A DNA stretch of 64,000 nt, taken from the NCBI GenBank assembly GCA_016703645.1, contig JADJBR010000003.1, positions 46,848 to 110,847 of the forward strand. The letters run 5' to 3'. Below the pieces are notes generated by a model. The model saw only the letters and a list, made by a program, of their open reading frames with translations. It was not told where the DNA came from and did no database searches. Below are positions 1 to 64,000 of this stretch, in pieces; position 1 is the stretch's first letter; every line of letters starts with the position of its first letter. The translations under genes and the position numbers were made by a program. The DNA is from Zoogloea sp. Its GTDB lineage: Bacteria; Pseudomonadota; Gammaproteobacteria; Burkholderiales; Rhodocyclaceae.

Positions 1-1617
1 GCCAACCCCAATGACTTCCTCGTCGAAGTCATCAATCGGGGGCTGATGAAGGCTGCCGACATCGCCCTGTTTGCGGCAGAAACCTTCGGCTCCCCCACGC
101 TGGATCTGGCCGCCTTCGATACAAGCCATCTGCCCGCTGACGCCATTGATCGCAAGCTGATGATCAAGCATCAGGTGGTTGCACTGGGACGACGGGGCAA
201 CCGGCTGACCCTGGCCCTGTCCGACCCGTCCAATCTGCGCATTCTCGACGAGATCCGTTTCCAGACAGGCTTGGCTGTTGATCCCGTCGTGGTCGAGGTG
301 CCGAAACTCAGGGCCCTGGTCGAACAGCTATCCGAGTCTGCCGCAACGGCCCTCAAGGACCTGACCGGCGAAGAGTTCGATATGGATCTCCTCGGTCAGG
401 AGGGGAACGGGGAGACAACCCGGATTTCCGACGACGGCGCGTCGGAGGTGGACGATGCCCCGGTCGTGCGCTTCATCCAGAAGCTTCTGATCGACGCCAT
501 CAACGAAGGGGCGTCGGATATCCATTTCGAGCCCTACGAAAAGTACTACCGCATCCGCTTCCGCACCGACGGGATTCTCCGGGAGATTGCCCAGCCTCCG
601 CTGGTGCTCAAGGAGAAGATCGCGGCACGCATCAAGGTCATCTCACGCCTCGACATCTCCGAGAAGCGCGTCCCTCAGGATGGCCGGATGAAGCTGGTGC
701 TGTCAAAAAACAAGGCCATCGACTTCCGCGTCTCCACGCTGCCGACCCTTTATGGCGAGAAGATCGTGATGCGGATTCTCGATCCCTCCTCAGCAATGCT
801 CGGCGTTGACGCCCTCGGTTACGAACCCGACCAACGAGCGGCCCTGATGGATGCGGTGCAGCGCCCCTACGGGATGATCCTGGTCACAGGCCCTACCGGC
901 AGCGGGAAGACGGTATCCCTCTACACTTGCCTGAACATCCTGAACCAGCCCGGCGTTAACATCAGCACGGCCGAAGATCCGGCGGAAATCAACCTTCCGG
1001 GCATCAACCAGGTGAACGTCAACGAAAAGGCCGGGCTTACTTTCGCCTTTGCCTTGCGCGCCTTTCTCCGCCAGGATCCGGACGTCATCATGGTTGGCGA
1101 AATCCGTGACCTGGAAACCGCCGAAATTTCGGTCAAGGCCGCGCAGACCGGCCATCTGGTGCTATCCACACTTCATACCAACGACGCCCCATCCACCCTT
1201 GAGCGCCTAAAGAACATGGGCGTGGCGCCGTTTAACATCGCATCGTCGGTCATCATGATCACTGCTCAGCGCCTGGCGCGCCGTCTGTGCTCATGCAAAA
1301 AGCCGGTGGACATTCCCATTGAGGCCCTGATCTCGGCGGGATTCAACGAGAGTGATCTGGACGGTAGCTGGCAGCCCTACGGCCCGGTGGGCTGCGAACG
1401 CTGCAAGGGCTCGGGATACAAGGGGCGGCTGGGCATTTACCAGGTGATGCCGATCTCCGAAGAGATCGCACGTATAATCATGACGAACGGCAACTCGATG
1501 GACATCGCTGCACAGGCTCAGCTCGAAGGCGTCCGGGATCTTCGCCAGTCCGGTCTGCTCAAGGTGAAACAGGGTGTCACCTCCCTGACCGAAGTGCTCG
1601 CCTGTACAAACGAGTGA
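1..1617 (+). CDS. pilB: Type IV pilus assembly ATPase PilB (5' end outside window)
   Basis: Cytoplasmic hexameric ATPase that powers type IV pilus extension. The reading frame is open from base 1, so the start codon lies upstream; about 538 residues are present of a usual ~570. An N-terminal T2SSE-N domain is followed by the secretion ATPase domain with Walker A GPTGSGKT (889-912), the Asp box and Walker B region around VIMVGEIRD, and the His box GHLVLSTLHTNDA. A four-cysteine zinc site (LCSCKK and GCERCKGSGY) lies near the C-terminus, as is typical of PilB rather than PilT. It is followed directly by pilC and pilD in the standard pilBCD order. Family call is very secure. Confidence 0.97.
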   Translation, partial: ANPNDFLVEVINRGLMKAADIALFAAETFGSPTLDLAAFDTSHLPADAIDRKLMIKHQVVALGRRGNRLTLALSDPSNLRILDEIRFQTGLAVDPVVVEVPKLRALVEQLSESAATALKDLTGEEFDMDLLGQEGNGETTRISDDGASEVDDAPVVRFIQKLLIDAINEGASDIHFEPYEKYYRIRFRTDGILREIAQPPLVLKEKIAARIKVISRLDISEKRVPQDGRMKLVLSKNKAIDFRVSTLPTLYGEKIVMRILDPSSAMLGVDALGYEPDQRAALMDAVQRPYGMILVTGPTGSGKTVSLYTCLNILNQPGVNISTAEDPAEINLPGINQVNVNEKAGLTFAFALRAFLRQDPDVIMVGEIRDLETAEISVKAAQTGHLVLSTLHTNDAPSTLERLKNMGVAPFNIASSVIMITAQRLARRLCSCKKPVDIPIEALISAGFNESDLDGSWQPYGPVGCERCKGSGYKGRLGIYQVMPISEEIARIIMTNGNSMDIAAQAQLEGVRDLRQSGLLKVKQGVTSLTEVLACTNE

Positions 1618-1639
1618 TGGCTTCACGCGGAATCAATTG

Positions 1640-2884
1640 ATGGCCACAGCAACCAACAAGAAAGCTCCATCCCGCAGCGCCAACATCGCACGGGAGCACC
1701 TTTTCGTCTGGGAAGGCAAGGACAAGACCGGCAAGATCATCCGTGGTGAAATGCGCGCAGCGACGGAAACCGTCGTACAGACCGTACTGCGCCGGCAGGG
1801 CATCCTGACCCACAAGATCCGCAAGCAGACCTTCTCCAGCGGACGCAAGATCACCGACAAGGACATTGCACTGTTCACCCGCCAGCTATCCACCATGATG
1901 CGTGCCGGTGTCCCCCTGCTGCAGTCCTTCGACATCGCCATCAAGGGCTGTGGCAACCCGTCCCTCGCCCGCCTTCTCAATGACGTGCGGGCCAATGTGG
2001 AAACCGGCAGCAGCCTGTCCCAGGCCTTTCGGCGCCATCCGGTCCACTTCGACGCCCTGTTCTGCAACCTCGTCGCAGCGGGTGAGCAGGCCGGTATTCT
2101 CGATTCCCTGCTCGACCGCCTGGCCACGTACAAGGAAAAAATTCTCGCCATCAAGGGCAAGATCAAGTCGGCCATGTTCTACCCCATCGCCGTGGTCGTC
2201 GTGGCCGCCATGGTGGTATCGGTGATGATGCTGTTCGTGGTGCCGGAGTTCAAGAAGGTGTTCTCGAGCTTCGGTGCCGAACTGCCCGCCCCCACGCTTT
2301 TCGTCATCGCCATCTCGGACTTCTTCGTCGCCTACTGGTACCTCGCCTTCGGGATCATTGCCGGCGCCGTGATCGGGATCTCCTATTCCTACAAACGTTC
2401 GGAGGCCATGCAGGCCGCCGTCGACCGGGCGATCCTGCAATTCCCGGTGATCGGCGAGGTCATCCGCAAGGCCACCATCGCCCGCTGGACACGCACGCTG
2501 TCAACCATGTTTGCAGCCGGCGTTCCGCTGGTCGAAGCCCTGGACTCGGTGGGAGGTGCCGCTGGCAACGTTGTCTACAAGAACGCCACACGGCAGATCC
2601 AGTCCGACGTGAGCACCGGCACCAGCCTGACGGTTGCCATGCAGAATGCCCTGGTATTCCCGACCATGGTCGTGCAGATGGTGTCCATCGGCGAAGAGTC
2701 CGGTCAGCTCGACTCCATGCTCAGCAAGGTGGCCGACTTCTTCGAACAGGAAGTGGATGATGCCGTTGCCGGCCTGAGTCAGTTGCTGGAACCCATCATC
2801 ATGGTCTTCCTGGGCGTGGTGATTGGCGGACTGGTGGTCGCCATGTACCTCCCCATCTTCAAGCTCGGCGCCGTCGTCGGCTGA
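1640..2884 (+). CDS. pilC: Type IV pilus inner-membrane platform protein PilC
   Basis: Polytopic inner-membrane protein that couples PilB/PilT ATPases to pilin insertion. The protein of 414 residues shows the duplicated T2SSF domain: a first copy beginning at FTRQLSTMMRAGVPLLQ and a second at WTRTLSTMFAAGVPLVE, each followed by a hydrophobic hairpin. The C-terminus is a long membrane segment ending in LPIFKLGAVVG, typical of PilC. The ATG at 1640 is preferred to the TTG one codon upstream. It starts 22 bases after pilB stops and is followed 15 bases later by pilD, so the three are probably cotranscribed. Confidence 0.97.
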   Translation: MATATNKKAPSRSANIAREHLFVWEGKDKTGKIIRGEMRAATETVVQTVLRRQGILTHKIRKQTFSSGRKITDKDIALFTRQLSTMMRAGVPLLQSFDIAIKGCGNPSLARLLNDVRANVETGSSLSQAFRRHPVHFDALFCNLVAAGEQAGILDSLLDRLATYKEKILAIKGKIKSAMFYPIAVVVVAAMVVSVMMLFVVPEFKKVFSSFGAELPAPTLFVIAISDFFVAYWYLAFGIIAGAVIGISYSYKRSEAMQAAVDRAILQFPVIGEVIRKATIARWTRTLSTMFAAGVPLVEALDSVGGAAGNVVYKNATRQIQSDVSTGTSLTVAMQNALVFPTMVVQMVSIGEESGQLDSMLSKVADFFEQEVDDAVAGLSQLLEPIIMVFLGVVIGGLVVAMYLPIFKLGAVVG

Positions 2885-2899
2885 AACACCTGCTGCCCG

Positions 2900-3751
2900 A
2901 TGGAAGCATTCAAGGATCCTCTCGTCTTCACGGCCGCCTGCACCCTGGTCGGCCTGTTCGTAGGCAGTTTTCTCAACGTGGTCATCCACCGCCTGCCGCT
3001 CATGATGGAACGCGAGTGGCAGGCCGAGGCCGCCGCCCTGCGGGGTGAGGAAGCTCAAACCGAAGCCCCACGCTTCAATCTGGCCACCCCGGGCTCCCGC
3101 TGCCCCCACTGCGGCCACCCCATCGGCGTCCTCGAAAACCTGCCGATCCTCAGCTATCTGCTGCAGCGGGGCCGCTGCCGCCACTGCAATGGTCCGATCA
3201 GTGTCCGCTACCCGCTGATCGAGACAGCCTGCGCGCTGCTCTCCGGCTTCACGGCCTGGCATTTCGGTTTCGGCATGGCGGGCATCGCGGCCCTGGTCTT
3301 CCTGTGGGCCCTCCTTGCCCTGTGCTTCATCGACCTGGACACTCAGCTTCTGCCCGACAGCATCACCTTGCCCCTCGTGTGGGGCGGACTTCTCCTCAAC
3401 CTCTCGGGCACCTTCACCGACATCTCCAGCGCCGTGGTCGGAGCGGCTGCAGGCTATCTCACCTTGTGGTCGGTGTATTGGCTGTTCAAACTCACCACCG
3501 GCAAGGAAGGCATGGGCTACGGCGACTTCAAGCTGCTGGCCGCCATCGGCGCCTGGCTGGGCTGGCAGATCCTGCCCCTGACCATCCTGCTGTCCTCCGT
3601 GGTCGGCGCCGTCGTCGGCATCGCCCTCATCCTGTTCCGTCGCCAGGGGCGGGAAACGCCCATCCCTTTCGGCCCCTATCTGGCCGCCGCCGGACTGCTC
3701 TCCCTCTACTGGGGCCCCTCCCTGACCCGGGCCTATCTGGGCATCCTCTGA
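2900..3751 (+). CDS. pilD: Prepilin peptidase / N-methyltransferase PilD
   Basis: Integral membrane aspartic peptidase that cleaves the prepilin leader and methylates the new N-terminus; in many bacteria it also serves type II secretion. The 283 residues contain the N-terminal domain with two CxxC pairs (CPHC and CRHC, about residues 70-97), then the peptidase domain with the two catalytic aspartates in FIDLDTQLLPD and GYGDFKLLAAIGAWLG. Several hydrophobic segments span the rest. Length and motif order match canonical bifunctional PilD. It is the third gene of the pilBCD cluster. Confidence 0.96.
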   Translation: MEAFKDPLVFTAACTLVGLFVGSFLNVVIHRLPLMMEREWQAEAAALRGEEAQTEAPRFNLATPGSRCPHCGHPIGVLENLPILSYLLQRGRCRHCNGPISVRYPLIETACALLSGFTAWHFGFGMAGIAALVFLWALLALCFIDLDTQLLPDSITLPLVWGGLLLNLSGTFTDISSAVVGAAAGYLTLWSVYWLFKLTTGKEGMGYGDFKLLAAIGAWLGWQILPLTILLSSVVGAVVGIALILFRRQGRETPIPFGPYLAAAGLLSLYWGPSLTRAYLGIL

Positions 3752-3862
3752 GCGGAACCGCTTGAAATCCCGGCCCCCGCCCCCAACTGGGCTGGAAGGG
3801 GTCTGTTTCGCCCGATGTTGCGATGCGCTAAACTTCGTCCCATTGACTTTCCGGAGCTCGTC

Positions 3863-4129
3863 ATGCCCATCTACGAGTATCGCTGCGCCGCCTGCGGCCA
3901 TCAAAAAGACCATCTTCAGAAAATGAGCGACCCCGCGCTCACCACCTGCCCCGCATGCGGCGCGGAAAGCTACGCCAAGCAGATCTCTGCCGCCGGCTTC
4001 CAGCTCAAGGGCAGCGGCTGGTATGCCACCGACTTCAAGGGCGGCAGCTCCGCCAGCCCAAGCTCGGAACCGGCCAAGGCCGAAGCACCGGCGGCCACTC
4101 CCTGCGGCGGCAGTTGCGCGTGCCACTGA
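3863..4129 (+). CDS. FmdB-family zinc-ribbon protein
   Basis: Small putative regulatory or metal-binding protein of 88 residues. It opens with the family signature MPIYEYRCAACGH and has a second CPACG pair, giving a four-cysteine zinc ribbon, followed by the typical GFQLKGSGWYATDFK stretch and an Ala/Pro/Ser-rich tail ending CGGSCACH. The ATG at 3863 is chosen because a GGAG sits at 3853-3856 and the family signature begins there, although the frame is open further upstream. It lies between pilD and a DUF502 membrane protein, an arrangement common upstream of aspS in betaproteobacteria. Molecular function is not established. Confidence 0.88.
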   Translation: MPIYEYRCAACGHQKDHLQKMSDPALTTCPACGAESYAKQISAAGFQLKGSGWYATDFKGGSSASPSSEPAKAEAPAATPCGGSCACH

Positions 4130-4154
4130 GGACGACGCGCGCGTAAACTGCTGA

Positions 4155-4790
4155 ATGAAAAAATACTTCGTTACCGGACTGCTGATCTGGATTCCGCTGG
4201 TCATCACCTTCGTGGTGCTGGCCTGGATCGTCAACACCCTTGACCAGATCCTTCTCCTCGTTCCGGCCACAGTCCGGCCGGAGGCCTTTTTCGGCTTCCA
4301 CGTTCCCGGGATCGGCGTCGTCATCTCCCTGCTGCTCATCCTCATCACCGGCCTCGCCGCAGCCAACTTCGTCGGCCAGCGCATGGTCGGCTTCTGGGAA
4401 AGCCTGCTGTCGCGCATCCCGGTGGTCAAGTCGATCTACTACAGCGTCAAGCAGGTGTCGGACACGCTGCTATCGAGCAACGGCCAGGCGTTTCGCAAGG
4501 CCCTGCTGATCCAGTACCCTCGTGAGGGCATGTGGACCATCGGCTTTCAGACCGGCGCGCCCGGCGGTGATGCAGCCCATCATCTGGGCAATGAGTTCGT
4601 CAGTGTCTATGTCCCGACCACGCCGAACCCCACCTCCGGCTTCTTCCTGATGCTGCCGCGCAAGGACGCCATCGAACTGGACATGAGTGTCGACGAGGCC
4701 CTCAAGTACATCATCTCCATGGGTGTCGTGGCACCGCCTCCCCACCGGACAGCCGCCCCCAGGCCCGCAGCGGCCCTTCTGAATCAATAG
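4155..4790 (+). CDS. DUF502 family inner-membrane protein
   Basis: Conserved membrane protein of unknown function, 211 residues. Two hydrophobic segments are visible, about residues 3-25 and 52-74, followed by the family core that includes [20 protein letters not shown] and [13 protein letters not shown]. The C-terminal 20 residues are Pro/Ala-rich and poorly conserved in type. It lies 25 bases after the FmdB-like gene and 52 bases before aspS on the same strand, so it may belong to the aspS transcription unit. Confidence 0.88.
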
Positions 4791-4842
4791 ACGCGCGTGC
4801 TTCACGCCGCGCTCCGTTTCTTCCAGGAATAAAGACTCCACC

Positions 4843-6633
4843 ATGCGAACTCAATACTGCGGCCTTGTTTCCGCCGCCTACCTCGATCAGATCGTCACCC
4901 TGTGCGGCTGGGTCCACCGTCGGCGCGACCATGGCGGGGTCATCTTCATCGACCTGCGTGACCGGGAAGGCCTGGTGCAGGTGGTCTGCGATCCCGACCG
5001 CGCCGACATGTTCCATGTGGCCGAAACCATCCGCGGCGAGTTCGTTCTGAAGGTGACCGGCAAGGTGCGCCGCCGGCCGGCCGGCACCGAGAACGCCAAC
5101 CTGGTTTCCGGCGAGATCGAAGTCCTGTGCCACGATATCGAGGTGCTCAACACCTCCGCGACGCCCCCGTTCCAGCTCGACGAGGAAAACCTCTCCGAGA
5201 CCACCCGCCTGACCCACCGGGTCATCGATCTGCGCCGCCCGCAGATGCAGAAGAACATGATCCTGCGTTACCGCACGGCCATGGCCTTCCGCCGCTTCCT
5301 CGACGCCCAGGGCTTCATCGACATTGAAACCCCGATGCTCACCAAGAGCACCCCCGAGGGCGCGCGTGATTACCTGGTACCGTCCCGCGTGCATGACGGC
5401 CAGTTCTTCGCCCTGCCCCAGTCCCCGCAGCTCTTCAAGCAGATGCTGATGGTGGCCGGCTACGACCGCTACTACCAGATCGTCAAGTGCTTCCGCGACG
5501 AAGACTTGCGTGCCGACCGGCAGCCGGAATTCACCCAGGTTGATATCGAGACCTCCTTCCTGACCGAAGACCAGATCACGGCCCTGATGGAAGAGATGAT
5601 CCGCAGCATCTTCAAGGAGGTCCTGTCCGTCGATCTGCCCAACCCCTTCCCGCGCATGACCTACGGCGAAGCCATGGACCGCTTCGGCTCCGACAAACCC
5701 GACCTGCGCGTCACCCTTGAGCTGACCGATGTCACCGACGCGGTCAAGGACGTGGCCTTCAAGGTCTTCAGCGGCCCCGCCACCACAGGTGGCCGCGTCG
5801 CAGCCATGCGCGTGCCGGGCGGCGCCACCCTGTCCCGCGGCGAGATCGACGAGTACACCAAGTTCGTGGGCATCTATGGTGCCCGTGGGCTGGCCTACAT
5901 CAAGGTCAATGACGTCACCCAGGTGAACGAAACCGGCCTTCAGTCCCCCATCGTCAAGAACCTCAACGAGGCGGCCCTGCGTACCATCCTGGAGCGCACC
6001 GGCGCCCAGTCCGGCGACCTGATCTACTTCGGCGCCGACAAGACCAAGGTGGTCAATGATGCCCTGGGCGCCCTGCGCATCAAACTTGGCCACGAGAAGG
6101 GCTTCGTCAACGGCAAGGCCTGGGAACCCCTGTGGGTCGTGGACTTCCCGATGTTCGAGTACGACGACGAGGACAAGCGCTGGACGGCCTGCCACCACCC
6201 CTTCACCAGCCCCAAGGACGAGCACCTGGAGCTGCTCACCACCGACCCGGGCAAGTGCCTCGCCAAGGCCTACGATCTGGCCCTCAATGGCTGGGAGATC
6301 GGTGGCGGCTCGGTGCGTATCCACCGTGCCGAAGTGCAGGAGAAGGTCTTCACGGCCCTCAACATCGGCCCCGACGAACAAAAGGCCAAGTTCGGCTTCC
6401 TGCTCGATGCCCTGCGCTACGGGGCTCCGCCCCATGGTGGCCTGGCCTTCGGCCTGGACCGAATCGTCACCATGATGACCGGCGCCGAGTCGATCCGTGA
6501 TGTGATCGCCTTCCCCAAGACCCAGCGCGCCCAGTGCCTGCTCACCGACGCCCCCTCGTCGGTGGACGAGAAGCAACTGCGCGAGCTGCACATCCGCCTG
6601 CGTCAGAAGGCTGCGGAAACACCCGCCGGGTGA
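4843..6633 (+). CDS. aspS: Aspartyl-tRNA synthetase
   Basis: Class IIb synthetase that charges tRNA-Asp; many betaproteobacterial forms are non-discriminating and also charge tRNA-Asn for GatCAB, which cannot be decided here. The 596 residues show the N-terminal OB-fold anticodon domain ([20 protein letters not shown]), class II motif 2 around [15 protein letters not shown], the bacterial GAD insertion domain, and motif 3 [13 protein letters not shown]. The length fits the bacterial type (~590). A strong intrinsic terminator follows 26 bases after the stop. Confidence 0.97.
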
Positions 6634-6659
6634 TTCGCCCCGCCAGGTGCGAGCAAGCG

Positions 6660-6695
6660 AGGCGAACGGCCGAGGCCGTTCGCCTTTTTCTTTTT
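6660..6695 (+). terminator. Intrinsic terminator after aspS
   Basis: A perfect 12-bp stem (6660-6671 with 6674-6685) with a 2-base loop is followed by TTTTTCTTTTTC. This is a textbook rho-independent terminator for aspS. It also argues against any translation start upstream of it for the next gene. Confidence 0.93.
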
Positions 6696-6766
6696 CCCGA
6701 CACCTCAAGATTGAAGCCGCCGCGCCGTTTGGACAGGAGTTCCTGTGCACTTTCCGCCCGCTATCC

Positions 6767-8383
6767 GTGACTGATCTCGGCACCGTCTCCGCCCTCATTG
6801 TCGAAGCCAATCCGTCCATGCGGACCCAGCTTCGCAACATGCTCAACACGAGCGGCATCAGCAAAGTCCAGTTTGCCGTGACCGCCGGCGTCGCAGTACG
6901 CAAACTGCGTGACAGCCGCTACGACCTGATCCTCTGCGAGTACCACATCGGCGATGGCCAGGACGGTCAGCATCTCCTCGAGGACTTGCGCAACAACAAC
7001 ATCATTCCCCTGTCCACCCTGTTCATCATCGTCACCGGCGAACGCCAGTACGAGCGCGTGGTGAGCGCGGCCGAACTGGCGCCCAACGACTACATCCTGA
7101 AACCCTTCGCCGCCGACACACTGCACGACCGCATCGTCCGGGCCCTGGACAAGCGTGACGCCTTCCTCCCGATCTATCGCCTGATCGAACTTGGCAACAT
7201 CCCCGATGCCATCTCCATGTGCATCAAGGCGGAGGAATCCCATCCCCAGTGGTTGACGGACCTCATGCGCCTGCGCGCCGAGCTTCACATCGTGAGCGGC
7301 AACGCCAATGAAGCGCAGCGCCTGTACGAGAAGATCCTCGAAGGCCGCAGCATCCCCTGGGCGCGCCTTGGATTGGCCAAGGCCTTCTTCATGCAGAAGC
7401 GCTACGCCGAGGCGGAGGACACCCTGCAGTCGCTGGTCAATGAGAACGAACTCTTCGTGGACGCTTATGACTGGCTGTCGCGCACCCGGGAGGCCGCCGG
7501 TGAGCTCCAATCGGCGCGCAGCATCCTCGCCAACGCCGCAATCCTCTCGCCCCATCGCGTCGGGCGCCTGCGTCGTCTGGGCGAATTGTCCATCGAGATC
7601 GGAGAGCATGAGGAAGCCGAGAAGGCCTTGTCCGAAGTGGTACGCAAGGGCAAGTACTCCGATTTCCGGGATCCGGAAGATCATGTGCGCCTGCTCCAGG
7701 CGCAGCTTGGCCGCGGCGACACGGCCCAGGCGGAAGCCACCATCCGCGACCTGGAACGCTCCATGGCCGGCCTCGCCAAGACCCGCTCCTGCACCAATCT
7801 CTCGAGCGTCCTCCTGCACGTGAAGAAAGGTAATACGGAAAAGGCCGCCGAAGCGATCAAGACACTCTTCTCCGACCAGGACAATGCCCAGCCCCTGTCC
7901 CTGAAACTCAAGAGCGAACTCGCCCGCGCCTGCTTCGCCACCAACATGGACAGTCACGGTGCCGAGGTCGTCCTCGACATCATGCGCAACGCCCCCGATG
8001 CGCGCACCCTGGCCGGCACCCAGGCGCTCCTGAAAGAAGCCGGCAAGGCCGAGCTGGGTGAGCAACTGGCCAAACAGATGGACGCCGAGGTGAAAGACCT
8101 CGTCGCCGAGGGCGCCCGCAAGGCCCAGGGCGGTGACTACGAAGGCGCAGTGCAGTTCATGCTCAGCGCCGTGCGCAAGATGCCCGGCAACGTGCACGTG
8201 CTTTTCAATGCCACCCTGGCCTTGCTCAAGTACATCGAAAACTGTGGCTGGAACGAACGCTTCGCGACCCAGGCCCGCGACCTGATGGAGCGGGCCCGCC
8301 AGCTAGACCCGGGGAACTCCCGTCTTCCGGCCCTGACAGCTTTCTACTACAACCTGCTCAAGAAATACGGGATTCAGCCCTGA
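6767..8383 (+). CDS. Response-regulator-like receiver fused to TPR repeats
   Basis: Cytoplasmic protein of about 538 residues: an N-terminal CheY-like receiver (about 1-125) followed by a long helical region of TPR-like repeats (for example EAEDTLQSLVNENELF, EEAEKALSEVVRKGK). The receiver keeps the conserved Thr (FIIVTGE) and Lys (YILKPF), but the phosphoacceptor Asp is Glu (LILCEYHIGDG) and the second Asp of the acidic pocket is Ala (LIVEAN). The GTG at 6767 is chosen because further upstream the frame runs into the aspS terminator. No recognisable output enzyme or DNA-binding domain follows, so a protein-protein scaffold role is likely. Confidence 0.85.
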   Translation: MTDLGTVSALIVEANPSMRTQLRNMLNTSGISKVQFAVTAGVAVRKLRDSRYDLILCEYHIGDGQDGQHLLEDLRNNNIIPLSTLFIIVTGERQYERVVSAAELAPNDYILKPFAADTLHDRIVRALDKRDAFLPIYRLIELGNIPDAISMCIKAEESHPQWLTDLMRLRAELHIVSGNANEAQRLYEKILEGRSIPWARLGLAKAFFMQKRYAEAEDTLQSLVNENELFVDAYDWLSRTREAAGELQSARSILANAAILSPHRVGRLRRLGELSIEIGEHEEAEKALSEVVRKGKYSDFRDPEDHVRLLQAQLGRGDTAQAEATIRDLERSMAGLAKTRSCTNLSSVLLHVKKGNTEKAAEAIKTLFSDQDNAQPLSLKLKSELARACFATNMDSHGAEVVLDIMRNAPDARTLAGTQALLKEAGKAELGEQLAKQMDAEVKDLVAEGARKAQGGDYEGAVQFMLSAVRKMPGNVHVLFNATLALLKYIENCGWNERFATQARDLMERARQLDPGNSRLPALTAFYYNLLKKYGIQP

Positions 8384-8429
8384 GAGCGGGCTGCTAAACT
8401 TGCGGGCATCGCCTTCGTCCGCTGCAGCC

Positions 8430-8804
8430 ATGACCTTCCGCTTTCTCCGCCTTGCCCTCCTGCTCCTGCTCTGCTGCGGTGGCGCCCACGCCCGGGACTT
8501 CCTCGACTGGAGTCGCCAGGAGATTCCCCAGGTTGCCGCCAAGGCGCTCCCACCGGAGGCCCGTGACACCCTCGCCCTGATCCGACAGGGCGGCCCCTTT
8601 CCGCATCGCCGGGACGGCATCACCTTCCAGAACCGGGAAGGCCGACTCCCCGAAGCCCAACGGGGCTTCTACCGGGAGTACACGGTGACCACGCCGGGCT
8701 CCCGGGACCGCGGCGCACGGCGCATCGTCACCGGCGGCCGGCCACCCTCCGTGTTCTATTACTCCGACGACCACTACCGCAGTTTCCGCCGGATCCAGGA
8801 CTGA
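8430..8804 (+). CDS. Secreted barnase-type (N1/T1 family) ribonuclease
   Basis: Small exported guanyl-specific RNase, 124 residues. The N-terminus MTFRFLRLALLLLLCCGGAHA is a clear signal peptide. The mature part has the family features: GITFQNREGRLP, the catalytic Glu in YREYTV, Arg residues in RGARRIVTGG, and the catalytic His in YYSDDHYRSF near the C-terminus. The next gene, two bases after the stop, encodes a barstar-family inhibitor, which strongly supports an active nuclease with its intracellular antidote. The start at 8430 is chosen because the signal peptide begins there. Confidence 0.86.
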   Translation: MTFRFLRLALLLLLCCGGAHARDFLDWSRQEIPQVAAKALPPEARDTLALIRQGGPFPHRRDGITFQNREGRLPEAQRGFYREYTVTTPGSRDRGARRIVTGGRPPSVFYYSDDHYRSFRRIQD

Positions 8805-8806
8805 AG

Positions 8807-9250
8807 ATGAGCGTTCCCCCGTTCCACACCCTGCTGTCCCGTGCCGAAAGGGCCGGGCTCTATCACATGCCCTTTGCCGCCGATCTCGCGCTGGAAGAAG
8901 CCGCCGAAAGCCTCGAATATCCCCTCTACCGGGTGAATCTCGCCCAGGTCGCCGACAAGGAGGCCTTTCTGGATGCCGTTGGCAAGGCCCTGGATTTCCC
9001 CGACTGGTACGGGCACAACTGGGATGCCCTGGCCGACTGCCTGACGGATCTATCGTGGATGGCCGCAGACGGCTACGTGATCGTCCTCGAGCACAGTGAC
9101 GCCTTTTCCCAGGCAGCCCCCGCCGACTTTGCCATGGCCCTGTCGGTCTTCCAGGATGCAGCCGACACGTGGCGTGAGGACGGCGTCCCGTTCTGGACGC
9201 TGGTGGGCACAAGCGGTGACGGCATCGACTGGCTGCAGGACATGGAATGA
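8807..9250 (+). CDS. Barstar-family ribonuclease inhibitor
   Basis: Cytoplasmic inhibitor that should bind and block the RNase encoded just upstream. Of its 147 residues, the C-terminal ~95 form the barstar fold, with the diagnostic segment DFPDWYGHNWDALADCLTDLSW and a later VPFWTLVG strand. It has an N-terminal extension of roughly 45 residues compared with Bacillus barstar (~90 residues). It begins 2 bases after the RNase stop codon and overlaps nudB by 4 bases, so RNase, inhibitor and nudB look like one transcription unit. Confidence 0.88.
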   Translation: MSVPPFHTLLSRAERAGLYHMPFAADLALEEAAESLEYPLYRVNLAQVADKEAFLDAVGKALDFPDWYGHNWDALADCLTDLSWMAADGYVIVLEHSDAFSQAAPADFAMALSVFQDAADTWREDGVPFWTLVGTSGDGIDWLQDME

Positions 9251-9726
9251 GCCTGGCGCCGAAGCAGCCAGTATCGGCGCTGGTGGTCATTCATACGGCG
9301 GATCTCCACGTCCTCGTGATGGAGCGGGTCGGCGGCAGCGGACTGTGGCAGTCCGTCACCGGCAGCCGGGAGGGCGACGAGCCGCTGGCCACCACGGCCC
9401 TGCGCGAAGTGGCGGAGGAAACCGGGCTCACCGCGGCCCCCGCCATGCTTCTTGACTGGAAACTCACCAACCGCTTCCCCATCCTGCCACGCTGGCGCGG
9501 CCGCTATGCTGCGGGCGTCACACACAACACCGAACACCTCTTCAGCCTGTGCCTGCCCGCCACCTTCACGCCGGTGCTGGCGCCGGAGGAGCACGCCGCC
9601 GCCTGCTGGCTTCCCTGGCAGGAGGCCGCAACGCGGGTCTTCTCGTGGACCAACCGGGACGCCATCCGCCTCATCGCCCGCCGCTTCAACGCGGTGGGGC
9701 AAGCGACGCAGCAATCTTCTTCTTGA
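9247..9726 (+). CDS. nudB: Dihydroneopterin triphosphate diphosphatase (Nudix)
   Basis: Nudix hydrolase of the folate pathway that removes pyrophosphate from dihydroneopterin triphosphate. The 159 residues contain WQSVTGSREGDEPLATTALREVAEETGL, i.e. the Nudix box ending REVAEETG, and NudB-type features such as the RYAAGVTHNTEHLF stretch and a late WTNRDAIRLI segment, which distinguish it from generic Nudix proteins. The start ATG overlaps the barstar stop (ATGA). Its 3' end overlaps a convergent small gene by 41 bases. Confidence 0.88.
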   Translation: MSLAPKQPVSALVVIHTADLHVLVMERVGGSGLWQSVTGSREGDEPLATTALREVAEETGLTAAPAMLLDWKLTNRFPILPRWRGRYAAGVTHNTEHLFSLCLPATFTPVLAPEEHAAACWLPWQEAATRVFSWTNRDAIRLIARRFNAVGQATQQSSS

Positions 9727-9892
9727 GGCAGTCGGGGCAGTAGCATTGCCCCACTGGCGACTCCGGCACCGCCAGGACGGGCGGCAGGCTTGCGCACCAG
9801 CAAGCGGCCAGCCCGGCATCCATGCCACAGGTAAATGCCGCACCGCAGGCCGGACAGATGTTTGTTGCCCTTGTCACCCTCTGTTCTTCCAT
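9686..9892 (-). CDS. Cysteine-rich CWC-family small protein
   Basis: Protein of 68 residues starting MEEQRVTRATNICPACG. It has paired cysteines (CPAC, the CWC triad in AACWCASLP, and CYCPDCL), the arrangement of the Cys_rich_CWC family, and probably binds zinc. Function is unknown. The start at 9892 is chosen because the conserved part begins shortly after it. The gene is convergent with nudB and the two 3' ends overlap by 41 bases. Confidence 0.8.
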   Translation of the reverse strand: MEEQRVTRATNICPACGAAFTCGMDAGLAACWCASLPPVLAVPESPVGQCYCPDCLKKKIAASLAPPR

Positions 9893-9947
9893 GATCGAGT
9901 CTCGCGTTTTGGTGCCGGAGTGTATTACGTCAACGCAAACAGCCTGA

Positions 9948-10928
<981 letters not shown>

Positions 10929-10952
10929 GCGCCATACCCCATCAGTCATCCG

Positions 10953-10979
10953 AAACGGGGCGCCAAGGCGCCCCGTTTT
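10953..10979 (+). terminator. Intrinsic terminator after argB
   Basis: A perfect 12-bp inverted repeat (10953-10964 with 10967-10978, two-base loop) ends in TTTT. It lies 24 bases after the argB stop. Confidence 0.88.
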
Positions 10980-11125
10980 CTTGATGACACCACCCGTTTT
11001 GCAAACATTCGACACGCATCCTGACAAGGGCTGACGTGTGTCGACTCCGTCACGACCGGCGCGTATGACTTGGGGCATCTTGACACGGAGTTACACCACC
11101 CCGGCGCCATGGCGCCCACTCCGAA

Positions 11126-11929
11126 ATGACCACACGCCGCCTTGCAGCCCCCCTGACCCTCCTGATCAGCGCATTTATCGCCGGATGTGGCGGCGGCGGA
11201 GGGCAAGCCAGCAGCACTACTGCCACCCCCTCCCCGGAAAGTGCAACCCCGACCACCCCCGCACCGGCCCCCGCAAGCACGCCGCGAACGGCAGGCCTCT
11301 GGGAGGGGCAAACTCATACCGCCCGGGCAACGCACATCGTAATGCTTGATGACGGGCGCCTGTTCTTCCTTTACTCGACCATCGCCGACCCCACCCTCAT
11401 GGGTGGCGCTATCGTCGGCCTGCTGACCAACAGCGGACTGAGCTACGTCTCCCAAGTTGCCTATGACTTCGACTGGGAGGGGATGGCGGCGCAGACCGGA
11501 ACACTCACTGCCAGCATCGACAATCAGTCGGGTTTCAATGGCAGCATGAGCTACACGACCAACGCAGATCGCGCCTTCTCGTTCTCCTCCAGCTACCTCC
11601 CGCCCTCAACCCGGTCGGTCACCCTTGCCGACGTGGCCGGCCCCTACGCCAACAGCGACCGCACGATGACCATGGACATCGACGCCAAGGGGGGCGTGAC
11701 TGGCGTGGCCTTTGCACAGAAATGCGCGTTTGCAGGCACCATCGTTCCGACCCGCAATTACACCAATATCCTGCATATTGCACTCTCCTTTGCAGGCGGC
11801 GGCTGTCCCCTGGGGACGAATACCGTGGAGGGCATCGCCATCTACAACCCCGAACGCAAGGAACTGCTCGGCACGGCCGTGACCGCCACCGGCAACAGCG
11901 TGGCGATGTTCCAGACACGCAAGCCCTGA
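11126..11929 (+). CDS. Putative lipoprotein of unknown function
   Basis: Hypothetical 267-residue protein. The N-terminus MTTRRLAAPLTLLISAFIAGCG is a lipoprotein signal peptide with the lipobox FIAGC, so the mature protein should be lipid-anchored at Cys21. A Ser/Thr/Pro/Ala-rich linker (about 30-54) precedes a domain beginning GLWEGQTHTARATHIVMLDDG, a beta-rich pattern with many Gly/Thr residues seen in small periplasmic or outer-membrane lipoproteins. No enzymatic motif was recognised. It is followed by dsbB on the same strand. Confidence 0.75.
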   Translation: MTTRRLAAPLTLLISAFIAGCGGGGGQASSTTATPSPESATPTTPAPAPASTPRTAGLWEGQTHTARATHIVMLDDGRLFFLYSTIADPTLMGGAIVGLLTNSGLSYVSQVAYDFDWEGMAAQTGTLTASIDNQSGFNGSMSYTTNADRAFSFSSSYLPPSTRSVTLADVAGPYANSDRTMTMDIDAKGGVTGVAFAQKCAFAGTIVPTRNYTNILHIALSFAGGGCPLGTNTVEGIAIYNPERKELLGTAVTATGNSVAMFQTRKP

Positions 11930-11991
11930 CGACCGCAAAGACGGAGCAGCCCGCTACAATGGACGCCTTCCTTCCTGGCGTCCATTGGCTG

Positions 11992-12495
11992 ATGTTTTCG
12001 CGCGTTCCCGTCCGTATCCTGGGCCTGGCCCTCTTTGCCACCTGCGCCGCCTTGCTGGCCTTCGGCCTCTACCTGCAACACATCCAGGGCATCGAGCCCT
12101 GCCCCATGTGCATCATGCAGCGCTACGCCATGATGGTATGCGGCGTGCTGGGCCTGATAACCGGGCTGCACAATCCGCGTGGGCGCGGGCTGCTGGTCTA
12201 TGCCGCCCTGCTCGCGGCATCAGCCCTCGCTGGCGCGGGCATTGCGGCCCGCCAGTCCTGGATGCAGTGGTATCCGCCCGCCGTATCGGAATGCGGGCCA
12301 GGGCTGGAGTACATGCTTGAGAGCTTTCCCCTGTCATCGGCCCTGCCGATGATCTTCCGCGGTGCCGGCGACTGTTCCGCCATCGACTGGACATTGCTGG
12401 GGCTGACCATCGCCAATTGGTCCTTCCTGGTCTTCGCCAGCATCCTTCTCGGCCTGGGCGTTTTCTTGCTGCAACGCCGCAAGACCCGGCACTGA
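11992..12495 (+). CDS. dsbB: Disulfide bond formation protein DsbB
   Basis: Inner-membrane quinone-dependent oxidase that re-oxidises DsbA. The 167 residues have four hydrophobic segments, the first periplasmic cysteine pair in EPCPMCIMQRYA, and the second pair as separate cysteines in VSECGPGLEYM and AGDCSAIDW. The ATG at 11992 is preferred; an in-frame ATG at 11959 would add 11 residues but lies inside an inverted repeat (11960-11967 with 11975-11982) that looks like a terminator stem for the preceding gene. Confidence 0.93.
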   Translation: MFSRVPVRILGLALFATCAALLAFGLYLQHIQGIEPCPMCIMQRYAMMVCGVLGLITGLHNPRGRGLLVYAALLAASALAGAGIAARQSWMQWYPPAVSECGPGLEYMLESFPLSSALPMIFRGAGDCSAIDWTLLGLTIANWSFLVFASILLGLGVFLLQRRKTRH

Positions 12496-12610
12496 GACCC
12501 GCCCCAATCCGGGGCAATCCGCACCGCTACGGTGCATTTAGCGGGTGCATGACCTTCCCGAAATACCGGTGAAGCCCTCCTCCGCTTGGCTTCCCGCAGG
12601 CCTTTCAGCA

Positions 12611-12626
12611 TGGCACAACGATTGCT
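12611..12626 (+). promoter_or_regulatory. Sigma-54 promoter for nirBD
   Basis: TGGCAC-N5-TTGCT matches the RpoN consensus: the invariant GG (12612-12613) and GC (12624-12625) are separated by exactly 10 bases. Transcription would start near 12637, leaving a leader of about 210 bases before nirB. A sigma-54 promoter fits nitrogen control by NtrC or a similar activator. No activator site was searched for computationally. Confidence 0.8.
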
Positions 12627-12683
12627 TGTAGAGCCATGTCAAGTGCGCAGGTTTAGCAACCATTGGTTTGCTGCACCGCGCAC

Positions 12684-12842
12684 AACCTGAAATCCAGGTG
12701 CTTGCGCGCTCCACCCCATGGAGCGACGTGGACGGGCCAACGGCGGCCCGAGCCACGATCAACGACGATCTCTCCTGCCCAAGGCTTACCGCCCGTTCCG
12801 GATGTTCCATGCAGCCGGCCGGGGAGAATCAATCGTCGGAGG
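12684..12842 (+). promoter_or_regulatory. Structured nirB leader (candidate antitermination/translation control)
   Basis: Several consecutive hairpins occur: 12684-12698 (5-bp stem), 12707-12725 (7-bp stem) and 12727-12757. The last is strong, with two stacked stems (5 bp and 6 bp) and a six-base apical loop AACGGC, which has A at position 1 and G at position 4 as in known ANTAR-protein (NasR/NasT) RNA targets. Further down, 12763-12775 can pair with 12821-12838, reaching into the ribosome-binding site CGGAGG (12837-12842). Only one loop fits the ANTAR rule, and no U-run terminator is visible, so the mechanism is open. Confidence 0.45.
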
Positions 12843-12846
12843 ATTC

Positions 12847-15324
12847 ATGCGCAAACTCAAACTGGTCATGGTCGGAAATGGCATGGCAGGCGTCCGCACG
12901 CTGGAAGAACTGCGGAAGATCGCGCCGGACATGTACGACATCACGGTCTTTGGCGCCGAGCCGCATCCCAATTACAACCGCATCCTGCTTTCCCCGGTGC
13001 TGGCCGGCGAGATGACCATTCAGGACATCATCCTGAACGACTTGCAGTGGTACGCCGACAATGGCATCACGCTGCATCTGGGCGCCCGCGTCACCGAAAT
13101 CGACCGGCGCAACCGTTCGGTCATCGCCACCGACCGGAAGGGCGGGACCATCACCGTCGACTACGACCGCCTGCTGATGGCCACCGGCTCCACGCCCTTC
13201 ATGCCCCCCTTCCCGGGCAGGGATCTGCCCGGCGTGATCTCCTACCGGGACATCAAGGACACCGACGAGATGATCGCCGCCGCCGCCACGTACCCGCACG
13301 CGGTCGTGATCGGCGCGGGCCTGCTCGGCCTCGAAGCCGCCAACGGCCTGGCCCTGCGCGGCATGAAGGTCACCGTGGTACACAACTCCGAGTGGATCAT
13401 GGAGCGCCAGCTTGATCGTACCGCCGGCAAGATGCTGCAAGCGGAGCTGGAAAAGAAGGGGATGCGGTTCCGGATGAACGCCCAGACCGCCGAACTGGTG
13501 GCGGGGGCGTCGGGGCGGGTGGCCGCCGTGAAGTTCAAGGACGGTGAAAGCATCCCCGCCGATCTGGTGTGCGTCGCCGCCGGTATCCGCCCCAACGTGG
13601 AACTGGCCGAGAAGGCGGGCATCCATTGCAACCGTGGCATCGTCGTCAACGACACCCTGCAGACCTACGACCCGCGGATCTACGCGGTGGGTGAATGCGC
13701 CAACCACCGGGGCACGGCCTACGGGCTGGTGGCCCCCCTGTTCGAGCAGGCCAAGGTATGCGCCAACCACCTGGCCGAGATGGGCATCAGCCGCTACCAG
13801 GGGTCGGTGACCAGTACCAAATTGAAAGTCACCGGTATCGACGTCTTCTCCGCGGGTGATTTCTCCGGTAGCGACGGCGCGGAGGACATCGTCCTTCACG
13901 ATCCGGGCCTCGGCATCTACAAGCGCATTGTCCTGAAGGACGACAAGCTGGTGGGTGCGGTGCTGTATGGCGACACCAAGGACGGCGCCTGGTACTTCCA
14001 GCTCCTGAAAGACGAACAGGACATCAGCGACATCCGCGACCACCTGGTCTTTGGCAACGCCCATCTGGGCGACGTGGGCCACAAGGGCGGAAACGTGGCG
14101 GCCAGCATGCCCGACAGCGCCGAAATCTGCGGCTGCAACGGGGTGTGCAAGGGCACCATCGTCAAGGCCATCCAGGAGCACGGCCTGTTCAGCCTCGAAG
14201 ACGTGCGCCGGCATACCAAGGCCTCCAGCTCCTGCGGCTCCTGCACCGGGCTGGTGGAGCAGATCCTCGCCTCGACCGTTGGCGGTGCCTACCAGCCCGC
14301 CGATTCCAACAACAGGGCCGTGTGCGGATGTACCGACCTCTCCCACGGTGAAGTGCGCAAGGCCATCCGCGAGCACAAACTGCTGTCGGTGGCCGACGCC
14401 CAGCGGCACCTGGGCTGGCGGACCCCCAACGGGTGCGCCACCTGCCGCCCTGCCCTCAACTACTACTGCCTCTCCACCTGGCCCCACGAGGCCACCGACG
14501 ACCCCCAGAGCCGCTTCATCAACGAGCGCGCCCACGCCAATATCCAGAAGGACGGCAGCTACTCGGTGGTGCCGCGGATGTGGGGCGGCCTTACCACGCC
14601 CGCTGAGCTGCGCGCCATTGCCGATGCGGCGGAGAAGTACAAGGTTCCCACTGTGAAGGTCACCGGCGGTCAGCGCATCGATCTGCTCGGCGTCAAGAAG
14701 GAAGACCTGCCCGGCATCTGGTCCGATCTCGCCAAGGCCGGCATGGTCTCCGGGCACGCCTACGGCAAGAGCCTGCGCACGGTGAAGACCTGCGTCGGGG
14801 CTGAACACTGCCGCTTTGGCACCCAGCGCGCCATGGAGCTGGGCGTGAAGCTGGAAAAGATGCTCTATGGCATGTGGAGCCCCCACAAGGTCAAGCTGGC
14901 CGTATCCGGCTGCCCGCGCAACTGCGCCGAAGCCGGCATCAAGGACGTCGGCGTGATCGGCGTCGACTCGGGCTACGAGATCTACATCGGCGGCAATGGC
15001 GGCATCAAGACCGAGGTGGCCCAGTTCTTCGCCAAGGCGAAGGACGACGACGAAGTCATGGCGTACAGCGGCGCCTTCATCCAGCTCTACCGGGAAGAGG
15101 GTTTCTACCTGGAACGCACCTGCCACTACCTGGAACGGGTGGGCATGGAACACGTCCGGCAGCGCGTGCTCGAGGATGCCGATTCGCGCCGTGCCCTGCA
15201 CGAGAGACTCCTCTTCGCGCTGCAGGACTACACCGACCCCTGGGCCGAGATCTGCGAGGATCCGTCCGGAGGCCCCCGCAAGCGCGAGTTCGAGACCATC
15301 AAGGTTCAGGAGCGCGAAATATGA
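12847..15324 (+). CDS. nirB: Assimilatory nitrite reductase [NAD(P)H] large subunit
   Basis: Reduces nitrite to ammonium in the cytoplasm using NAD(P)H, FAD, an iron-sulfur cluster and siroheme. The 825 residues comprise an N-terminal FAD/NAD(P) oxidoreductase domain (MVGNGMAGVRTLEEL), two BFD-like [2Fe-2S] modules (CGCNGVCKG with CGSC; CGCTDLSHG with GCATC), the ferredoxin-like nitrite/sulfite reductase half-domain, and the siroheme/4Fe-4S site TCVGAEHCRFG with SGCPRNCAEAGIKD. The start at 12847 follows an excellent ribosome-binding site (CGGAGG, 4 bases upstream). The stop overlaps nirD by 4 bases. Confidence 0.97.
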   Translation: MRKLKLVMVGNGMAGVRTLEELRKIAPDMYDITVFGAEPHPNYNRILLSPVLAGEMTIQDIILNDLQWYADNGITLHLGARVTEIDRRNRSVIATDRKGGTITVDYDRLLMATGSTPFMPPFPGRDLPGVISYRDIKDTDEMIAAAATYPHAVVIGAGLLGLEAANGLALRGMKVTVVHNSEWIMERQLDRTAGKMLQAELEKKGMRFRMNAQTAELVAGASGRVAAVKFKDGESIPADLVCVAAGIRPNVELAEKAGIHCNRGIVVNDTLQTYDPRIYAVGECANHRGTAYGLVAPLFEQAKVCANHLAEMGISRYQGSVTSTKLKVTGIDVFSAGDFSGSDGAEDIVLHDPGLGIYKRIVLKDDKLVGAVLYGDTKDGAWYFQLLKDEQDISDIRDHLVFGNAHLGDVGHKGGNVAASMPDSAEICGCNGVCKGTIVKAIQEHGLFSLEDVRRHTKASSSCGSCTGLVEQILASTVGGAYQPADSNNRAVCGCTDLSHGEVRKAIREHKLLSVADAQRHLGWRTPNGCATCRPALNYYCLSTWPHEATDDPQSRFINERAHANIQKDGSYSVVPRMWGGLTTPAELRAIADAAEKYKVPTVKVTGGQRIDLLGVKKEDLPGIWSDLAKAGMVSGHAYGKSLRTVKTCVGAEHCRFGTQRAMELGVKLEKMLYGMWSPHKVKLAVSGCPRNCAEAGIKDVGVIGVDSGYEIYIGGNGGIKTEVAQFFAKAKDDDEVMAYSGAFIQLYREEGFYLERTCHYLERVGMEHVRQRVLEDADSRRALHERLLFALQDYTDPWAEICEDPSGGPRKREFETIKVQEREI

Positions 15325-15632
15325 CACGCTGGACAAGAATCTGCGCTCTCACCGACATCCCGTCACTGGGCTCACGGGTGGTGGAAAGCACCGGCGAAGA
15401 ACGCATCGCCGTTTTCCGCAGCTCGGCCGATCAGGTCTTCGCCCTGCGCGACCGATGCCCACACAAGGCCGGCCCCCTGTCCCAGGGGATCGTCCATGGC
15501 ACCACCGTCACCTGCCCCCTGCATGGCTGGAAGATCCGGTTTGAGGACGGTCAAGTCGTGGCGCCCGACGTGGGCTGCGCCAAACCCTACCCGGTGAAGG
15601 TGGAAGGCGGCGACGTCTTCCTCCAGATCTGA
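15321..15632 (+). CDS. nirD: Nitrite reductase [NAD(P)H] small subunit
   Basis: Rieske-type small subunit of the cytoplasmic assimilatory nitrite reductase, 103 residues. It shows CPHKAGPLSQG and CPLHGWKI, the two halves of a Rieske [2Fe-2S] motif with all ligands (Cys-His, Cys-His) present; many NirD proteins lack them, so this one probably binds a cluster. It is translationally coupled to nirB through an ATGA overlap. The gene ends 147 bases before narK; that gap contains a small inverted repeat but no U-run. Confidence 0.95.
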   Translation: MTRWTRICALTDIPSLGSRVVESTGEERIAVFRSSADQVFALRDRCPHKAGPLSQGIVHGTTVTCPLHGWKIRFEDGQVVAPDVGCAKPYPVKVEGGDVFLQI

Positions 15633-15779
15633 GTTTCGGCCGGACAAGGTCCGGTCTCCCCCCCCTCGCCACCACACCGGCCCATCGGTCCGGCGGCGCA
15701 ACTCGCACAAAAAACAGGGCGCCCGCCGTCGCCCGACGAAAAAACCATCAACCTGAAACACGTCTGAAAGCCAATCATC

Positions 15780-16994
15780 ATGGACAAGAAATCCTTCCTG
15801 AAGGCCGGGCACACCCCGACCCTCCTCGCCGCCTTCCTCTACTTCGACCTGGCCTTCATGGTGTGGGTCCTGCTTGGCCCCCTGGGGGTCCAGATCGCCA
15901 ATGACCTGGGCCTGACCCACGCCCAGAAGGGCCTGATGGTGGCCACGCCGGTACTGGCCGGCGCCCTCCTGCGCATGGTCATGGGCGTGCTGGTGGACCA
16001 CCTCAAACCCAAGATGGCCGGCGCCATCGGCCAGGTCATCGTCATCGTGGCCTTGTTCGTGGCATGGCAGTTCGGCATCCACAGCTACGAACAGACCCTG
16101 ATCCTGGGGCTTTTCCTCGGCGTAGCCGGTGCGTCCTTTGCGGTGGCCCTGCCCCTGGCCTCCCGCTGGTATCCGCCGGAGCACCAGGGAACCGCCCTCG
16201 GCATCGCTGGCGCCGGCAACTCCGGCACCGCACTGGCAGCCCTCTTCGGCCCCGGCCTGGCCGCCGCCTTCGGCTGGGTCAATGTCTTTGGCCTGGCCCT
16301 GATCCCGCTCACCATCGTGTTCGTGGTCTATCTGGTCCTCGCCAAGGATGCGCCCGAATGCCCGCCCGCCAAATCCTTCGCCGAATACCTGAAGGTGCTC
16401 AAGGACAAGGATGCCTGGTGGTTCATGTTCTTCTACTCGGTCACCTTCGGCGGCTTCGTCGGGCTGGCCTCGTCACTCACCATCTACTTCAACACCCAAT
16501 ACGGACTTGATCCGAAGATGGCCGGCTTCTTCACGGCCGCCTGCGTCTTTGCCGGCAGCCTGGTGCGCCCCATCGGCGGCAACGTCGCCGACCGTATCGG
16601 CGGGATCAAGAGCCTCACGGTGATGTACGTCTTCGCCGCCATCTTCCTGACCATCGTGAGCTTCGGCCTGCCCCAGGCCTGGATGGCCCTGGCCGTATTC
16701 GTCTGTGCGATGCTGTCCCTGGGCATGGGTAACGGCGCCGTCTTCCAGCTGGTTCCCCAGCGCTTCCGCAAGGAAATCGGTGTGATGACCGGACTAGTGG
16801 GCATGGCCGGCGGTGTCGGCGGGTTTTACCTCGCCTCCAGCCTGGGCTACAGTCGCCAGATGACCGGCAGCTACCAGGCGGGATTCCTGATCTTTGCCGC
16901 CCTGGCAATCGCTGCGCTCATTGGCCTCACCGCCGTCAAGGGCCGCTGGCGCACCACCTGGGGTGCCCCCCACCTGACCAACGCCAGAATCTGA
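15780..16994 (+). CDS. Nitrate/nitrite MFS transporter (NarK/NasA type)
   Basis: Twelve-helix major facilitator of the nitrate-nitrite porter family, 404 residues. Visible signatures are the family motif around GVAGASFAVALPLASRWYPP and GIAGAGNSGTALAALFGPGLA in the first half, and FGGFVGLASSLTIYF and GMGNGAVFQLVPQRF in the second. Placement directly after nirBD and before the phosphatase-kinase gene indicates uptake of nitrate for assimilation (NasA role), although the sequence alone does not separate NasA from NarK subtypes. Confidence 0.93.
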   Translation: MDKKSFLKAGHTPTLLAAFLYFDLAFMVWVLLGPLGVQIANDLGLTHAQKGLMVATPVLAGALLRMVMGVLVDHLKPKMAGAIGQVIVIVALFVAWQFGIHSYEQTLILGLFLGVAGASFAVALPLASRWYPPEHQGTALGIAGAGNSGTALAALFGPGLAAAFGWVNVFGLALIPLTIVFVVYLVLAKDAPECPPAKSFAEYLKVLKDKDAWWFMFFYSVTFGGFVGLASSLTIYFNTQYGLDPKMAGFFTAACVFAGSLVRPIGGNVADRIGGIKSLTVMYVFAAIFLTIVSFGLPQAWMALAVFVCAMLSLGMGNGAVFQLVPQRFRKEIGVMTGLVGMAGGVGGFYLASSLGYSRQMTGSYQAGFLIFAALAIAALIGLTAVKGRWRTTWGAPHLTNARI

Positions 16995-17001
16995 CCCCGC
17001 C

Positions 17002-18702
17002 ATGCGCCCCCTTCGGATCACCCTCGGCTACGCTTCGCTGACCGGCCCCCGCCCTCGCAACGAGGATTTCTGCGGCGCAGTCACGCCCGAGGGGGCGGAG
17101 CTGGAGAGCAAGGGCATCCTGGCGGCAGTGGCGGACGGAGTCGGTGGCCACGCCAACGGACGCGAGGCTGCCGAGTACACCGTTCGTGGCCTGCTGTCCG
17201 ACTACTACGCCACCCCGGACACCTGGGCCGTCAACAAATCCCTCGACACCGTACTCGACGCCCTCAACCGCTGGCTGGTATCCCACGCGGCGCGCAACCG
17301 GGAAACCGCCGGGATGGCCACGACACTGTCGGCCATCGTGCTGCGTGGGCGCCGCTTCTACCTCGCCCACGTGGGCGATTCGCGCATCTACCGCCTGCGC
17401 GGCGGACGCCTGGAGCAACTCAGTACCGACCACGTATGGGAGCACCCGGAGCTCGACAACGTCTTGTCCCGGGCCGTCGGGCTGGATGCCCACCTTTCGG
17501 TGGACTATGCCGACGGCGAGCTGGAGGCCGGCGACGTGTTTGCGCTGATGAGCGACGGTGTATGGAGCCCCCTGGGCGAGAAACGTATTGCCGCCATCCT
17601 GCGCGCCGAAGCCGACCCGCAGGAAGCCGCCTCCCGCCTCGCCATGGGCGCCGAGGACGGTGGCAGCCAGGACAACTGCACGGCGCTGGTGCTGCGCATT
17701 GATGACCTCCCCCCCGACCGCCTGCGTGACAACATCGATCGTCTGCACCGCCTGCCCCTGCCTCCACGGCTCAAACCTGGCCATCAGATCGACGGGCTCA
17801 CCGTGGACACCGTGCTTCACGAATCCATTGCCACGCTGCTCTATCGGGTACGTGACGCCCAGGGCCACGCTCGCGTGCTCAAGACGCTGCGCCCCGAGCA
17901 CGACGATACCGCGTCGGCTGCCGCCCTGGCCCACGAGGAATGGCTGGCCCGGCGGGTGAACGACGCCTGGTTTCCCCAGGTCATCCCCCATGCCGAGCGC
18001 AGCCACCTCTACTATCTGATGAGCTGGCACGAAGGCGCCACCCTGCGGGCCCGACTCGACAACGGACACCGCTTCGGCTGCGGCGAGACGGCCGAACTCG
18101 GTAGCCGCATCCTCAAGGGCCTTGCCGGGCTGCACCGTCTTTCCATCGTTCATCGGGACATCAAGCCCGACAACCTCCATCTGGACACCGAAGGCCGCCT
18201 GCGCATCCTCGACCTGGGCGTCGCCGCTTCGGACGCCTCCGGCGACGGACAGAAATTCGGTGAGATCAACAACCCCGGCACCCCGAGCTATATGGCCCCG
18301 GAGCTCTTCGGCCAGAGCAGCGAAGGTGCCAATGAGCAGACCGACCTCTACGCCGTCGGCGTCACCCTCTATCAGTTGCTGACCCGCAAGTTCCCCTACG
18401 GCGAGATCGAGCCATTCCAGACACCGCGGTTCGGCGACCCGGCCCCTCCGACCCGCTATCGTCCGGACATCCCGGATTGGCTCGAAGCCGTCCTCCTGAA
18501 GGCCGTCGCCCGCGAACCGAAGGCCCGCTTCGAAACAGCCGAGGAGTTTCTCCTTGCCATCGAAAGGGGCGCCCACCGCCCCCTCGTCGTCGCCCGCAAA
18601 TCACCCCTGCTGTCCCGTGACCCCCAACTCGGGCTAAGGCTGATCGTGGCTGCGTCTGTAACACTCAATATCTTTCTGATCTACCTGTTACTGGTACGCT
18701 AG
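17002..18702 (+). CDS. Bifunctional PP2C phosphatase / Ser-Thr protein kinase
   Basis: Fusion protein of 566 residues. The N-terminal ~240 residues are a PP2C phosphatase with metal-binding motifs RNEDFCG, VADGVGGHANG, AHVGDSRIYRLR and DNCTALVLRI. Residues ~265-535 are a Hanks-type kinase with a Lys in ARVLKTL, catalytic HRDIKPDNLHLD and DLGVAAS in place of DFG. The C-terminus is a single membrane span. It starts 7 bases after the transporter stop. A kinase of this kind is known beside nasA-nirBD in Pseudomonas, so a link to nitrate assimilation is likely, but its targets are unknown. Confidence 0.9.
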   Translation: MRPLRITLGYASLTGPRPRNEDFCGAVTPEGAELESKGILAAVADGVGGHANGREAAEYTVRGLLSDYYATPDTWAVNKSLDTVLDALNRWLVSHAARNRETAGMATTLSAIVLRGRRFYLAHVGDSRIYRLRGGRLEQLSTDHVWEHPELDNVLSRAVGLDAHLSVDYADGELEAGDVFALMSDGVWSPLGEKRIAAILRAEADPQEAASRLAMGAEDGGSQDNCTALVLRIDDLPPDRLRDNIDRLHRLPLPPRLKPGHQIDGLTVDTVLHESIATLLYRVRDAQGHARVLKTLRPEHDDTASAAALAHEEWLARRVNDAWFPQVIPHAERSHLYYLMSWHEGATLRARLDNGHRFGCGETAELGSRILKGLAGLHRLSIVHRDIKPDNLHLDTEGRLRILDLGVAASDASGDGQKFGEINNPGTPSYMAPELFGQSSEGANEQTDLYAVGVTLYQLLTRKFPYGEIEPFQTPRFGDPAPPTRYRPDIPDWLEAVLLKAVAREPKARFETAEEFLLAIERGAHRPLVVARKSPLLSRDPQLGLRLIVAASVTLNIFLIYLLLVR

Positions 18703-18766
18703 AGACCGACAGAACCCCCGCCTTGACGGATAAACAGACACCTCCGCTGCAGCAGCACACTCACCG

Positions 18767-21043
18767 GTGCCCTCCGTGCCCAAACCCGCCCCCCCTCATG
18801 GCACCGTGACCCTGCTGGACGAAGAAGCCGGCACGCAGATGCTCAGCTTTTTCAGTACAACGGTCGTGCTTCTGCTGGGTACTGCCGTCAGCCTTGCCTA
18901 TCTGTTCGACGCCCTCTCCAGTCTCCCGCTTCGCCCCGCCACGCTGATCTGCGCGCTTGCACTGGCCACGCTGATCGGGATTCGGAAGGGCCACGCCCGG
19001 ATTGCCGGCCAAATACTGATCTGGGGGAGCTGGGCGATCATCCTGGCGTCCGCCCCGTTCGGCAGCGGCAATCGCAGTGTCGGCGTCGTAGGCATTCCCC
19101 TGCTGATCTTCATGCAGGGCTGGCTCAAGGGGCCACGTCACGCCATCGGCATGACCATCGCCACCGTCGCGGCACTGCTCGGCATCTCTCTGGCCGAGCA
19201 CTACAACTGGATCACCCAGGCGGGCCCTATCCCGCCCTTGTTACGCTGGCTGATGCTGTGCGCCATCTTCTGCATCATGGGCTTTTTCACGGTCCTGTCC
19301 CACCGCCTGCATCTGAAGCGCTATTCCGAACAGGTCCGCCTCGCCACCACCCTGGCCCTCGTCACAGAACACAGCCCCATCATGCTCGCAGCCGTGGATG
19401 CGGAGGGGCGCTACCGTTACGTCAACAACAACTACGCGCACTTCCACGGCAAGTCCACCGACGAGCTGATTGGCAACCCGGTTGTCGATACGGTCGGCGC
19501 CGACACCCTACGTCAGATCCGTCAGACCCTGCTCAAGAATGATGACGGCAGAGGCGCCTACCGCAGCCGGCACCAGGATCCGGTGAGTGGCATCGAACGC
19601 TGGCTTGAAACCAGCGTGCAGCAAGCCCGCACCAACGATGGAGCGGAGGACGGCTTCTATGCCATCCTGCGTGACATCACCGACGAGGTTCGCTCGGCGG
19701 AACAGGTCAACTTCCTCGCCTATCACGACTCCCTGACCGGCCTTCCCAACCGCGCATTGATGCTCGACCGCCTGCGCCAGGCCATCCTCCGGGGCGAACG
19801 GGAAGATAGTCTGGTCGTGGTGTGTTACCTGGATCTGGATGGTTTCAAACGCCTCAATGACACCTGGGGACATTCCACCGGTGACAGCGTGCTCATCCAG
19901 CTCGCCGACCGCCTTCAGGACTGTGTGCGCGGCACCGACACGGTCGCCCGCCTGGGTGGGGACGAGTTCGTCGTGCTGCTGGGCGGCATCGAGAATCGCG
20001 AGGAGATACCCGCCACGGTTGCGCGCCTGCTCAAGGCCGTGGAGTGTCCGATCCCCATCTCCGAGAGCCGGAGCATCGCCCTATCTGCCAGCATCGGCGT
20101 ATCCGTGTGCCCACTGAACGGGGAGGAGCCGGACGTCCTCCTGCGCAATGCAGACCAGGCGATGCTGATTGCCAAGCAGTCTGGCCGCAGCCGCTGCAGC
20201 CTCTTCGACACCGAGCTCGAAGGCCGCGCGCGCGCTCTGTACCAGACCACCGCCAATGTCGAAAGGGGCCTCGCGGAAGGTGAGTTTGTCCTCTTCTATC
20301 AACCCAGGGTAAACATGCGCCTGGGCACGGTGGTCGGCGTCGAAGCCCTGATCCGCTGGGCCCATCCGGAGGAAGGGCTGATACTGCCGGTCAGCTTCCT
20401 GCCCTATGTGGAGGGCAGCGAGGTGGCCGTCCGGCTCGGCCGGTGGGTGCTCGCCGAAGCCCTGTCCCAGATGCAGCGCTGGTCAGCGATCGGCTTGCAC
20501 CTCCCGATCAGCGTCAACATCTCGGGCCACCATCTGAAAGCCCCGGGCTTTGGCGAGCACCTGGCCAAGCTCCTGGAAGCCCATCCCGGCATACCCGCGG
20601 AACGCCTGGAGATCGAGATCCTGGAAACCGCTGCCATGGAGGACGTGGAAAAGGTCGCCCGGATCATCCGCGACAGTGCATCCCTTGGTGTGAGCTTCGC
20701 CCTCGACGACTTCGGCACCGGCCATTCCTCCCTGACCTACGTTCGGCGACTGCCCGCACGGACGCTCAAGATCGACAAATCCTTCGTGCGAAACATCCTG
20801 GAAGATCCGGAGGATCTGGCCATCGCAAAGGGTGTGGTGGCCCTCGCCCGCAGCTTCGGTCGGGAGGTCGTCGCCGAAGGCATGGAAACCATCGAACACG
20901 GGGTGGCGCTGCTTAGCATCGGCTGTGAGCATGCCCAGGGATACGGCATTGCCCACCCCATGCCTGCCGAGGCCGTACCTGCCTGGATCGCCCAATGGAA
21001 ATGCCCCGCCTGCTGGGGGGACGCACCCCGCCCCGCCACCTGA
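18767..21043 (+). CDS. Membrane-bound PAS-GGDEF-EAL cyclic-di-GMP enzyme
   Basis: Protein of 758 residues with an N-terminal block of about six hydrophobic segments (about 24-185), a PAS domain (about 205-305), a GGDEF domain with intact RLGGDEF active site and an RxxD inhibitory site (RGTD) five residues before it, and an EAL domain with EALIRW, DDFGTGHSSL and KIDKSFV. Both catalytic signatures are intact, so it could make and/or degrade cyclic-di-GMP. GTG start codons at 18767 or 18776 or the ATG at 18839 are all possible. Confidence 0.92.
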   Translation: MPSVPKPAPPHGTVTLLDEEAGTQMLSFFSTTVVLLLGTAVSLAYLFDALSSLPLRPATLICALALATLIGIRKGHARIAGQILIWGSWAIILASAPFGSGNRSVGVVGIPLLIFMQGWLKGPRHAIGMTIATVAALLGISLAEHYNWITQAGPIPPLLRWLMLCAIFCIMGFFTVLSHRLHLKRYSEQVRLATTLALVTEHSPIMLAAVDAEGRYRYVNNNYAHFHGKSTDELIGNPVVDTVGADTLRQIRQTLLKNDDGRGAYRSRHQDPVSGIERWLETSVQQARTNDGAEDGFYAILRDITDEVRSAEQVNFLAYHDSLTGLPNRALMLDRLRQAILRGEREDSLVVVCYLDLDGFKRLNDTWGHSTGDSVLIQLADRLQDCVRGTDTVARLGGDEFVVLLGGIENREEIPATVARLLKAVECPIPISESRSIALSASIGVSVCPLNGEEPDVLLRNADQAMLIAKQSGRSRCSLFDTELEGRARALYQTTANVERGLAEGEFVLFYQPRVNMRLGTVVGVEALIRWAHPEEGLILPVSFLPYVEGSEVAVRLGRWVLAEALSQMQRWSAIGLHLPISVNISGHHLKAPGFGEHLAKLLEAHPGIPAERLEIEILETAAMEDVEKVARIIRDSASLGVSFALDDFGTGHSSLTYVRRLPARTLKIDKSFVRNILEDPEDLAIAKGVVALARSFGREVVAEGMETIEHGVALLSIGCEHAQGYGIAHPMPAEAVPAWIAQWKCPACWGDAPRPAT

Positions 21044-21171
21044 ACACGGAACGCAGATGCCCGGCGGGAGGGACATGACACGGTCGGCCTTTGGATGAAC
21101 GGGAACCCGCTTTACAATAGCGGGCTTTCCGGCACGTCTGGCCGGAAAGCCCTGAACATCAAAGGAACACC

Positions 21172-22263
21172 ATGGCTCTCCAATGCGGCATCGTCGGCCT
21201 GCCCAACGTCGGCAAATCGACCCTCTTCAATGCCCTCACCAAGGCCGGCATCGCTGCCGAGAACTACCCCTTCTGCACCATCGAGCCCAACGTCGGCATC
21301 GTCGAAGTGCCCGATCCACGCCTTGATGCCCTGTCGGCGATCGTCAATCCGCAGAAGATCCAGCCGGCCATCGTCGAGTTCGTGGACATTGCCGGTCTGG
21401 TCGCCGGCGCCTCCAAGGGTGAAGGCCTGGGCAACCAGTTCCTGGCCAACATCCGCGAGACCGACGCCATCGTCAACGTGGTGCGCTGCTTCGAAGACGA
21501 AAACGTGATCCACGTGAACGGCAAGGTCGATCCCCTGGCCGACATCGAGACCATCGTCACCGAGCTGGCCCTGGCCGACATGGCCGCCGTCGAGAAGGCC
21601 ATCCACCGGGAAAACAAGAAGGCCCGCTCCGGCGACAAGGATGCCCAGAAGCTCGTCGCCATCCTCGAAAAGCTGCTGCCCCACCTCAACGAGGGTCAGC
21701 CGGCGCGCACGATGAAGCTCAGCGACGACGAGAAGCTGATCCTCAAGCCCCTGTGCCTGATGACCCTCAAGCCCGCCATGTACGTGGGCAATGTCACGGA
21801 AGACGGCTTTGACAACAACCCCTACCTGGACCGCCTGCGCGAGCACGCCGCCAAGGAAGGCGCCCCCGTCGTCGCCCTGTGCGCCAAGATCGAAGCCGAA
21901 CTGGCCGACCTGGACGACGAAGACAAGATGGCCTTCCTGGCCGACCTGGGCCTCGAAGAGCCCGGCCTCAACCGCCTGATCCGCGCCGGCTACCAGCTCC
22001 TGGGCCTGCAGACCTACTTCACCGCCGGGGTGAAGGAAGTGCGCGCCTGGACCATCCACGTGGGCGACACCGCCCCGCAAGCGGCCGGCGTCATCCACAC
22101 CGACTTCGAACGCGGCTTCATCCGCGCCCAGACCATTGCCTTTGAAGACTTCATCAAGTACAAGGGCGAAGCTGGCGCGAAGGAAGCGGGCAAGATGCGC
22201 TCCGAAGGCAAGGAATACGTGGTGAAGGATGGCGACGTTCTGAACTTCCTGTTCAACGTCTGA
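21172..22263 (+). CDS. ychF: Redox-regulated ATPase YchF
   Basis: Universally conserved Obg-family nucleotide-binding protein that prefers ATP and associates with ribosomes. The 363 residues contain [14 protein letters not shown] (G1), the family-typical [34 protein letters not shown], and a C-terminal TGS-like domain ending [12 protein letters not shown]. The length is standard. Its last 24 bases plus the following terminator are repeated exactly 3362 bases downstream, at the other edge of an accessory island. Confidence 0.97.
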
Positions 22264-22320
22264 GTTCCGGAGCACCGTTCACGAAAATGGGGCGCCCCGA
22301 CCGGGGCGCCCCATTTTTCT
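22240..22320 (+). repeat. 81-bp perfect direct repeat, copy 1 (ychF 3' end + terminator)
   Basis: This 81-base stretch holds the last seven codons and stop of ychF, the spacer, and the whole terminator. It recurs base for base at 25602-25682. The bases immediately outside the two copies differ. The two copies bracket a 3.3-kb mobile-gene-rich island, in the manner of attachment sites or a recombination duplication. Confidence 0.95.
22284..22318. terminator. Bidirectional intrinsic terminator of ychF
   Basis: A perfect 15-bp stem (22284-22298 with 22303-22317) with A-rich and T-rich ends can terminate transcription from either side. The second copy at 25646-25680 serves tatC from the opposite strand, so before the insertion one element probably served both convergent genes. 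Confidence 0.9.
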
Positions 22321-22408
22321 GCTTCATCGCGCCTGACGGGGAAAGGCTGCATTGATCTTCAGGAGGAAACAGGCTGGGTCGCGGAAACCGTAGGCCACAC
22401 GCTCCTAG

Positions 22409-23795
22409 CAGGGTGTTGAAAATCTCCGCCTCACCTTCGGTCTTCCAGCGGCCTGGAAAAAATTACGCTGGAGCAAACCCGAGTAGATCCGTCTCAATGA
22501 CGATTCGGACCGTGTTTCCCGCCGATGGTGCAAGGGTAATTGAGCGGCGCGGGCGTCGCAGCAAGTACCACCTATTCAATAACGACTTCCGCAATGCCCG
22601 TGCAGCAATGGCACCTCTCAATCACGATGCCAGCAAATTGCCCAGCCGCGTCAGGTTGTAGGCGGCGAAATTCAGCAGGGCGTGAGCGCGAATCGTCTCC
22701 AGGCCGCGTGCCATCAAACGACGCAATGTACCGATGTCCTTCGCCCAGCCAAACGCCTCTTCGATCATCTTGCGACGACGCAGGCTGACTGCATACGCTT
22801 CGGTGACCTTTATCTCCGAAGGCACGGCACTGCCCTTGGTCTTGGCAGCCACATGCGGCAGCACCCCAATGGCCCGAGCGCAGCGATGAAATCAGCCGTG
22901 TCGTAACCCCGGTCGGCCGCCAGTGTCGGCTGGCGCGTCGCATCGGCCGGCTTGACGGTGCGTTTGACCATCACCAGCGCGGCCTCGCGCTCGGCGGTGC
23001 CGGTGGCCTGCGTGGTATGCACATCGACGATCAGACCGTGCCGGTTCTCCGCCAGAGCATGGGTCGTGAAGCTCAGATAGGCGCCTGCGCCGCCTTTGCT
23101 GGCAAGCAAGGCTTCCGGGTCGGTGCGTGAGACGTGCGTTGCGTTCGAGCGCTTCTGGCCCCGGAAGTCCACCTCGGCGTTACGGCCTTGATCCGGCCCG
23201 GGCGGCTCATCCGAGCCGTCGCGTGCAGCCAGACTCTTGTGTGAAGCCCAAGCCCGCAGCAGCGAACCGTCAACGCTGAAATGTTCGTCCGAGACCAGCT
23301 CGGCCCACTGCCCGATCGCCACCACGCCCGTGAAGAACTCGCGCATCACGCTTTCCTTGAGCAGTCGCTCCCGATTAGCTGAGAAGCTTGAGTGGTCCCA
23401 CACCGCCTCGTCCAGCGTCAGGCCCACGAACCAGCGATACATCATGTTGAAATCGATATGCTCGACCAACGCCCGCTCTGAACGAATCGAGAATAGACAT
23501 TGCAACAACGAGGCGCGCAGAAGACGCTCCGGCGCAATCGACGGACGGCCACCTTCGGCATACAGAGAGTCGAAAGTCGGCGACATCGAACGGAGTACCA
23601 AATCGGCCAGCACTTTCACCCGACGCAGCGGATGCTCGGTCGGAATGCGCTCCTCAATATTGACGTAGCTAAACAAGGCGTTCTGTTTGTGGTCGGGGCC
23701 GCGCATCGGAGTATTACTGGTTCGCTAATTTGAATGGAATTATAACAAGACCGAAACCCTTGCGGTCCTTGGCTCTGGGGTAAATCAACACCCTG
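22409..23795 (-). mobile_element. IS5-family insertion sequence, complete ends
   Basis: An element of about 1387 bp bounded by inverted repeats starting CAGGGTGTTGA (22409-22419) and TCAACACCCTG (23785-23795). It is flanked on both sides by CTAG (22405-22408 and 23796-23799), the expected 4-bp target duplication of IS5-type elements that use YTAR targets. It carries one transposase gene, frameshifted once, on the minus strand. Bases 22420-22621 between the left end and the gene hold no recognisable gene. It sits inside the decayed ISL3 transposase gene. Confidence 0.85.
22622..23706 (-). pseudogene. IS5-family DDE transposase with one -1 frameshift
   Basis: Two overlapping frames make one transposase of about 360 residues: 23706 down to about 22870, starting MRGPDHKQNALFSYVNIEER, and the rest ending at 22622. 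The DDE residues are visible: Asp in HFSVDGSLLRAW, Asp in LAADRGYDTADF, and Glu in RKMIEEAFGWAK, the last lying after the frame change. The shift occurs at a GGGG run on the coding strand near 22877-22880, where one missing G or a -1 slip would restore LGVLPHVAAKTKG. Either a mutation or programmed frameshifting is possible. Confidence 0.82.
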
Positions 23796-24377
23796 CTAGA
23801 GCCGCATCGCCTGTTCATCCTTGAGCGTCCCGGTTGCGGAACAATAGGCTACTGCTCCGCTTGACCACTTGGCGGGCCGCCGGCTGCTTGCGCAGGGCAT
23901 TGGTCTGATCGACCGACCACCTCCCGGCGGTTGCCTTCGCCGATCCAGAGGACCCGCATGCGCTTCGACCCGGGGCCCTGAGCCGATGGGTCACCCGGCT
24001 TCGCTGGTCCAGCCACGCCCGCCGGTCAAAACAATCCCGTTCCCGGCCCCGTCGCCAGCGGCGTTCATGCACCAGCACGCAGGGCTCTTGGCACGCCCCG
24101 CAACGAGCGGGTATCTCCGGCGATTCCGATAGCTTGATCAACAACGAACCATCAGGCTGTTAGCGGCACGAATCAACCGCATGCCTGAGGGCGGGCCTAC
24201 GTAGCGTGCAACATGGCGGGGGTTTTGGAAGATTTAACTTTTTTGGCGACTATCAATCTACCAACTCCGAACCCCCGCATCACACCTCTGCCCTACCTGG
24301 CCGCAAAGCCTGCCTTCCCCGGTAAGGCACGATGAACCAAGTTTTCAGGCGTGGATCACCTGGGCAGATCAGCTTAG

Positions 24378-24406
24378 TTGTTACGTGTAGCGCCTCACGC
24401 TACAAT
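24378..24406 (+). promoter_or_regulatory. higBA promoter with operator palindrome in the spacer
   Basis: TTGTTA (24378-24383) and TACAAT (24401-24406) are separated by 17 bases, a near-consensus sigma-70 promoter. Between and overlapping the -10 box lies the inverted repeat TGTAGCG (24386-24392) / CGCTACA (24398-24404), well placed for autorepression by HigA. The predicted start of transcription falls at about the first base of the higB ATG (24413), so the message may be leaderless. Confidence 0.8.
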
Positions 24407-24412
24407 TATCAG

Positions 24413-24691
24413 ATGATCAAGCACTTCAGGCACAAAGGGCTGCAGGCTTTTTTCGAGTCCGGCAGCAAGGCCGGCATCCGGCCGGATCATGCCGGAAGGT
24501 TGGCACGCCAGTTACGGCAACTGAACGACGCCCGAGAACCAAAGGAAATGAACATCCCCGGCTGGAGACTGCACGCATTGGGCGGCGATCTGGTTGGGCA
24601 CTGGTCAGTGACGGTCAATGGCAATTGGCGGATGACCTTTGTGTTCGAGGGCCAGGATGCAATCCTGGTCGATTATCAGGACTACCACTGA
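24413..24691 (+). CDS. higB: HigB-type (RelE superfamily) mRNA interferase toxin
   Basis: Ribosome-dependent mRNA endonuclease of a type II toxin-antitoxin pair, 92 residues, starting MIKHFRHKGLQAFFESGSK. Typical HigB segments follow: ARQLRQLNDAREPKEM, GWRLHALGG, and WSVTVNGNWRMTFVFEGQDA, with a C-terminal DYQDYH. The start at 24413 is preferred to one 81 bases upstream because it fits the family start and the promoter ends 6 bases before it. The toxin comes before its antitoxin, the usual higBA order. Confidence 0.9.
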   Translation: MIKHFRHKGLQAFFESGSKAGIRPDHAGRLARQLRQLNDAREPKEMNIPGWRLHALGGDLVGHWSVTVNGNWRMTFVFEGQDAILVDYQDYH

Positions 24692-24702
24692 GGAGAATGG
24701 GC

Positions 24703-24996
24703 ATGGCAAAGATGTTCAACCCGCCGCACCCTGGCGAGACGCTCAGGGAAGATGTGCTTCCGGCCCTGGGGCTGACTGTTACCCAAGCAGCGGCCGAACT
24801 GGGCATCAATCGGGTCACCCTCTCCAGGGTACTGAACGGCAAGGCCGGAGTGAGCATCGACCTGGCGTTGCGTCTGGAGTCCTGGCTGGATGGCCCCAGT
24901 GCGGAAAGCTGGCTGAAGGGGCAGCTCGCCTATGATCTATGGCAGGCGGAGCAGCATCGCCCCACGGTCAGTATCAAGCACGCCTTAGCGTCTTGA
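24703..24996 (+). CDS. higA: HigA-type antitoxin (XRE-family HTH)
   Basis: Antitoxin and autorepressor of 97 residues. It begins MAKMFNPPHPGETLREDVLP, the standard HigA opening, and carries a helix-turn-helix at about residues 25-55 (VTQAAAELGINRVTLSRVLN). The ATG at 24703 lies 7 bases after an AGGAG (24691-24695), whereas the ATG at 24697 would be too close to it. It begins 11 bases after higB and should bind the palindrome in the promoter. The pair looks intact. Confidence 0.9.
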   Translation: MAKMFNPPHPGETLREDVLPALGLTVTQAAAELGINRVTLSRVLNGKAGVSIDLALRLESWLDGPSAESWLKGQLAYDLWQAEQHRPTVSIKHALAS

Positions 24997-25018
24997 ATAG
25001 GCCGATCCCCTTATCTCG

Positions 25019-25432
25019 ATGACTGAAAAGGACTTTGCATCCCTGATGCAGGGCGTCAAGGAAATGGCCGATGGGACTCAATATGAACTGGCCGGCTGAT
25101 TGATGCTCCTCTCAGGAGGTAGCGATGGAAAGCAGACATTGACGGTCACGATCAGTCCCGACTCGCGGGCGGCCCTGCGTGCGGCTGGCCTGGCGCCTTT
25201 TCTGCCGATGGCTACCAGGGCAAAGCCCTCAACTTCGAAACCCGGGCTTCGTTCTTCTCGCGTCTGACCGAAAAGCAGTGGGCCATGCTCCACGCCCTGC
25301 AAGAGGGTACGGGCGGTAAGGGAACTGGCCCACCGGCTGGAACGGGATATGAAGCGCGTCCATGAAGATGCGGGGTCATTGGTGGAGCAGGGGTTGATCG
25401 AACCCACCGAACGGGGCGGGCTGGTGCGCTGA
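25019..25432 (+). pseudogene. Decayed HTH regulator fragments
   Basis: A 26-codon frame at 25019 (MTEKDFASLMQGVKEMADG) resembles the N-terminus of small XRE-type regulators but soon stops. From about 25124 on, shifted frames encode LTVTISPDSRAALRAAG, then YQGKALNFETRASFFSRLTE, then VRELAHRLERDMKRVHEDAG and a stop at 25432. The latter pieces resemble a winged-helix DNA-binding antitoxin-like family (HVO_A0114 type). At least two frame changes are needed to join them, so this is a relic. Nothing recognisable was found at 25433-25601. Confidence 0.55.
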
Positions 25433-25601
25433 GAACTCCGCCAGTATCAAGGCGACGGTGGAGCACTTTGGGATTTCGGCAGCGCGCGTGAAGCGGACTT
25501 GCTCGCACCCGGTGGCGCGGCATACCAGATAGCGGCGACAAAACCAGGTACGAATCAGAAAAGCAAGTGACCAGAACGCAGGGTTCAAAGGGCGCTCAAG
25601 G

Positions 25602-25682
25602 CTGAACTTCCTGTTCAACGTCTGAGTTCCGGAGCACCGTTCACGAAAATGGGGCGCCCCGACCGGGGCGCCCCATTTTTCT
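25602..25682 (+). repeat. 81-bp perfect direct repeat, copy 2
   Basis: Identical to 22240-22320, including the last seven codons and stop of ychF and the bidirectional terminator (stem 25646-25680). It now sits 17 bases past the 3' end of tatC, for which it acts as terminator. The codons here are not connected to any YchF reading frame. Confidence 0.95.
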
Positions 25683-25698
25683 TGCTGCGGCACCAACC

Positions 25699-26436
25699 TC
25701 ACTCCGTCACGGCATCACCGCGGGTCGTCGTCACGAAACGCGCCAGGAAAATGCCAAGCTCGTAGAGCAGGCACATGGGGATGGCCAGCATGAGCTGGGA
25801 CACCACATCGGGCGGCGTGACCACGGCGGCGATGACGAAGGCGCCGACGATCACGTAGGGGCGAGCCTCTTTCAGCTTGGCCACATCCACAATGCCCAGC
25901 TTGGTCAGCACAATCACGATCACCGGGACCTCGAAGGTGATGCCGAAGGCCAGGAACATGGACATTACGAAGGACAGGTATTGCTCGATGTCCGGCGCGG
26001 GGGTGATGCTCTTGGGTGCAAACTGGGAGATGAAAGTGAACACCGTCCCGAACACGAAGAAATAGCAAAATGCCATGCCGGCGAGAAAGAGCACGGTGCT
26101 GCCAACCACCAGCGGCAGACCGAGACGCTTCTCGTGGGCATAAAGCCCCGGCGCAATGAAGCACCAGGCCTGGTAGAGCACATAGGGCAGCGCGATCACG
26201 AAGGCCACCATCAGGGTGACCTTCATGGGCACGAAGAAGGGGGTGACCACGCCGGTGGCGATCATGCGAGTGCCCTCGGGCAGGGCCTGCATCATCGGAT
26301 GGGCGAGGATGTCGTAGATATCGCCCGCCCAGGGCATCAAGCCTGCAAACACGACGATGATCGCCACGACTGCCCGCAGGAGACGATCCCGCAGCTCAAC
26401 CAGATGGGAAATGAAAGTGTCTTCCTGGGCGCTCAT
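25699..26436 (-). CDS. tatC: Sec-independent translocase subunit TatC
   Basis: Polytopic core of the twin-arginine translocon that binds signal peptides. The 245 residues begin with the conserved cytoplasmic segment FISHLVELRDRLLRAV and contain six hydrophobic segments; FVIALPYVLYQAWCFIAPGLY and the FGITFEVPVIVIVLTKLGIV region are typical. The start overlaps the tatB stop (ATGA). It is the last gene of the his-hinT-tat cluster and ends next to a duplicated ychF terminator. Confidence 0.97.
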   Translation of the reverse strand: MSAQEDTFISHLVELRDRLLRAVVAIIVVFAGLMPWAGDIYDILAHPMMQALPEGTRMIATGVVTPFFVPMKVTLMVAFVIALPYVLYQAWCFIAPGLYAHEKRLGLPLVVGSTVLFLAGMAFCYFFVFGTVFTFISQFAPKSITPAPDIEQYLSFVMSMFLAFGITFEVPVIVIVLTKLGIVDVAKLKEARPYVIVGAFVIAAVVTPPDVVSQLMLAIPMCLLYELGIFLARFVTTTRGDAVTE

Positions 26437-26969
26437 GACGGGGTTTTCTTCACGTCAGGTGACGGTGCATCAAAGTTGAGGCCCAGCTGAGGTTGCTCCA
26501 CGTCGGGCGCACCCTGCTCGGCAGACACGGGGGCATCAACAAAGGGGGGCGGGCCCGCATGGCTGTCGGCTTCCGCCAGTTGGCGATCCAGCGCCGCAGT
26601 GTGCTCCGCGTCAGTGGACGGGACTGCGGAATGGGTCGCCTCCGGTGAGCGGATCGTGTTCTCCAGGTCGGCCACAGCCGAGGACGCGGAGGCCACGGTC
26701 GACGAAAGGCCGTTCTCGATGCCCTGCACCTCGCTGCGCACCGTCCCCTCGAAGGCCATGGCGGCAGTACGTGCCTCTTCCTGGAGCTTCTTCAGCTCCT
26801 CAAGCTGCATCTCGCGGTTGATGTCCGACTTCACGTCGGACACATAGCGCTGCAGGCGGCCGAGAAGGTGCCCGGTGGTACGCGCCACCTTGGGCAATCG
26901 CTCCGGGCCAAGCACCAGCAGTGCCACGATCCCGATGAGCATGAGTTCCGAAAAACCGATGTCGAACAT
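26433..26969 (-). CDS. tatB: Sec-independent translocase subunit TatB
   Basis: Single-span inner-membrane subunit that forms the receptor complex with TatC. The N-terminus MFDIGFSELMLIGIVALLVLG is the standard TatB start with hinge Gly-Pro following (GPERLPKVARTTG). An amphipathic helix and long charged coiled region follow, then a variable Pro/Ala-rich tail; 178 residues is normal. The gene is 99 bases downstream of tatA and overlaps tatC by 4 bases. Confidence 0.95.
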   Translation of the reverse strand: MFDIGFSELMLIGIVALLVLGPERLPKVARTTGHLLGRLQRYVSDVKSDINREMQLEELKKLQEEARTAAMAFEGTVRSEVQGIENGLSSTVASASSAVADLENTIRSPEATHSAVPSTDAEHTAALDRQLAEADSHAGPPPFVDAPVSAEQGAPDVEQPQLGLNFDAPSPDVKKTPS

Positions 26970-27068
26970 CCGCTTCGCCTAAAGTTGAAATGCGCCGGAA
27001 CGGCGGGGCGGGCAGAAACAAAAAAGGGGCAATCCTGCCCCTCTTCCGCGCCAGCCGCGGGTCCGGGA

Positions 27069-27293
27069 TCAGGACTTGTTCTTTTCCCGGGCTTCGGCGT
27101 CGATGGTCTGACCGTTGCCGTTGCCAATCTTCTGGCTGGCATCGCCGCCCTGATCGGCTTCTTTCATGCCGTCCTTGAAGCCCTTCACCGCCCCACCCAG
27201 GTCTTGCCCGATGTTGCGCAGCTTCTTGGTGCCGAACACGAGCATGACGATCACCAAGACGATCAGCCAGTGCCAAATGCTGAAGGAACCCAT
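27069..27293 (-). CDS. tatA: Sec-independent translocase subunit TatA
   Basis: Pore-forming twin-arginine translocase subunit, 74 residues. It begins [21 protein letters not shown], followed by the [19 protein letters not shown] amphipathic helix characteristic of TatA, and a short polar tail ending EAREKNKS. A good AGGAG ribosome-binding site precedes the start. It is 16 bases downstream of hinT. Confidence 0.96.
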
Positions 27294-27309
27294 TCAAATC
27301 TCCTTGAAA

Positions 27310-27657
27310 CTACCGTTTAAGCATCGGCCCGACTGGCTCTTGCCCACCTACGATGTGCATATGCACATGCATGACTTCCTGCCCGCCCACACGACCGGTG
27401 TTGATGATGGACCGGAAACCGTCCGTGCTGCCTTGATCAACGGCAATCCGGTTGGCTATCACCAGCATCCGCCCCAGCACTTCGGTATCGGCCTCGGTGG
27501 CTTCGGCCAGCGAGGTGATGTGCTTCTTGGGAATGACCAGGACGTGGACCGGACGTTGCGGCTGGATGTCCTTGAACGCCAGCACCCACTCGTCTTCATG
27601 GACGATGGCTGCCGGAATTTCACCCCTCACGATACGGCAGAACAGGCAATCCTGCAT
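27310..27657 (-). CDS. hinT: HIT-family purine nucleoside phosphoramidase
   Basis: Histidine-triad hydrolase of 115 residues that cleaves adenosine phosphoramidates. It shows CLFCRIVRGEIPA at the N-terminus and the histidine triad HVHMHIVGG near the C-terminus. It lies between hisE and tatA, the usual position in betaproteobacterial his clusters. Confidence 0.94.
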   Translation of the reverse strand: MQDCLFCRIVRGEIPAAIVHEDEWVLAFKDIQPQRPVHVLVIPKKHITSLAEATEADTEVLGRMLVIANRIAVDQGSTDGFRSIINTGRVGGQEVMHVHMHIVGGQEPVGPMLKR

Positions 27658-27669
27658 CGGCGTATTCCC

Positions 27670-27996
27670 TTAGCCGGCAGTCCGCGACTTCTTCTCGTCG
27701 ATGCCCGACACGCCCTCGCGGCGGCGGAATTCGGCGAGCACGTCGTCCACGGACAGGCCGAAGTGATGCAGCAGGATCAGGGTATGGAACCACACGTCGG
27801 TGACTTCCCAGACCACATGGAGCAAGTCCTTGTCTTTCGCGGCCATGATGGTTTCGGCGGCTTCCTCGGCAACCTTCTTGCAGATTGCGTCGGTTCCCTT
27901 GTGGAAAAGCCCGGACACATAGGACGACTCGGGGTCGGCATCCTTGCGTGCGACAAGGGTCTCGGAAACACGGTGCAGCACTTCGATATCGATCAT
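27670..27996 (-). CDS. hisE: Phosphoribosyl-ATP pyrophosphatase
   Basis: Second step of histidine synthesis, hydrolysing PR-ATP to PR-AMP. The 108 residues form the all-alpha MazG-like fold, with the metal-binding helix [15 protein letters not shown] and [16 protein letters not shown]. It is a stand-alone HisE, with hisI separate and overlapping its start by 4 bases. Confidence 0.95.
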
Positions 27997-28397
27997 TTGT
28001 AGATTTCCTTCGGGTCTTTGAGAACCGGGTCGACAGCCGACCAGCTGCCGTCGGAGAGGTATTTCTGGAAGAAGCAGCTACGCCGGCCGGTGTGACAGGC
28101 AATGCCCCCCACCTGCTCGATCTTCAGAAGCACCACGTCGTTATCGCAATCGATACGGATCTCGCGGATCTTCTGGGTGTGGCCGGACTCTTCGCCCTTG
28201 TGCCACAGCCTGCCACGCGACCGCGAGAAGTATACGGCTTCGCCTGTTTCAACCGTTCGCGCCAGGGCGTCACGATTCATCCAGGCAAACATCAGCACAT
28301 CGCCCGTGTCCGCATCCTGGGCAATGACGGGGATCAGACCATCCTTGTCCCAGGCCAGTTCGTCCAGCCAGGCCGAGTTATCGGGCAGGGGACTCAC
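27993..28397 (-). CDS. hisI: Phosphoribosyl-AMP cyclohydrolase
   Basis: Third step of histidine synthesis. Of 134 residues, conserved sites include [27 protein letters not shown] and the zinc-ligand region [13 protein letters not shown] with [10 protein letters not shown]. It uses a GTG start that overlaps the hisF stop (GTGA), indicating translational coupling. Confidence 0.95.
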
Positions 28398-29152
28398 AGG
28401 CGCACCTCGATCCCGCGGGCACGCATCAGCTCCTTGGCCTCTCGCACGGTGTGCTCGCCAAAGTGGAAAATGCTGGCCGCCAGCACCGCGTCGGCACGGC
28501 CCTGGGTGACACCGTCCGCCAGATGGTCCAGGCTGCCCACACCACCACTGGCAATCACGGGAATGGATACTGCGTCCGAAACGGCACGGGTCAGGCCAAG
28601 ATCGAAGCCATTCTTGGTGCCATCCCGATCCATGCTGGTGAGGAGGATCTCGCCGGCACCAAGGGACTCGACCTTACGCGCCCATTCGATGGCATCCAGC
28701 CCGGTACGGTTGCGCCCGCCATGGGTAAACACCTCCCACTTGCCCGGTGCGACCTGCTTGGCATCGATGGCGACGACGATGCACTGGCTGCCAACCTTGC
28801 CCGACGCGTCAGCCACCACCTGGGGGTTATTCACCGCGGCGGTATTGATGCTGACCTTGTCGGCACCGGCATTGAGCAGGCGACGCACGTCATCGACGGT
28901 GCGCACGCCACCACCGACCGTAAGCGGGATGAAGACCTGCTCGGCCACCTGCTCGACCACGTGCAGGATGATGTTGCGGTCGTCCGAGCTGGCAGTGATG
29001 TCGAGAAAGGTGATCTCGTCGGCACCCTGTTCGTCGTAGCGGCGGGCGACCTCCACCGGATCACCGGCGTCCCGCAATTCGACGAAATTGATGCCTTTCA
29101 CGACACGGCCGGCACTGACGTCGAGACAGGGGATGATGCGCTTGGCGAGCAT
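28394..29152 (-). CDS. hisF: Imidazole glycerol phosphate synthase, cyclase subunit
   Basis: TIM-barrel subunit that uses ammonia from HisH to form imidazole glycerol phosphate and AICAR. The 252 residues contain [20 protein letters not shown] at the start, catalytic Asp in [16 protein letters not shown] and the second catalytic Asp in [14 protein letters not shown]. It lies 3 bases downstream of hisA. Confidence 0.97.
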
Positions 29153-29155
29153 GGA

Positions 29156-29905
29156 TCAGTCGTCGGTTTCGGCAAGCTCGTCGGCGCGGGCCTGGGCCGC
29201 GGCGAAATCGAGGGTGCCTTCGTAAATGGCCCGACCGGTGATGGCGCCGGTGATGCCTTCGGATTCGACAGCGCAGAGGGCTTCCACGTCGCCGATGGCT
29301 GCGATGCCGCCGCTGGCGATGACCGGAATGCGCAGGGCCTGGGCCAGACGCACCGTTGCCTCGATATTGACGCCGGACAGCATGCCATCACGGCCGATGT
29401 CGGTGTAGATCACACCTTCGACCCCGTAGTCCTCGAACTTCTTCGCCAGATCGACGACATCGTGACCCGTGAGTTTGGACCAGCCGTCCACCGCCACTTT
29501 GCCGTCCTTGGCGTCCAGGCCGACGATGATGTGGCCCGGGAAGGCGCTGCAGGCATCGTGCAGGAAGCCGGGATTCTTGACGGCCGCGGTGCCGATGATC
29601 ACGTAACTCAGGCCGGCATCCAGGTAACGCTCGATGGTGTCCAGATCACGGATGCCGCCGCCGAGCTGCACGGGGATCTCGTCGCCCACTTCAGCGAGGA
29701 TGGCCTTGATGGCAGCACCGTTCTTGGGCTTGCCGGCAAAGGCACCGTTAAGATCCACCAGGTGCAGACGTCGGGCGCCCTGATCAATCCAGTGGCGGGC
29801 CATCGCACCGGGATCTTCGGAAAAGACCGTGGCGGCGTCCATTTCGCCTTGTTTCAGGCGCACGCAGTGACCGTCCTTGAGGTCGATAGCGGGAATCAGC
29901 AGCAT
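29156..29905 (-). CDS. hisA: ProFAR isomerase HisA
   Basis: TIM-barrel isomerase of histidine synthesis, 249 residues. It starts [20 protein letters not shown] with the catalytic Asp in AIDLKDG; the second catalytic Asp is in [13 protein letters not shown]. It is homologous to hisF beside it. It is separated from hisH by 54 bases. Confidence 0.97.
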
Positions 29906-29959
29906 AAGAGAGGGTGGTAGAGGAGTTGAAACGAGGCAGCGGGATGAAAAGAACCGGCG

Positions 29960-30598
29960 TCAGGGCTTCCAGGACATGAAGTTCGACAGGAGTTGCAAGC
30001 CCGCGTGCGCGCTCTTTTCCGGATGGAATTGGATTGCAAAGATATTAGCCTGCGCTACCGCCCCGGTAAAGGGGATGGCGTAATCGGTCGTCGCCGCCAC
30101 GATGGCAGGGTCCGCCGGGTCCACGTAGTAGCTGTGCACGTAGTAGAAGCGGGCGCCATCGTCGATGCCGGCCCACAGGGGGTGCGCCTGCTTCTGCCAC
30201 ACCTCGTTCCAGCCCATGTGGGGCACCTTCAGGCGCGAACCGTCGGCGGCCACCATGCGCTCGGCGGGAAAGCGGCGGACTTCGCCCTTGAAGATACCGA
30301 GCCCGGGCACATTGCCCTCCTCGCTGTGCTCGAAGAGCATCTGCTGCCCGATGCAGATCCCCAGGAAAGGCTTGTTCCGTGCAGCTTCCAGCACCGCGGG
30401 ACGCAGGCCGCGGGCATCGAGCTCGCGCATGCAGTCGGGCATGGCGCCCTGGCCGGGAAAGACGACCCGGTCGGCCGACAGCACTTCGGCCGGGTCAGCC
30501 GTGACCACCACGGTGTCGGCCGTGGCCACGTGCTCGATGGCCTTGGCCACCGAACGCAGGTTGCCCATGCCGTAATCGATGATCGCAACCTTGCTCAC
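29960..30598 (-). CDS. hisH: Imidazole glycerol phosphate synthase, glutaminase subunit
   Basis: Class I glutamine amidotransferase partner of HisF, 212 residues. It contains the [14 protein letters not shown] start, the nucleophile elbow [16 protein letters not shown] with catalytic Cys, and the His/Glu pair in [14 protein letters not shown]. It begins with GTG, overlapping the hisB stop by 4 bases. Confidence 0.97.
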
Positions 30599-31182
30599 AG
30601 GGCCCCCTTGGTGGACGGAATCACGCCGGCCTGGCGCGGATCGGGCGTCACCGCCATGCGCAGGGCGCGGCCAAAGGCCTTGAAGGCGGTTTCACACTGG
30701 TGATGGGCGTTGCGGCCCTTCAGGTTGTCGATGTGCAGGGACACCAGGGCATGATTCACGAAGCCCTGGAAGAACTCATACACGAGCTGGGTGTCGAGGG
30801 CGCCGATCATGCCGGCGGTGAAGGGGATCTCAAACTCCAGGCCGGGGCGGCCGGACAGATCCACCACCACCCGGGACAGGGCCTCGTCCAGGGGCACGTA
30901 GGCGTGGCCGTAGCGGGTCAGGCCCTTCTTGTCACCAACGGCCTTCGCGAAGGCCTGGCCCAGGGCGATACCCACGTCCTCGACCGTGTGGTGGCCGTCG
31001 ATGTGCAGGTCACCGGCACATTCGATCTCGATGTCGAAGCAGCCGTGACGGGCGATCTGGTCGAGCATGTGATCGAAGAAACCGATACCGGTGTTGAGCT
31101 GACTCTTGCCCGAGCCGTCCAGGTCGAGTCTGACCCGGATTTTCGTCTCGAGGGTATCGCGGGAGATTTCGGCTTGCCGCAT
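30595..31182 (-). CDS. hisB: Imidazoleglycerol-phosphate dehydratase
   Basis: Manganese-dependent dehydratase of histidine synthesis; monofunctional, 195 residues. Metal-binding motifs [22 protein letters not shown], and later [11 protein letters not shown] and [20 protein letters not shown] are present. The start at 31182 (MRQAEISRD) is chosen because it matches the family length, and a probable -10 box (TATCAT in the coding direction, near 31229-31234) overlaps the alternative upstream ATG at 31230. First gene of the minus-strand his-tat run. Confidence 0.94.
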
Positions 31183-31290
31183 TGCGCTGATTTCCGGAGA
31201 ACTGTTAGAACGGGGGAACGAATGGGCCATGATAGCATCTAGCGTTTTTATCGTCCCTTGCGGCGCCACTCGCCGCCGCGCAGATCAGTC
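31183..31290. promoter_or_regulatory. Divergent hisB / hisC promoter region
   Basis: The 108 bases between divergent hisB and hisC must hold both promoters. On the minus strand, TATCAT near 31229-31234 is a reasonable -10 element for hisB, but no clear -35 is seen. No promoter for hisC was convincingly recognised. Confidence 0.4.
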
Positions 31291-32382
31291 ATGAGCCGTT
31301 TCTGGAGCCCCGTCGTCCACGACCTGACCCCCTACGTCCCCGGTGAGCAGCCCAAGCTCGCCAAGCTGGTCAAGCTCAACACCAACGAAAACCCCTACCC
31401 GCCCAGCCCCCGTGCCCTCGAAGCCATTCGTGCCGAACTGGGCGAGGACGCCGACCGCCTCAAGCTCTACCCCGACCCCACCGGCAGCCAGCTGAAGGCC
31501 GCCGTCGCCCGCCACTTCGACGTGCCGGCCGAATGGGTCTTCGTGGGCAACAGCTCCGACGAAGTCCTGGCCCATACCTTCCAGGGCTTGCTCAAACACG
31601 AGGCGCCGCTGCTCTTCCCGGACATCACCTACAGCTTCTACCCGGTCTACTGTGGCCTCTACGGCATTGACTTCGAAGCCATTCCCCTCGATGCCCAGTT
31701 CGCCATCCGCGTAGACGACTACATCGCGCGGGGCGCCGGCCAGGTCGGCGCGGTGATCTTCCCCAACCCCAACGCCCCCACCGGGCGGCTCCTGCCCCTG
31801 GCCGACATCGCCCGCCTGGCCGAGGCCCTGCCCGATGCGCCCATCGTCATTGATGAGGCCTACGTGGATTTCGGCGGCCTCGACGTGATCCCCACGGCCG
31901 TCGCGCTGATCCGCCGCCACCCCAACATCCTGGTCACCCAGACCCTCTCCAAGTCCCGCTCCCTGGCCGGGCTGCGGGTCGGTTTCGCCATCGGCCAGCC
32001 GGAGCTCATCGAAGCGCTGACCCGGGTCAAGGACAGCTTCAACTCCTACCCCCTGGACCGGCTGGCCCTGGTGGGTGCCAGCGCAGCCATGGACGACGAG
32101 GCGTGGTTCGATACCACCCGCCGCCAGGTCATCGCCAGTCGCAACGCCCTGTCGGCCAGTCTGGCCGGGCTGGGTTTCGACGTGCTGCCCTCCGCCGCCA
32201 ACTTCGTCTTCGCCCGTCACCCCCGGCGGGACGCGGCCGCCCTGGCAGCCGCCCTGCGCGATCGCAGCATCATCGTGCGGCACTTCAAGGCCGAGCGCAT
32301 CGACCAGTTCCTGCGCATCACCGTCGGCACCGACGCCCAGTGCGCCCTGCTGATTGACGCCCTGCGCGAGATCCTGGCCTGA
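31291..32382 (+). CDS. hisC: Histidinol-phosphate aminotransferase
   Basis: PLP-dependent fold-type I aminotransferase, 363 residues. It shows [13 protein letters not shown] at the N-terminus, the [14 protein letters not shown] Asn site, DEAYVDFGG with the PLP Asp, and the [16 protein letters not shown] Schiff-base Lys region. The start ATG at 31291 fits the family N-terminus; a TTG further upstream is less likely. Unusually for the cluster it is divergent from the other his genes. Confidence 0.96.
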
Positions 32383-32404
32383 GCCTCACCCGCCCCTGAA
32401 CGCA

Positions 32405-32431
32405 ATTCGGGCGCCCCTGGGGCGCCCGAAT
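32405..32431. terminator. Hairpin between hisC and FKBP gene
   Basis: A 12-bp inverted repeat (32405-32416 with 32420-32431) lies between the convergent 3' ends of hisC and the peptidyl-prolyl isomerase gene. Ends are A/T but not a long U-run, so it is a plausible bidirectional terminator. Confidence 0.65.
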
Positions 32432-32459
32432 CACTTGATGCGGCAGCAAGGGGCGTGGA

Positions 32460-32804
32460 TCACTTCACCGCCAGCAGCTCCACTTCGAACACCAGGGTGG
32501 CGTTGGGGGGGATCACGCCGCCGGCACCACGGGCACCGTAGCCCAGGTTCGGCGGGATGGTCAGCTTGCGACGACCGCCCACCTTCATGCCCTGCACACC
32601 TTCATCCCAACCCGAGATCACGTGGCGTGCGCCGAGGGGAAAGACAAAGGGGTCGTTGCGATCCTTGCTGGAATCGAACTTCTTGCCGTCGGTAAGCCAG
32701 CCGGTGTAGTGCACCTGGACGTGCTGGCCAGCGGTTGCCTCGGGGCCGGTGCCCACTTCCAGATCTTCGATGACGAGGCCGCTCGCCGTGGTGGTTTGGG
32801 TCAT
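32460..32804 (-). CDS. FKBP-type peptidyl-prolyl isomerase
   Basis: Small single-domain FKBP of 114 residues without signal peptide, so cytoplasmic. Family features: [37 protein letters not shown], and [23 protein letters not shown]. It is preceded by a good AAGGAG ribosome-binding site. Confidence 0.94.
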
Positions 32805-32839
32805 GGAATGCTCCTTGTGAATGACCGCCGGATTCTATT

Positions 32840-33394
32840 TCAAGTGGCCTTCACACGCTTGGCGAACTTGCTGCGGAACTTCGCCACCTTGGGTGCCACC
32901 ACGTACTGGCAATAGGGCTGATGCGCGTTGCGGCTGAAGTAATCGTGGTGATAGGGCTCCGCCGGCCAGAAGCGGGGGGCAGCGAGAATCTCGGTGACGA
33001 TGGGCGCGCCGAAGTGAGCCTCCTCGTTCAGCTCGGCCACCTTCTGCCGGGCAAGGTCCTCCTGCTCCGGCGTGGTGGCGAAGATCGCCGAACGATACTG
33101 GGTGCCCACGTCATTGCCCTGGCGATTGGGCGTCGTCGGATCGTGGATGGCGAAGAAGATGTCGAGCAGGTCCGGGAAGGTGATCACCCCCGGTTCAAAC
33201 TCGATGCGCACCGCCTCCGCATGGCCGGTATCACCATCGCAGATACGCTCGTAGGTGGGCGTGTCCACATGACCACCGATGTAGCCGGAGGTCACGCTGC
33301 GCACGCCATCCGCCCCCAAGTATACCGCTTCAAGGCACCAGAAGCAGCCGCCGGCCAGGATGGCCAGCTCGGTTTTCGGAGAATTATCTGCCAT
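32840..33394 (-). CDS. msrA: Peptide methionine sulfoxide reductase MsrA
   Basis: Repairs S-methionine sulfoxide using a catalytic Cys. The 184 residues contain AGGCFWCLEAVYLGADGV with the GCFW catalytic site, GYIGGHVDTPTYERICDGDTGHAE, and a C-terminal YHHDYFSRNAHQPYCQ resolving region. The start at 33394 (MADNSPKTE) overlaps the end of the upstream DUF2189 gene by 11 bases; further upstream codons are unlikely. Confidence 0.95.
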   Translation of the reverse strand: MADNSPKTELAILAGGCFWCLEAVYLGADGVRSVTSGYIGGHVDTPTYERICDGDTGHAEAVRIEFEPGVITFPDLLDIFFAIHDPTTPNRQGNDVGTQYRSAIFATTPEQEDLARQKVAELNEEAHFGAPIVTEILAAPRFWPAEPYHHDYFSRNAHQPYCQYVVAPKVAKFRSKFAKRVKAT

Positions 33395-34157
33395 GACAGT
33401 CCTGAACAAGTGATGAGGTATCCGGCAGACCTTGATCCGGCGGAAAGATTTCAAGATAGATGAGATCGCTGGCAAAGGCGAGACAGGGCAGACTCAGCAA
33501 CAGCAGCGGCGGGCACAGAATGGTGGCGATCACCGCCACCGCGAGCACCAGGCCCCACACCAGCATCGCCCCGAAATTGGCAAACACGGCCTTCACGCTG
33601 GCCGTGACCGCCTCGACCAGATTGGCCCTGCGATCGAACAGCAGGGGCACGGAGAATGCCGAGATACAGAACACGATGAAAGCCAGCACCGCCCCCATCA
33701 CCCCGGTCAGCGCATGAAAGCGCAGCACCTGCCCGGCCTCCGGAGCGGCCCCCACGCCGATCATGAAGCTGTACACCGTGGCGGCATCGGTGATCCAGAT
33801 CAGGAACAGCAGCGCACACACCCCTGCCACCACCCACAGGCCCCGGGGCGCCCCACGAAAGGCCGCCACCACCTGCCCCATGCCGGGGCGCAGCCCCGCC
33901 GCGCGGGCCCGGCGCAGGGCAATGAAGCCGCTCAGCACCGCCGGCCCCACCAGCAGGAAACCGCCGGCAAAGGGCAGGATCATCTGGGCAAGGTCGAGCC
34001 ACAGCAGCAGGGCGAAGATCAGCACGCCGATCAGCACGAAAACAGCGGCAAAGCCGGCCGCCGGCTTCAGGCAGCCACGCAACTGACGCCAGCCCTCGGC
34101 CAGGGCTGCGAGCACGACGGCGCCGGAAATGCGGCGAGGATCAAGACGGATGGACAT
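33384..34157 (-). CDS. DUF2189 family membrane protein
   Basis: Conserved integral membrane protein of 257 residues with about six hydrophobic segments. It has the family traits WRQLRGCLKPAAGFAAVF near the start, GGFLLVGPAVLSGFIALRR, and FCISAFSVPLLFDRRANLVEA. Function unknown; in many proteobacteria such proteins neighbour respiratory genes, but not here. It overlaps msrA by 11 bases. Confidence 0.82.
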   Translation of the reverse strand: MSIRLDPRRISGAVVLAALAEGWRQLRGCLKPAAGFAAVFVLIGVLIFALLLWLDLAQMILPFAGGFLLVGPAVLSGFIALRRARAAGLRPGMGQVVAAFRGAPRGLWVVAGVCALLFLIWITDAATVYSFMIGVGAAPEAGQVLRFHALTGVMGAVLAFIVFCISAFSVPLLFDRRANLVEAVTASVKAVFANFGAMLVWGLVLAVAVIATILCPPLLLLSLPCLAFASDLIYLEIFPPDQGLPDTSSLVQDCHGR

Positions 34158-34251
34158 GGCGAACTCCTGGCGGACGGCCTTCCATCTCGCCCAAAGCCCC
34201 CGGCGCCGTCCATGACCGGGATCAATTGCCCCGGCCGGGCATGCAAACGCC

Positions 34252-37200
34252 TTACTTGAACGAGATGGAGTACAGGGCGTCGAGGGCGTTTTCGCTGCCT
34301 GCCCGGCCGATCACCGAGATGCGACGGGTCAGCTGGTAGGTGAGCTTGACCACGCTGGACGTCCCGGAAATACTCTGCTCGAAGGACAGCATGGCCCGGG
34401 ACGACAGACGCTTGCCGATCGTGATGACCTGACCGGGCACGGAGGCCACGTTGCTCGACGATGCGCTGGAAGCGGTGCCCGTCACGCTACCGGTCGCCAC
34501 GCTGCTGGTCTGAACCCGGGTGCGAGGATCGACGCTGGAGCCGAAGGAGATCTCGTCGAATCCCAACGCGCTGGCCAGCCCGGCCGAGAGCCCGGCACCG
34601 GTGCCACCCAGCAGGGCCTGGGCCGCGGGGAGCAGCAAGGCCATTTCACCACCGGAGCCCTGATCGGGTGGACGGCCAAGAACGATCCAGCCGAGCTTCT
34701 CCGGATCAGGCACATTGGGCTCGGACACCAGCCGCACCACCGGCCGACGGGCCGTGCCGGTAATACCCACCCCAGCCTCCACCGCGAGCCCCTTGCGCAA
34801 GGCCACCACGTTGAGTCCCGGATTGGTCACCGGCCCGTTGAAGGTGACGATGCCGCGCTCGATGGACAAGCGCTGGCCGTAGCCATCGAAGAGACCGCCC
34901 TGGGTGGTGATGACGCCGGTGGCACTGAGGGGCCGCCCATCGCCCGACTGCAGACGAAGCTCACCGGCGAGGCGGGTATCCAGCCCCAGGGCCTTCACAT
35001 AGAGGGCATTCCCCAGGCTGAGGGTCAGATCCACCCCCATGCTGAACGGACTTGCCGGCGTCTTCTCGGTTCGGCGCGGGTCGACCACCTCCACGTCATC
35101 GCCGAGGCTGGGCGCCGGCGTCCGGGACAATTCGACGAAACCCGCATCCGCGGCCAGGCGGCCCTTGAGGTGGGCCGAGTTCCAGCCACTCAAGACCTCT
35201 CCCTCACCGCTCAGCACCAGCCACTGGTCAGCCCGCTGCAGGAGGGGCAAACGATCCGCCTTGAAACTGAAACGTCCCTCCCCGCTGGCCAACTGGATGG
35301 CGCCCGCCGCCCTGAGGGTGCCCGGCTCCCGGGTCAGACGCGCCACATCGATGCGGTTCTCCCGCGGCTTGACCCGGTTGGGCGACGCGAAACTAAGCTC
35401 GTCGAGGCGCAACACCTCCCGGTTGAACTCCGCCACCAAAGTGCCACCTGAAAGGTGCAGCCCCTGGTCGGCCATCACGAAATCGAGCTTCTCGCCGCGC
35501 AGGCGCCCCGCCGTTTCGGGGCGCGCCGGAGTGCCGGCCAGGGTGAACTCGCCCCTCAGGCTGCCATCGGTCTTCAGGTTCTGGTCGGCCAGGGGCCCCG
35601 CCCAGGCGATGGATGGCATGTCGAGGCTGGCCGACCCCAGCAACGGCGCGCCGGGCACCAGGCGCAGGCGGCCATCGGCCGTGCGCTCGGCCAGGGCCGT
35701 GCCCGCCCCGGCCAGACTGCCAAGCCGGCTACCGTGGGCACTGAAGCCGAAGGCCAGCCGGCTGGCCGCCGCCGAGAGAGTGAATTGCAGATCATCCAGG
35801 CCGAGGCGCACCGGCGTGTCGCCCTGCAGGATCAGATCGCCCTTCTCCCGGTAGAGACGAACGAAGCCATTGGCTTGCTCCCCGATGTCCACATCCCATT
35901 CACCCCCCATCTGCAGGGAATCCCCCTGGCGCCGCACCGCACGGGTGGCCGGGTCGAGGTTCACCCCCACCTGCACGCCGCTGACCCGCCCCCGGGCCAC
36001 CAGGTGGCGGGCCTGCCAGCGCGTCTCCTCAAAACGGTAAAGCCCTCCTGCACCGCCGCGAAACTCGGCAGTGCCCAGCCGCAACATGTCCCCGGACAGG
36101 AGCAATGCGGCCGGCCCCAGCAGACGGACCGGATAGTCGCCCGTCACCTCGACACCCTCCAGCCGCCCTTCCCAGCGGGGGCCATCGGAAAGACGGCCCG
36201 CCAGGGTCGTGACCGCCGAATGCTGGCGCAGACCATGAACCTCGATCCGGGTGCTGTTGGCCTCCCGGGTTCCCGTCAGGATCAGGCTGGCCCGGCGCAC
36301 CAGGACTTCCGCATCGCTGCCGCTGCGTAGGCCTGCCAGGGCCAGTTGCAGGGACAGTTCCCCGCCGCGGCCCGCGCCCATGCGCCCCTGCCCATTGACG
36401 GCATCGATACGCAAGCCACCTGCCGCCAGCTTGTCACCCAGCACGGCCAGCTCGCCCGCCGGCTGGGCCAGGGTGCCACGGAACACCCCATCGGCCTTGA
36501 TGCGCCCACCCAGGCCATGGCCGAGGGCGGCCAGCGCGGGGGCGTCCACATGCAGTTCGAGGGCATCGCCGGGGCGGCCGTAGCGCCCCCGGGCAGTCAG
36601 ACGGTTGCCGGCCAGATCGAGGGCGAGATTGCCCCGGGTGAGCGCGCCCCCCTCCAGGGCCAGCTCACCCTTGCCGGCCAGGGGCTTGCCCTCGAGCTGA
36701 CTGGGGGCCAGCTCGAAATTCAGGCTCCCCGCAAGATGCGGTGCACGCTTTCCGCTCAACTCAAAGCGGGCATTCAGATCGGCCGGTGGAGCCGCCGTGG
36801 CGAAGGCCCGGGGGTCGAACTGGCTCAGCCGTCCGCTGGCTTCGAACGCGCCCGCGCCTTCGAGGGACAGCTTGCCGCTCAAGGCCAGGCGGGCGGAGCG
36901 GGCCACGGCCAGGGCCTCGTCCAGGTGAATCACGCCACCCGCCTGACGGGCCTTGAGGCGCAGGGACAGGCGGGTGTCGCTCAGATCTGCACCAAGGGTC
37001 TGGGCGTCGGCATCGGCGCGGGCAGTGATGACCCCGGCGATGCGCGTGGTCACGGCACGCTGGTCGAGGCGCCGGGCGTCGAGGCCGGCAATGCGCAGAT
37101 CCGCGTCGAGCTGACCGAAGCCGGGTGTGGCGGGGGCCGGCGCCTTCCAGCGCAAGGTGCCGGTGGCACGCCCCTGGCCCGGCAGGCGCAGATCCACGCT

Positions 37201-38298
37201 TGACGCGGCCAGCTCACCCCGGGCCCAGCGCAGGCTGGCACTCAGGCTCTCCACGGGCAGTGCGCCACGGTCGTATGTGCCCGGCCGATGATTGACCACG
37301 CGCAAAGGGCCGCTGATCACCCAGTCGGCCAGCGCCACGGGCGGCCCGGAGGCGGCGCCGGACGCAGCCACCGGCGTCAGGTCCAGGTCCACGTCGAGGC
37401 GGGCCTGCGGCGCACCAGCGTGGAAGCGCGCCGGATCCACGTCACGCAGCAGCAGCCGCGCCGAGCGCAGGGGCAAGGCCGCAAAGGGCGTCACCACCCC
37501 GTGCGCCTCCCCCGTCAAGCCGGCACCCTCGGCCCGGGCCTGCAGCTTCAGACTCTCCAGGGTGCCGGCGGCATCCGCCTGCACTTCATAGGCTTCACCC
37601 TCATGCAGGGTGGAAAGATGGGCCCGGGCCACAAGATCGAAGGGGCGGCGGCCATCCAGCTCGCCCTCCGCCGTCAGTTGCCCGAAGGGTGCGACAGCGC
37701 GCAGACCGGAGACACGGTGCTGACGGCCATCGGAATCGAGCTTGCCGGCCAGGGCGGTGAGCACCAGATCCGGCTCGGCGGGTTTCCCGTCCACCAGCGC
37801 ACCAATGCGCAGGCGGTCGATGGCGAGCTTGTCGAGATGCACCGCCACCGGAAGTTCGAGACCCAATGGCAGGGTGGCCGGCTCGGCGCTGGCTGCGGTC
37901 GCCACGGAAAGATCCGCCGCGCTCAGGGTGGACACATCCAGCGTGCCGCCCATCAGGGCACCAGGGCGCCAGTCCATGCGCAGATCGATAACATCCACCT
38001 GCAGGGTGGACGTATGCACCTGCACCGATTCCGCCCGCAGTTGTCCGAGCAGATAACCCTGGGGCTTGTTGATACGGAGCATGCCGCCACTGAAGTGGTG
38101 GGCGAGCCCGGCCGCCGCCTGCAGCCCCGATTCGGTGGCGCCCAGCCAGCCGACCACTAGCAGCACAAGCACGAAGAGGCTGATGCAGGCCCCCAGCACA
38201 CCCCGCGTCAGGCCCGCAAGCAAGCCTTCCCGGGCGGGCCGGGGCGCCGCCTCGGCACGGGGATCAGGGCCGGCGGGGTCGGCCGGTGCGTCGCTCAT
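34252..38298 (-). CDS. tamB: Translocation and assembly module protein TamB
   Basis: Very large (1348-residue) inner-membrane-anchored, AsmA-like bridge protein implicated in lipid transport and outer-membrane protein assembly. A single N-terminal membrane span (GLLAGLTRGVLGACISLFVLV) is followed by over 1000 residues of repetitive beta structure and the conserved C-terminal TamB domain, including LGWIVLGRPPDQGSGGEM and a C-terminus ending in Phe-Lys (DALYSISFK). Its usual outer-membrane partner TamA is not adjacent; trpC precedes it 53 bases upstream. Confidence 0.93.
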   Translation of the reverse strand: MSDAPADPAGPDPRAEAAPRPAREGLLAGLTRGVLGACISLFVLVLLVVGWLGATESGLQAAAGLAHHFSGGMLRINKPQGYLLGQLRAESVQVHTSTLQVDVIDLRMDWRPGALMGGTLDVSTLSAADLSVATAASAEPATLPLGLELPVAVHLDKLAIDRLRIGALVDGKPAEPDLVLTALAGKLDSDGRQHRVSGLRAVAPFGQLTAEGELDGRRPFDLVARAHLSTLHEGEAYEVQADAAGTLESLKLQARAEGAGLTGEAHGVVTPFAALPLRSARLLLRDVDPARFHAGAPQARLDVDLDLTPVAASGAASGPPVALADWVISGPLRVVNHRPGTYDRGALPVESLSASLRWARGELAASSVDLRLPGQGRATGTLRWKAPAPATPGFGQLDADLRIAGLDARRLDQRAVTTRIAGVITARADADAQTLGADLSDTRLSLRLKARQAGGVIHLDEALAVARSARLALSGKLSLEGAGAFEASGRLSQFDPRAFATAAPPADLNARFELSGKRAPHLAGSLNFELAPSQLEGKPLAGKGELALEGGALTRGNLALDLAGNRLTARGRYGRPGDALELHVDAPALAALGHGLGGRIKADGVFRGTLAQPAGELAVLGDKLAAGGLRIDAVNGQGRMGAGRGGELSLQLALAGLRSGSDAEVLVRRASLILTGTREANSTRIEVHGLRQHSAVTTLAGRLSDGPRWEGRLEGVEVTGDYPVRLLGPAALLLSGDMLRLGTAEFRGGAGGLYRFEETRWQARHLVARGRVSGVQVGVNLDPATRAVRRQGDSLQMGGEWDVDIGEQANGFVRLYREKGDLILQGDTPVRLGLDDLQFTLSAAASRLAFGFSAHGSRLGSLAGAGTALAERTADGRLRLVPGAPLLGSASLDMPSIAWAGPLADQNLKTDGSLRGEFTLAGTPARPETAGRLRGEKLDFVMADQGLHLSGGTLVAEFNREVLRLDELSFASPNRVKPRENRIDVARLTREPGTLRAAGAIQLASGEGRFSFKADRLPLLQRADQWLVLSGEGEVLSGWNSAHLKGRLAADAGFVELSRTPAPSLGDDVEVVDPRRTEKTPASPFSMGVDLTLSLGNALYVKALGLDTRLAGELRLQSGDGRPLSATGVITTQGGLFDGYGQRLSIERGIVTFNGPVTNPGLNVVALRKGLAVEAGVGITGTARRPVVRLVSEPNVPDPEKLGWIVLGRPPDQGSGGEMALLLPAAQALLGGTGAGLSAGLASALGFDEISFGSSVDPRTRVQTSSVATGSVTGTASSASSSNVASVPGQVITIGKRLSSRAMLSFEQSISGTSSVVKLTYQLTRRISVIGRAGSENALDALYSISFK

Positions 38299-38351
38299 CG
38301 CCCGGAGCGTGCAAGGAACTCGGGCCGCGCAGAAGACCTGATCACACGCGC

Positions 38352-39140
38352 TCAGCCAAACAGGCTGGCCAGCCCTGCCCCCGGATCGTCGGCCCGCATG
38401 AAGGCCTCGCCGACCAGGAAGGCATTGACCTGATTGGCGCGCATCAGGGCCACATCGGCCGGCGCCAGGATGCCGGACTCGGTGACGACGATACGATCGG
38501 CCGGGATGCGCGGCAGCAGATCCAGGGTGGTCTGCAGGCTGACCTCAAAGGTGCGCAGGTTGCGGTTGTTGATGCCAAGCAGCGGCGTGCGCAACTGCAG
38601 GGCCAGATCCAGCTCGGCGCCGTTGTGCACTTCCACCAGCACCCCCAGACCGAGGCTTTCGGCAATGGCTTCCATCTCCTGCATCTCGGCCAGGCTGAGG
38701 GCCGCGGCGATCAGCAGGATGGCATCGGCGCCCATGGCACGGGCTTCGAACACCTGGTAGTTGTCCACCAGGAAATCCTTGCGCAGGGCCGGCAGGCTGC
38801 AGGCGGCGCGGGCAGCCTGCAGGTACTCGGGGGCGCCCTGGAAGAACTGCCGGTCGGTGAGCACCGACAGGCAGGCTGCGCCGGCCTTCTCGTAGGAGGC
38901 GGCAATCTCGGCAGGCCGGAAGTCGGCGCGGATCACCCCCTTGGAGGGGCTGGCCTTCTTGATCTCGGAGATCACTGCAGCGTGGCCGGCGGCGATCTTG
39001 CTGCGGATGGCGCCGACGAAGTCACGGGCCGGCGCCTGGGCGGTCGCCTGCTCGCGCACCGCCGCATCGGAAACCACCGCCCGGGCGGCGGCCACCTCCT
39101 CGCGCTTCACGGCGAGAATCGTGTTGAGGATGTCGGACAT
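38352..39140 (-). CDS. trpC: Indole-3-glycerol phosphate synthase
   Basis: Tryptophan-pathway TIM-barrel enzyme, monofunctional, 262 residues. Characteristic segments: [56 protein letters not shown], and VTESGIL. The start at 39140 matches the family ([16 protein letters not shown]). It follows a toxin gene by 13 bases, which is unusual; trpD would normally be its neighbour. Confidence 0.97.
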
Positions 39141-39153
39141 GGGATTTCCCGGA

Positions 39154-39567
39154 TCAGTGTTCAAACCAGTTCTCGATGACGAGTCCGGCGAAGGGTGTGA
39201 AGTCACGGACATTGCGCGTGACCAGGATCAATTTGTGGTGGCTGGCCGTTGCTGCAATCTGACCGTCCGCGAAGGCAGGCATCTGGCCTGTCCGGGCCAA
39301 CCGTGCGCGCTCGGTGGCATGCCAGGCAGCCGGGCCGGCATCATAGGGGAGCACCGGAAAAAGGCTTGCCACCTCATCGATGAAAGCCAGGATCTGCCGG
39401 CGTCGCCCCCCGTCTTCAAGACGCTCGGCACCGAACAGCAACTCATGCCAGCTGACTGCCGAGATGGCGCACTCCGCGGCATTCCGCTCGAGCGCCTCCA
39501 GCACGCCCCGATGGGGAGCCGGCCGGGCCGCCTCGGAGACAATGTTGGTGTCCAGCAGATAACGCAT
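39154..39567 (-). CDS. vapC: VapC-type PIN-domain toxin
   Basis: PIN-domain ribonuclease of a type II toxin-antitoxin pair, 137 residues. It starts [16 protein letters not shown] with the first acidic residue, has the conserved Glu in [12 protein letters not shown], and the third acidic patch [15 protein letters not shown] followed by LVTRNVRDF. Its start overlaps the antitoxin stop (ATGA). Located between trpD and trpC. Confidence 0.93.
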
Positions 39568-39848
39568 CAGAAGTCAGCGGCAGAGCGCCCCGGCGCAGCA
39601 TCCCGCAAAGCATCGAACTCGTCACCATGCAAGACGCTCTCACCGCAACGGAGCCGCCACGCATCAAGGGCACTGCCGAAACTCCGGGATTCAACGGGAG
39701 CTTTCAGGCGCTGGTACTCCGCCACCGAAATCAACACTGCCACCGGCCGGCCACGTCGGGTGAGCTGAATGGGCTCTCCCTCCTCGACACGATGGACCAG
39801 GCCCGTCAGGGCATCCCGCGCCTCGGCAATCGAGTAAGTGCTGTCCAT
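39567..39848 (-). CDS. Phd/YefM-type antitoxin
   Basis: Antitoxin of 93 residues with N-terminal DNA-binding fold: MDSTYSIAEARDALTGLVHR then IQLTRRGRPVAVLISVAEYQRL, the signature of the prevent-host-death family. The C-terminal half is the toxin-neutralising tail. It is the first gene of the pair and has an upstream palindrome (39872-39889) for autoregulation. Confidence 0.92.
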   Translation of the reverse strand: MDSTYSIAEARDALTGLVHRVEEGEPIQLTRRGRPVAVLISVAEYQRLKAPVESRSFGSALDAWRLRCGESVLHGDEFDALRDAAPGRSAADF

Positions 39849-39871
39849 GTCCGCCTCCGCTCACGATGAGA

Positions 39872-39889
39872 TGGCTATCTGAATAGCCA
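39872..39889 (-). promoter_or_regulatory. Operator palindrome of the trp-embedded TA pair
   Basis: TGGCTAT (39872-39878) - CTGA - ATAGCCA (39883-39889) is a perfect 7-bp inverted repeat, ending 24 bases upstream of the antitoxin start. It is well placed as operator for an autorepressing Phd-type antitoxin and implies a promoter here. Confidence 0.7.
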
Positions 39890-39916
39890 CTTTAGTTTCC
39901 CATGGTACTGCAGGCC

Positions 39917-39936
39917 GGCCCCCCTGGTGGGGGGCC
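39917..39936. terminator. Strong hairpin after trpD
   Basis: A perfect 8-bp GC-only stem (39917-39924 with 39929-39936) with a TGGT loop lies 9 bases past the trpD stop. There is no U-run, so termination efficiency is uncertain, but it separates trpD from the toxin-antitoxin pair. Confidence 0.5.
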
Positions 39937-39944
39937 TCGTCATC

Positions 39945-40973
39945 TCAAACAAACTTGCGGGTCGCCGCCACAAAGGCCTCGAGCTTGGCACGGGCTGCGC
40001 CGGAGGCGATGACCTCGCGGGCCTTGACGATGCCCTCGCCAATGGAGCCCACCACGTTGGCGGTGTACAGCGCCGTGCCGGCGTTGAGGGCCACGATCTC
40101 GCGGGCGGCGCCCGGTGTGTTGTCGAGCACCCCCAGCAGCATGGCCTTCGACGCATCCGCGTCGGCCACCTTGAGGTTGCGGCTGGACATCATGGTCAGG
40201 CCGAAGTCTTCCGGGTGGATCTCGTATTCACGGATCTCCCCGTCCTTCAGCTCGCCCACCAGGGTGGAAGCCCCCAGGGACACTTCATCCATGCTGTCGC
40301 GGCCATACACCACCAGCACGTGCTCGGCGCCGAGGCGCTGCATGACACGCACGCAGATGCCCACAAGGTCGGGGTGGAACACGCCGAGCAGGGTGTTCGG
40401 CGCACCGGCCGGGTTGGTCAACGGGCCAAGGATGTTGAACAGGGTGCGCACCCCCATCTCCCGGCGCACCGGCGCCACGTTCTTCATGGCGCTGTGGTGG
40501 TTGGGGGCGAACATGAAGCCGATGCCGGTTTCCTCAATGCACTCGGCCACCTGCTGGGCGTTAAGGTTGAGGTTCACCCCCAGGGACTCCAGCACGTCGG
40601 CGCTGCCCGACTTGCTGGAGACGCTGCGCCCGCCATGCTTGGCCACCTTGGCACCGGCCGCCGCCGCCACGAAGATGGTGGCGGTGGAGATGTTGAAGGT
40701 GTGGGAGCCATCGCCGCCGGTGCCCACCACGTCGAGGAAGTTGCTGTCGCGGGGCACCACCACCTTGGCGGACAGCTCGCGCATCACGGTGGCCGCGGCG
40801 GTAATCTCGCCGATGGTCTCCTTCTTGACGCGCAGGCCGGTGAGGATGGCGGCGGTCATCACCGGGGAGACTTCGCCGGCCATGATCTGGCGCATCAGGG
40901 AGAGCATCTCGTCGTAGAAGATCTCCCGGTGGTCGATGGTGCGTTGCAGGGCTTCCTGGGCGCTAAAGGTCAT
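39945..40973 (-). CDS. trpD: Anthranilate phosphoribosyltransferase
   Basis: Second step of tryptophan synthesis; 342 residues. It shows [20 protein letters not shown], the PRPP-binding loop, [22 protein letters not shown], and [19 protein letters not shown]. It follows trpG by 12 bases on the same strand. Confidence 0.97.
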
Positions 40974-40985
40974 GGCGGGCTCCGG

Positions 40986-41558
40986 TCAGGCTTTGGATTG
41001 TTCGAGGAAGTTGCGCAGCAGATCGTGGCCACGCTCGGTGAGGATGGATTCGGGGTGAAACTGCACGCCCTCGACCTGCAGGGTCTTGTGGCGCACGCCC
41101 ATGATCTCCCCGTCATCAGTCCACGCGGTGACCTCCAGGCAGTCGGGCAGGCTCTCGCGCTCGATGGCCAGGGAATGGTAACGGGTGCAGGTGAGGGGGT
41201 TGGGCAGACCCTTGAACACGCCCTGGTCCAGGTGATGCACCGGCGAGACCTTGCCGTGCATCAGCTTCTTGGCGTGGATGATCTTGCCGCCGAAGGCGGC
41301 GCCGATGCTCTGGTGGCCCAGGCACACGCCGAGGAGCGGGATCTTGCCGGCGAATTCCTTGATGGCCGCCACCGAGATGCCGGCTTCGGCGGGTGAACAC
41401 GGCCCCGGCGAGACAACGATCTGCTCGGGCTTCATCAGGGCGATCTGCTCGACGGTGATCTCGTCGTTGCGGAATACCTTCACGTCGGCACCGAGCTCGC
41501 CGAAGTATTGGACGAGGTTGTAGGTAAAGCTGTCGTAGTTGTCGATCATCAGCAACAT
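40986..41558 (-). CDS. trpG: Anthranilate synthase component II (glutaminase)
   Basis: Glutamine amidotransferase that supplies ammonia to TrpE; 190 residues. It starts [20 protein letters not shown], contains [11 protein letters not shown], the nucleophile site [18 protein letters not shown], and the [11 protein letters not shown] catalytic His-Glu. It may also serve folate synthesis as PabA in such organisms. The start is chosen at the family N-terminus with AGGAAAGGA upstream. Confidence 0.96.
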
Positions 41559-41771
41559 GGCTGCAAATCCTTTCCTGAGGTGCGTCCGGCCATCGCAATC
41601 GTCATGGGGATGGCCGGCGCAGTGCTGCATTTTCTCGCAGATTCGGCCGGGTGCACCCGCCAGGGCGCGCCATCCGGCCGGCTATTTTTGCTATGTGACC
41701 GCGGTTACCGACAGGGGCTGGCCGGACATGGGATAGTCAAGGCGCCTTCCACAACATAACGAGAACCCACC

Positions 41772-42326
41772 ATGAAGATCGCCCGCATCCTGATCACCGC
41801 CGCCCTTGCCACCACCGCTGCCGCCCCGGCCCTGGCCGGCGAATGGAAGTTCCTGCCCATTCTCGACAAGGGCTACAGCCCGGCCTTCGTCGCCTCCGTG
41901 ACCGGTGGCCTGATGGACCCGAAGCACGTGGACAGCGGCACCGCCTGGGGCCTCGAGCTGGCCATGAACTGCGGCCTGCTGCAGACGCCCACCGGCGTGG
42001 TGCGCACCAAACTTTCCTACAACCGCTTCGACAATGACGGGCTGAAGCTGCAGACCGTGGAACTGAACCCCCGCTGGACCACCCCGATCGCCCAGAACCT
42101 CACCCTGGGCGTCGGCCCCGGTATCGGCTGGGTCAAGTCGGACGCCGGCGGCCGCACCACCGACATGTTTGCCTGGCAGGTGGGTGCCGACCTGGACTAC
42201 CGCATGAACAACCTGAACCTGGGCCTCGGCGCCCGCTGGCAGGACACCACCGACAAGAACATCGGCGGCGGCCACCATGGTGCCGACAACTGGCTGGTAC
42301 AAGCCAAGGTCGGTGTCGCCTTCTGA
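41772..42326 (+). CDS. Putative outer-membrane beta-barrel protein
   Basis: Hypothetical 184-residue protein with a clear signal peptide (MKIARILITAALATTAAAPALA). The mature part has alternating amphipathic strands with Gly/Trp/Tyr turns and ends in VGVAF, a C-terminal Phe typical of outer-membrane barrels. No enzyme motif is seen. It is divergent from trpG and convergent with trpE, separating two genes that are usually adjacent. A promoter should be in 41559-41771 but none is obvious. Confidence 0.65.
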   Translation: MKIARILITAALATTAAAPALAGEWKFLPILDKGYSPAFVASVTGGLMDPKHVDSGTAWGLELAMNCGLLQTPTGVVRTKLSYNRFDNDGLKLQTVELNPRWTTPIAQNLTLGVGPGIGWVKSDAGGRTTDMFAWQVGADLDYRMNNLNLGLGARWQDTTDKNIGGGHHGADNWLVQAKVGVAF

Positions 42327-42353
42327 CCCTGCCATCACCGGTCGTTGAAAAGC

Positions 42354-42377
42354 AGGCCGCCTCCGGGCGGCCTTTTT
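42354..42377. terminator. Intrinsic terminator between the barrel gene and trpE
   Basis: An 8-bp stem (42354-42361 with 42366-42373), TCCG loop, followed by TTTTT. It terminates the plus-strand barrel gene and stands just beyond the trpE stop on the other strand. Confidence 0.85.
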
Positions 42378-42385
42378 CATGTCCA

Positions 42386-43858
42386 TCACAGGCGGGTGTC
42401 GAGCCCGGCTTCGGCGATCTCGGCGGCACGCAACATGGCGCGGGCCTTGCTCCGGGTTTCCTGCCATTCGGCTTCCGGATTGGAGTCGGCGACGATGCCG
42501 GCGCCGGCCTGCACGTGGATCTGCCCGTCCTTGAGCACCGCAGTGCGGATGGCGATGGCCAGGTCCATGTCACCGTGGAAGCCCAGATAGCCCACCGAGC
42601 CGGCATAGATACCGCGCTTGGTGGGTTCCAGCTCGTCGATGATCTCCATGGCCCGCAGCTTGGGGGCGCCGGACACGGTGCCCGCCGGGAAAGTGGCGCG
42701 CAGCACGGCCAGGGCATTGAGCCCGTCCTTGAGCTTGCCTTCCACGTTGGAGACGATGTGCATCACGTGGGAATAGCGCTCGACGGTGAAGCGCTCGGTG
42801 ACCTTGACCGTGCCGGTGCGGGCCACGCGGCCGCAGTCGTTGCGGCCCAGGTCGAGGAGCTGGGTGTGCTCGGCGAGCTCCTTCTGATCGGCCAGCAGTT
42901 CGGCCTCCAGGGCCAGATCCTCGTCGTGGGTGGCGCCGCGCTTGCGGGTGCCGGCAATGGGGCGCACGGTCACGTCGCCATCTTCAAGGCGCACCAGGAT
43001 CTCGGGGGACGCGCCCACCACCTGGAACTCCTCGAAGTTGAAATAGAACATGTAGGGCGAGGGGTTGAGGCTGCGGATCGCCCGGTAGAGGGCCAGGGGG
43101 CTGGCGCCAAAGGGCTTGCTCATGCGCTGGCTCAGCACCACCTGCATGATGTCGCCCTCGACGATGTAGTCCTTGGCCTTTTGAACCGCGGCCTTGAAGG
43201 CCTCCTCGCCGAAACTGGACACCGCCTCGGCCGACGCGCAAACCTGCTCGGACGGCACGCTCACCGGCTCGCGCAGCTTGCCCAGCAGCACCTTCAGGCG
43301 GCGCACCGCACGCACGTAGGCATTGGGCACCTCGGGCTCGGCATAGACCACCAGGGTCAGCTTGCCGGAGAGGTTGTCCACGATGGCGATCTCTTCGGAC
43401 AGCAGCAGCAGGATGTCGGGCGTGCCCAGCGCGTCGGGCTTCTCTGTCTTGGCCAGCCGCGGCTCGATGTAGCGCACGGTGTCGTAGCCGAAGCAGCCCA
43501 CCAGACCGCCGGCAAAGCGCGGCAGGTGATCGCGGGGCGGCACCTTGATGCGGTCCATGAACTCGGCGACGAAGTTGAGGGGATCGCCATAGTCACGACG
43601 CTCCACCAGCCGGTCGTTGGTCAGCAGCAGCACCGAACGGCCATGCACCTCGATGCGGGTCGAGGCGGCCAGGCCGATGATGGAATAGCGGCCGAAACGC
43701 TCGCCCCCCTGCACGGATTCGAGCAGGTAGGTGTTGGGCGCGTTGGCCAGCTTCAGGTAGACGGAGAGCGGGGTGTCGAGATCCGCAAAGGTTTCGAGGG
43801 TAACCGGGATGCGGTTATAGCCCTGGGCGGCCAGGGCGTTGAATTCGGCTTCGGTCAT
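42386..43858 (-). CDS. trpE: Anthranilate synthase component I
   Basis: Chorismate-utilising first enzyme of tryptophan synthesis, 490 residues. Its N-terminal half has the feedback site [19 protein letters not shown] (LLES motif), and the C-terminal chorismate domain includes [37 protein letters not shown], and [20 protein letters not shown]. It is on the minus strand with gph upstream. Confidence 0.97.
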
Positions 43859-44127
43859 GGAGACTCCGGAAGTGCATGATGCTTTTTTCGCGAGGGTATC
43901 ACGGGGCAGGCCCGTGGCTGATCAGAGCCCCCACAGCTGGGCTTCACCCAGCTTGCCCCCAAGGGGGAAAGGAAACTTGGGACGGCCCGGCGTTTCCTTC
44001 AGGGCTGGCTCAGGCGAGCAGCCATGACCGGCCGCCGCATCCGCCACAGCAGGGGATACGAACGGCAGGGAACTCCTCGACGAAGAACATGCGCTTCTGG
44101 GTCACGATGGATGGGTGTCCGTGAAGG
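43859..44127 (-). promoter_or_regulatory. trpE upstream region with clustered palindromes
   Basis: This 269-bp gap between gph and trpE contains adjoining inverted repeats: AGCTGGG/CCCAGCT (43935-43941, 43947-43953), CCCCC-AA-GGGGG (43956-43967) and GGAAAC/GTTTCC (43971-43976, 43992-43997). On the coding strand they lie about 80-140 bases before trpE. A leader or dispersed repeat are both possible. No Trp-rich leader peptide or U-run attenuator was found, and no convincing gene. Confidence 0.35.
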
Positions 44128-44793
44128 TCAAACGACAATGCGCGGCAGCGCATCGACGAGGCTGGATAGTAGCCCGTCGCATTCGATGCTGTCCACCGAC
44201 ATGCCTTCGCTGTAGCCATAGGTGACCAACAGCACCGGCATACCCGCCGCGCGGGCCGCTTCGGCGTCATTGGCGGAATCACCGATCATCCAGGCAGCCG
44301 CGGCCGGCACCGCCAATTGGGCGCAGGCATGGAGCAGGGGCGCCGGATGGGGTTTCTTGTCCGGGAGGGTGTCGCCGCTGACCGTCACCTGAAAGAAGCG
44401 GGCGATGCCGGTGTGCTCAAGCAGGGGGCCGGTGAAGGCCGCAGGCTTGTTGGTCACGCAGGCCATGGGCACCCCCGCCGCGGCCAAGGCCTCCAGCGCC
44501 TCCACCACACCGGGATAGATCACCGTGCGCTCGCCATTCACCGCCGCGTAGTGGCGGCGGAAGACCTCCACCGCCGCATCCACCTCGGCGTCCTGCGCCG
44601 AACCGGACTCGACCAGACAACGCCGTACCAGATTGACCATGCCCTTGCCGACGAAAGTCCGGATCGCCTCCAGGGAATGGGGCGGACGTCCAAGCTCGGC
44701 CATCATCCGCCGGCAGGCTTCGGACAGATCGGGGATGGAATCGAGCAGGGTGCCGTCCAGGTCAAACAGAACAGCGGTGCGGGTCGGGGACAT
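44128..44793 (-). CDS. gph: Phosphoglycolate phosphatase
   Basis: HAD-superfamily phosphatase that removes phosphoglycolate; 221 residues. HAD motifs: AVLFDLDGTLLDSIPDL, CVTNKPAAFTG (motif II Thr and substrate region), and the KPHPAP / MIGDSANDAEAARAAGM motifs III-IV. The start at 44793 matches the family N-terminus. It normally sits between rpe and trpE, as in other betaproteobacteria; here an MFS/regulator pair intervenes. Confidence 0.92.
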   Translation of the reverse strand: MSPTRTAVLFDLDGTLLDSIPDLSEACRRMMAELGRPPHSLEAIRTFVGKGMVNLVRRCLVESGSAQDAEVDAAVEVFRRHYAAVNGERTVIYPGVVEALEALAAAGVPMACVTNKPAAFTGPLLEHTGIARFFQVTVSGDTLPDKKPHPAPLLHACAQLAVPAAAAWMIGDSANDAEAARAAGMPVLLVTYGYSEGMSVDSIECDGLLSSLVDALPRIVV

Positions 44794-44842
44794 CGGCGGG
44801 CTCACGGCAGGAAGAAGGCGGCGGGCTGCAGCATAAGGGAGA

Positions 44843-46015
44843 TCATGCCGCCGACGCCAGCCCGGCCCGCCGCTGCAGGGCACGCCCCAGCACCAGCGCC
44901 ATCACCAACAGGGGGATGGCCGCCCAGGCATTGACCGCACTCCAACCCAGCCGGTCCACCAACGGTGCAGCACCGAGCGTCGCCAGGGTCACCCCCAGGA
45001 AGACCAGACTGTCATTGACCGCCTGGACCCTGCCCTTCTCCTCGGCCCGCCAGTGCTCCGCAAGCAGGGTTGTAGCGCCCACGTACAGCAGGTTCCACCC
45101 CAGGCCGACCCCCACCAGGGACCACTGGAAGTGGGCGTAGCTGTCGCCCGCCAGCGCCAGGGCAATGGCAGCAAGGCTGATCAGGGCGCCGATGAGCATC
45201 ACCCGCAGGGCACCGATCCGGCCGACCAGGCTGCCGGTGAGGAAAGAGGGGGCAAACATGGCCACCAGATGCCACTGGATCACCGTGGCAGTGGCATCGA
45301 ATGGCTGCCCGGTGCACAACATGGCCAGGGGCGTGGCGGTCATCAACAGGTTCATGACGCCGTAGGCCACCACCGCCCCTGCCACGGCCAAGCCCACACC
45401 GGGGTCGGCCAGGATCTGCTTCACCGGCCGGGCCGGCTGCACCGCATGCACGCGCTGCGCAGCCGGCAGTCGCAGGCCCCAGCCGGCCAGGGCCGCCACA
45501 AAGGCCACCCCGGCCAACACCAGGAAGCTCGCGAGGAAAGGCGTGCCGAGCATGTCGCGGGTGCTGCGGGCCAGCCAAGGCCCCAGAAAAGCCGCCAGCA
45601 CACCGCCAGTGAGGGTCAGGGACACGGCCAGGCCCTTGCTCGCCGGCGCAACCGCTTCGATGGCAGCAAAACGATAGAACTGCCCAACCCCGCCCAGCAC
45701 GCCGATGCACAACCCGGCCACGACGAAAAGTCCGAACTGACCGAGGTGAATGGCCAGTGCCGCCATCAGCAGGCCGCAGGCCCCCACCAGGGCCGCGCCC
45801 ACGAACACCGGCCGCCGCCCCCGCCGGGCCATCAAACCCGCCGCCGGATGGAGCACCAGCAAGGTGGCCAGGTACTGGGCCGCGAGGGGCAGGTTGGCCA
45901 GCCCCGACGGCGCGGAAAGCCCGACGGCCACCAGTGCCGAACTCGACAGGACCAGACCGACCATGGTCATCATCAGGGCCTGGCTGAGGGCCAGGAGAAA
46001 CACGTTGGCGTTCAT
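44843..46015 (-). CDS. Major facilitator superfamily transporter
   Basis: Predicted 12-helix exporter/permease of 390 residues. It starts MNANVFLLALSQALMMTMVG, has the MFS loop GLMARRGRRPVFVGAAL (A-like motif) in the first half, and a second half beginning near LAVAGAVVAYGVMNLLM. The start at 46015 follows a CGGAG. Substrate unknown. It is divergent from a GlxA/FtrA-type regulator, which probably controls it. Confidence 0.85.
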   Translation of the reverse strand: MNANVFLLALSQALMMTMVGLVLSSSALVAVGLSAPSGLANLPLAAQYLATLLVLHPAAGLMARRGRRPVFVGAALVGACGLLMAALAIHLGQFGLFVVAGLCIGVLGGVGQFYRFAAIEAVAPASKGLAVSLTLTGGVLAAFLGPWLARSTRDMLGTPFLASFLVLAGVAFVAALAGWGLRLPAAQRVHAVQPARPVKQILADPGVGLAVAGAVVAYGVMNLLMTATPLAMLCTGQPFDATATVIQWHLVAMFAPSFLTGSLVGRIGALRVMLIGALISLAAIALALAGDSYAHFQWSLVGVGLGWNLLYVGATTLLAEHWRAEEKGRVQAVNDSLVFLGVTLATLGAAPLVDRLGWSAVNAWAAIPLLVMALVLGRALQRRAGLASAA

Positions 46016-46034
46016 GGATGTGCTCCGGAGTGCT

Positions 46035-46090
46035 TTGACGCCGCCATGGTCGCCGGCTACAGTGAGTGGCGTAAATGACATATAAGCCAC
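46035..46090 (+). promoter_or_regulatory. Promoter and candidate operator of the GlxA-type regulator
   Basis: TTGACG (46035-46040) and TACAGT (46058-46063), 17 bases apart, form a good sigma-70 promoter toward the plus-strand regulator. Just downstream, GTGGC (46066-46070) and GCCAC (46086-46090) form an inverted repeat across the predicted start site, a candidate operator shared with the divergent transporter. Confidence 0.55.
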
Positions 46091-46100
46091 CTTTTCTGCC

Positions 46101-47042
46101 ATGCCCCGTACCCTTGCCCTCCTCGTCTATCCCCAGTTCCAGATCCTTGATGCGGCGGGCCCTTTGTCGGCCTTCGAAACGGCCAACGGCTTTGCATCGG
46201 GCAGCTATGTCCTGGAGCTGATCTCCCGGGACGGTGGCCCGGTGACGAGCTCCTGCGGCGCGGCCCTGCAGACCCGCGCCTTTCAGGACAACGAGACCCC
46301 GGACACGCTGATGGTGGTTGGTGGCGACGGCGTGGATGCTGCGTCGGCCTGTCCGGCGACACGGGACTTCGTCCGTCAATGCAGCACCCGGGTGCGGCGG
46401 ACCACCAGCGTGTGCTCCGGGGCATGGCTGCTCGCCAGCGCCGGGCTGCTGGAAGGCCGTCAGGCCACCACCCACTGGAGCCGGACATCCCGTTTCCGCC
46501 GCGCCTTTCCGGATGTGCGGCTGGAAGCAGACCGGATTTACGTGCAGGACGGGCCCATATGGACCGCAGCGGGCATCTCGGCGGGCATCGACCTGGCCCT
46601 GGCCCTGATTGCCGACGACGTCGGCGAGACAGTGGCACGCCAGGTGGCCCGTCAGCTGGTGGTGTATTACCGCCGCCCGGGCGGGCAATCGCAGTTTTCG
46701 GAACTGGCCGAGATGCAAGCCGTGGGCACTCGTTTCACGCCCCTGCTGGACCACATCCGCCAGCACCTGGACGAGCGCCTGGACGTGGACGCGCTGGCGG
46801 CCCGGGTGTGCATGAGTCCCCGCCACTTTTCCCGCCGCTTCACGGAGGAAACAGGCCTTACGCCGGCCAGGGCGGTGGAAAAACTGCGGGTCGAAGCCGC
46901 CGCGGCGGCACTCGAGAGCGGACGGGAGGCGGTACAGAAGGTGGCCCGGGACTGCGGCTTCGGCGATCAGGAGCGGATGCGCCGGGCCTTCCTGCGCATC
47001 CTCGGCAGGCCCCCCTCGGCCCTGCGGCAAAAGCGGGCCTGA
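46101..47042 (+). CDS. GlxA-family transcriptional regulator (DJ-1/PfpI + AraC HTH)
   Basis: Regulator of 313 residues. The N-terminal ~190 residues are a class I amidotransferase-like (DJ-1/PfpI) sensor: TLALLVYPQFQILDAAGPLS and TSVCSGAWLLASAGLLEG. The C-terminal ~100 residues are an AraC-type double HTH: LAARVCMSPRHFSRRFTEE and KVARDCGFGDQERMRRAF. It most likely controls the divergent transporter gene 85 bases away. The effector is unknown. Confidence 0.9.
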   Translation: MPRTLALLVYPQFQILDAAGPLSAFETANGFASGSYVLELISRDGGPVTSSCGAALQTRAFQDNETPDTLMVVGGDGVDAASACPATRDFVRQCSTRVRRTTSVCSGAWLLASAGLLEGRQATTHWSRTSRFRRAFPDVRLEADRIYVQDGPIWTAAGISAGIDLALALIADDVGETVARQVARQLVVYYRRPGGQSQFSELAEMQAVGTRFTPLLDHIRQHLDERLDVDALAARVCMSPRHFSRRFTEETGLTPARAVEKLRVEAAAAALESGREAVQKVARDCGFGDQERMRRAFLRILGRPPSALRQKRA

Positions 47043-47074
47043 GCGCGAGGGGATCACGCCATTGGGCGGCCGGA

Positions 47075-47767
47075 TCAGACCCCGGCCAGGGCCGCGCGCA
47101 GGGCGGCGATCACGCTGTTGTAGCGCTGGGGGTCGCTGTCCTTGCCCGCGCCGAACACGGCCGAGCCGGCCACGAAGGTGTCAGCCCCGGCCCGGGCGAT
47201 CTCGGCGATGTTGTCCACCTTCACACCACCGTCGATCTCGAGGAGGATCCGGCGGCCAGTGCGGGCGGTGTAGGCGTCGATCTTTGCCCGCGCCTCGCGC
47301 AGCTTGTCGAGGGTGCCGGGGATGAAGGACTGGCCGCCGAAACCCGGGTTCACACTCATCAGCAGCACCACGTCGAGCTTGTCCATGACGTGATCCATCC
47401 AGTTGAGCGGCGTGGCCGGGTTGAACACCAGGCCGGCCTGGCAACCGCTGTCACGGATCAGGCCGAGCGTGCGGTCCACGTGTTCGGAGGCTTCCGGGTG
47501 AAAGGTGATGATGTTGGCACCAGCGCTGGCAAAGTCCGGCACGATGCGATCCACCGGCTTGACCATCAGGTGCACGTCGATGGGCGCCGTGGTGCACGGG
47601 CGGATGGCTTCACACACCAGCGGGCCGATGGTCAGGTTGGGCACGTAATGGTTGTCCATCACGTCGAAATGGACCCAGTCGGCGCCCGAGGCAATGACGT
47701 TGGTGACCTCTTCACCCAGGCGGGCGAAATTGGCGGACAGGATACTGGGGGCGATGCGGAAGCTCAT
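47075..47767 (-). CDS. rpe: Ribulose-phosphate 3-epimerase
   Basis: Pentose phosphate/Calvin cycle TIM-barrel epimerase, 230 residues. It starts [20 protein letters not shown], with active-site segments [41 protein letters not shown] and [11 protein letters not shown]. It lies upstream of the transporter and gph on the same strand and is divergent from apaG. Confidence 0.97.
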
Positions 47768-47920
47768 GGCAAGTCCTGGCGGGGAGAACGCGGAGGTGCC
47801 GGAGTTTACCCGCCCGGCCGGCACCACGCCAACGCAGCGCGCCGCCCGGTGCCCGCTATGGTTGCGGTGCGACGACAATTCGGCTTCAATTGAATCCCCA
47901 ACGCGCATCACCTCAAGACA

Positions 47921-48307
47921 ATGACAACCCGCAAGGATCAGGACGCCATCGAAGTCAAGGCCGTGGCGCGCTACATCGAGGAGCAATCCAGCATCGAGGC
48001 GAACCGTTACGTCTTCGCCTACCACATCACCATCCGCAACACCGGTCAGGTGCCGGCCCAGCTCGTCAGCCGGCACTGGATCATCACCGATGCGGAAGGT
48101 GCGGTGCAGGAGGTGGAAGGGGCTGGCGTAATCGGCAAGCAACCCCTGTTGCGACCGGGTGAACAATTCGAGTACACCAGCGGCTGCACCATTGCCACCC
48201 CGGTGGGTACCATGAAAGGCAGCTACCGCATGGTGGCCGAGGACGGCAGCCGCTTCGACGCACCGGTGCCGGAATTCACCCTCGCCATGCCCCGCACCCT
48301 GCACTAA
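47921..48307 (+). CDS. apaG: ApaG (Co2+/Mg2+ efflux-associated) protein
   Basis: Small FnIII-like beta-sandwich protein, 128 residues. It has the family motifs [46 protein letters not shown] and a closing [13 protein letters not shown] role in metal efflux has been described in enterobacteria. It is divergent from rpe, as in many betaproteobacteria. A hairpin-forming repeat follows its stop codon directly. Confidence 0.95.
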
Positions 48308-48428
48308 GAGGGAGTGAAGAAATCGTAGCGAGCGGTTCGAGTTCGCCCTGAGAAGCGCAGCCGTACAAAGGTACGGTGAGCATCGCAGGGGCAAAATCGG
48401 GTCGCGCAGCAGACTTATTCACACCCTC
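48308..48428. repeat. 121-bp imperfect palindrome (MITE/REP-like)
   Basis: The left 50 bases match the reverse complement of the right 50 bases with scattered mismatches, starting GAGGG at 48308 and ending CCCTC at 48428. The centre is the perfect CCGTAC-AAAG-GTACGG hairpin (48361-48376). No coding frame fits. It begins at the base after the apaG stop. The structure suggests a dispersed non-autonomous element, but no second copy was noticed in the window. Confidence 0.6.
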
Positions 48429-48480
48429 TGAGCACAGCCCCCGGCCCGCGGGCCGGGTGTGGCCTTCGCCCCGCCAGTGA

Positions 48481-49314
48481 TCAGCGGGCCGTGTGCCGCA
48501 GCAGACGCAGGCACTCGATGGTGGAGGCCAGATCCACCGCGCAGACGTCATCATCATTGCGGATGTACGGGTCAGCACCGGCCGCCAGCAGGGCCTCGAC
48601 AATCTCGGGGCGTCCGCTCGACGCGGCATACATCAGGCAGGTGGCCCCCACATCATTGCGGTTGTCCAGATCGATACCCGCCGCGACCAGCGCCCGGATG
48701 GCCGCCGGCTCCCGTGACACGCAGGCCAGCCACAGGGCATTGTTGCCGTCCCCGTTGCGCCGCGCGATATCCACGCCCGCGGCCAGCAACGCCTCGATCA
48801 GATCGGGACGACCGAGCAGCGCAGCCCGCATCAGGGGCGTCAATCCGTGCTCCCGGGCCTGATCCAGGTTGTCCCGTTCATAGCCGAATTCGTCCACGAA
48901 CGCACGCAGCGCCGGGGTGGCATCGGCAGGCAGCGCAGGCGTAACCCCCGCACCCTCTCCTGCCGCAAGTGCGGCCTCGAGGGGCTCGAAACCACCATCC
49001 ACGCTATAGACTTCCGCGTAGTGAAAGTCCGCAAACATCGTGGCATACACTTGGCTGGCGTTACCGTGATAGCAGTAGATGACCACGGGGGCCGCCCGCG
49101 GAACGCGCCCGAAGACATCGCCCAGGGCCGCCTCGGTGAGGTGCTGCGCCCCTTCCACGTGACGACGCTCGAAGCTGCCCCGATCACGCACATCGAACAG
49201 GGCCAGACCCGGCAACTGCCCGAGACGCGATCGGTAAATCAGATCGGCGGCCCGGCGGGGGTCAATACGCAGGAAACCACTGCGGTTGCGCGTGGGTGTG
49301 CGGGTATCGGTCAT
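48481..49314 (-). CDS. Rhodanese-ankyrin repeat protein
   Basis: Protein of 277 residues joining two modules. The N-terminal part (about 15-115) is a rhodanese-like domain (ALFDVRDRGSFERRHVEGA) with active-site loop VIYCYHGNASQ, where the Cys is kept but the loop has Asn-Ala in place of the usual basic/Gly residues. The C-terminal part (about 145-275) contains four ankyrin repeats, e.g. GLTPLMRAALLGRPDLIEAL. No signal peptide. It overlaps the SagB-type gene stop by 4 bases, so the two are translationally coupled. Confidence 0.88.
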   Translation of the reverse strand: MTDTRTPTRNRSGFLRIDPRRAADLIYRSRLGQLPGLALFDVRDRGSFERRHVEGAQHLTEAALGDVFGRVPRAAPVVIYCYHGNASQVYATMFADFHYAEVYSVDGGFEPLEAALAAGEGAGVTPALPADATPALRAFVDEFGYERDNLDQAREHGLTPLMRAALLGRPDLIEALLAAGVDIARRNGDGNNALWLACVSREPAAIRALVAAGIDLDNRNDVGATCLMYAASSGRPEIVEALLAAGADPYIRNDDDVCAVDLASTIECLRLLRHTAR

Positions 49315-50894
49315 GGCTGTGATCTCTCGGCAAGGGCCGGGTAGGCCGGCGTCGTTTCGATACGTTCATCGTCCACCGGCATGCCGATGGTGAAGTGATA
49401 GAGACTTTGAAAATCGGGGGTGGCGAGGGCGGCGGCCTCATGTACAGGGTCATCGAAGAAGCATCCGATGCCGGTACCACGCAAGCCCATGGCTTCCGCC
49501 TCCAGGTAGAGCAACTGGCCCAACAGGCCGGCTTCCCGCAGCAAATCCCGGTAGGCCGTGGGATGGGCGTCCACGAGCGGCGCGAAGGGCGCCAGCATGC
49601 CCACCGCCAGGCAGGCACTGGCGGCGATCTCCTGGTGGCAGTGCAGGCTGCGGGCCACCCGCCGTAGCTCAACCGGCTGCAGGGGCCGGAGACGCACCAG
49701 GCCATCAGGCCCCACCGACAAGGGTGTGCCACCCGCGGCTTGCAGCCCTTCAAGCAAAACCTTGCCCCAGGCGCCCCGGGGAAGCAGGTAAAGCCCCGCC
49801 TCCATCCCCTCCACCCGATGCACGAAGAGCAGCAGTGACAGCCGGGCATCGGCTTCGCCCTGGAGGATGCGGAGAAGACCGGCAAAAGGCTCCGTCCCCA
49901 TCCCATGATTCGGGTCGAAACGCTGCGCGCTGCGGCGGCCCAGAATGCGCCTGGCCGGCTGGACGGGCGGCAACGGGCCGGCAATGGGGGGCAGTGCGCA
50001 CCCATCAGGACGCCGGGTTGCCTCTGCCACTTCGGCAATGATCGGCCAGCGGAACATGGGGAATGGGTCGATGCACGTCGCCACACCCTGCCACTCCGCC
50101 CTTGCTGCAAGCGCTCGCAGGGCGGACGGTGCAAGGTCCGCCACGCCCTCCCCCAGATCCACGGCCAGCAGTATCTCCGCTTCCTCGTGGCTCACATCCG
50201 CCCGCCGGCCGGGAAAGTCGTCATCCCGGTCCACACCCAACAGGGCCGCCAGGGTCTCCGTACCGATCCGCCCCTGCTCCACCGGCTGCCAGCCCAGCAG
50301 GGCAGCCGCGTAGCGCAGGGCGCCCACGGCATGGCCCGTATCTAGCTGGCAATAGCGGAATGCCCGTTCGCCATACTTCCAGGCCTCGCGCCACATCACG
50401 GTGCTCAGGCCGATCGCCAGTGCCGGCCCCGGGGCAAACGGCTGTACATGGCGCGCGCGCAGCTCCAGCGCATGCTGGTCCGGCAGGTAGTGGTAAAGCC
50501 CGTCGGCCAGCCCCGTCACACCCGCAAGCAGCACATAGGCCTCCACCGGATGCAGGTTGCCACTGGAAGGGTTGGCCCGCACAGCCCAGCGGTCCGGCCC
50601 CAGGGACTTCCAGGCGGTCAGGCCGAAGGAAAGATGCAGGAGCGCCCCCAAGCTTGCCAGATCCGCCACTGCCGGGCAGGCCGGCGCCTGTGCAAGGGAC
50701 TCGGCACGGGCCAGGGGCAGGGCAAATGCCGGCGCACCCGAAAAACGCCGAAAGGGCTCGGGCCGGGCATCCCAATCGAGGGTTGTGGGGCCGGCCGCGT
50801 AGGCCGCGAAGCGATGCTTGGTCCGCTGCTGATAGATCTCCACCACCTTCCCGGCGGGGAGTGTGTCGGCGGACGGGACAGGCGATGAGGACAT
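49311..50894 (-). CDS. SagB/ThcOx-type dehydrogenase with two nitroreductase folds
   Basis: FMN-dependent oxidoreductase-like protein, 527 residues, carrying two nitroreductase-like halves. The first has the FMN-binding signature RANPSSGNLHPVEAYVLL and the second has RRSAQRFDPNHGMG, EIAASACLAVGMLAPF, and a closing GLRGTGIGCFFDDPVHEA typical of SagB-like proteins. Members with short length catalyse azoline oxidation in peptide modification, but no precursor peptide or cyclodehydratase is nearby. The start at 50894 is a guess; no good ribosome-binding site is seen. Coupled to the ankyrin-rhodanese gene. Confidence 0.82.
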   Translation of the reverse strand: MSSSPVPSADTLPAGKVVEIYQQRTKHRFAAYAAGPTTLDWDARPEPFRRFSGAPAFALPLARAESLAQAPACPAVADLASLGALLHLSFGLTAWKSLGPDRWAVRANPSSGNLHPVEAYVLLAGVTGLADGLYHYLPDQHALELRARHVQPFAPGPALAIGLSTVMWREAWKYGERAFRYCQLDTGHAVGALRYAAALLGWQPVEQGRIGTETLAALLGVDRDDDFPGRRADVSHEEAEILLAVDLGEGVADLAPSALRALAARAEWQGVATCIDPFPMFRWPIIAEVAEATRRPDGCALPPIAGPLPPVQPARRILGRRSAQRFDPNHGMGTEPFAGLLRILQGEADARLSLLLFVHRVEGMEAGLYLLPRGAWGKVLLEGLQAAGGTPLSVGPDGLVRLRPLQPVELRRVARSLHCHQEIAASACLAVGMLAPFAPLVDAHPTAYRDLLREAGLLGQLLYLEAEAMGLRGTGIGCFFDDPVHEAAALATPDFQSLYHFTIGMPVDDERIETTPAYPALAERSQP

Positions 50895-51107
50895 GATTCG
50901 AACGGTGAGAGTGTGAAGCCTGCGAAGCAAGATCAGCGCCTACCCTGCCGGTGAGGCCCGGAGAACGCCGCAACCCGCGGCACGACCGGCTTGCCGCCCT
51001 TCCGTCCGGACCGCCCCCGCCTGGCCACGCTGACACGTTTGTCGGCTTGCAAACACAACTTGAGGAGCGGCCCATCAGAAAAACATTCAAAAAATATGAA
51101 AGCCCTA

Positions 51108-51134
51108 CAAAGAATCCGATTCGCATGCCGATAA
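51108..51134 (+). promoter_or_regulatory. Candidate sigma-28 (FliA) promoter of the chemoreceptor
   Basis: GCCGATAA (51127-51134) is an exact match to the -10 element of flagellar sigma-28. Eleven bases upstream lies CAAAGAAT (51108-51115), matching the -35 TAAAGTTT in five of eight positions. It lies 88 bases before the chemoreceptor start. The rest of the 327-bp gap 50895-51221 shows no gene. Confidence 0.6.
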
Positions 51135-51221
51135 TGCTTGCGCGGAACAACACCTGACATCCAGCGGCGAACCCGCCCGGACATTGCGCCGGCTCGCCAG
51201 CTAGAGGAACCGAGCACACCC

Positions 51222-52370
51222 ATGTGGATCAATCGCAAGCAATACGAACAACTCCAATCCGACCTCCACGCCGCCACCGCCCGCGAGCAGGCCTTGCAGA
51301 GCGAAATCGCCACGCTACGCAGCGAAGCGGCCGCACAACAAGCAGCCCAGTCCGAAAGGCAGCGCCACTGCGACCACCTTTTGGCCGTGGTGCAGCGTAT
51401 GGCCGAGTTCGGCAACTCCCTCTCGGGTGCCCAGGGCAGCCTGGGCGAGATGGCCGGCATTCTGCGTGACGAGAAGCTCAAGGCCGTTGAAGCCGCCCAT
51501 GTGTCCCAGACCAGCGGCCAGGCCACCACCGAGATCGCCGAGAACCTGCAGCGTCTGGCCGTCGAATCCGGAAACTCGGCCCGCGAGGTGGATACCCTGG
51601 CCCAGCGTGCCGACGAGATCGGCACCATCGTCAAGCTCATTCACGGTGTTGCCGACCAGACCAACCTGTTGGCGCTCAACGCGGCCATCGAGGCGGCCCG
51701 GGCCGGCGAAGCCGGGCGTGGCTTTGCCGTGGTGGCGGACGAAGTGCGCAAGCTGGCCGAACGCACCTCCACCGCCACCGCCGAAATCTCCACCCTGGTC
51801 AGCCGCATCCGCGAAGACTCCACCCGCGCCCGCAACAGCATGGAAAGCCTGGCCCAGGTGGCGGGACGCTTCAGCGAACGGGGCCAGAAGGCCACCGAAG
51901 ACATGAAGCTGCTGATGGCCCTCTCGGGCAACATGGAAGGCGTGATTGCCGGCAGCGCCATGAAGAGCTTCGTGGAAGTCGCCAAGATCGACCACATCGT
52001 CTTCAAGTTCCGGATCTATCTGGCGGTGTTCGGTCTCCTCGACCTCAAGCCCGCGGAAGTCTCCACCCACACGACCTGTCGCCTCGGCAAGTGGTACTAC
52101 GAGGGCGAAGGGCAGGCCTGTTTCAGCCGCATGCCCGGCTACCGGGAGATCGAGCCACCCCACGTGGAAGTCCACCGCGCTGGCGTTCAGGCCCTGGAAG
52201 CCCTCGCCACCAACGACATGGCCGGCGTGCTGCGCTACCTGGACAGCATGGAGAGCGCATCCATGCGCGTACTCGAGAACCTCCAGCGCATGGGGCAAGC
52301 GGCGATGAGCGACCCTTCAGCCCTGTGCACCGCTGGCGATGGGCACAGCCACGACCACCACCATCACTGA
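51222..52370 (+). CDS. Soluble methyl-accepting chemotaxis protein with CZB domain
   Basis: Cytoplasmic chemoreceptor of 382 residues with no membrane segment. An N-terminal coiled coil is followed by the signalling domain hairpin with [21 protein letters not shown]-like core ([18 protein letters not shown]) and then a zinc-binding CZB domain: His in [13 protein letters not shown], Cys in [14 protein letters not shown], and His in [13 protein letters not shown]. The C-terminus is His-rich (GHSHDHHHH). Such domains sense zinc or oxidants such as hypochlorous acid. The start at 51222 has GAGGA upstream. Confidence 0.9.
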
Positions 52371-52441
52371 AACCGCCGGGCCGGCCCCCATCGCCGGCCC
52401 GCATTGACTCCCCCGCCCCGGCCGCCCAGAATCGGGGCGCC

Positions 52442-53083
52442 ATGCCAAGCCTCGACACCCTCCTCGCCTTTCTCGGCATCTCCATCCTCATCACCCTTGC
52501 GCCCGGCCCCGACAACCTGATGGTCATCGGCCGGAGCCTGGCCCGTGGACAGCGCGCCGGCCTGGCCTTCGGCCTCGGCTGTGCGGCCGGCTGCGTGACC
52601 CACATCGCCTGGGCGAGCCTTGGGGTTGCCGCCCTGGTGCGGGCCTCAAGCGGGCTGTTCCTGGCCATCAAGCTGGCCGGTGCGGCGTGGCTACTGTGGC
52701 TCGGCATCCAGGCCCTGCGCAGCGGTGGCAGCCTCACGCCCGCCGCGGGTGGGGCGCCCCGCTCCGGCCTGCAGGATTTTCGTCAGGGCTTCGTGGCCAA
52801 TGCGCTGAACCCCAAGGTGGGTCTGTTCTTCCTGGCCTTCCTGCCCCAGTTCGCCGATCCGGCCCGGGGCCTGGTCAGCCTGCAGATGCTCGTCCTCGGC
52901 CTCGTCTTCGCCGCCCAGACCATCCTGATCTTCGGCGCCATGGCCCTCGCCGCTGGCCATCTGGGGCGGCTGCTGGCCCGCCGCCCGGGCATGGGCCCCT
53001 GGCTGGACCGCCTGTGCGGCCTGCTGTTCATCGGACTCGCCGCCCATCTGGCCGGCGACAGCCTCACCCCCAACAAGCACTGA
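52442..53083 (+). CDS. LysE/RhtB-family amino-acid exporter
   Basis: Predicted inner-membrane exporter of 213 residues with six hydrophobic segments. Signature near the start: ITLAPGPDNLMVIGRSLARG, followed by GLGCAAGCVTHIAWASLG and GFVANALNPKVGLFFLAFLPQF. Substrate not predictable. It is followed 22 bases later by the ABC transporter gene. Confidence 0.88.
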   Translation: MPSLDTLLAFLGISILITLAPGPDNLMVIGRSLARGQRAGLAFGLGCAAGCVTHIAWASLGVAALVRASSGLFLAIKLAGAAWLLWLGIQALRSGGSLTPAAGGAPRSGLQDFRQGFVANALNPKVGLFFLAFLPQFADPARGLVSLQMLVLGLVFAAQTILIFGAMALAAGHLGRLLARRPGMGPWLDRLCGLLFIGLAAHLAGDSLTPNKH

Positions 53084-53105
53084 ACAAGAACAGAGAAAGA
53101 AGCCC

Positions 53106-54920
<1,815 letters not shown>

Positions 54921-54983
54921 CCCCCGGGCCGTGCCTGCAGGGCAACATCACCGGCCGCCCAAGCTCACCAGCAAGGATCCACC

Positions 54984-55979
54984 ATGCCGAATCCGGATCA
55001 CCTCTCCCTCCTCGACCAGGGCCGCGACACCTGGAACGCCTGGCGCCGGGCCAACCCCGACCTGCCGCCCCAGTTGCGCAGCGCCCGCCTGGAGGGCCGC
55101 GACCTGTCCGGCTTCGACCTCCACGATGCCTACCTCCGCCGGGCCCACCTGAAAGGCGCACGCCTCGACGGTTGCAAGCTGCGCGAAGCCAACCTGAGCG
55201 GTACCGACCTGGAGGGCGCCTCCATGGTGAAAGCCGAAATGGCCGGCGCCAACCTGCGGGCCGCCAAGATGCGAGGCGCCGACCTGAGCGAGGCCGACCT
55301 CAAAAGCGCCATCCTCGTCAGCACCGACCTGAGCCACGCCAAACTCAACGGCGCCCAGGTGTACGGCATCGCCGCCTGGGAAGTCACTCTGGAGGGCGCC
55401 GAACAGCGCGACCTGCTGGTCACCCGCCCTGACCAGCCGCGCATCACCACCGACGATCTGGAAGTGGCCCAGTTCATCTACGTGCTGCTCAACCATCGCA
55501 AACTGCGCGACGTCTTCAACACCACCACCCAGCGCAGCGTGCTCATCCTGGGGCGCTTCGGCGGCGGCGGGCTGGACGTGCTGCGAGCGGTTGCCGACAG
55601 CCTGCGCCAGCAGGGCCTGATCCCCATCATTTTTGACTTCGAACGGCCCCGGCAACGCAACTACACGGAAACTGTGATCACCCTGGCGGGCCTGTGCAGC
55701 TTTGTCATCGTGGACCTCAGCGGCCCGTCGGTGCCCCAGGAACTGCAGGCCATCGTTGCCGCCACCCTGCGCATGCCGCTGGTCCCCATCGTGGAGGAAG
55801 GCCGCAACCCGGCCGCCATGCTGGCCGACTTCCAGGAACTGGACTACTTCCTCGGCCCGCCGATCCGCTTCAGCAGCATTTCGGCTCTGGTTGCGCAGAT
55901 CCCCGAAAGGGCCGTCGCCCCCGCCCAGGCCTGGCTGGCGCAGCGCAGGAACCGGCTGAAGACCATTGACGGGGGCTGA
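54984..55979 (+). CDS. Pentapeptide-repeat protein with C-terminal TIR-like alpha/beta domain
   Basis: Protein of 331 residues. Residues ~30-135 are about 20 pentapeptide units (LEGRDLSGFDLHDAYLRRAH and similar), folding as a right-handed beta-helix. The C-terminal ~155 residues form an alpha/beta domain: RSVLILGRFGGGGLDVLRAV, PIIFDFERPRQRNYTETVIT, and SFVIVDLSGPSVPQELQAIV, resembling TIR-like nucleotide-binding domains. No signal peptide or membrane segment. It follows the ABC transporter by 63 bases. A signalling, NAD-processing or defence role is possible but unproven. Confidence 0.78.
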   Translation: MPNPDHLSLLDQGRDTWNAWRRANPDLPPQLRSARLEGRDLSGFDLHDAYLRRAHLKGARLDGCKLREANLSGTDLEGASMVKAEMAGANLRAAKMRGADLSEADLKSAILVSTDLSHAKLNGAQVYGIAAWEVTLEGAEQRDLLVTRPDQPRITTDDLEVAQFIYVLLNHRKLRDVFNTTTQRSVLILGRFGGGGLDVLRAVADSLRQQGLIPIIFDFERPRQRNYTETVITLAGLCSFVIVDLSGPSVPQELQAIVAATLRMPLVPIVEEGRNPAAMLADFQELDYFLGPPIRFSSISALVAQIPERAVAPAQAWLAQRRNRLKTIDGG

Positions 55980-56046
55980 TTCACCGAAACGTAACAGTTG
56001 TTGAGTAGGGTTCCGCGGTTAAGTCCACCCCTCAAGGAATCCATCC

Positions 56047-57468
56047 ATGTTCGCCAAACGCCTTCTTGCCGTCCTCGTGCCGGCCACCCTCGTCCTGCCC
56101 CTGGCCACCTCTGCCCACGCCGGCGTCTCCCTGATCGGCATCGGCCAGATCAGTGGCTCAGACCTCTCGGGCCTCAACGGCACCCTCGAAAACGGCGCCC
56201 CCGCCAACACCCTCGGCGGGCTCGGCTCTGCCATCGCCTGGGCCGGTGGTGACACCTTCCTGCTGACCCCCGACCGCGGCCCCAATGCCAGCGCCTGGAA
56301 CAGCAGCGTCGACAACACCACCAGCTGGATCCCGCGCTTCCAGACCCTGAACCTGGGCCTCGGCACCACCACCTTCAGCGCCGGCAGCATCGCCACCCTC
56401 ACCCCGGTGCTCAACGCCACCACGCTGTTGTCCAGCAGCGCAGCCCTCAACTACGGCACCGCGCCGGTGCTCACCGGCAGCAACGGCGAGCACTACTTCA
56501 CCGGCCGCTCCGATGCCTTCGCCACCGGCACCTCCACCAACCCGGACAACGCCCGCCTCGACCTGGAAGGCATCCGCGTCGCCGCCGATGGCAAGAGCGT
56601 GTACATCTCCGACGAATACGGCCCCTACATCTACCGCTTCGACCGCAGCACCGGCGAACGCACCGGCGTGATCACCCTGCCGGAGAAGTTTGCCGCCACC
56701 ACCCCGGCCGCCACCGAAGCCGCCGAGATCGCCGCCAACACCAGCGGCCGCGTCACCAACAAGGGCATGGAAGGCCTCGCCATCACCCCCGACGGCAAGA
56801 CCCTGGTCGGCGTCATGCAAAGCCCCCTGGCCCAGGACGGAGGCACCGCCGCCAGCACCGTGCGCATCGTCACCATCGACTTGGCCACCGGCAAGGTCAC
56901 CCACGAATACGCCTACCAGCTCGACAACATCGGCACCCCCGCCAAGCCCAAGTACGGCACCATCAGCGAAATCGTCGCCATCAACGACCACGAGTTCATC
57001 ATTGATGAGCGCGATGGCAAGGGCCTCGGCGACGACTCCAAGGCTGTCCAGAAAAAGCTCTACACCATCAACCTGAGCGGCGCCCAGGACGTGAGCAACG
57101 ACACCGGCGCCGCCGCCCTCGCCGGCAAGGCCGTCACCAAGACCCTGTTCGTCGACCTGGTCGCACTGCTCAAGGCCAACGGCTACACCGACCGGACCAT
57201 CCCCGCCAAGATCGAAGGCCTCGCCTTCGGCCCCGACGTGTGGGTGGACGGTGTGCTCCAGCACAGCCTCATCGTGGTGAATGACAACGACTTCCTCGAC
57301 ACCGCGGACGTCAATGGCACCCCCACCGCCAACCCCAACCAGTTCTTCGTACTGGGCATCACCGACGACGTCCTCGCCAGCTTCCAGGCCCAGCAGATCC
57401 CCGAACCCGCCACCCTCGCCCTGGCGGCCCTGGGGCTGACGGGCTTCATGCTGCGTCGCCGGAAGTAA
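56047..57468 (+). CDS. PEP-CTERM esterase-like/phytase-like exported protein
   Basis: Exported 473-residue protein. It begins with a signal peptide (MFAKRLLAVLVPATLVLPLA) and carries the esterase-like phytase domain: GLGSAIAWAGGDTFLLTPDRG, LEGIRVAADGKSVYISDEYGP and KGMEGLAITPDGKTLVGVMQ. The C-terminus IPEPATLALAALGLTGFMLR followed by RRK is a PEP-CTERM sorting signal, processed by an exosortase elsewhere in the genome. The product is probably periplasmic/extracellular and may hydrolyse phosphoesters. A hairpin (57483-57515) follows. Confidence 0.88.
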   Translation: MFAKRLLAVLVPATLVLPLATSAHAGVSLIGIGQISGSDLSGLNGTLENGAPANTLGGLGSAIAWAGGDTFLLTPDRGPNASAWNSSVDNTTSWIPRFQTLNLGLGTTTFSAGSIATLTPVLNATTLLSSSAALNYGTAPVLTGSNGEHYFTGRSDAFATGTSTNPDNARLDLEGIRVAADGKSVYISDEYGPYIYRFDRSTGERTGVITLPEKFAATTPAATEAAEIAANTSGRVTNKGMEGLAITPDGKTLVGVMQSPLAQDGGTAASTVRIVTIDLATGKVTHEYAYQLDNIGTPAKPKYGTISEIVAINDHEFIIDERDGKGLGDDSKAVQKKLYTINLSGAQDVSNDTGAAALAGKAVTKTLFVDLVALLKANGYTDRTIPAKIEGLAFGPDVWVDGVLQHSLIVVNDNDFLDTADVNGTPTANPNQFFVLGITDDVLASFQAQQIPEPATLALAALGLTGFMLRRRK

Positions 57469-57482
57469 GCACCGCACTGGAT

Positions 57483-57515
57483 GGCCCTCCCCGCCCGTCC
57501 GGGCGGGTGAGGGCC
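57483..57515. terminator. Hairpin after the PEP-CTERM gene
   Basis: A long stem, GGCCCTC-CCCGCCC paired with GGGCGGG-(T)-GAGGGCC, lies 15 bases past the stop. There is no U-run, so it may be a bidirectional mRNA-end structure rather than a classical terminator. It is shared with the convergent LprI-like gene. Confidence 0.55.
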
Positions 57516-57522
57516 GCATCCC

Positions 57523-57918
57523 CTAAGGCTTGCCAAAGCCCTCCAGCTCCCGCGCGCGAGCCGCGGTCACCGCCAGGAAACAGTGATTGGCCTCCACCCG
57601 GGCCATCGAGCCACCCTCCGGGTCGGCATAAAAGCGACAGTTGGCCTCACGAAACTTGAGCCACAGCCGCTGCACCCCCTGCAGCTCATCCCGCCGCGCC
57701 ACCGGCAGATCCGCCATCACCGCCTTGTAGGCCTTGTTCAAGCGCACGTCCTGGCGCTTCACCTCCGCGTCAATGCACTCGACCATGCTCTGGGTCACCC
57801 CACCCGCCTTGTCCATGCAGGTCGAAAACGAACGGGAAAAGCCGCCGTCATCCGCCTTCACACCAATTGCCGCCCCAATCAAAACCAGCCCCACCATCCA
57901 CGCCCTGCGCCTTCTCAC
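57523..57918 (-). CDS. LprI-like (DUF1311) exported protein
   Basis: Small exported protein of 131 residues of the lysozyme-inhibitor LprI N-terminal domain type. The GTG at 57918 is chosen: an AGGGAGA lies just upstream and it yields a signal peptide (VRRRRAWMVGLVLIGAAIGVKA). The mature part has conserved features STCMDKAGGVTQSMVECIDA, LNKAYKAVM and LWLKFREANCRFYADPEGG with paired cysteines. Inhibition of lysozyme is known only for some relatives. Confidence 0.8.
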   Translation of the reverse strand: MRRRRAWMVGLVLIGAAIGVKADDGGFSRSFSTCMDKAGGVTQSMVECIDAEVKRQDVRLNKAYKAVMADLPVARRDELQGVQRLWLKFREANCRFYADPEGGSMARVEANHCFLAVTAARARELEGFGKP

Positions 57919-57958
57919 ATTGCTCTCCCTTTGAAAAAGCCCGGAGCGACAAGCCAGC

Positions 57959-58279
57959 TCATGGCGACACCCCGCGGCCCCGCCAGCGTACCAGCCCCAG
58001 GGCAACCACCCACGCCAGCCCCAGCCAGAAGGCCGCAATGAAGCACCAGCCGAAAGCCGTTGGCGCACACCACCCCCAACCACAGGCCCCGTCATTCACC
58101 AGCAAACCCGGCACCCCAAGGGTGTGAAAGAGATAGACCGACAGATAAGGCAGCGCCACCAGCACCCCGACGGGGCTATCGAGATAGGACGGCCAGAGAA
58201 AGGCGGGTGACAGAACGAGGAGATAGGCGCCGACGAGGAAGGCGAAGACGGCGATGGGGCGGCGGAAGTGATGGGTCAC
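57959..58279 (-). CDS. Hypothetical membrane protein
   Basis: Small 106-residue protein with about three hydrophobic segments (residues ~9-27, ~36-57 and ~75-97). It ends in LVRWRGRGVSP and has no recognised domain. It lies 40 bases upstream of the LprI-like gene on the same strand, so the two may form an operon. The start at 58279 is the first ATG; no function can be proposed. Confidence 0.5.
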   Translation of the reverse strand: MTHHFRRPIAVFAFLVGAYLLVLSPAFLWPSYLDSPVGVLVALPYLSVYLFHTLGVPGLLVNDGACGWGWCAPTAFGWCFIAAFWLGLAWVVALGLVRWRGRGVSP

Positions 58280-58406
58280 TGGAGCCTCGTACTGAAAGGG
58301 CCATGCTCAACTTACACAGATCGCCCAGCCATGAAGGAATCGGGTGATCAGTCGGACGAATAGGCGAATCGAACGATGAACCATCGTGACGAATAACCTC
58401 GGACCC

Positions 58407-58997
58407 TCAGCCCACACGACGGCCCTCGGCAAAGGCCAGCTTCTTGGCCTCCGCAGGGCTGAGACGTTCCCGCATCAAACCATACAGTTCCGCCGCTTTG
58501 GCGTAGTCACCTTGACGAAAAGCGCTCTCGGCTTGCGGTCGAATCTGCTCCGCGCGGACATCGAGCGAGTATTCCTGCAACCACTGCTCGCGCCGCTCGG
58601 AGACAATGGCCAGAAACTGCGGATCACCACTCAGTACCGCCGCTCCGTAGCGCTGAACCATCACGCTCAAATCTTCCAAGCCAGTTGCAACACTCTCCGG
58701 GGATGTAGCGGCTCGCAAACGGTAGGTCTTTGCCAACTCAGGATCAGTGACGCGCATGAAATCTGAGAGCGAATAGCGGATGCCGGCAACCGTGAATCCA
58801 CACCCAATTTCATAGGACTGCCGTCCGTGATGGACATCGACCCCAATACCATCTTTACGGTATCGAACCAGTGTCGGCAGCGCCTCGACCTCGGAGAAGC
58901 CCGCACTCATGAGAAAGGAGAAGGCTTCACGCACCCGAGGTATGAAGTGAAGCTGGGAGCGATCAGTCAGGTCTAGTTTATTCAAATGCTCATTCAT
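58407..58997 (-). CDS. Candidate immunity protein of the CdiA-type toxin
   Basis: Protein of 196 residues with no signal peptide, starting MNEHLNKLDLTDRSQ. Its start overlaps the stop of the preceding toxin-domain frame (ATGA), the hallmark arrangement of a contact-dependent-inhibition toxin and its immunity gene. No known immunity family was recognised, and its sequence carries no obvious enzyme motif; the C-terminal part is helical and charged. The position is the main evidence. The gap 58280-58406 toward the next gene holds nothing recognised. Confidence 0.62.
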   Translation of the reverse strand: MNEHLNKLDLTDRSQLHFIPRVREAFSFLMSAGFSEVEALPTLVRYRKDGIGVDVHHGRQSYEIGCGFTVAGIRYSLSDFMRVTDPELAKTYRLRAATSPESVATGLEDLSVMVQRYGAAVLSGDPQFLAIVSERREQWLQEYSLDVRAEQIRPQAESAFRQGDYAKAAELYGLMRERLSPAEAKKLAFAEGRRVG

Positions 58998-60334
58998 GGC
59001 TTTGGGGGCATCCAGTATTTGGTCTGAGCATCAAAGCTCCAACCGTGACTCTTTAGCAAGTTGCGTTCTGCATTTAGGAATATACCTTGCACATCTCCAT
59101 ACGACGCATCACGAATAGGCCGACCATATCGCATCTCCTCTCGCAATACACCGGCATTTTGATACCAATTAGCCTTTATATCATTGAGATATGGCAGCCG
59201 ATCAAGGAGCGAAATCTCGCCGGGGGCAAGCGACTGCAAATCTTTGACTCGACCGATGACAGTCGTTCTCTCTGCGCCCCCCGTCGCCACCAGCCCCAAG
59301 GCACTGACCGTCTCCTCGGCCCCCCCAACTGCTTTGGTCACAGCCCCGAACAGCAGCCCACCGCCCTTGATGAGCGCCGAGCCGAGCAGTCCGGCACCGT
59401 CGATCAGTACAAACTCGGCCATGCCTTGCCCGACGGCATTCTGCCACGTGTTGCCGGCCCGCTCCGGTGCCTTCAGTTGTGGCGTATCGGCAGGCACCGC
59501 CGACACGACACGACCTTGGCTATCGTAGAAAAGTTGGTAGTTCCGCGGGAGTGCATAGACCTTGCCATCAGCTCCCACGACGACTTGGTTCCCCGCAGCC
59601 CGCGCCTCGTTGACCGCCGTTATGCATCCTTCGCCACCCGCGCACGCACTGGCCAGGTTTTGATCGCGTTGCGCCGAGAGCTTGAGCAGATTCCTTAGCT
59701 CCGTACACGCTTGCGAATCACCTTTGGCGCAACCGGCTGATGCCGCGTCGTAACGCTCCTTCTCGGACAAGGCCCACGGTGAAGGGCGAAGATGGTTCAG
59801 CCAGTTGTTCTGCGCCGCATTCCCAGCAGCGCTTGCGCCAACCTGCGCATCGCCCCCCACCAGGGTGGCCGCCAGGGCGCCGAAGAGGCGGGCGACGTCC
59901 ACGGTCTTGCTGGCCTGGGTGGCGCTGACGGGTTCGCGGTTGCCGCCGAACCATTCGGCCGCCAGTTCGCCGGCCAGACCGCCGATGGCGCCGGCGCCGC
60001 AGTCGCCGCCTTTGGCTGCGCCCAGGGCACAGCCGACGACGAGGTGGCCCATGCGGTTGCTGAAGCCCTCCAGGTCGCCCACGCTGTTGGCGGCGCTGGC
60101 GCCGGCAGCGTCGATGACGCTGGTGGTGATGGCTTGGGCGAGTTTGTCGCCCAGGTCGCCACCGTTGACTGCAGTGTCGATCACTGCGCTGGTGGCATTG
60201 TTGATGATGTTCTTGCCGATCTGCGCGACCAGGTCGGATTTGCCGCTGACCTCCGCCAGTGTGACAAGCTTACCGTCGGCATTGGGGACACTGATGCTGC
60301 CGGCCAGTGCGTTCAGGGCGCCAGCGGTGAGCAT
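58994..60334 (-). CDS. CdiA/FHA C-terminal fragment with toxin domain
   Basis: Open frame encoding the C-terminal ~446 residues of a filamentous-haemagglutinin/CdiA-type toxin. It has the conserved region around NLGQTLSDLGSDETIRNVAT just upstream of the first ATG (the frame is open to at least 60408), the NNWLNHLRP pretoxin-like stretch, and a final domain ending GRPIRDAS...AERNLLKSHGW. The toxin activity is not identifiable. The frame is disconnected from the upstream stick fragment at 60412, apparently by a deletion. ATG at 60334 is only the first Met codon in frame; whether it is translated alone is unknown. Confidence 0.72.
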   Translation of the reverse strand: MLTAGALNALAGSISVPNADGKLVTLAEVSGKSDLVAQIGKNIINNATSAVIDTAVNGGDLGDKLAQAITTSVIDAAGASAANSVGDLEGFSNRMGHLVVGCALGAAKGGDCGAGAIGGLAGELAAEWFGGNREPVSATQASKTVDVARLFGALAATLVGGDAQVGASAAGNAAQNNWLNHLRPSPWALSEKERYDAASAGCAKGDSQACTELRNLLKLSAQRDQNLASACAGGEGCITAVNEARAAGNQVVVGADGKVYALPRNYQLFYDSQGRVVSAVPADTPQLKAPERAGNTWQNAVGQGMAEFVLIDGAGLLGSALIKGGGLLFGAVTKAVGGAEETVSALGLVATGGAERTTVIGRVKDLQSLAPGEISLLDRLPYLNDIKANWYQNAGVLREEMRYGRPIRDASYGDVQGIFLNAERNLLKSHGWSFDAQTKYWMPPKP

Positions 60335-60411
60335 GGCGGTGGCGACGTTACGGATGGTTTCGTCGCTCCCCAGATCGCTGAGAGTTTGGCCGAGATTGCC
60401 CTTATTATTGA

Positions 60412-63400
60412 TTAGTCCACGCCAGGGCGGTCGGCCAGTTGCAGCATCCAGGCCTGTCCGGGTTGTGCGGCCTGCTTTTCGAGTTGGGTCTTGAAGTTGC
60501 CTTCGGGGAGCTGGGCAATGATCTTCTGGGCCTGGAATGTGACGGGCCCCTGGATGTTGACGAGGGTCAGCGTCTCGGTGCTTTCGCCCTGACCGGACTG
60601 GCTTTGCCAGACAAGGGATTTCTTGTTGACGGTGCGGCTGGTGTCGAGACGGCTCTTGGCGCCTTCGAGGATCAGGGTGGCGTCGGCCTGGGCCTTGTCG
60701 CCGACGCCCACTTCGAGGGTGGTCTGGGCGGCAGCGATGCGGGTGCCCTGCAACAGGGTGTCGCCGCCGCTTTGGGTGGTGAGCTCGCCTGCGCTCTGCA
60801 GTTGGGTGACCTGGGCCTCCTCGCTGGTGCGGCTGTCGCGGGTTTCCGTCTTGGTGCTGCCCGAGGGGAACATGAACCCGGGGGCAAAGAGATTGGCACC
60901 CAGAGAACTTCGGGTGACCTTCTTGCGATCCATGACGCTGTGCACGTCCTGCACGGCATAGGCGTGCAGCTCGCCACCGGCGGACAGGCTGGCTTCGCCG
61001 CTGGCATTGAGACGGGCGCCATAGAGGTCCAGGTCGCCGCCCGACTGGAGCTGGATGTCCTGGGCGTCGATGCGCGTCGTGGCTGCTTGCAGGCTTTGTT
61101 CGGTGTGCTCGGTGGTGGTGGTCTTCTTGCTCAGCCAGTTGCCACTTTTCTTGACCGTGAGCGTGTGCTCCGCGGCGGCATCGGTGGCGGCCGTGAGAGC
61201 GAGGGTTTCCCGCGCAACGAGGGTGGCTTTGCCGGGGGTGATGAGCGTGGCGGCTTCGAGGGTGAGGTTGCGGCCAGCCAGGTTGATGGCCTCGCCGCTC
61301 AGCCCATTGCGCGCGCTTTCATCGCGGCTGCGCTCGACGATGGTGGTGCCCGCGCGGTTGCGTGAGACGTAGTCCTCGGCGTTGCGCCCGGCGGCGAAGG
61401 TGATGTCGCCCTCGGCAGCGAGGGTGAGTGTGCGGGCGGCGTCGAGCTGGACACCGCTGCCGCGGATGCTGCCCGCGGTGCTCTCGGCGTCGGCAGGCTT
61501 GCCGGTGGCGGTGATCTCAAGGGTGCCGCCACTTTGAATGGCACTACCCACATGGCGGCCCCTGGTGTCCAGGGAGAGGGCCGTGGCGCCGACGTTGCGG
61601 GCCTCCTGGCGGCTCTCCAGGGTGAGGCCATCGAGGACGACGCTGTCGCCGGCAAGTCGGGTATCGCCGCCGCTGTGGACGCGCTGGCCGCCGAGGATGA
61701 GGCTGCCGGTGGCCTGGAGCGTGACGGGGCCGCCGGCATCCATCTGCCCGCCAACGGCGGTGTCGGTGTGGCGCAGTTCGAGGCGCTCTCCGTTCGTGGT
61801 GGGCAGCCCCGGCAGGATGGCAGCGCCTTCAACCTGGGTGGAGAGGCGCCGTTCGGTGCGGGTGCTGTCCACAACGGCGGCAAGGGCGAGGTGCCCGCCT
61901 GCGACGATGCGGAGGTCTTGGCCGGACTTGACCTGAGTACCAACAATGACCGTACTGCCACCGCTTTCGAGATCGAGCTTGCCACCGGCTTCCAGCAGCG
62001 ATGCCTGGTGGCGGATCTGGCGGTCGATCTGGGTGTTGACGATGCTGCCGCTGGCCGTGAGGCCGGTGGTTTCGGTTTCGCCGTTGTTGAGGGTGTAGCT
62101 GCGCTGATTGCTCACCGTGTCGATGCGCTGCCGGCTGTTCTCAAGGGCGAGGGCCTGGATCTCGATGTTGCCGCTCACCCGACCGGTGAGTGCGCCGACC
62201 GCGGTAAGGTCGGCGCCGATGACGAACAGATCCTTGCCGACATTGAGCGTCAGATCGCCCGTGCGGGCGACGATGCCGGCGCGCAGGTCGGCGCTCTGGG
62301 TGACGGTGCTGTCGCTGCGGGTGGTGACAGTGGTACCGAAGAAACTGTCTTCCTCGCTACGGCTGACCGTCGTGGTCTCCTTGCGGTCGACGGCGTAGAG
62401 CGTGCGGTTGTAGACGTTGCCCGCCACGTCCAGGGCCAGGCTGTCGGCTTCGATGCGGCCTGAGTCGTTGATGAGGTCGCCGCCCACGGCGAAGGTGGCG
62501 TCCTTGTCGATGAGGATGCGGCCCCGGGTGTTGTCCAGGGTTCCGCCCAGAGCGAGCACAAGGCCGCCCGCCTGATGCGGCCATTGCGGTTGTCCAGGCT
62601 CGCCCCGAACAGCCCCAGGGCGCCGCCGGCCTTGATGGAGGCGCCGAAATTGTCGATGCCCCCTTCGGCCTGGATCAGCAGGCGGTCAGTGACTTCGAAC
62701 GCGCTCCGGTTGGTGAAGCGGCCCGAGAGCAGGAGGTCCAGGTTGTCGGCCTTGAGGGTACCGGGCGCAGCGGAGAACGCACTCCAGTCGGGAAAGGCCA
62801 GGCTGTAGCGGGCGGCCTCGTCGGCGGGGAGGGTATTCCCGGGGTCGCCGGCGCCTTCAGCGGGGACTCCGCGCCGCCGCCCGCGAGAGGGGCTGTGGCC
62901 GGGTCGATGGCGACCGCGGGGCCGCCAGATTGCCCGGGGCGGAGTGGCCTGACCCGGGTTTGCCGTACCCGGGGCCGTGGGGAGGACGGCGCCTGGCCGT
63001 ACTGCCGGCCACGAGGCTGTCGGACACCTGAGCACGCTGCCGCCCGGGAGCGGCGTGGCCGTCGTTCCGGGCAGCGGGTGTGGTCGGGGCCGGTGGGCGA
63101 AGCCGCCATGGGCGCCGTCGCGCCAACACCCCGCACGCCGGCAAGTTGCACCACACCGCCCGCACCTGGCGCGCCACCCGGCGCATTCACCGACCCCGGA
63201 GGCCCCGGGGGTCGTTGCTGCCACCCGGTTGCGGCGGGACGCCCGAGCGCCTGCTGCGCGGCCGTGGGTCGACACCTGCGCCCAGGGTGAGATCGACGCC
63301 CGACAGACTGAGATCAGCCGCCACGATGGTGCCAGCGTCAGGGCTCGTCAGCGTGACGGAGGAGGCACCACCGCGTGCGTCCAGGCGGGCCAGACTCAGG

Positions 63401-64000
63401 GCCGCCGTATCTTCGACTTCACCCGCGGCGTTGGTCCAGCGGACAGTCTGGGCGAGGTGCTCGGCGCTGTAGGGTAGATGCCGGCAACCCGGGCGTCCGA
63501 CGCCACATTGCGGAGACTGCCCTGAAAAAAGCCATTGACCACGAACCGGGCGCGGCTTGCCACATCGGTGTGGTGATCCACGTAGGCCCCGGGCAATGCC
63601 GGCAAGCCGAGCAGCAGGTAGCTGCCACCGGTCAGATCGGGATCTTTCGGCCCGCGTCCGGCCCCGGTCGCGAGTGTTGACATTGCTGGCGTTGCCGCCC
63701 AGGAGCACCTGCCCGGTGTTCACCAGGGTGCCACTCCAGATCGTGTCCGCGGCGGGCTGACCCAGGTTTCGCCAAGAAGTCGACCCTGATTCCGGCCACA
63801 TCGAGACGCAGGGCGCCGAAGGCCACGAGGGGGTGCTGGTCGGACGGAAGACGAGGGAGGGCACTCTCCAGCCGGGCGTCGCCCGGGAGGCCACGGTGCC
63901 GGCATTGGCGTAGCCGGCGGCCTTGATGTGGAGCACGGCATCGGCCAGCACGGTGCCCGTGCCGGCATTGCGGAAAGTGCCATCTCCGCGTCGATGGAGA
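60412..64000 (-). pseudogene. Decayed CdiA/filamentous haemagglutinin stick gene (5' end outside window)
   Basis: The minus strand carries FHA-type repeats throughout. The longest intact part (60412-62559) is a repetitive haemagglutinin stick with LALGGTLDNTRGRILIDKD, LTLNVGKDLFVIGADL, and ends LADRPGVD and a stop. Upstream the same protein continues in changed frames: LLSGRFTNRSAFEVTDRLL (to about 62570), then others near 63200 and 63400-63950 with LADAVLHIKAAGYANAGTVA and LVNTGQVLLGGNASNVNTRD. At least five frame changes are needed. A single missing base near 62568 would rejoin the first two pieces. The window edge cuts the gene. Confidence 0.75.

Follow-up and report, generated by a model that had tools for sequence, protein, structure and literature searches.

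An apparently broken cdiA stick gene with a toxin-immunity end in Zoogloea sp.: most likely an ordinary cdiBAI locus at a badly assembled contig end

The closest described relatives of the locus analysed here are the CDI systems (CdiB/CdiA/CdiI, type Vb), the orphan cdiA-CT/cdiI modules and the Rhs toxins with C-terminal cassettes. According to PMC3150448, orphan modules often occur behind cdiA, and orphan immunity genes are able to stay functional. The locus shares with CDI a CdiB with POTRA and ShlB domains, a TPS domain, FHA repeats, a DUF637 pre-toxin region, an exchangeable C-terminus and a downstream immunity gene. In contrast to CDI systems with PT-VENN, its toxin frame has no PT-VENN match at E<=1, and the VENN motif is absent from the translation. 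The orphan modules, as described in PMC3150448, resemble the stickless pair that one of our contigs would suggest if taken alone, and also the immunity genes without a full toxin in two relatives (G022 and G017). Unlike such displaced extras, the pair in the analysed genome (G000) lies directly behind the genome's only stick of this kind. The Rhs toxins have the same toxin domain on proteins with RHS repeats, whereas the delivery protein of G000 is a two-partner FHA stick.

The window, which is the whole stretch of 64,000 nucleotides analysed, corresponds to G000:C3:46848-110847. Contig C3 has 110847 bases, and window base 64000 is its end. The features of the locus are as follows; C10 is a second contig of the same assembly, and G004 is a further relative.

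58407..58997, minus strand: putative immunity gene (CdiI-like), 196 aa (frame translation, homologues, model)
58994..59276, minus strand: putative exchangeable toxin domain comprising roughly the final 90 residues of CdiA (G004 homology boundary, 33 loci, alignment, model)
59277..60411, minus strand: conserved pre-toxin region with DUF637, its start cut off, and DUF6862 (Pfam PF04830, PF21726)
60411..60412, no strand: gap junction, where 202 bp of C10 and G022 are absent from C3 (alignments)
60412..62559, minus strand: stick segment with Fil_haemagg_2 repeats (frame and Pfam)
62450..64000, minus strand: error-bearing contig end, with the stick in shifted frames 62250-63275 and 63187-63999 (all 21 polarised small indels are those of C3)
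58643..64000, no strand: twice-assembled stretch, equivalent to G000:C10:1-5576 at 95.7-97% identity apart from the 202-bp segment (DNA comparison)

The stick frame (60412-62559, minus strand, 715 aa) has the C-terminal end ...LADRPGVD. The toxin frame (58994-60334, minus strand, 446 aa) is open already from 60411 as LINNKGNLGQ, and its stop and the start of the 196-residue gene share the sequence ATGA. Frame translation places all three frames and the overlap exactly where an earlier note on this DNA had put them. Pfam matches are Fil_haemagg_2 in the stick frame (1.2e-27), and DUF637 (2.5e-16, from profile position 44 at the first ATG) and DUF6862 (1.4e-11) in the toxin frame. Three things escaped the earlier note: that the contig ends at 64000, that the stick has at least two more frame changes (62.5-64 kb), and that the locus occurs again on C10. 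Downstream of the cassette lies an LprI-family gene (57523-58095, 2.2e-22), which adjoins the immunity gene of G022 too.

A whole-genome DNA search with the stretch found two places only, on C3 and C10. Window positions 58643-64000 align, in the same orientation and at 95.7% and 97.0% identity, with C10:1-5576; the match includes the last base of C3 and the first base of C10. Elsewhere in the genome nothing matches, and the stick adjoins on both contigs, which rejects the pair as a displaced orphan module.

The small differences between the two copies were polarised in a three-way alignment of C3, C10 and G022; the part covered by G022 contains 59 small indels, and 15 further ones at 58.6-59.8 kb fall outside this set. 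Every one of the 38 indels at 59.8-62.45 kb is found in C10 only, and every one of the 21 beyond 62.45 kb in C3 only. In the clean part of C3 the sole C3-peculiar indel is the 202-bp gap, and C10 beyond about position 3980 aligns to G022 for about 4.2 kb without opening an indel. Substitutions in which C10 is the odd sequence are distributed over codon positions 1/2/3 as 22/24/11, with no third-position excess, whereas the true divergence of G022 is distributed as 35/20/129, with 70% (129/184) at the third position. The complementary indels and the codon-position pattern together indicate an error-rich end on each contig, with both contigs covering one locus. The stick frame breaks at 62.5-64 kb are accordingly sequencing errors, because the polarised indels there all belong to C3. 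Decay of cdiA in the lineage by several frameshifts and a deletion could be suspected from the several frame breaks of C3 taken alone, but no polarised small indel is shared by C3 and C10. This mutual exclusion rules out pseudogene decay as the source of the polarised small indels, and an old pseudogene is a most improbable account of the locus as a whole.

The one large difference between the copies is the 202 bp that C10 carries, and C3 lacks, at window position 60411/60412. In a comparison of eight relatives, three (G051, G084, G012) gave no alignment on both sides of the junction. All five alignable relatives of the same genus have extra bases there (G022 202, G010 223, G017 226, G009 247 and G004 295), and residues between RPGVD and LINNKG are visible in the translations of G017 and G004. 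The DUF637 profile is matched from position 17 in C3 and from position 3 in C10. The earlier note had described a segment between these two sequences in related proteins, and C10 and all five alignable relatives, with 202-295 bp, bear this out. It had also proposed that an out-of-frame deletion severed the toxin from its stick: the segment is indeed missing from C3 relative to the relatives, but an evolutionary cut is not supported, in view of C10, which has the segment, and of the error-filled contig ends and the gaps of 90 and 277 bp in other end overlaps described below. Because a second copy in the same assembly has the segment, the gap is most likely an assembly fault.

The segment itself appears cleaner than the raw sequence around it. 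In C10 it has no indels against G022, and in 107 columns invariant among four relatives it shows 4 substitutions and no indels, where a clean stretch would be expected to show 3.4 and 0.1 and a raw stretch 5.8 and 2.2. From these columns taken by themselves, the chance of a raw segment without any indel is P=0.108; elsewhere in the raw zone of C10, 0.9% of 202-bp windows, which overlap and are not independent, are without indel columns. This suggests that reads holding the segment corrected C10 there.

The clean part of C3 has 8 substitutions in which C3 is the odd sequence, against 1.3-2.0 expected by chance; six of the eight are at codon position 3, and five lie within 240 bp. Some of them adjoin indels and may be alignment noise, and the excess hints at an origin of C3 and C10 from slightly different cells. 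These data bear on a real out-of-frame deletion carried by some of the cells; such a cheater-like haplotype would keep immunity, lose toxin display and live mixed with intact cells. It would account for a gap situated in an otherwise clean zone of C3, and for an excess of C3-specific differences that are mostly at third positions. It is disfavoured by the suggestive signs of read correction in the C10 segment, by a junction direct repeat of 2 bp and no longer, and by its occurrence in no independent assembly. We consider such a haplotype possible but doubtful.

Other contig ends of the assembly served as a control. The comparison included 18 end stretches of all 10 contigs, with C2 taken without its last 585 bases and the left ends of C1, C3, C6 and C8 represented by only 6 kb each. 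End-to-end overlaps were found for C3/C10, C4/C5, C9/C10 and C7/C8. The C7/C8 overlap is an rRNA operon, therefore an ordinary repeat and not a control; the end of C8 pairs with an internal part of C9, not with its end, and the start of C7 is a repeat common to C9 and C10. The gap control thus consists of two non-ribosomal overlaps only, and both are gapped, C4/C5 by 277 bp with an additional local duplication and C9/C10 by 90 bp, which also speaks against the deletion haplotype. The C4/C5 and C9/C10 end overlaps (L113, L114, L126, L130) have 93-98% identity. In six non-ribosomal stretches third codon positions account for 31-40% of mismatches, as counted in mechanically picked frames of at least 150 codons, versus 70% for true divergence. 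Genes near the contig ends of assembly G000 should be read with caution.

The end-to-start similarity of C3 and C10 would also be predicted if the genome contained the cdiA 3' end twice in tandem, intact as in C10 and deleted as in C3, with the repeat breaking the assembly. Such an arrangement has precedents in the orphan modules behind cdiA mentioned above and in the displaced module of G004. However, the differences between C3 and C10 are error-like and not evolutionary, their clean and dirty zones are exactly complementary, and each contig has one copy only, so that tandem copies are quite improbable.

Upstream parts of the locus are found on C10. The region C10:3970-12498 is a frame of 2842 codons with a TPS secretion domain (1.5e-36), and its start is overlapped by a CdiB gene at C10:12495-14195 with POTRA domains and a ShlB match (1.8e-60). 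The cdiA frame of G000 is broken in C3 and C10 at different places by error-like indels. The check for an uninterrupted gene in close relatives, suggested in the earlier note, has a clear outcome in G004, where the cdiA frame is open over 4140 codons and carries another toxin and a displaced module. Just upstream of CdiB lies a second TPS-domain protein of 681 aa (G000:C10, L030:14179-16224), therefore the CdiB transporter may serve two TPS partners.

The DNA homology between the window and G004 (86.8%) stops at window position 59277 and resumes at 58266. The intervening stretch of about 1 kb, with the toxin domain and the immunity gene, is evidently an exchanged cassette, because the homology breaks off and returns at these points. 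The displaced CdiA-CT module of G004 (L031:8916-10958) is 680 codons long and begins at an ATG of its own; its short initial part leads straight into a DUF637-like copy and another toxin domain.

When the toxin alignment was used to scan GTDB genome contigs, 33 loci came out of 83 pattern matches. By their titles they belong to Pseudomonadota, Campylobacteraceae, Verrucomicrobia, Spirochaetales, Clostridia, Bacteroidetes and others. An immunity homologue is located directly downstream on the same strand in 25 of them, and none was detected downstream in the other 8; without the seed loci L050, L059 and L075, which are among the 33, the linkage is 22/30. This linkage agrees with the earlier assignment of the pair as the toxin end of a CdiA-type protein and its immunity gene. 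The 32 carriers scanned, over at most the last 700 residues each and with the 47-aa remnant L075 set aside, have RHS repeats in eight cases, PT-HINT in two and DUF637 in one. In G084 (L037:4011-8672) the order is an RHS protein, a frame of 85 aa and a short toxin cassette whose immunity partner belongs to the same family. Within the family of G000, the toxin model matches in 6 of 296 genomes, all six of which also have an immunity match.

A search of 30 members of the toxin domain against Pfam and NCBIfam yielded no family above chance, so the family search that the earlier note had recommended for the toxin end came back empty, and the PDB contained no convincing sequence match; in these respects the domain is unlike those of known CDI toxins. 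Polar residues invariant in the 30-row alignment are N46, R51, D62, E76 and R77, and the structure is predicted with pLDDT 85. From the base rate of CdiA toxins, a cytosolic nuclease is our guess, at slightly less than even odds.

The immunity protein is predicted with pLDDT 93.7 as a five-stranded alpha/beta N-terminal part followed by TPR-like C-terminal helices at 126-195. A TPR in the window protein itself is weak (TPR_2, E 0.17), and TPR_BSK1_C is found in 7 of 24 immunity homologues (best 9e-6). The immunity model matches in 9 of the 296 genomes; the three matches unaccompanied by a toxin match (G062, G266, G339) are partial. The model missed the G022 gene, which is nevertheless present on closer look: it is 86% identical to the window gene and adjoins the LprI gene and the end of a PEP-CTERM-type gene, as in the window. 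The two contig stretches of G022 examined have no toxin match, and the contig ends soon after the immunity gene. In G017, of the same genus, 47 codons of the toxin survive as a remnant, and the immunity homologue can be aligned over 134 residues. The dN/dS of the immunity gene is 0.20 for the window and G022, 0.21 for the window and G017, and 0.16 for G022 and G017. It thus seems to be under purifying selection in these two relatives, where the toxin is not found or is a remnant only, a range (0.16-0.21) that also favours the deletion haplotype. The earlier idea that selection maintained immunity after loss of the toxin fits G022 and G017 and is conjectural for G000 itself.

Overall, an ordinary cdiBAI locus, with the gap and the frame breaks arising from assembly and sequencing, is the reading we prefer, with a probability of roughly 0.6. 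CdiB would export CdiA, the FHA-type stick would display the C-terminal toxin to neighbouring cells, and the 196-aa protein would protect sister cells by neutralising the toxin. Sequencing errors account for the frame breaks at 62.5-64 kb, and the 202-bp gap would be an assembly fault too. From sequence comparison we infer that cdiA is intact in the organism, together with secretion, toxicity and protection. A broader proposal, in which an unmodelled polymorphic toxin-immunity family on CdiA and Rhs carriers of several phyla is combined with a live deletion haplotype that places immune non-producers beside producers, appears unlikely.

The locus is a warning that evolutionary decay should not be read from long repetitive genes at contig ends. 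C3 and C10 hold complementary error-rich ends of one locus, and the broken stick should not be taken as biology from contigs alone. For the biology of the family, the locus draws attention to a small toxin domain, linked to an immunity partner, for which the Pfam and NCBIfam libraries searched offered no model, and to relatives in which the immunity part seems to be kept under selection without the full toxin.
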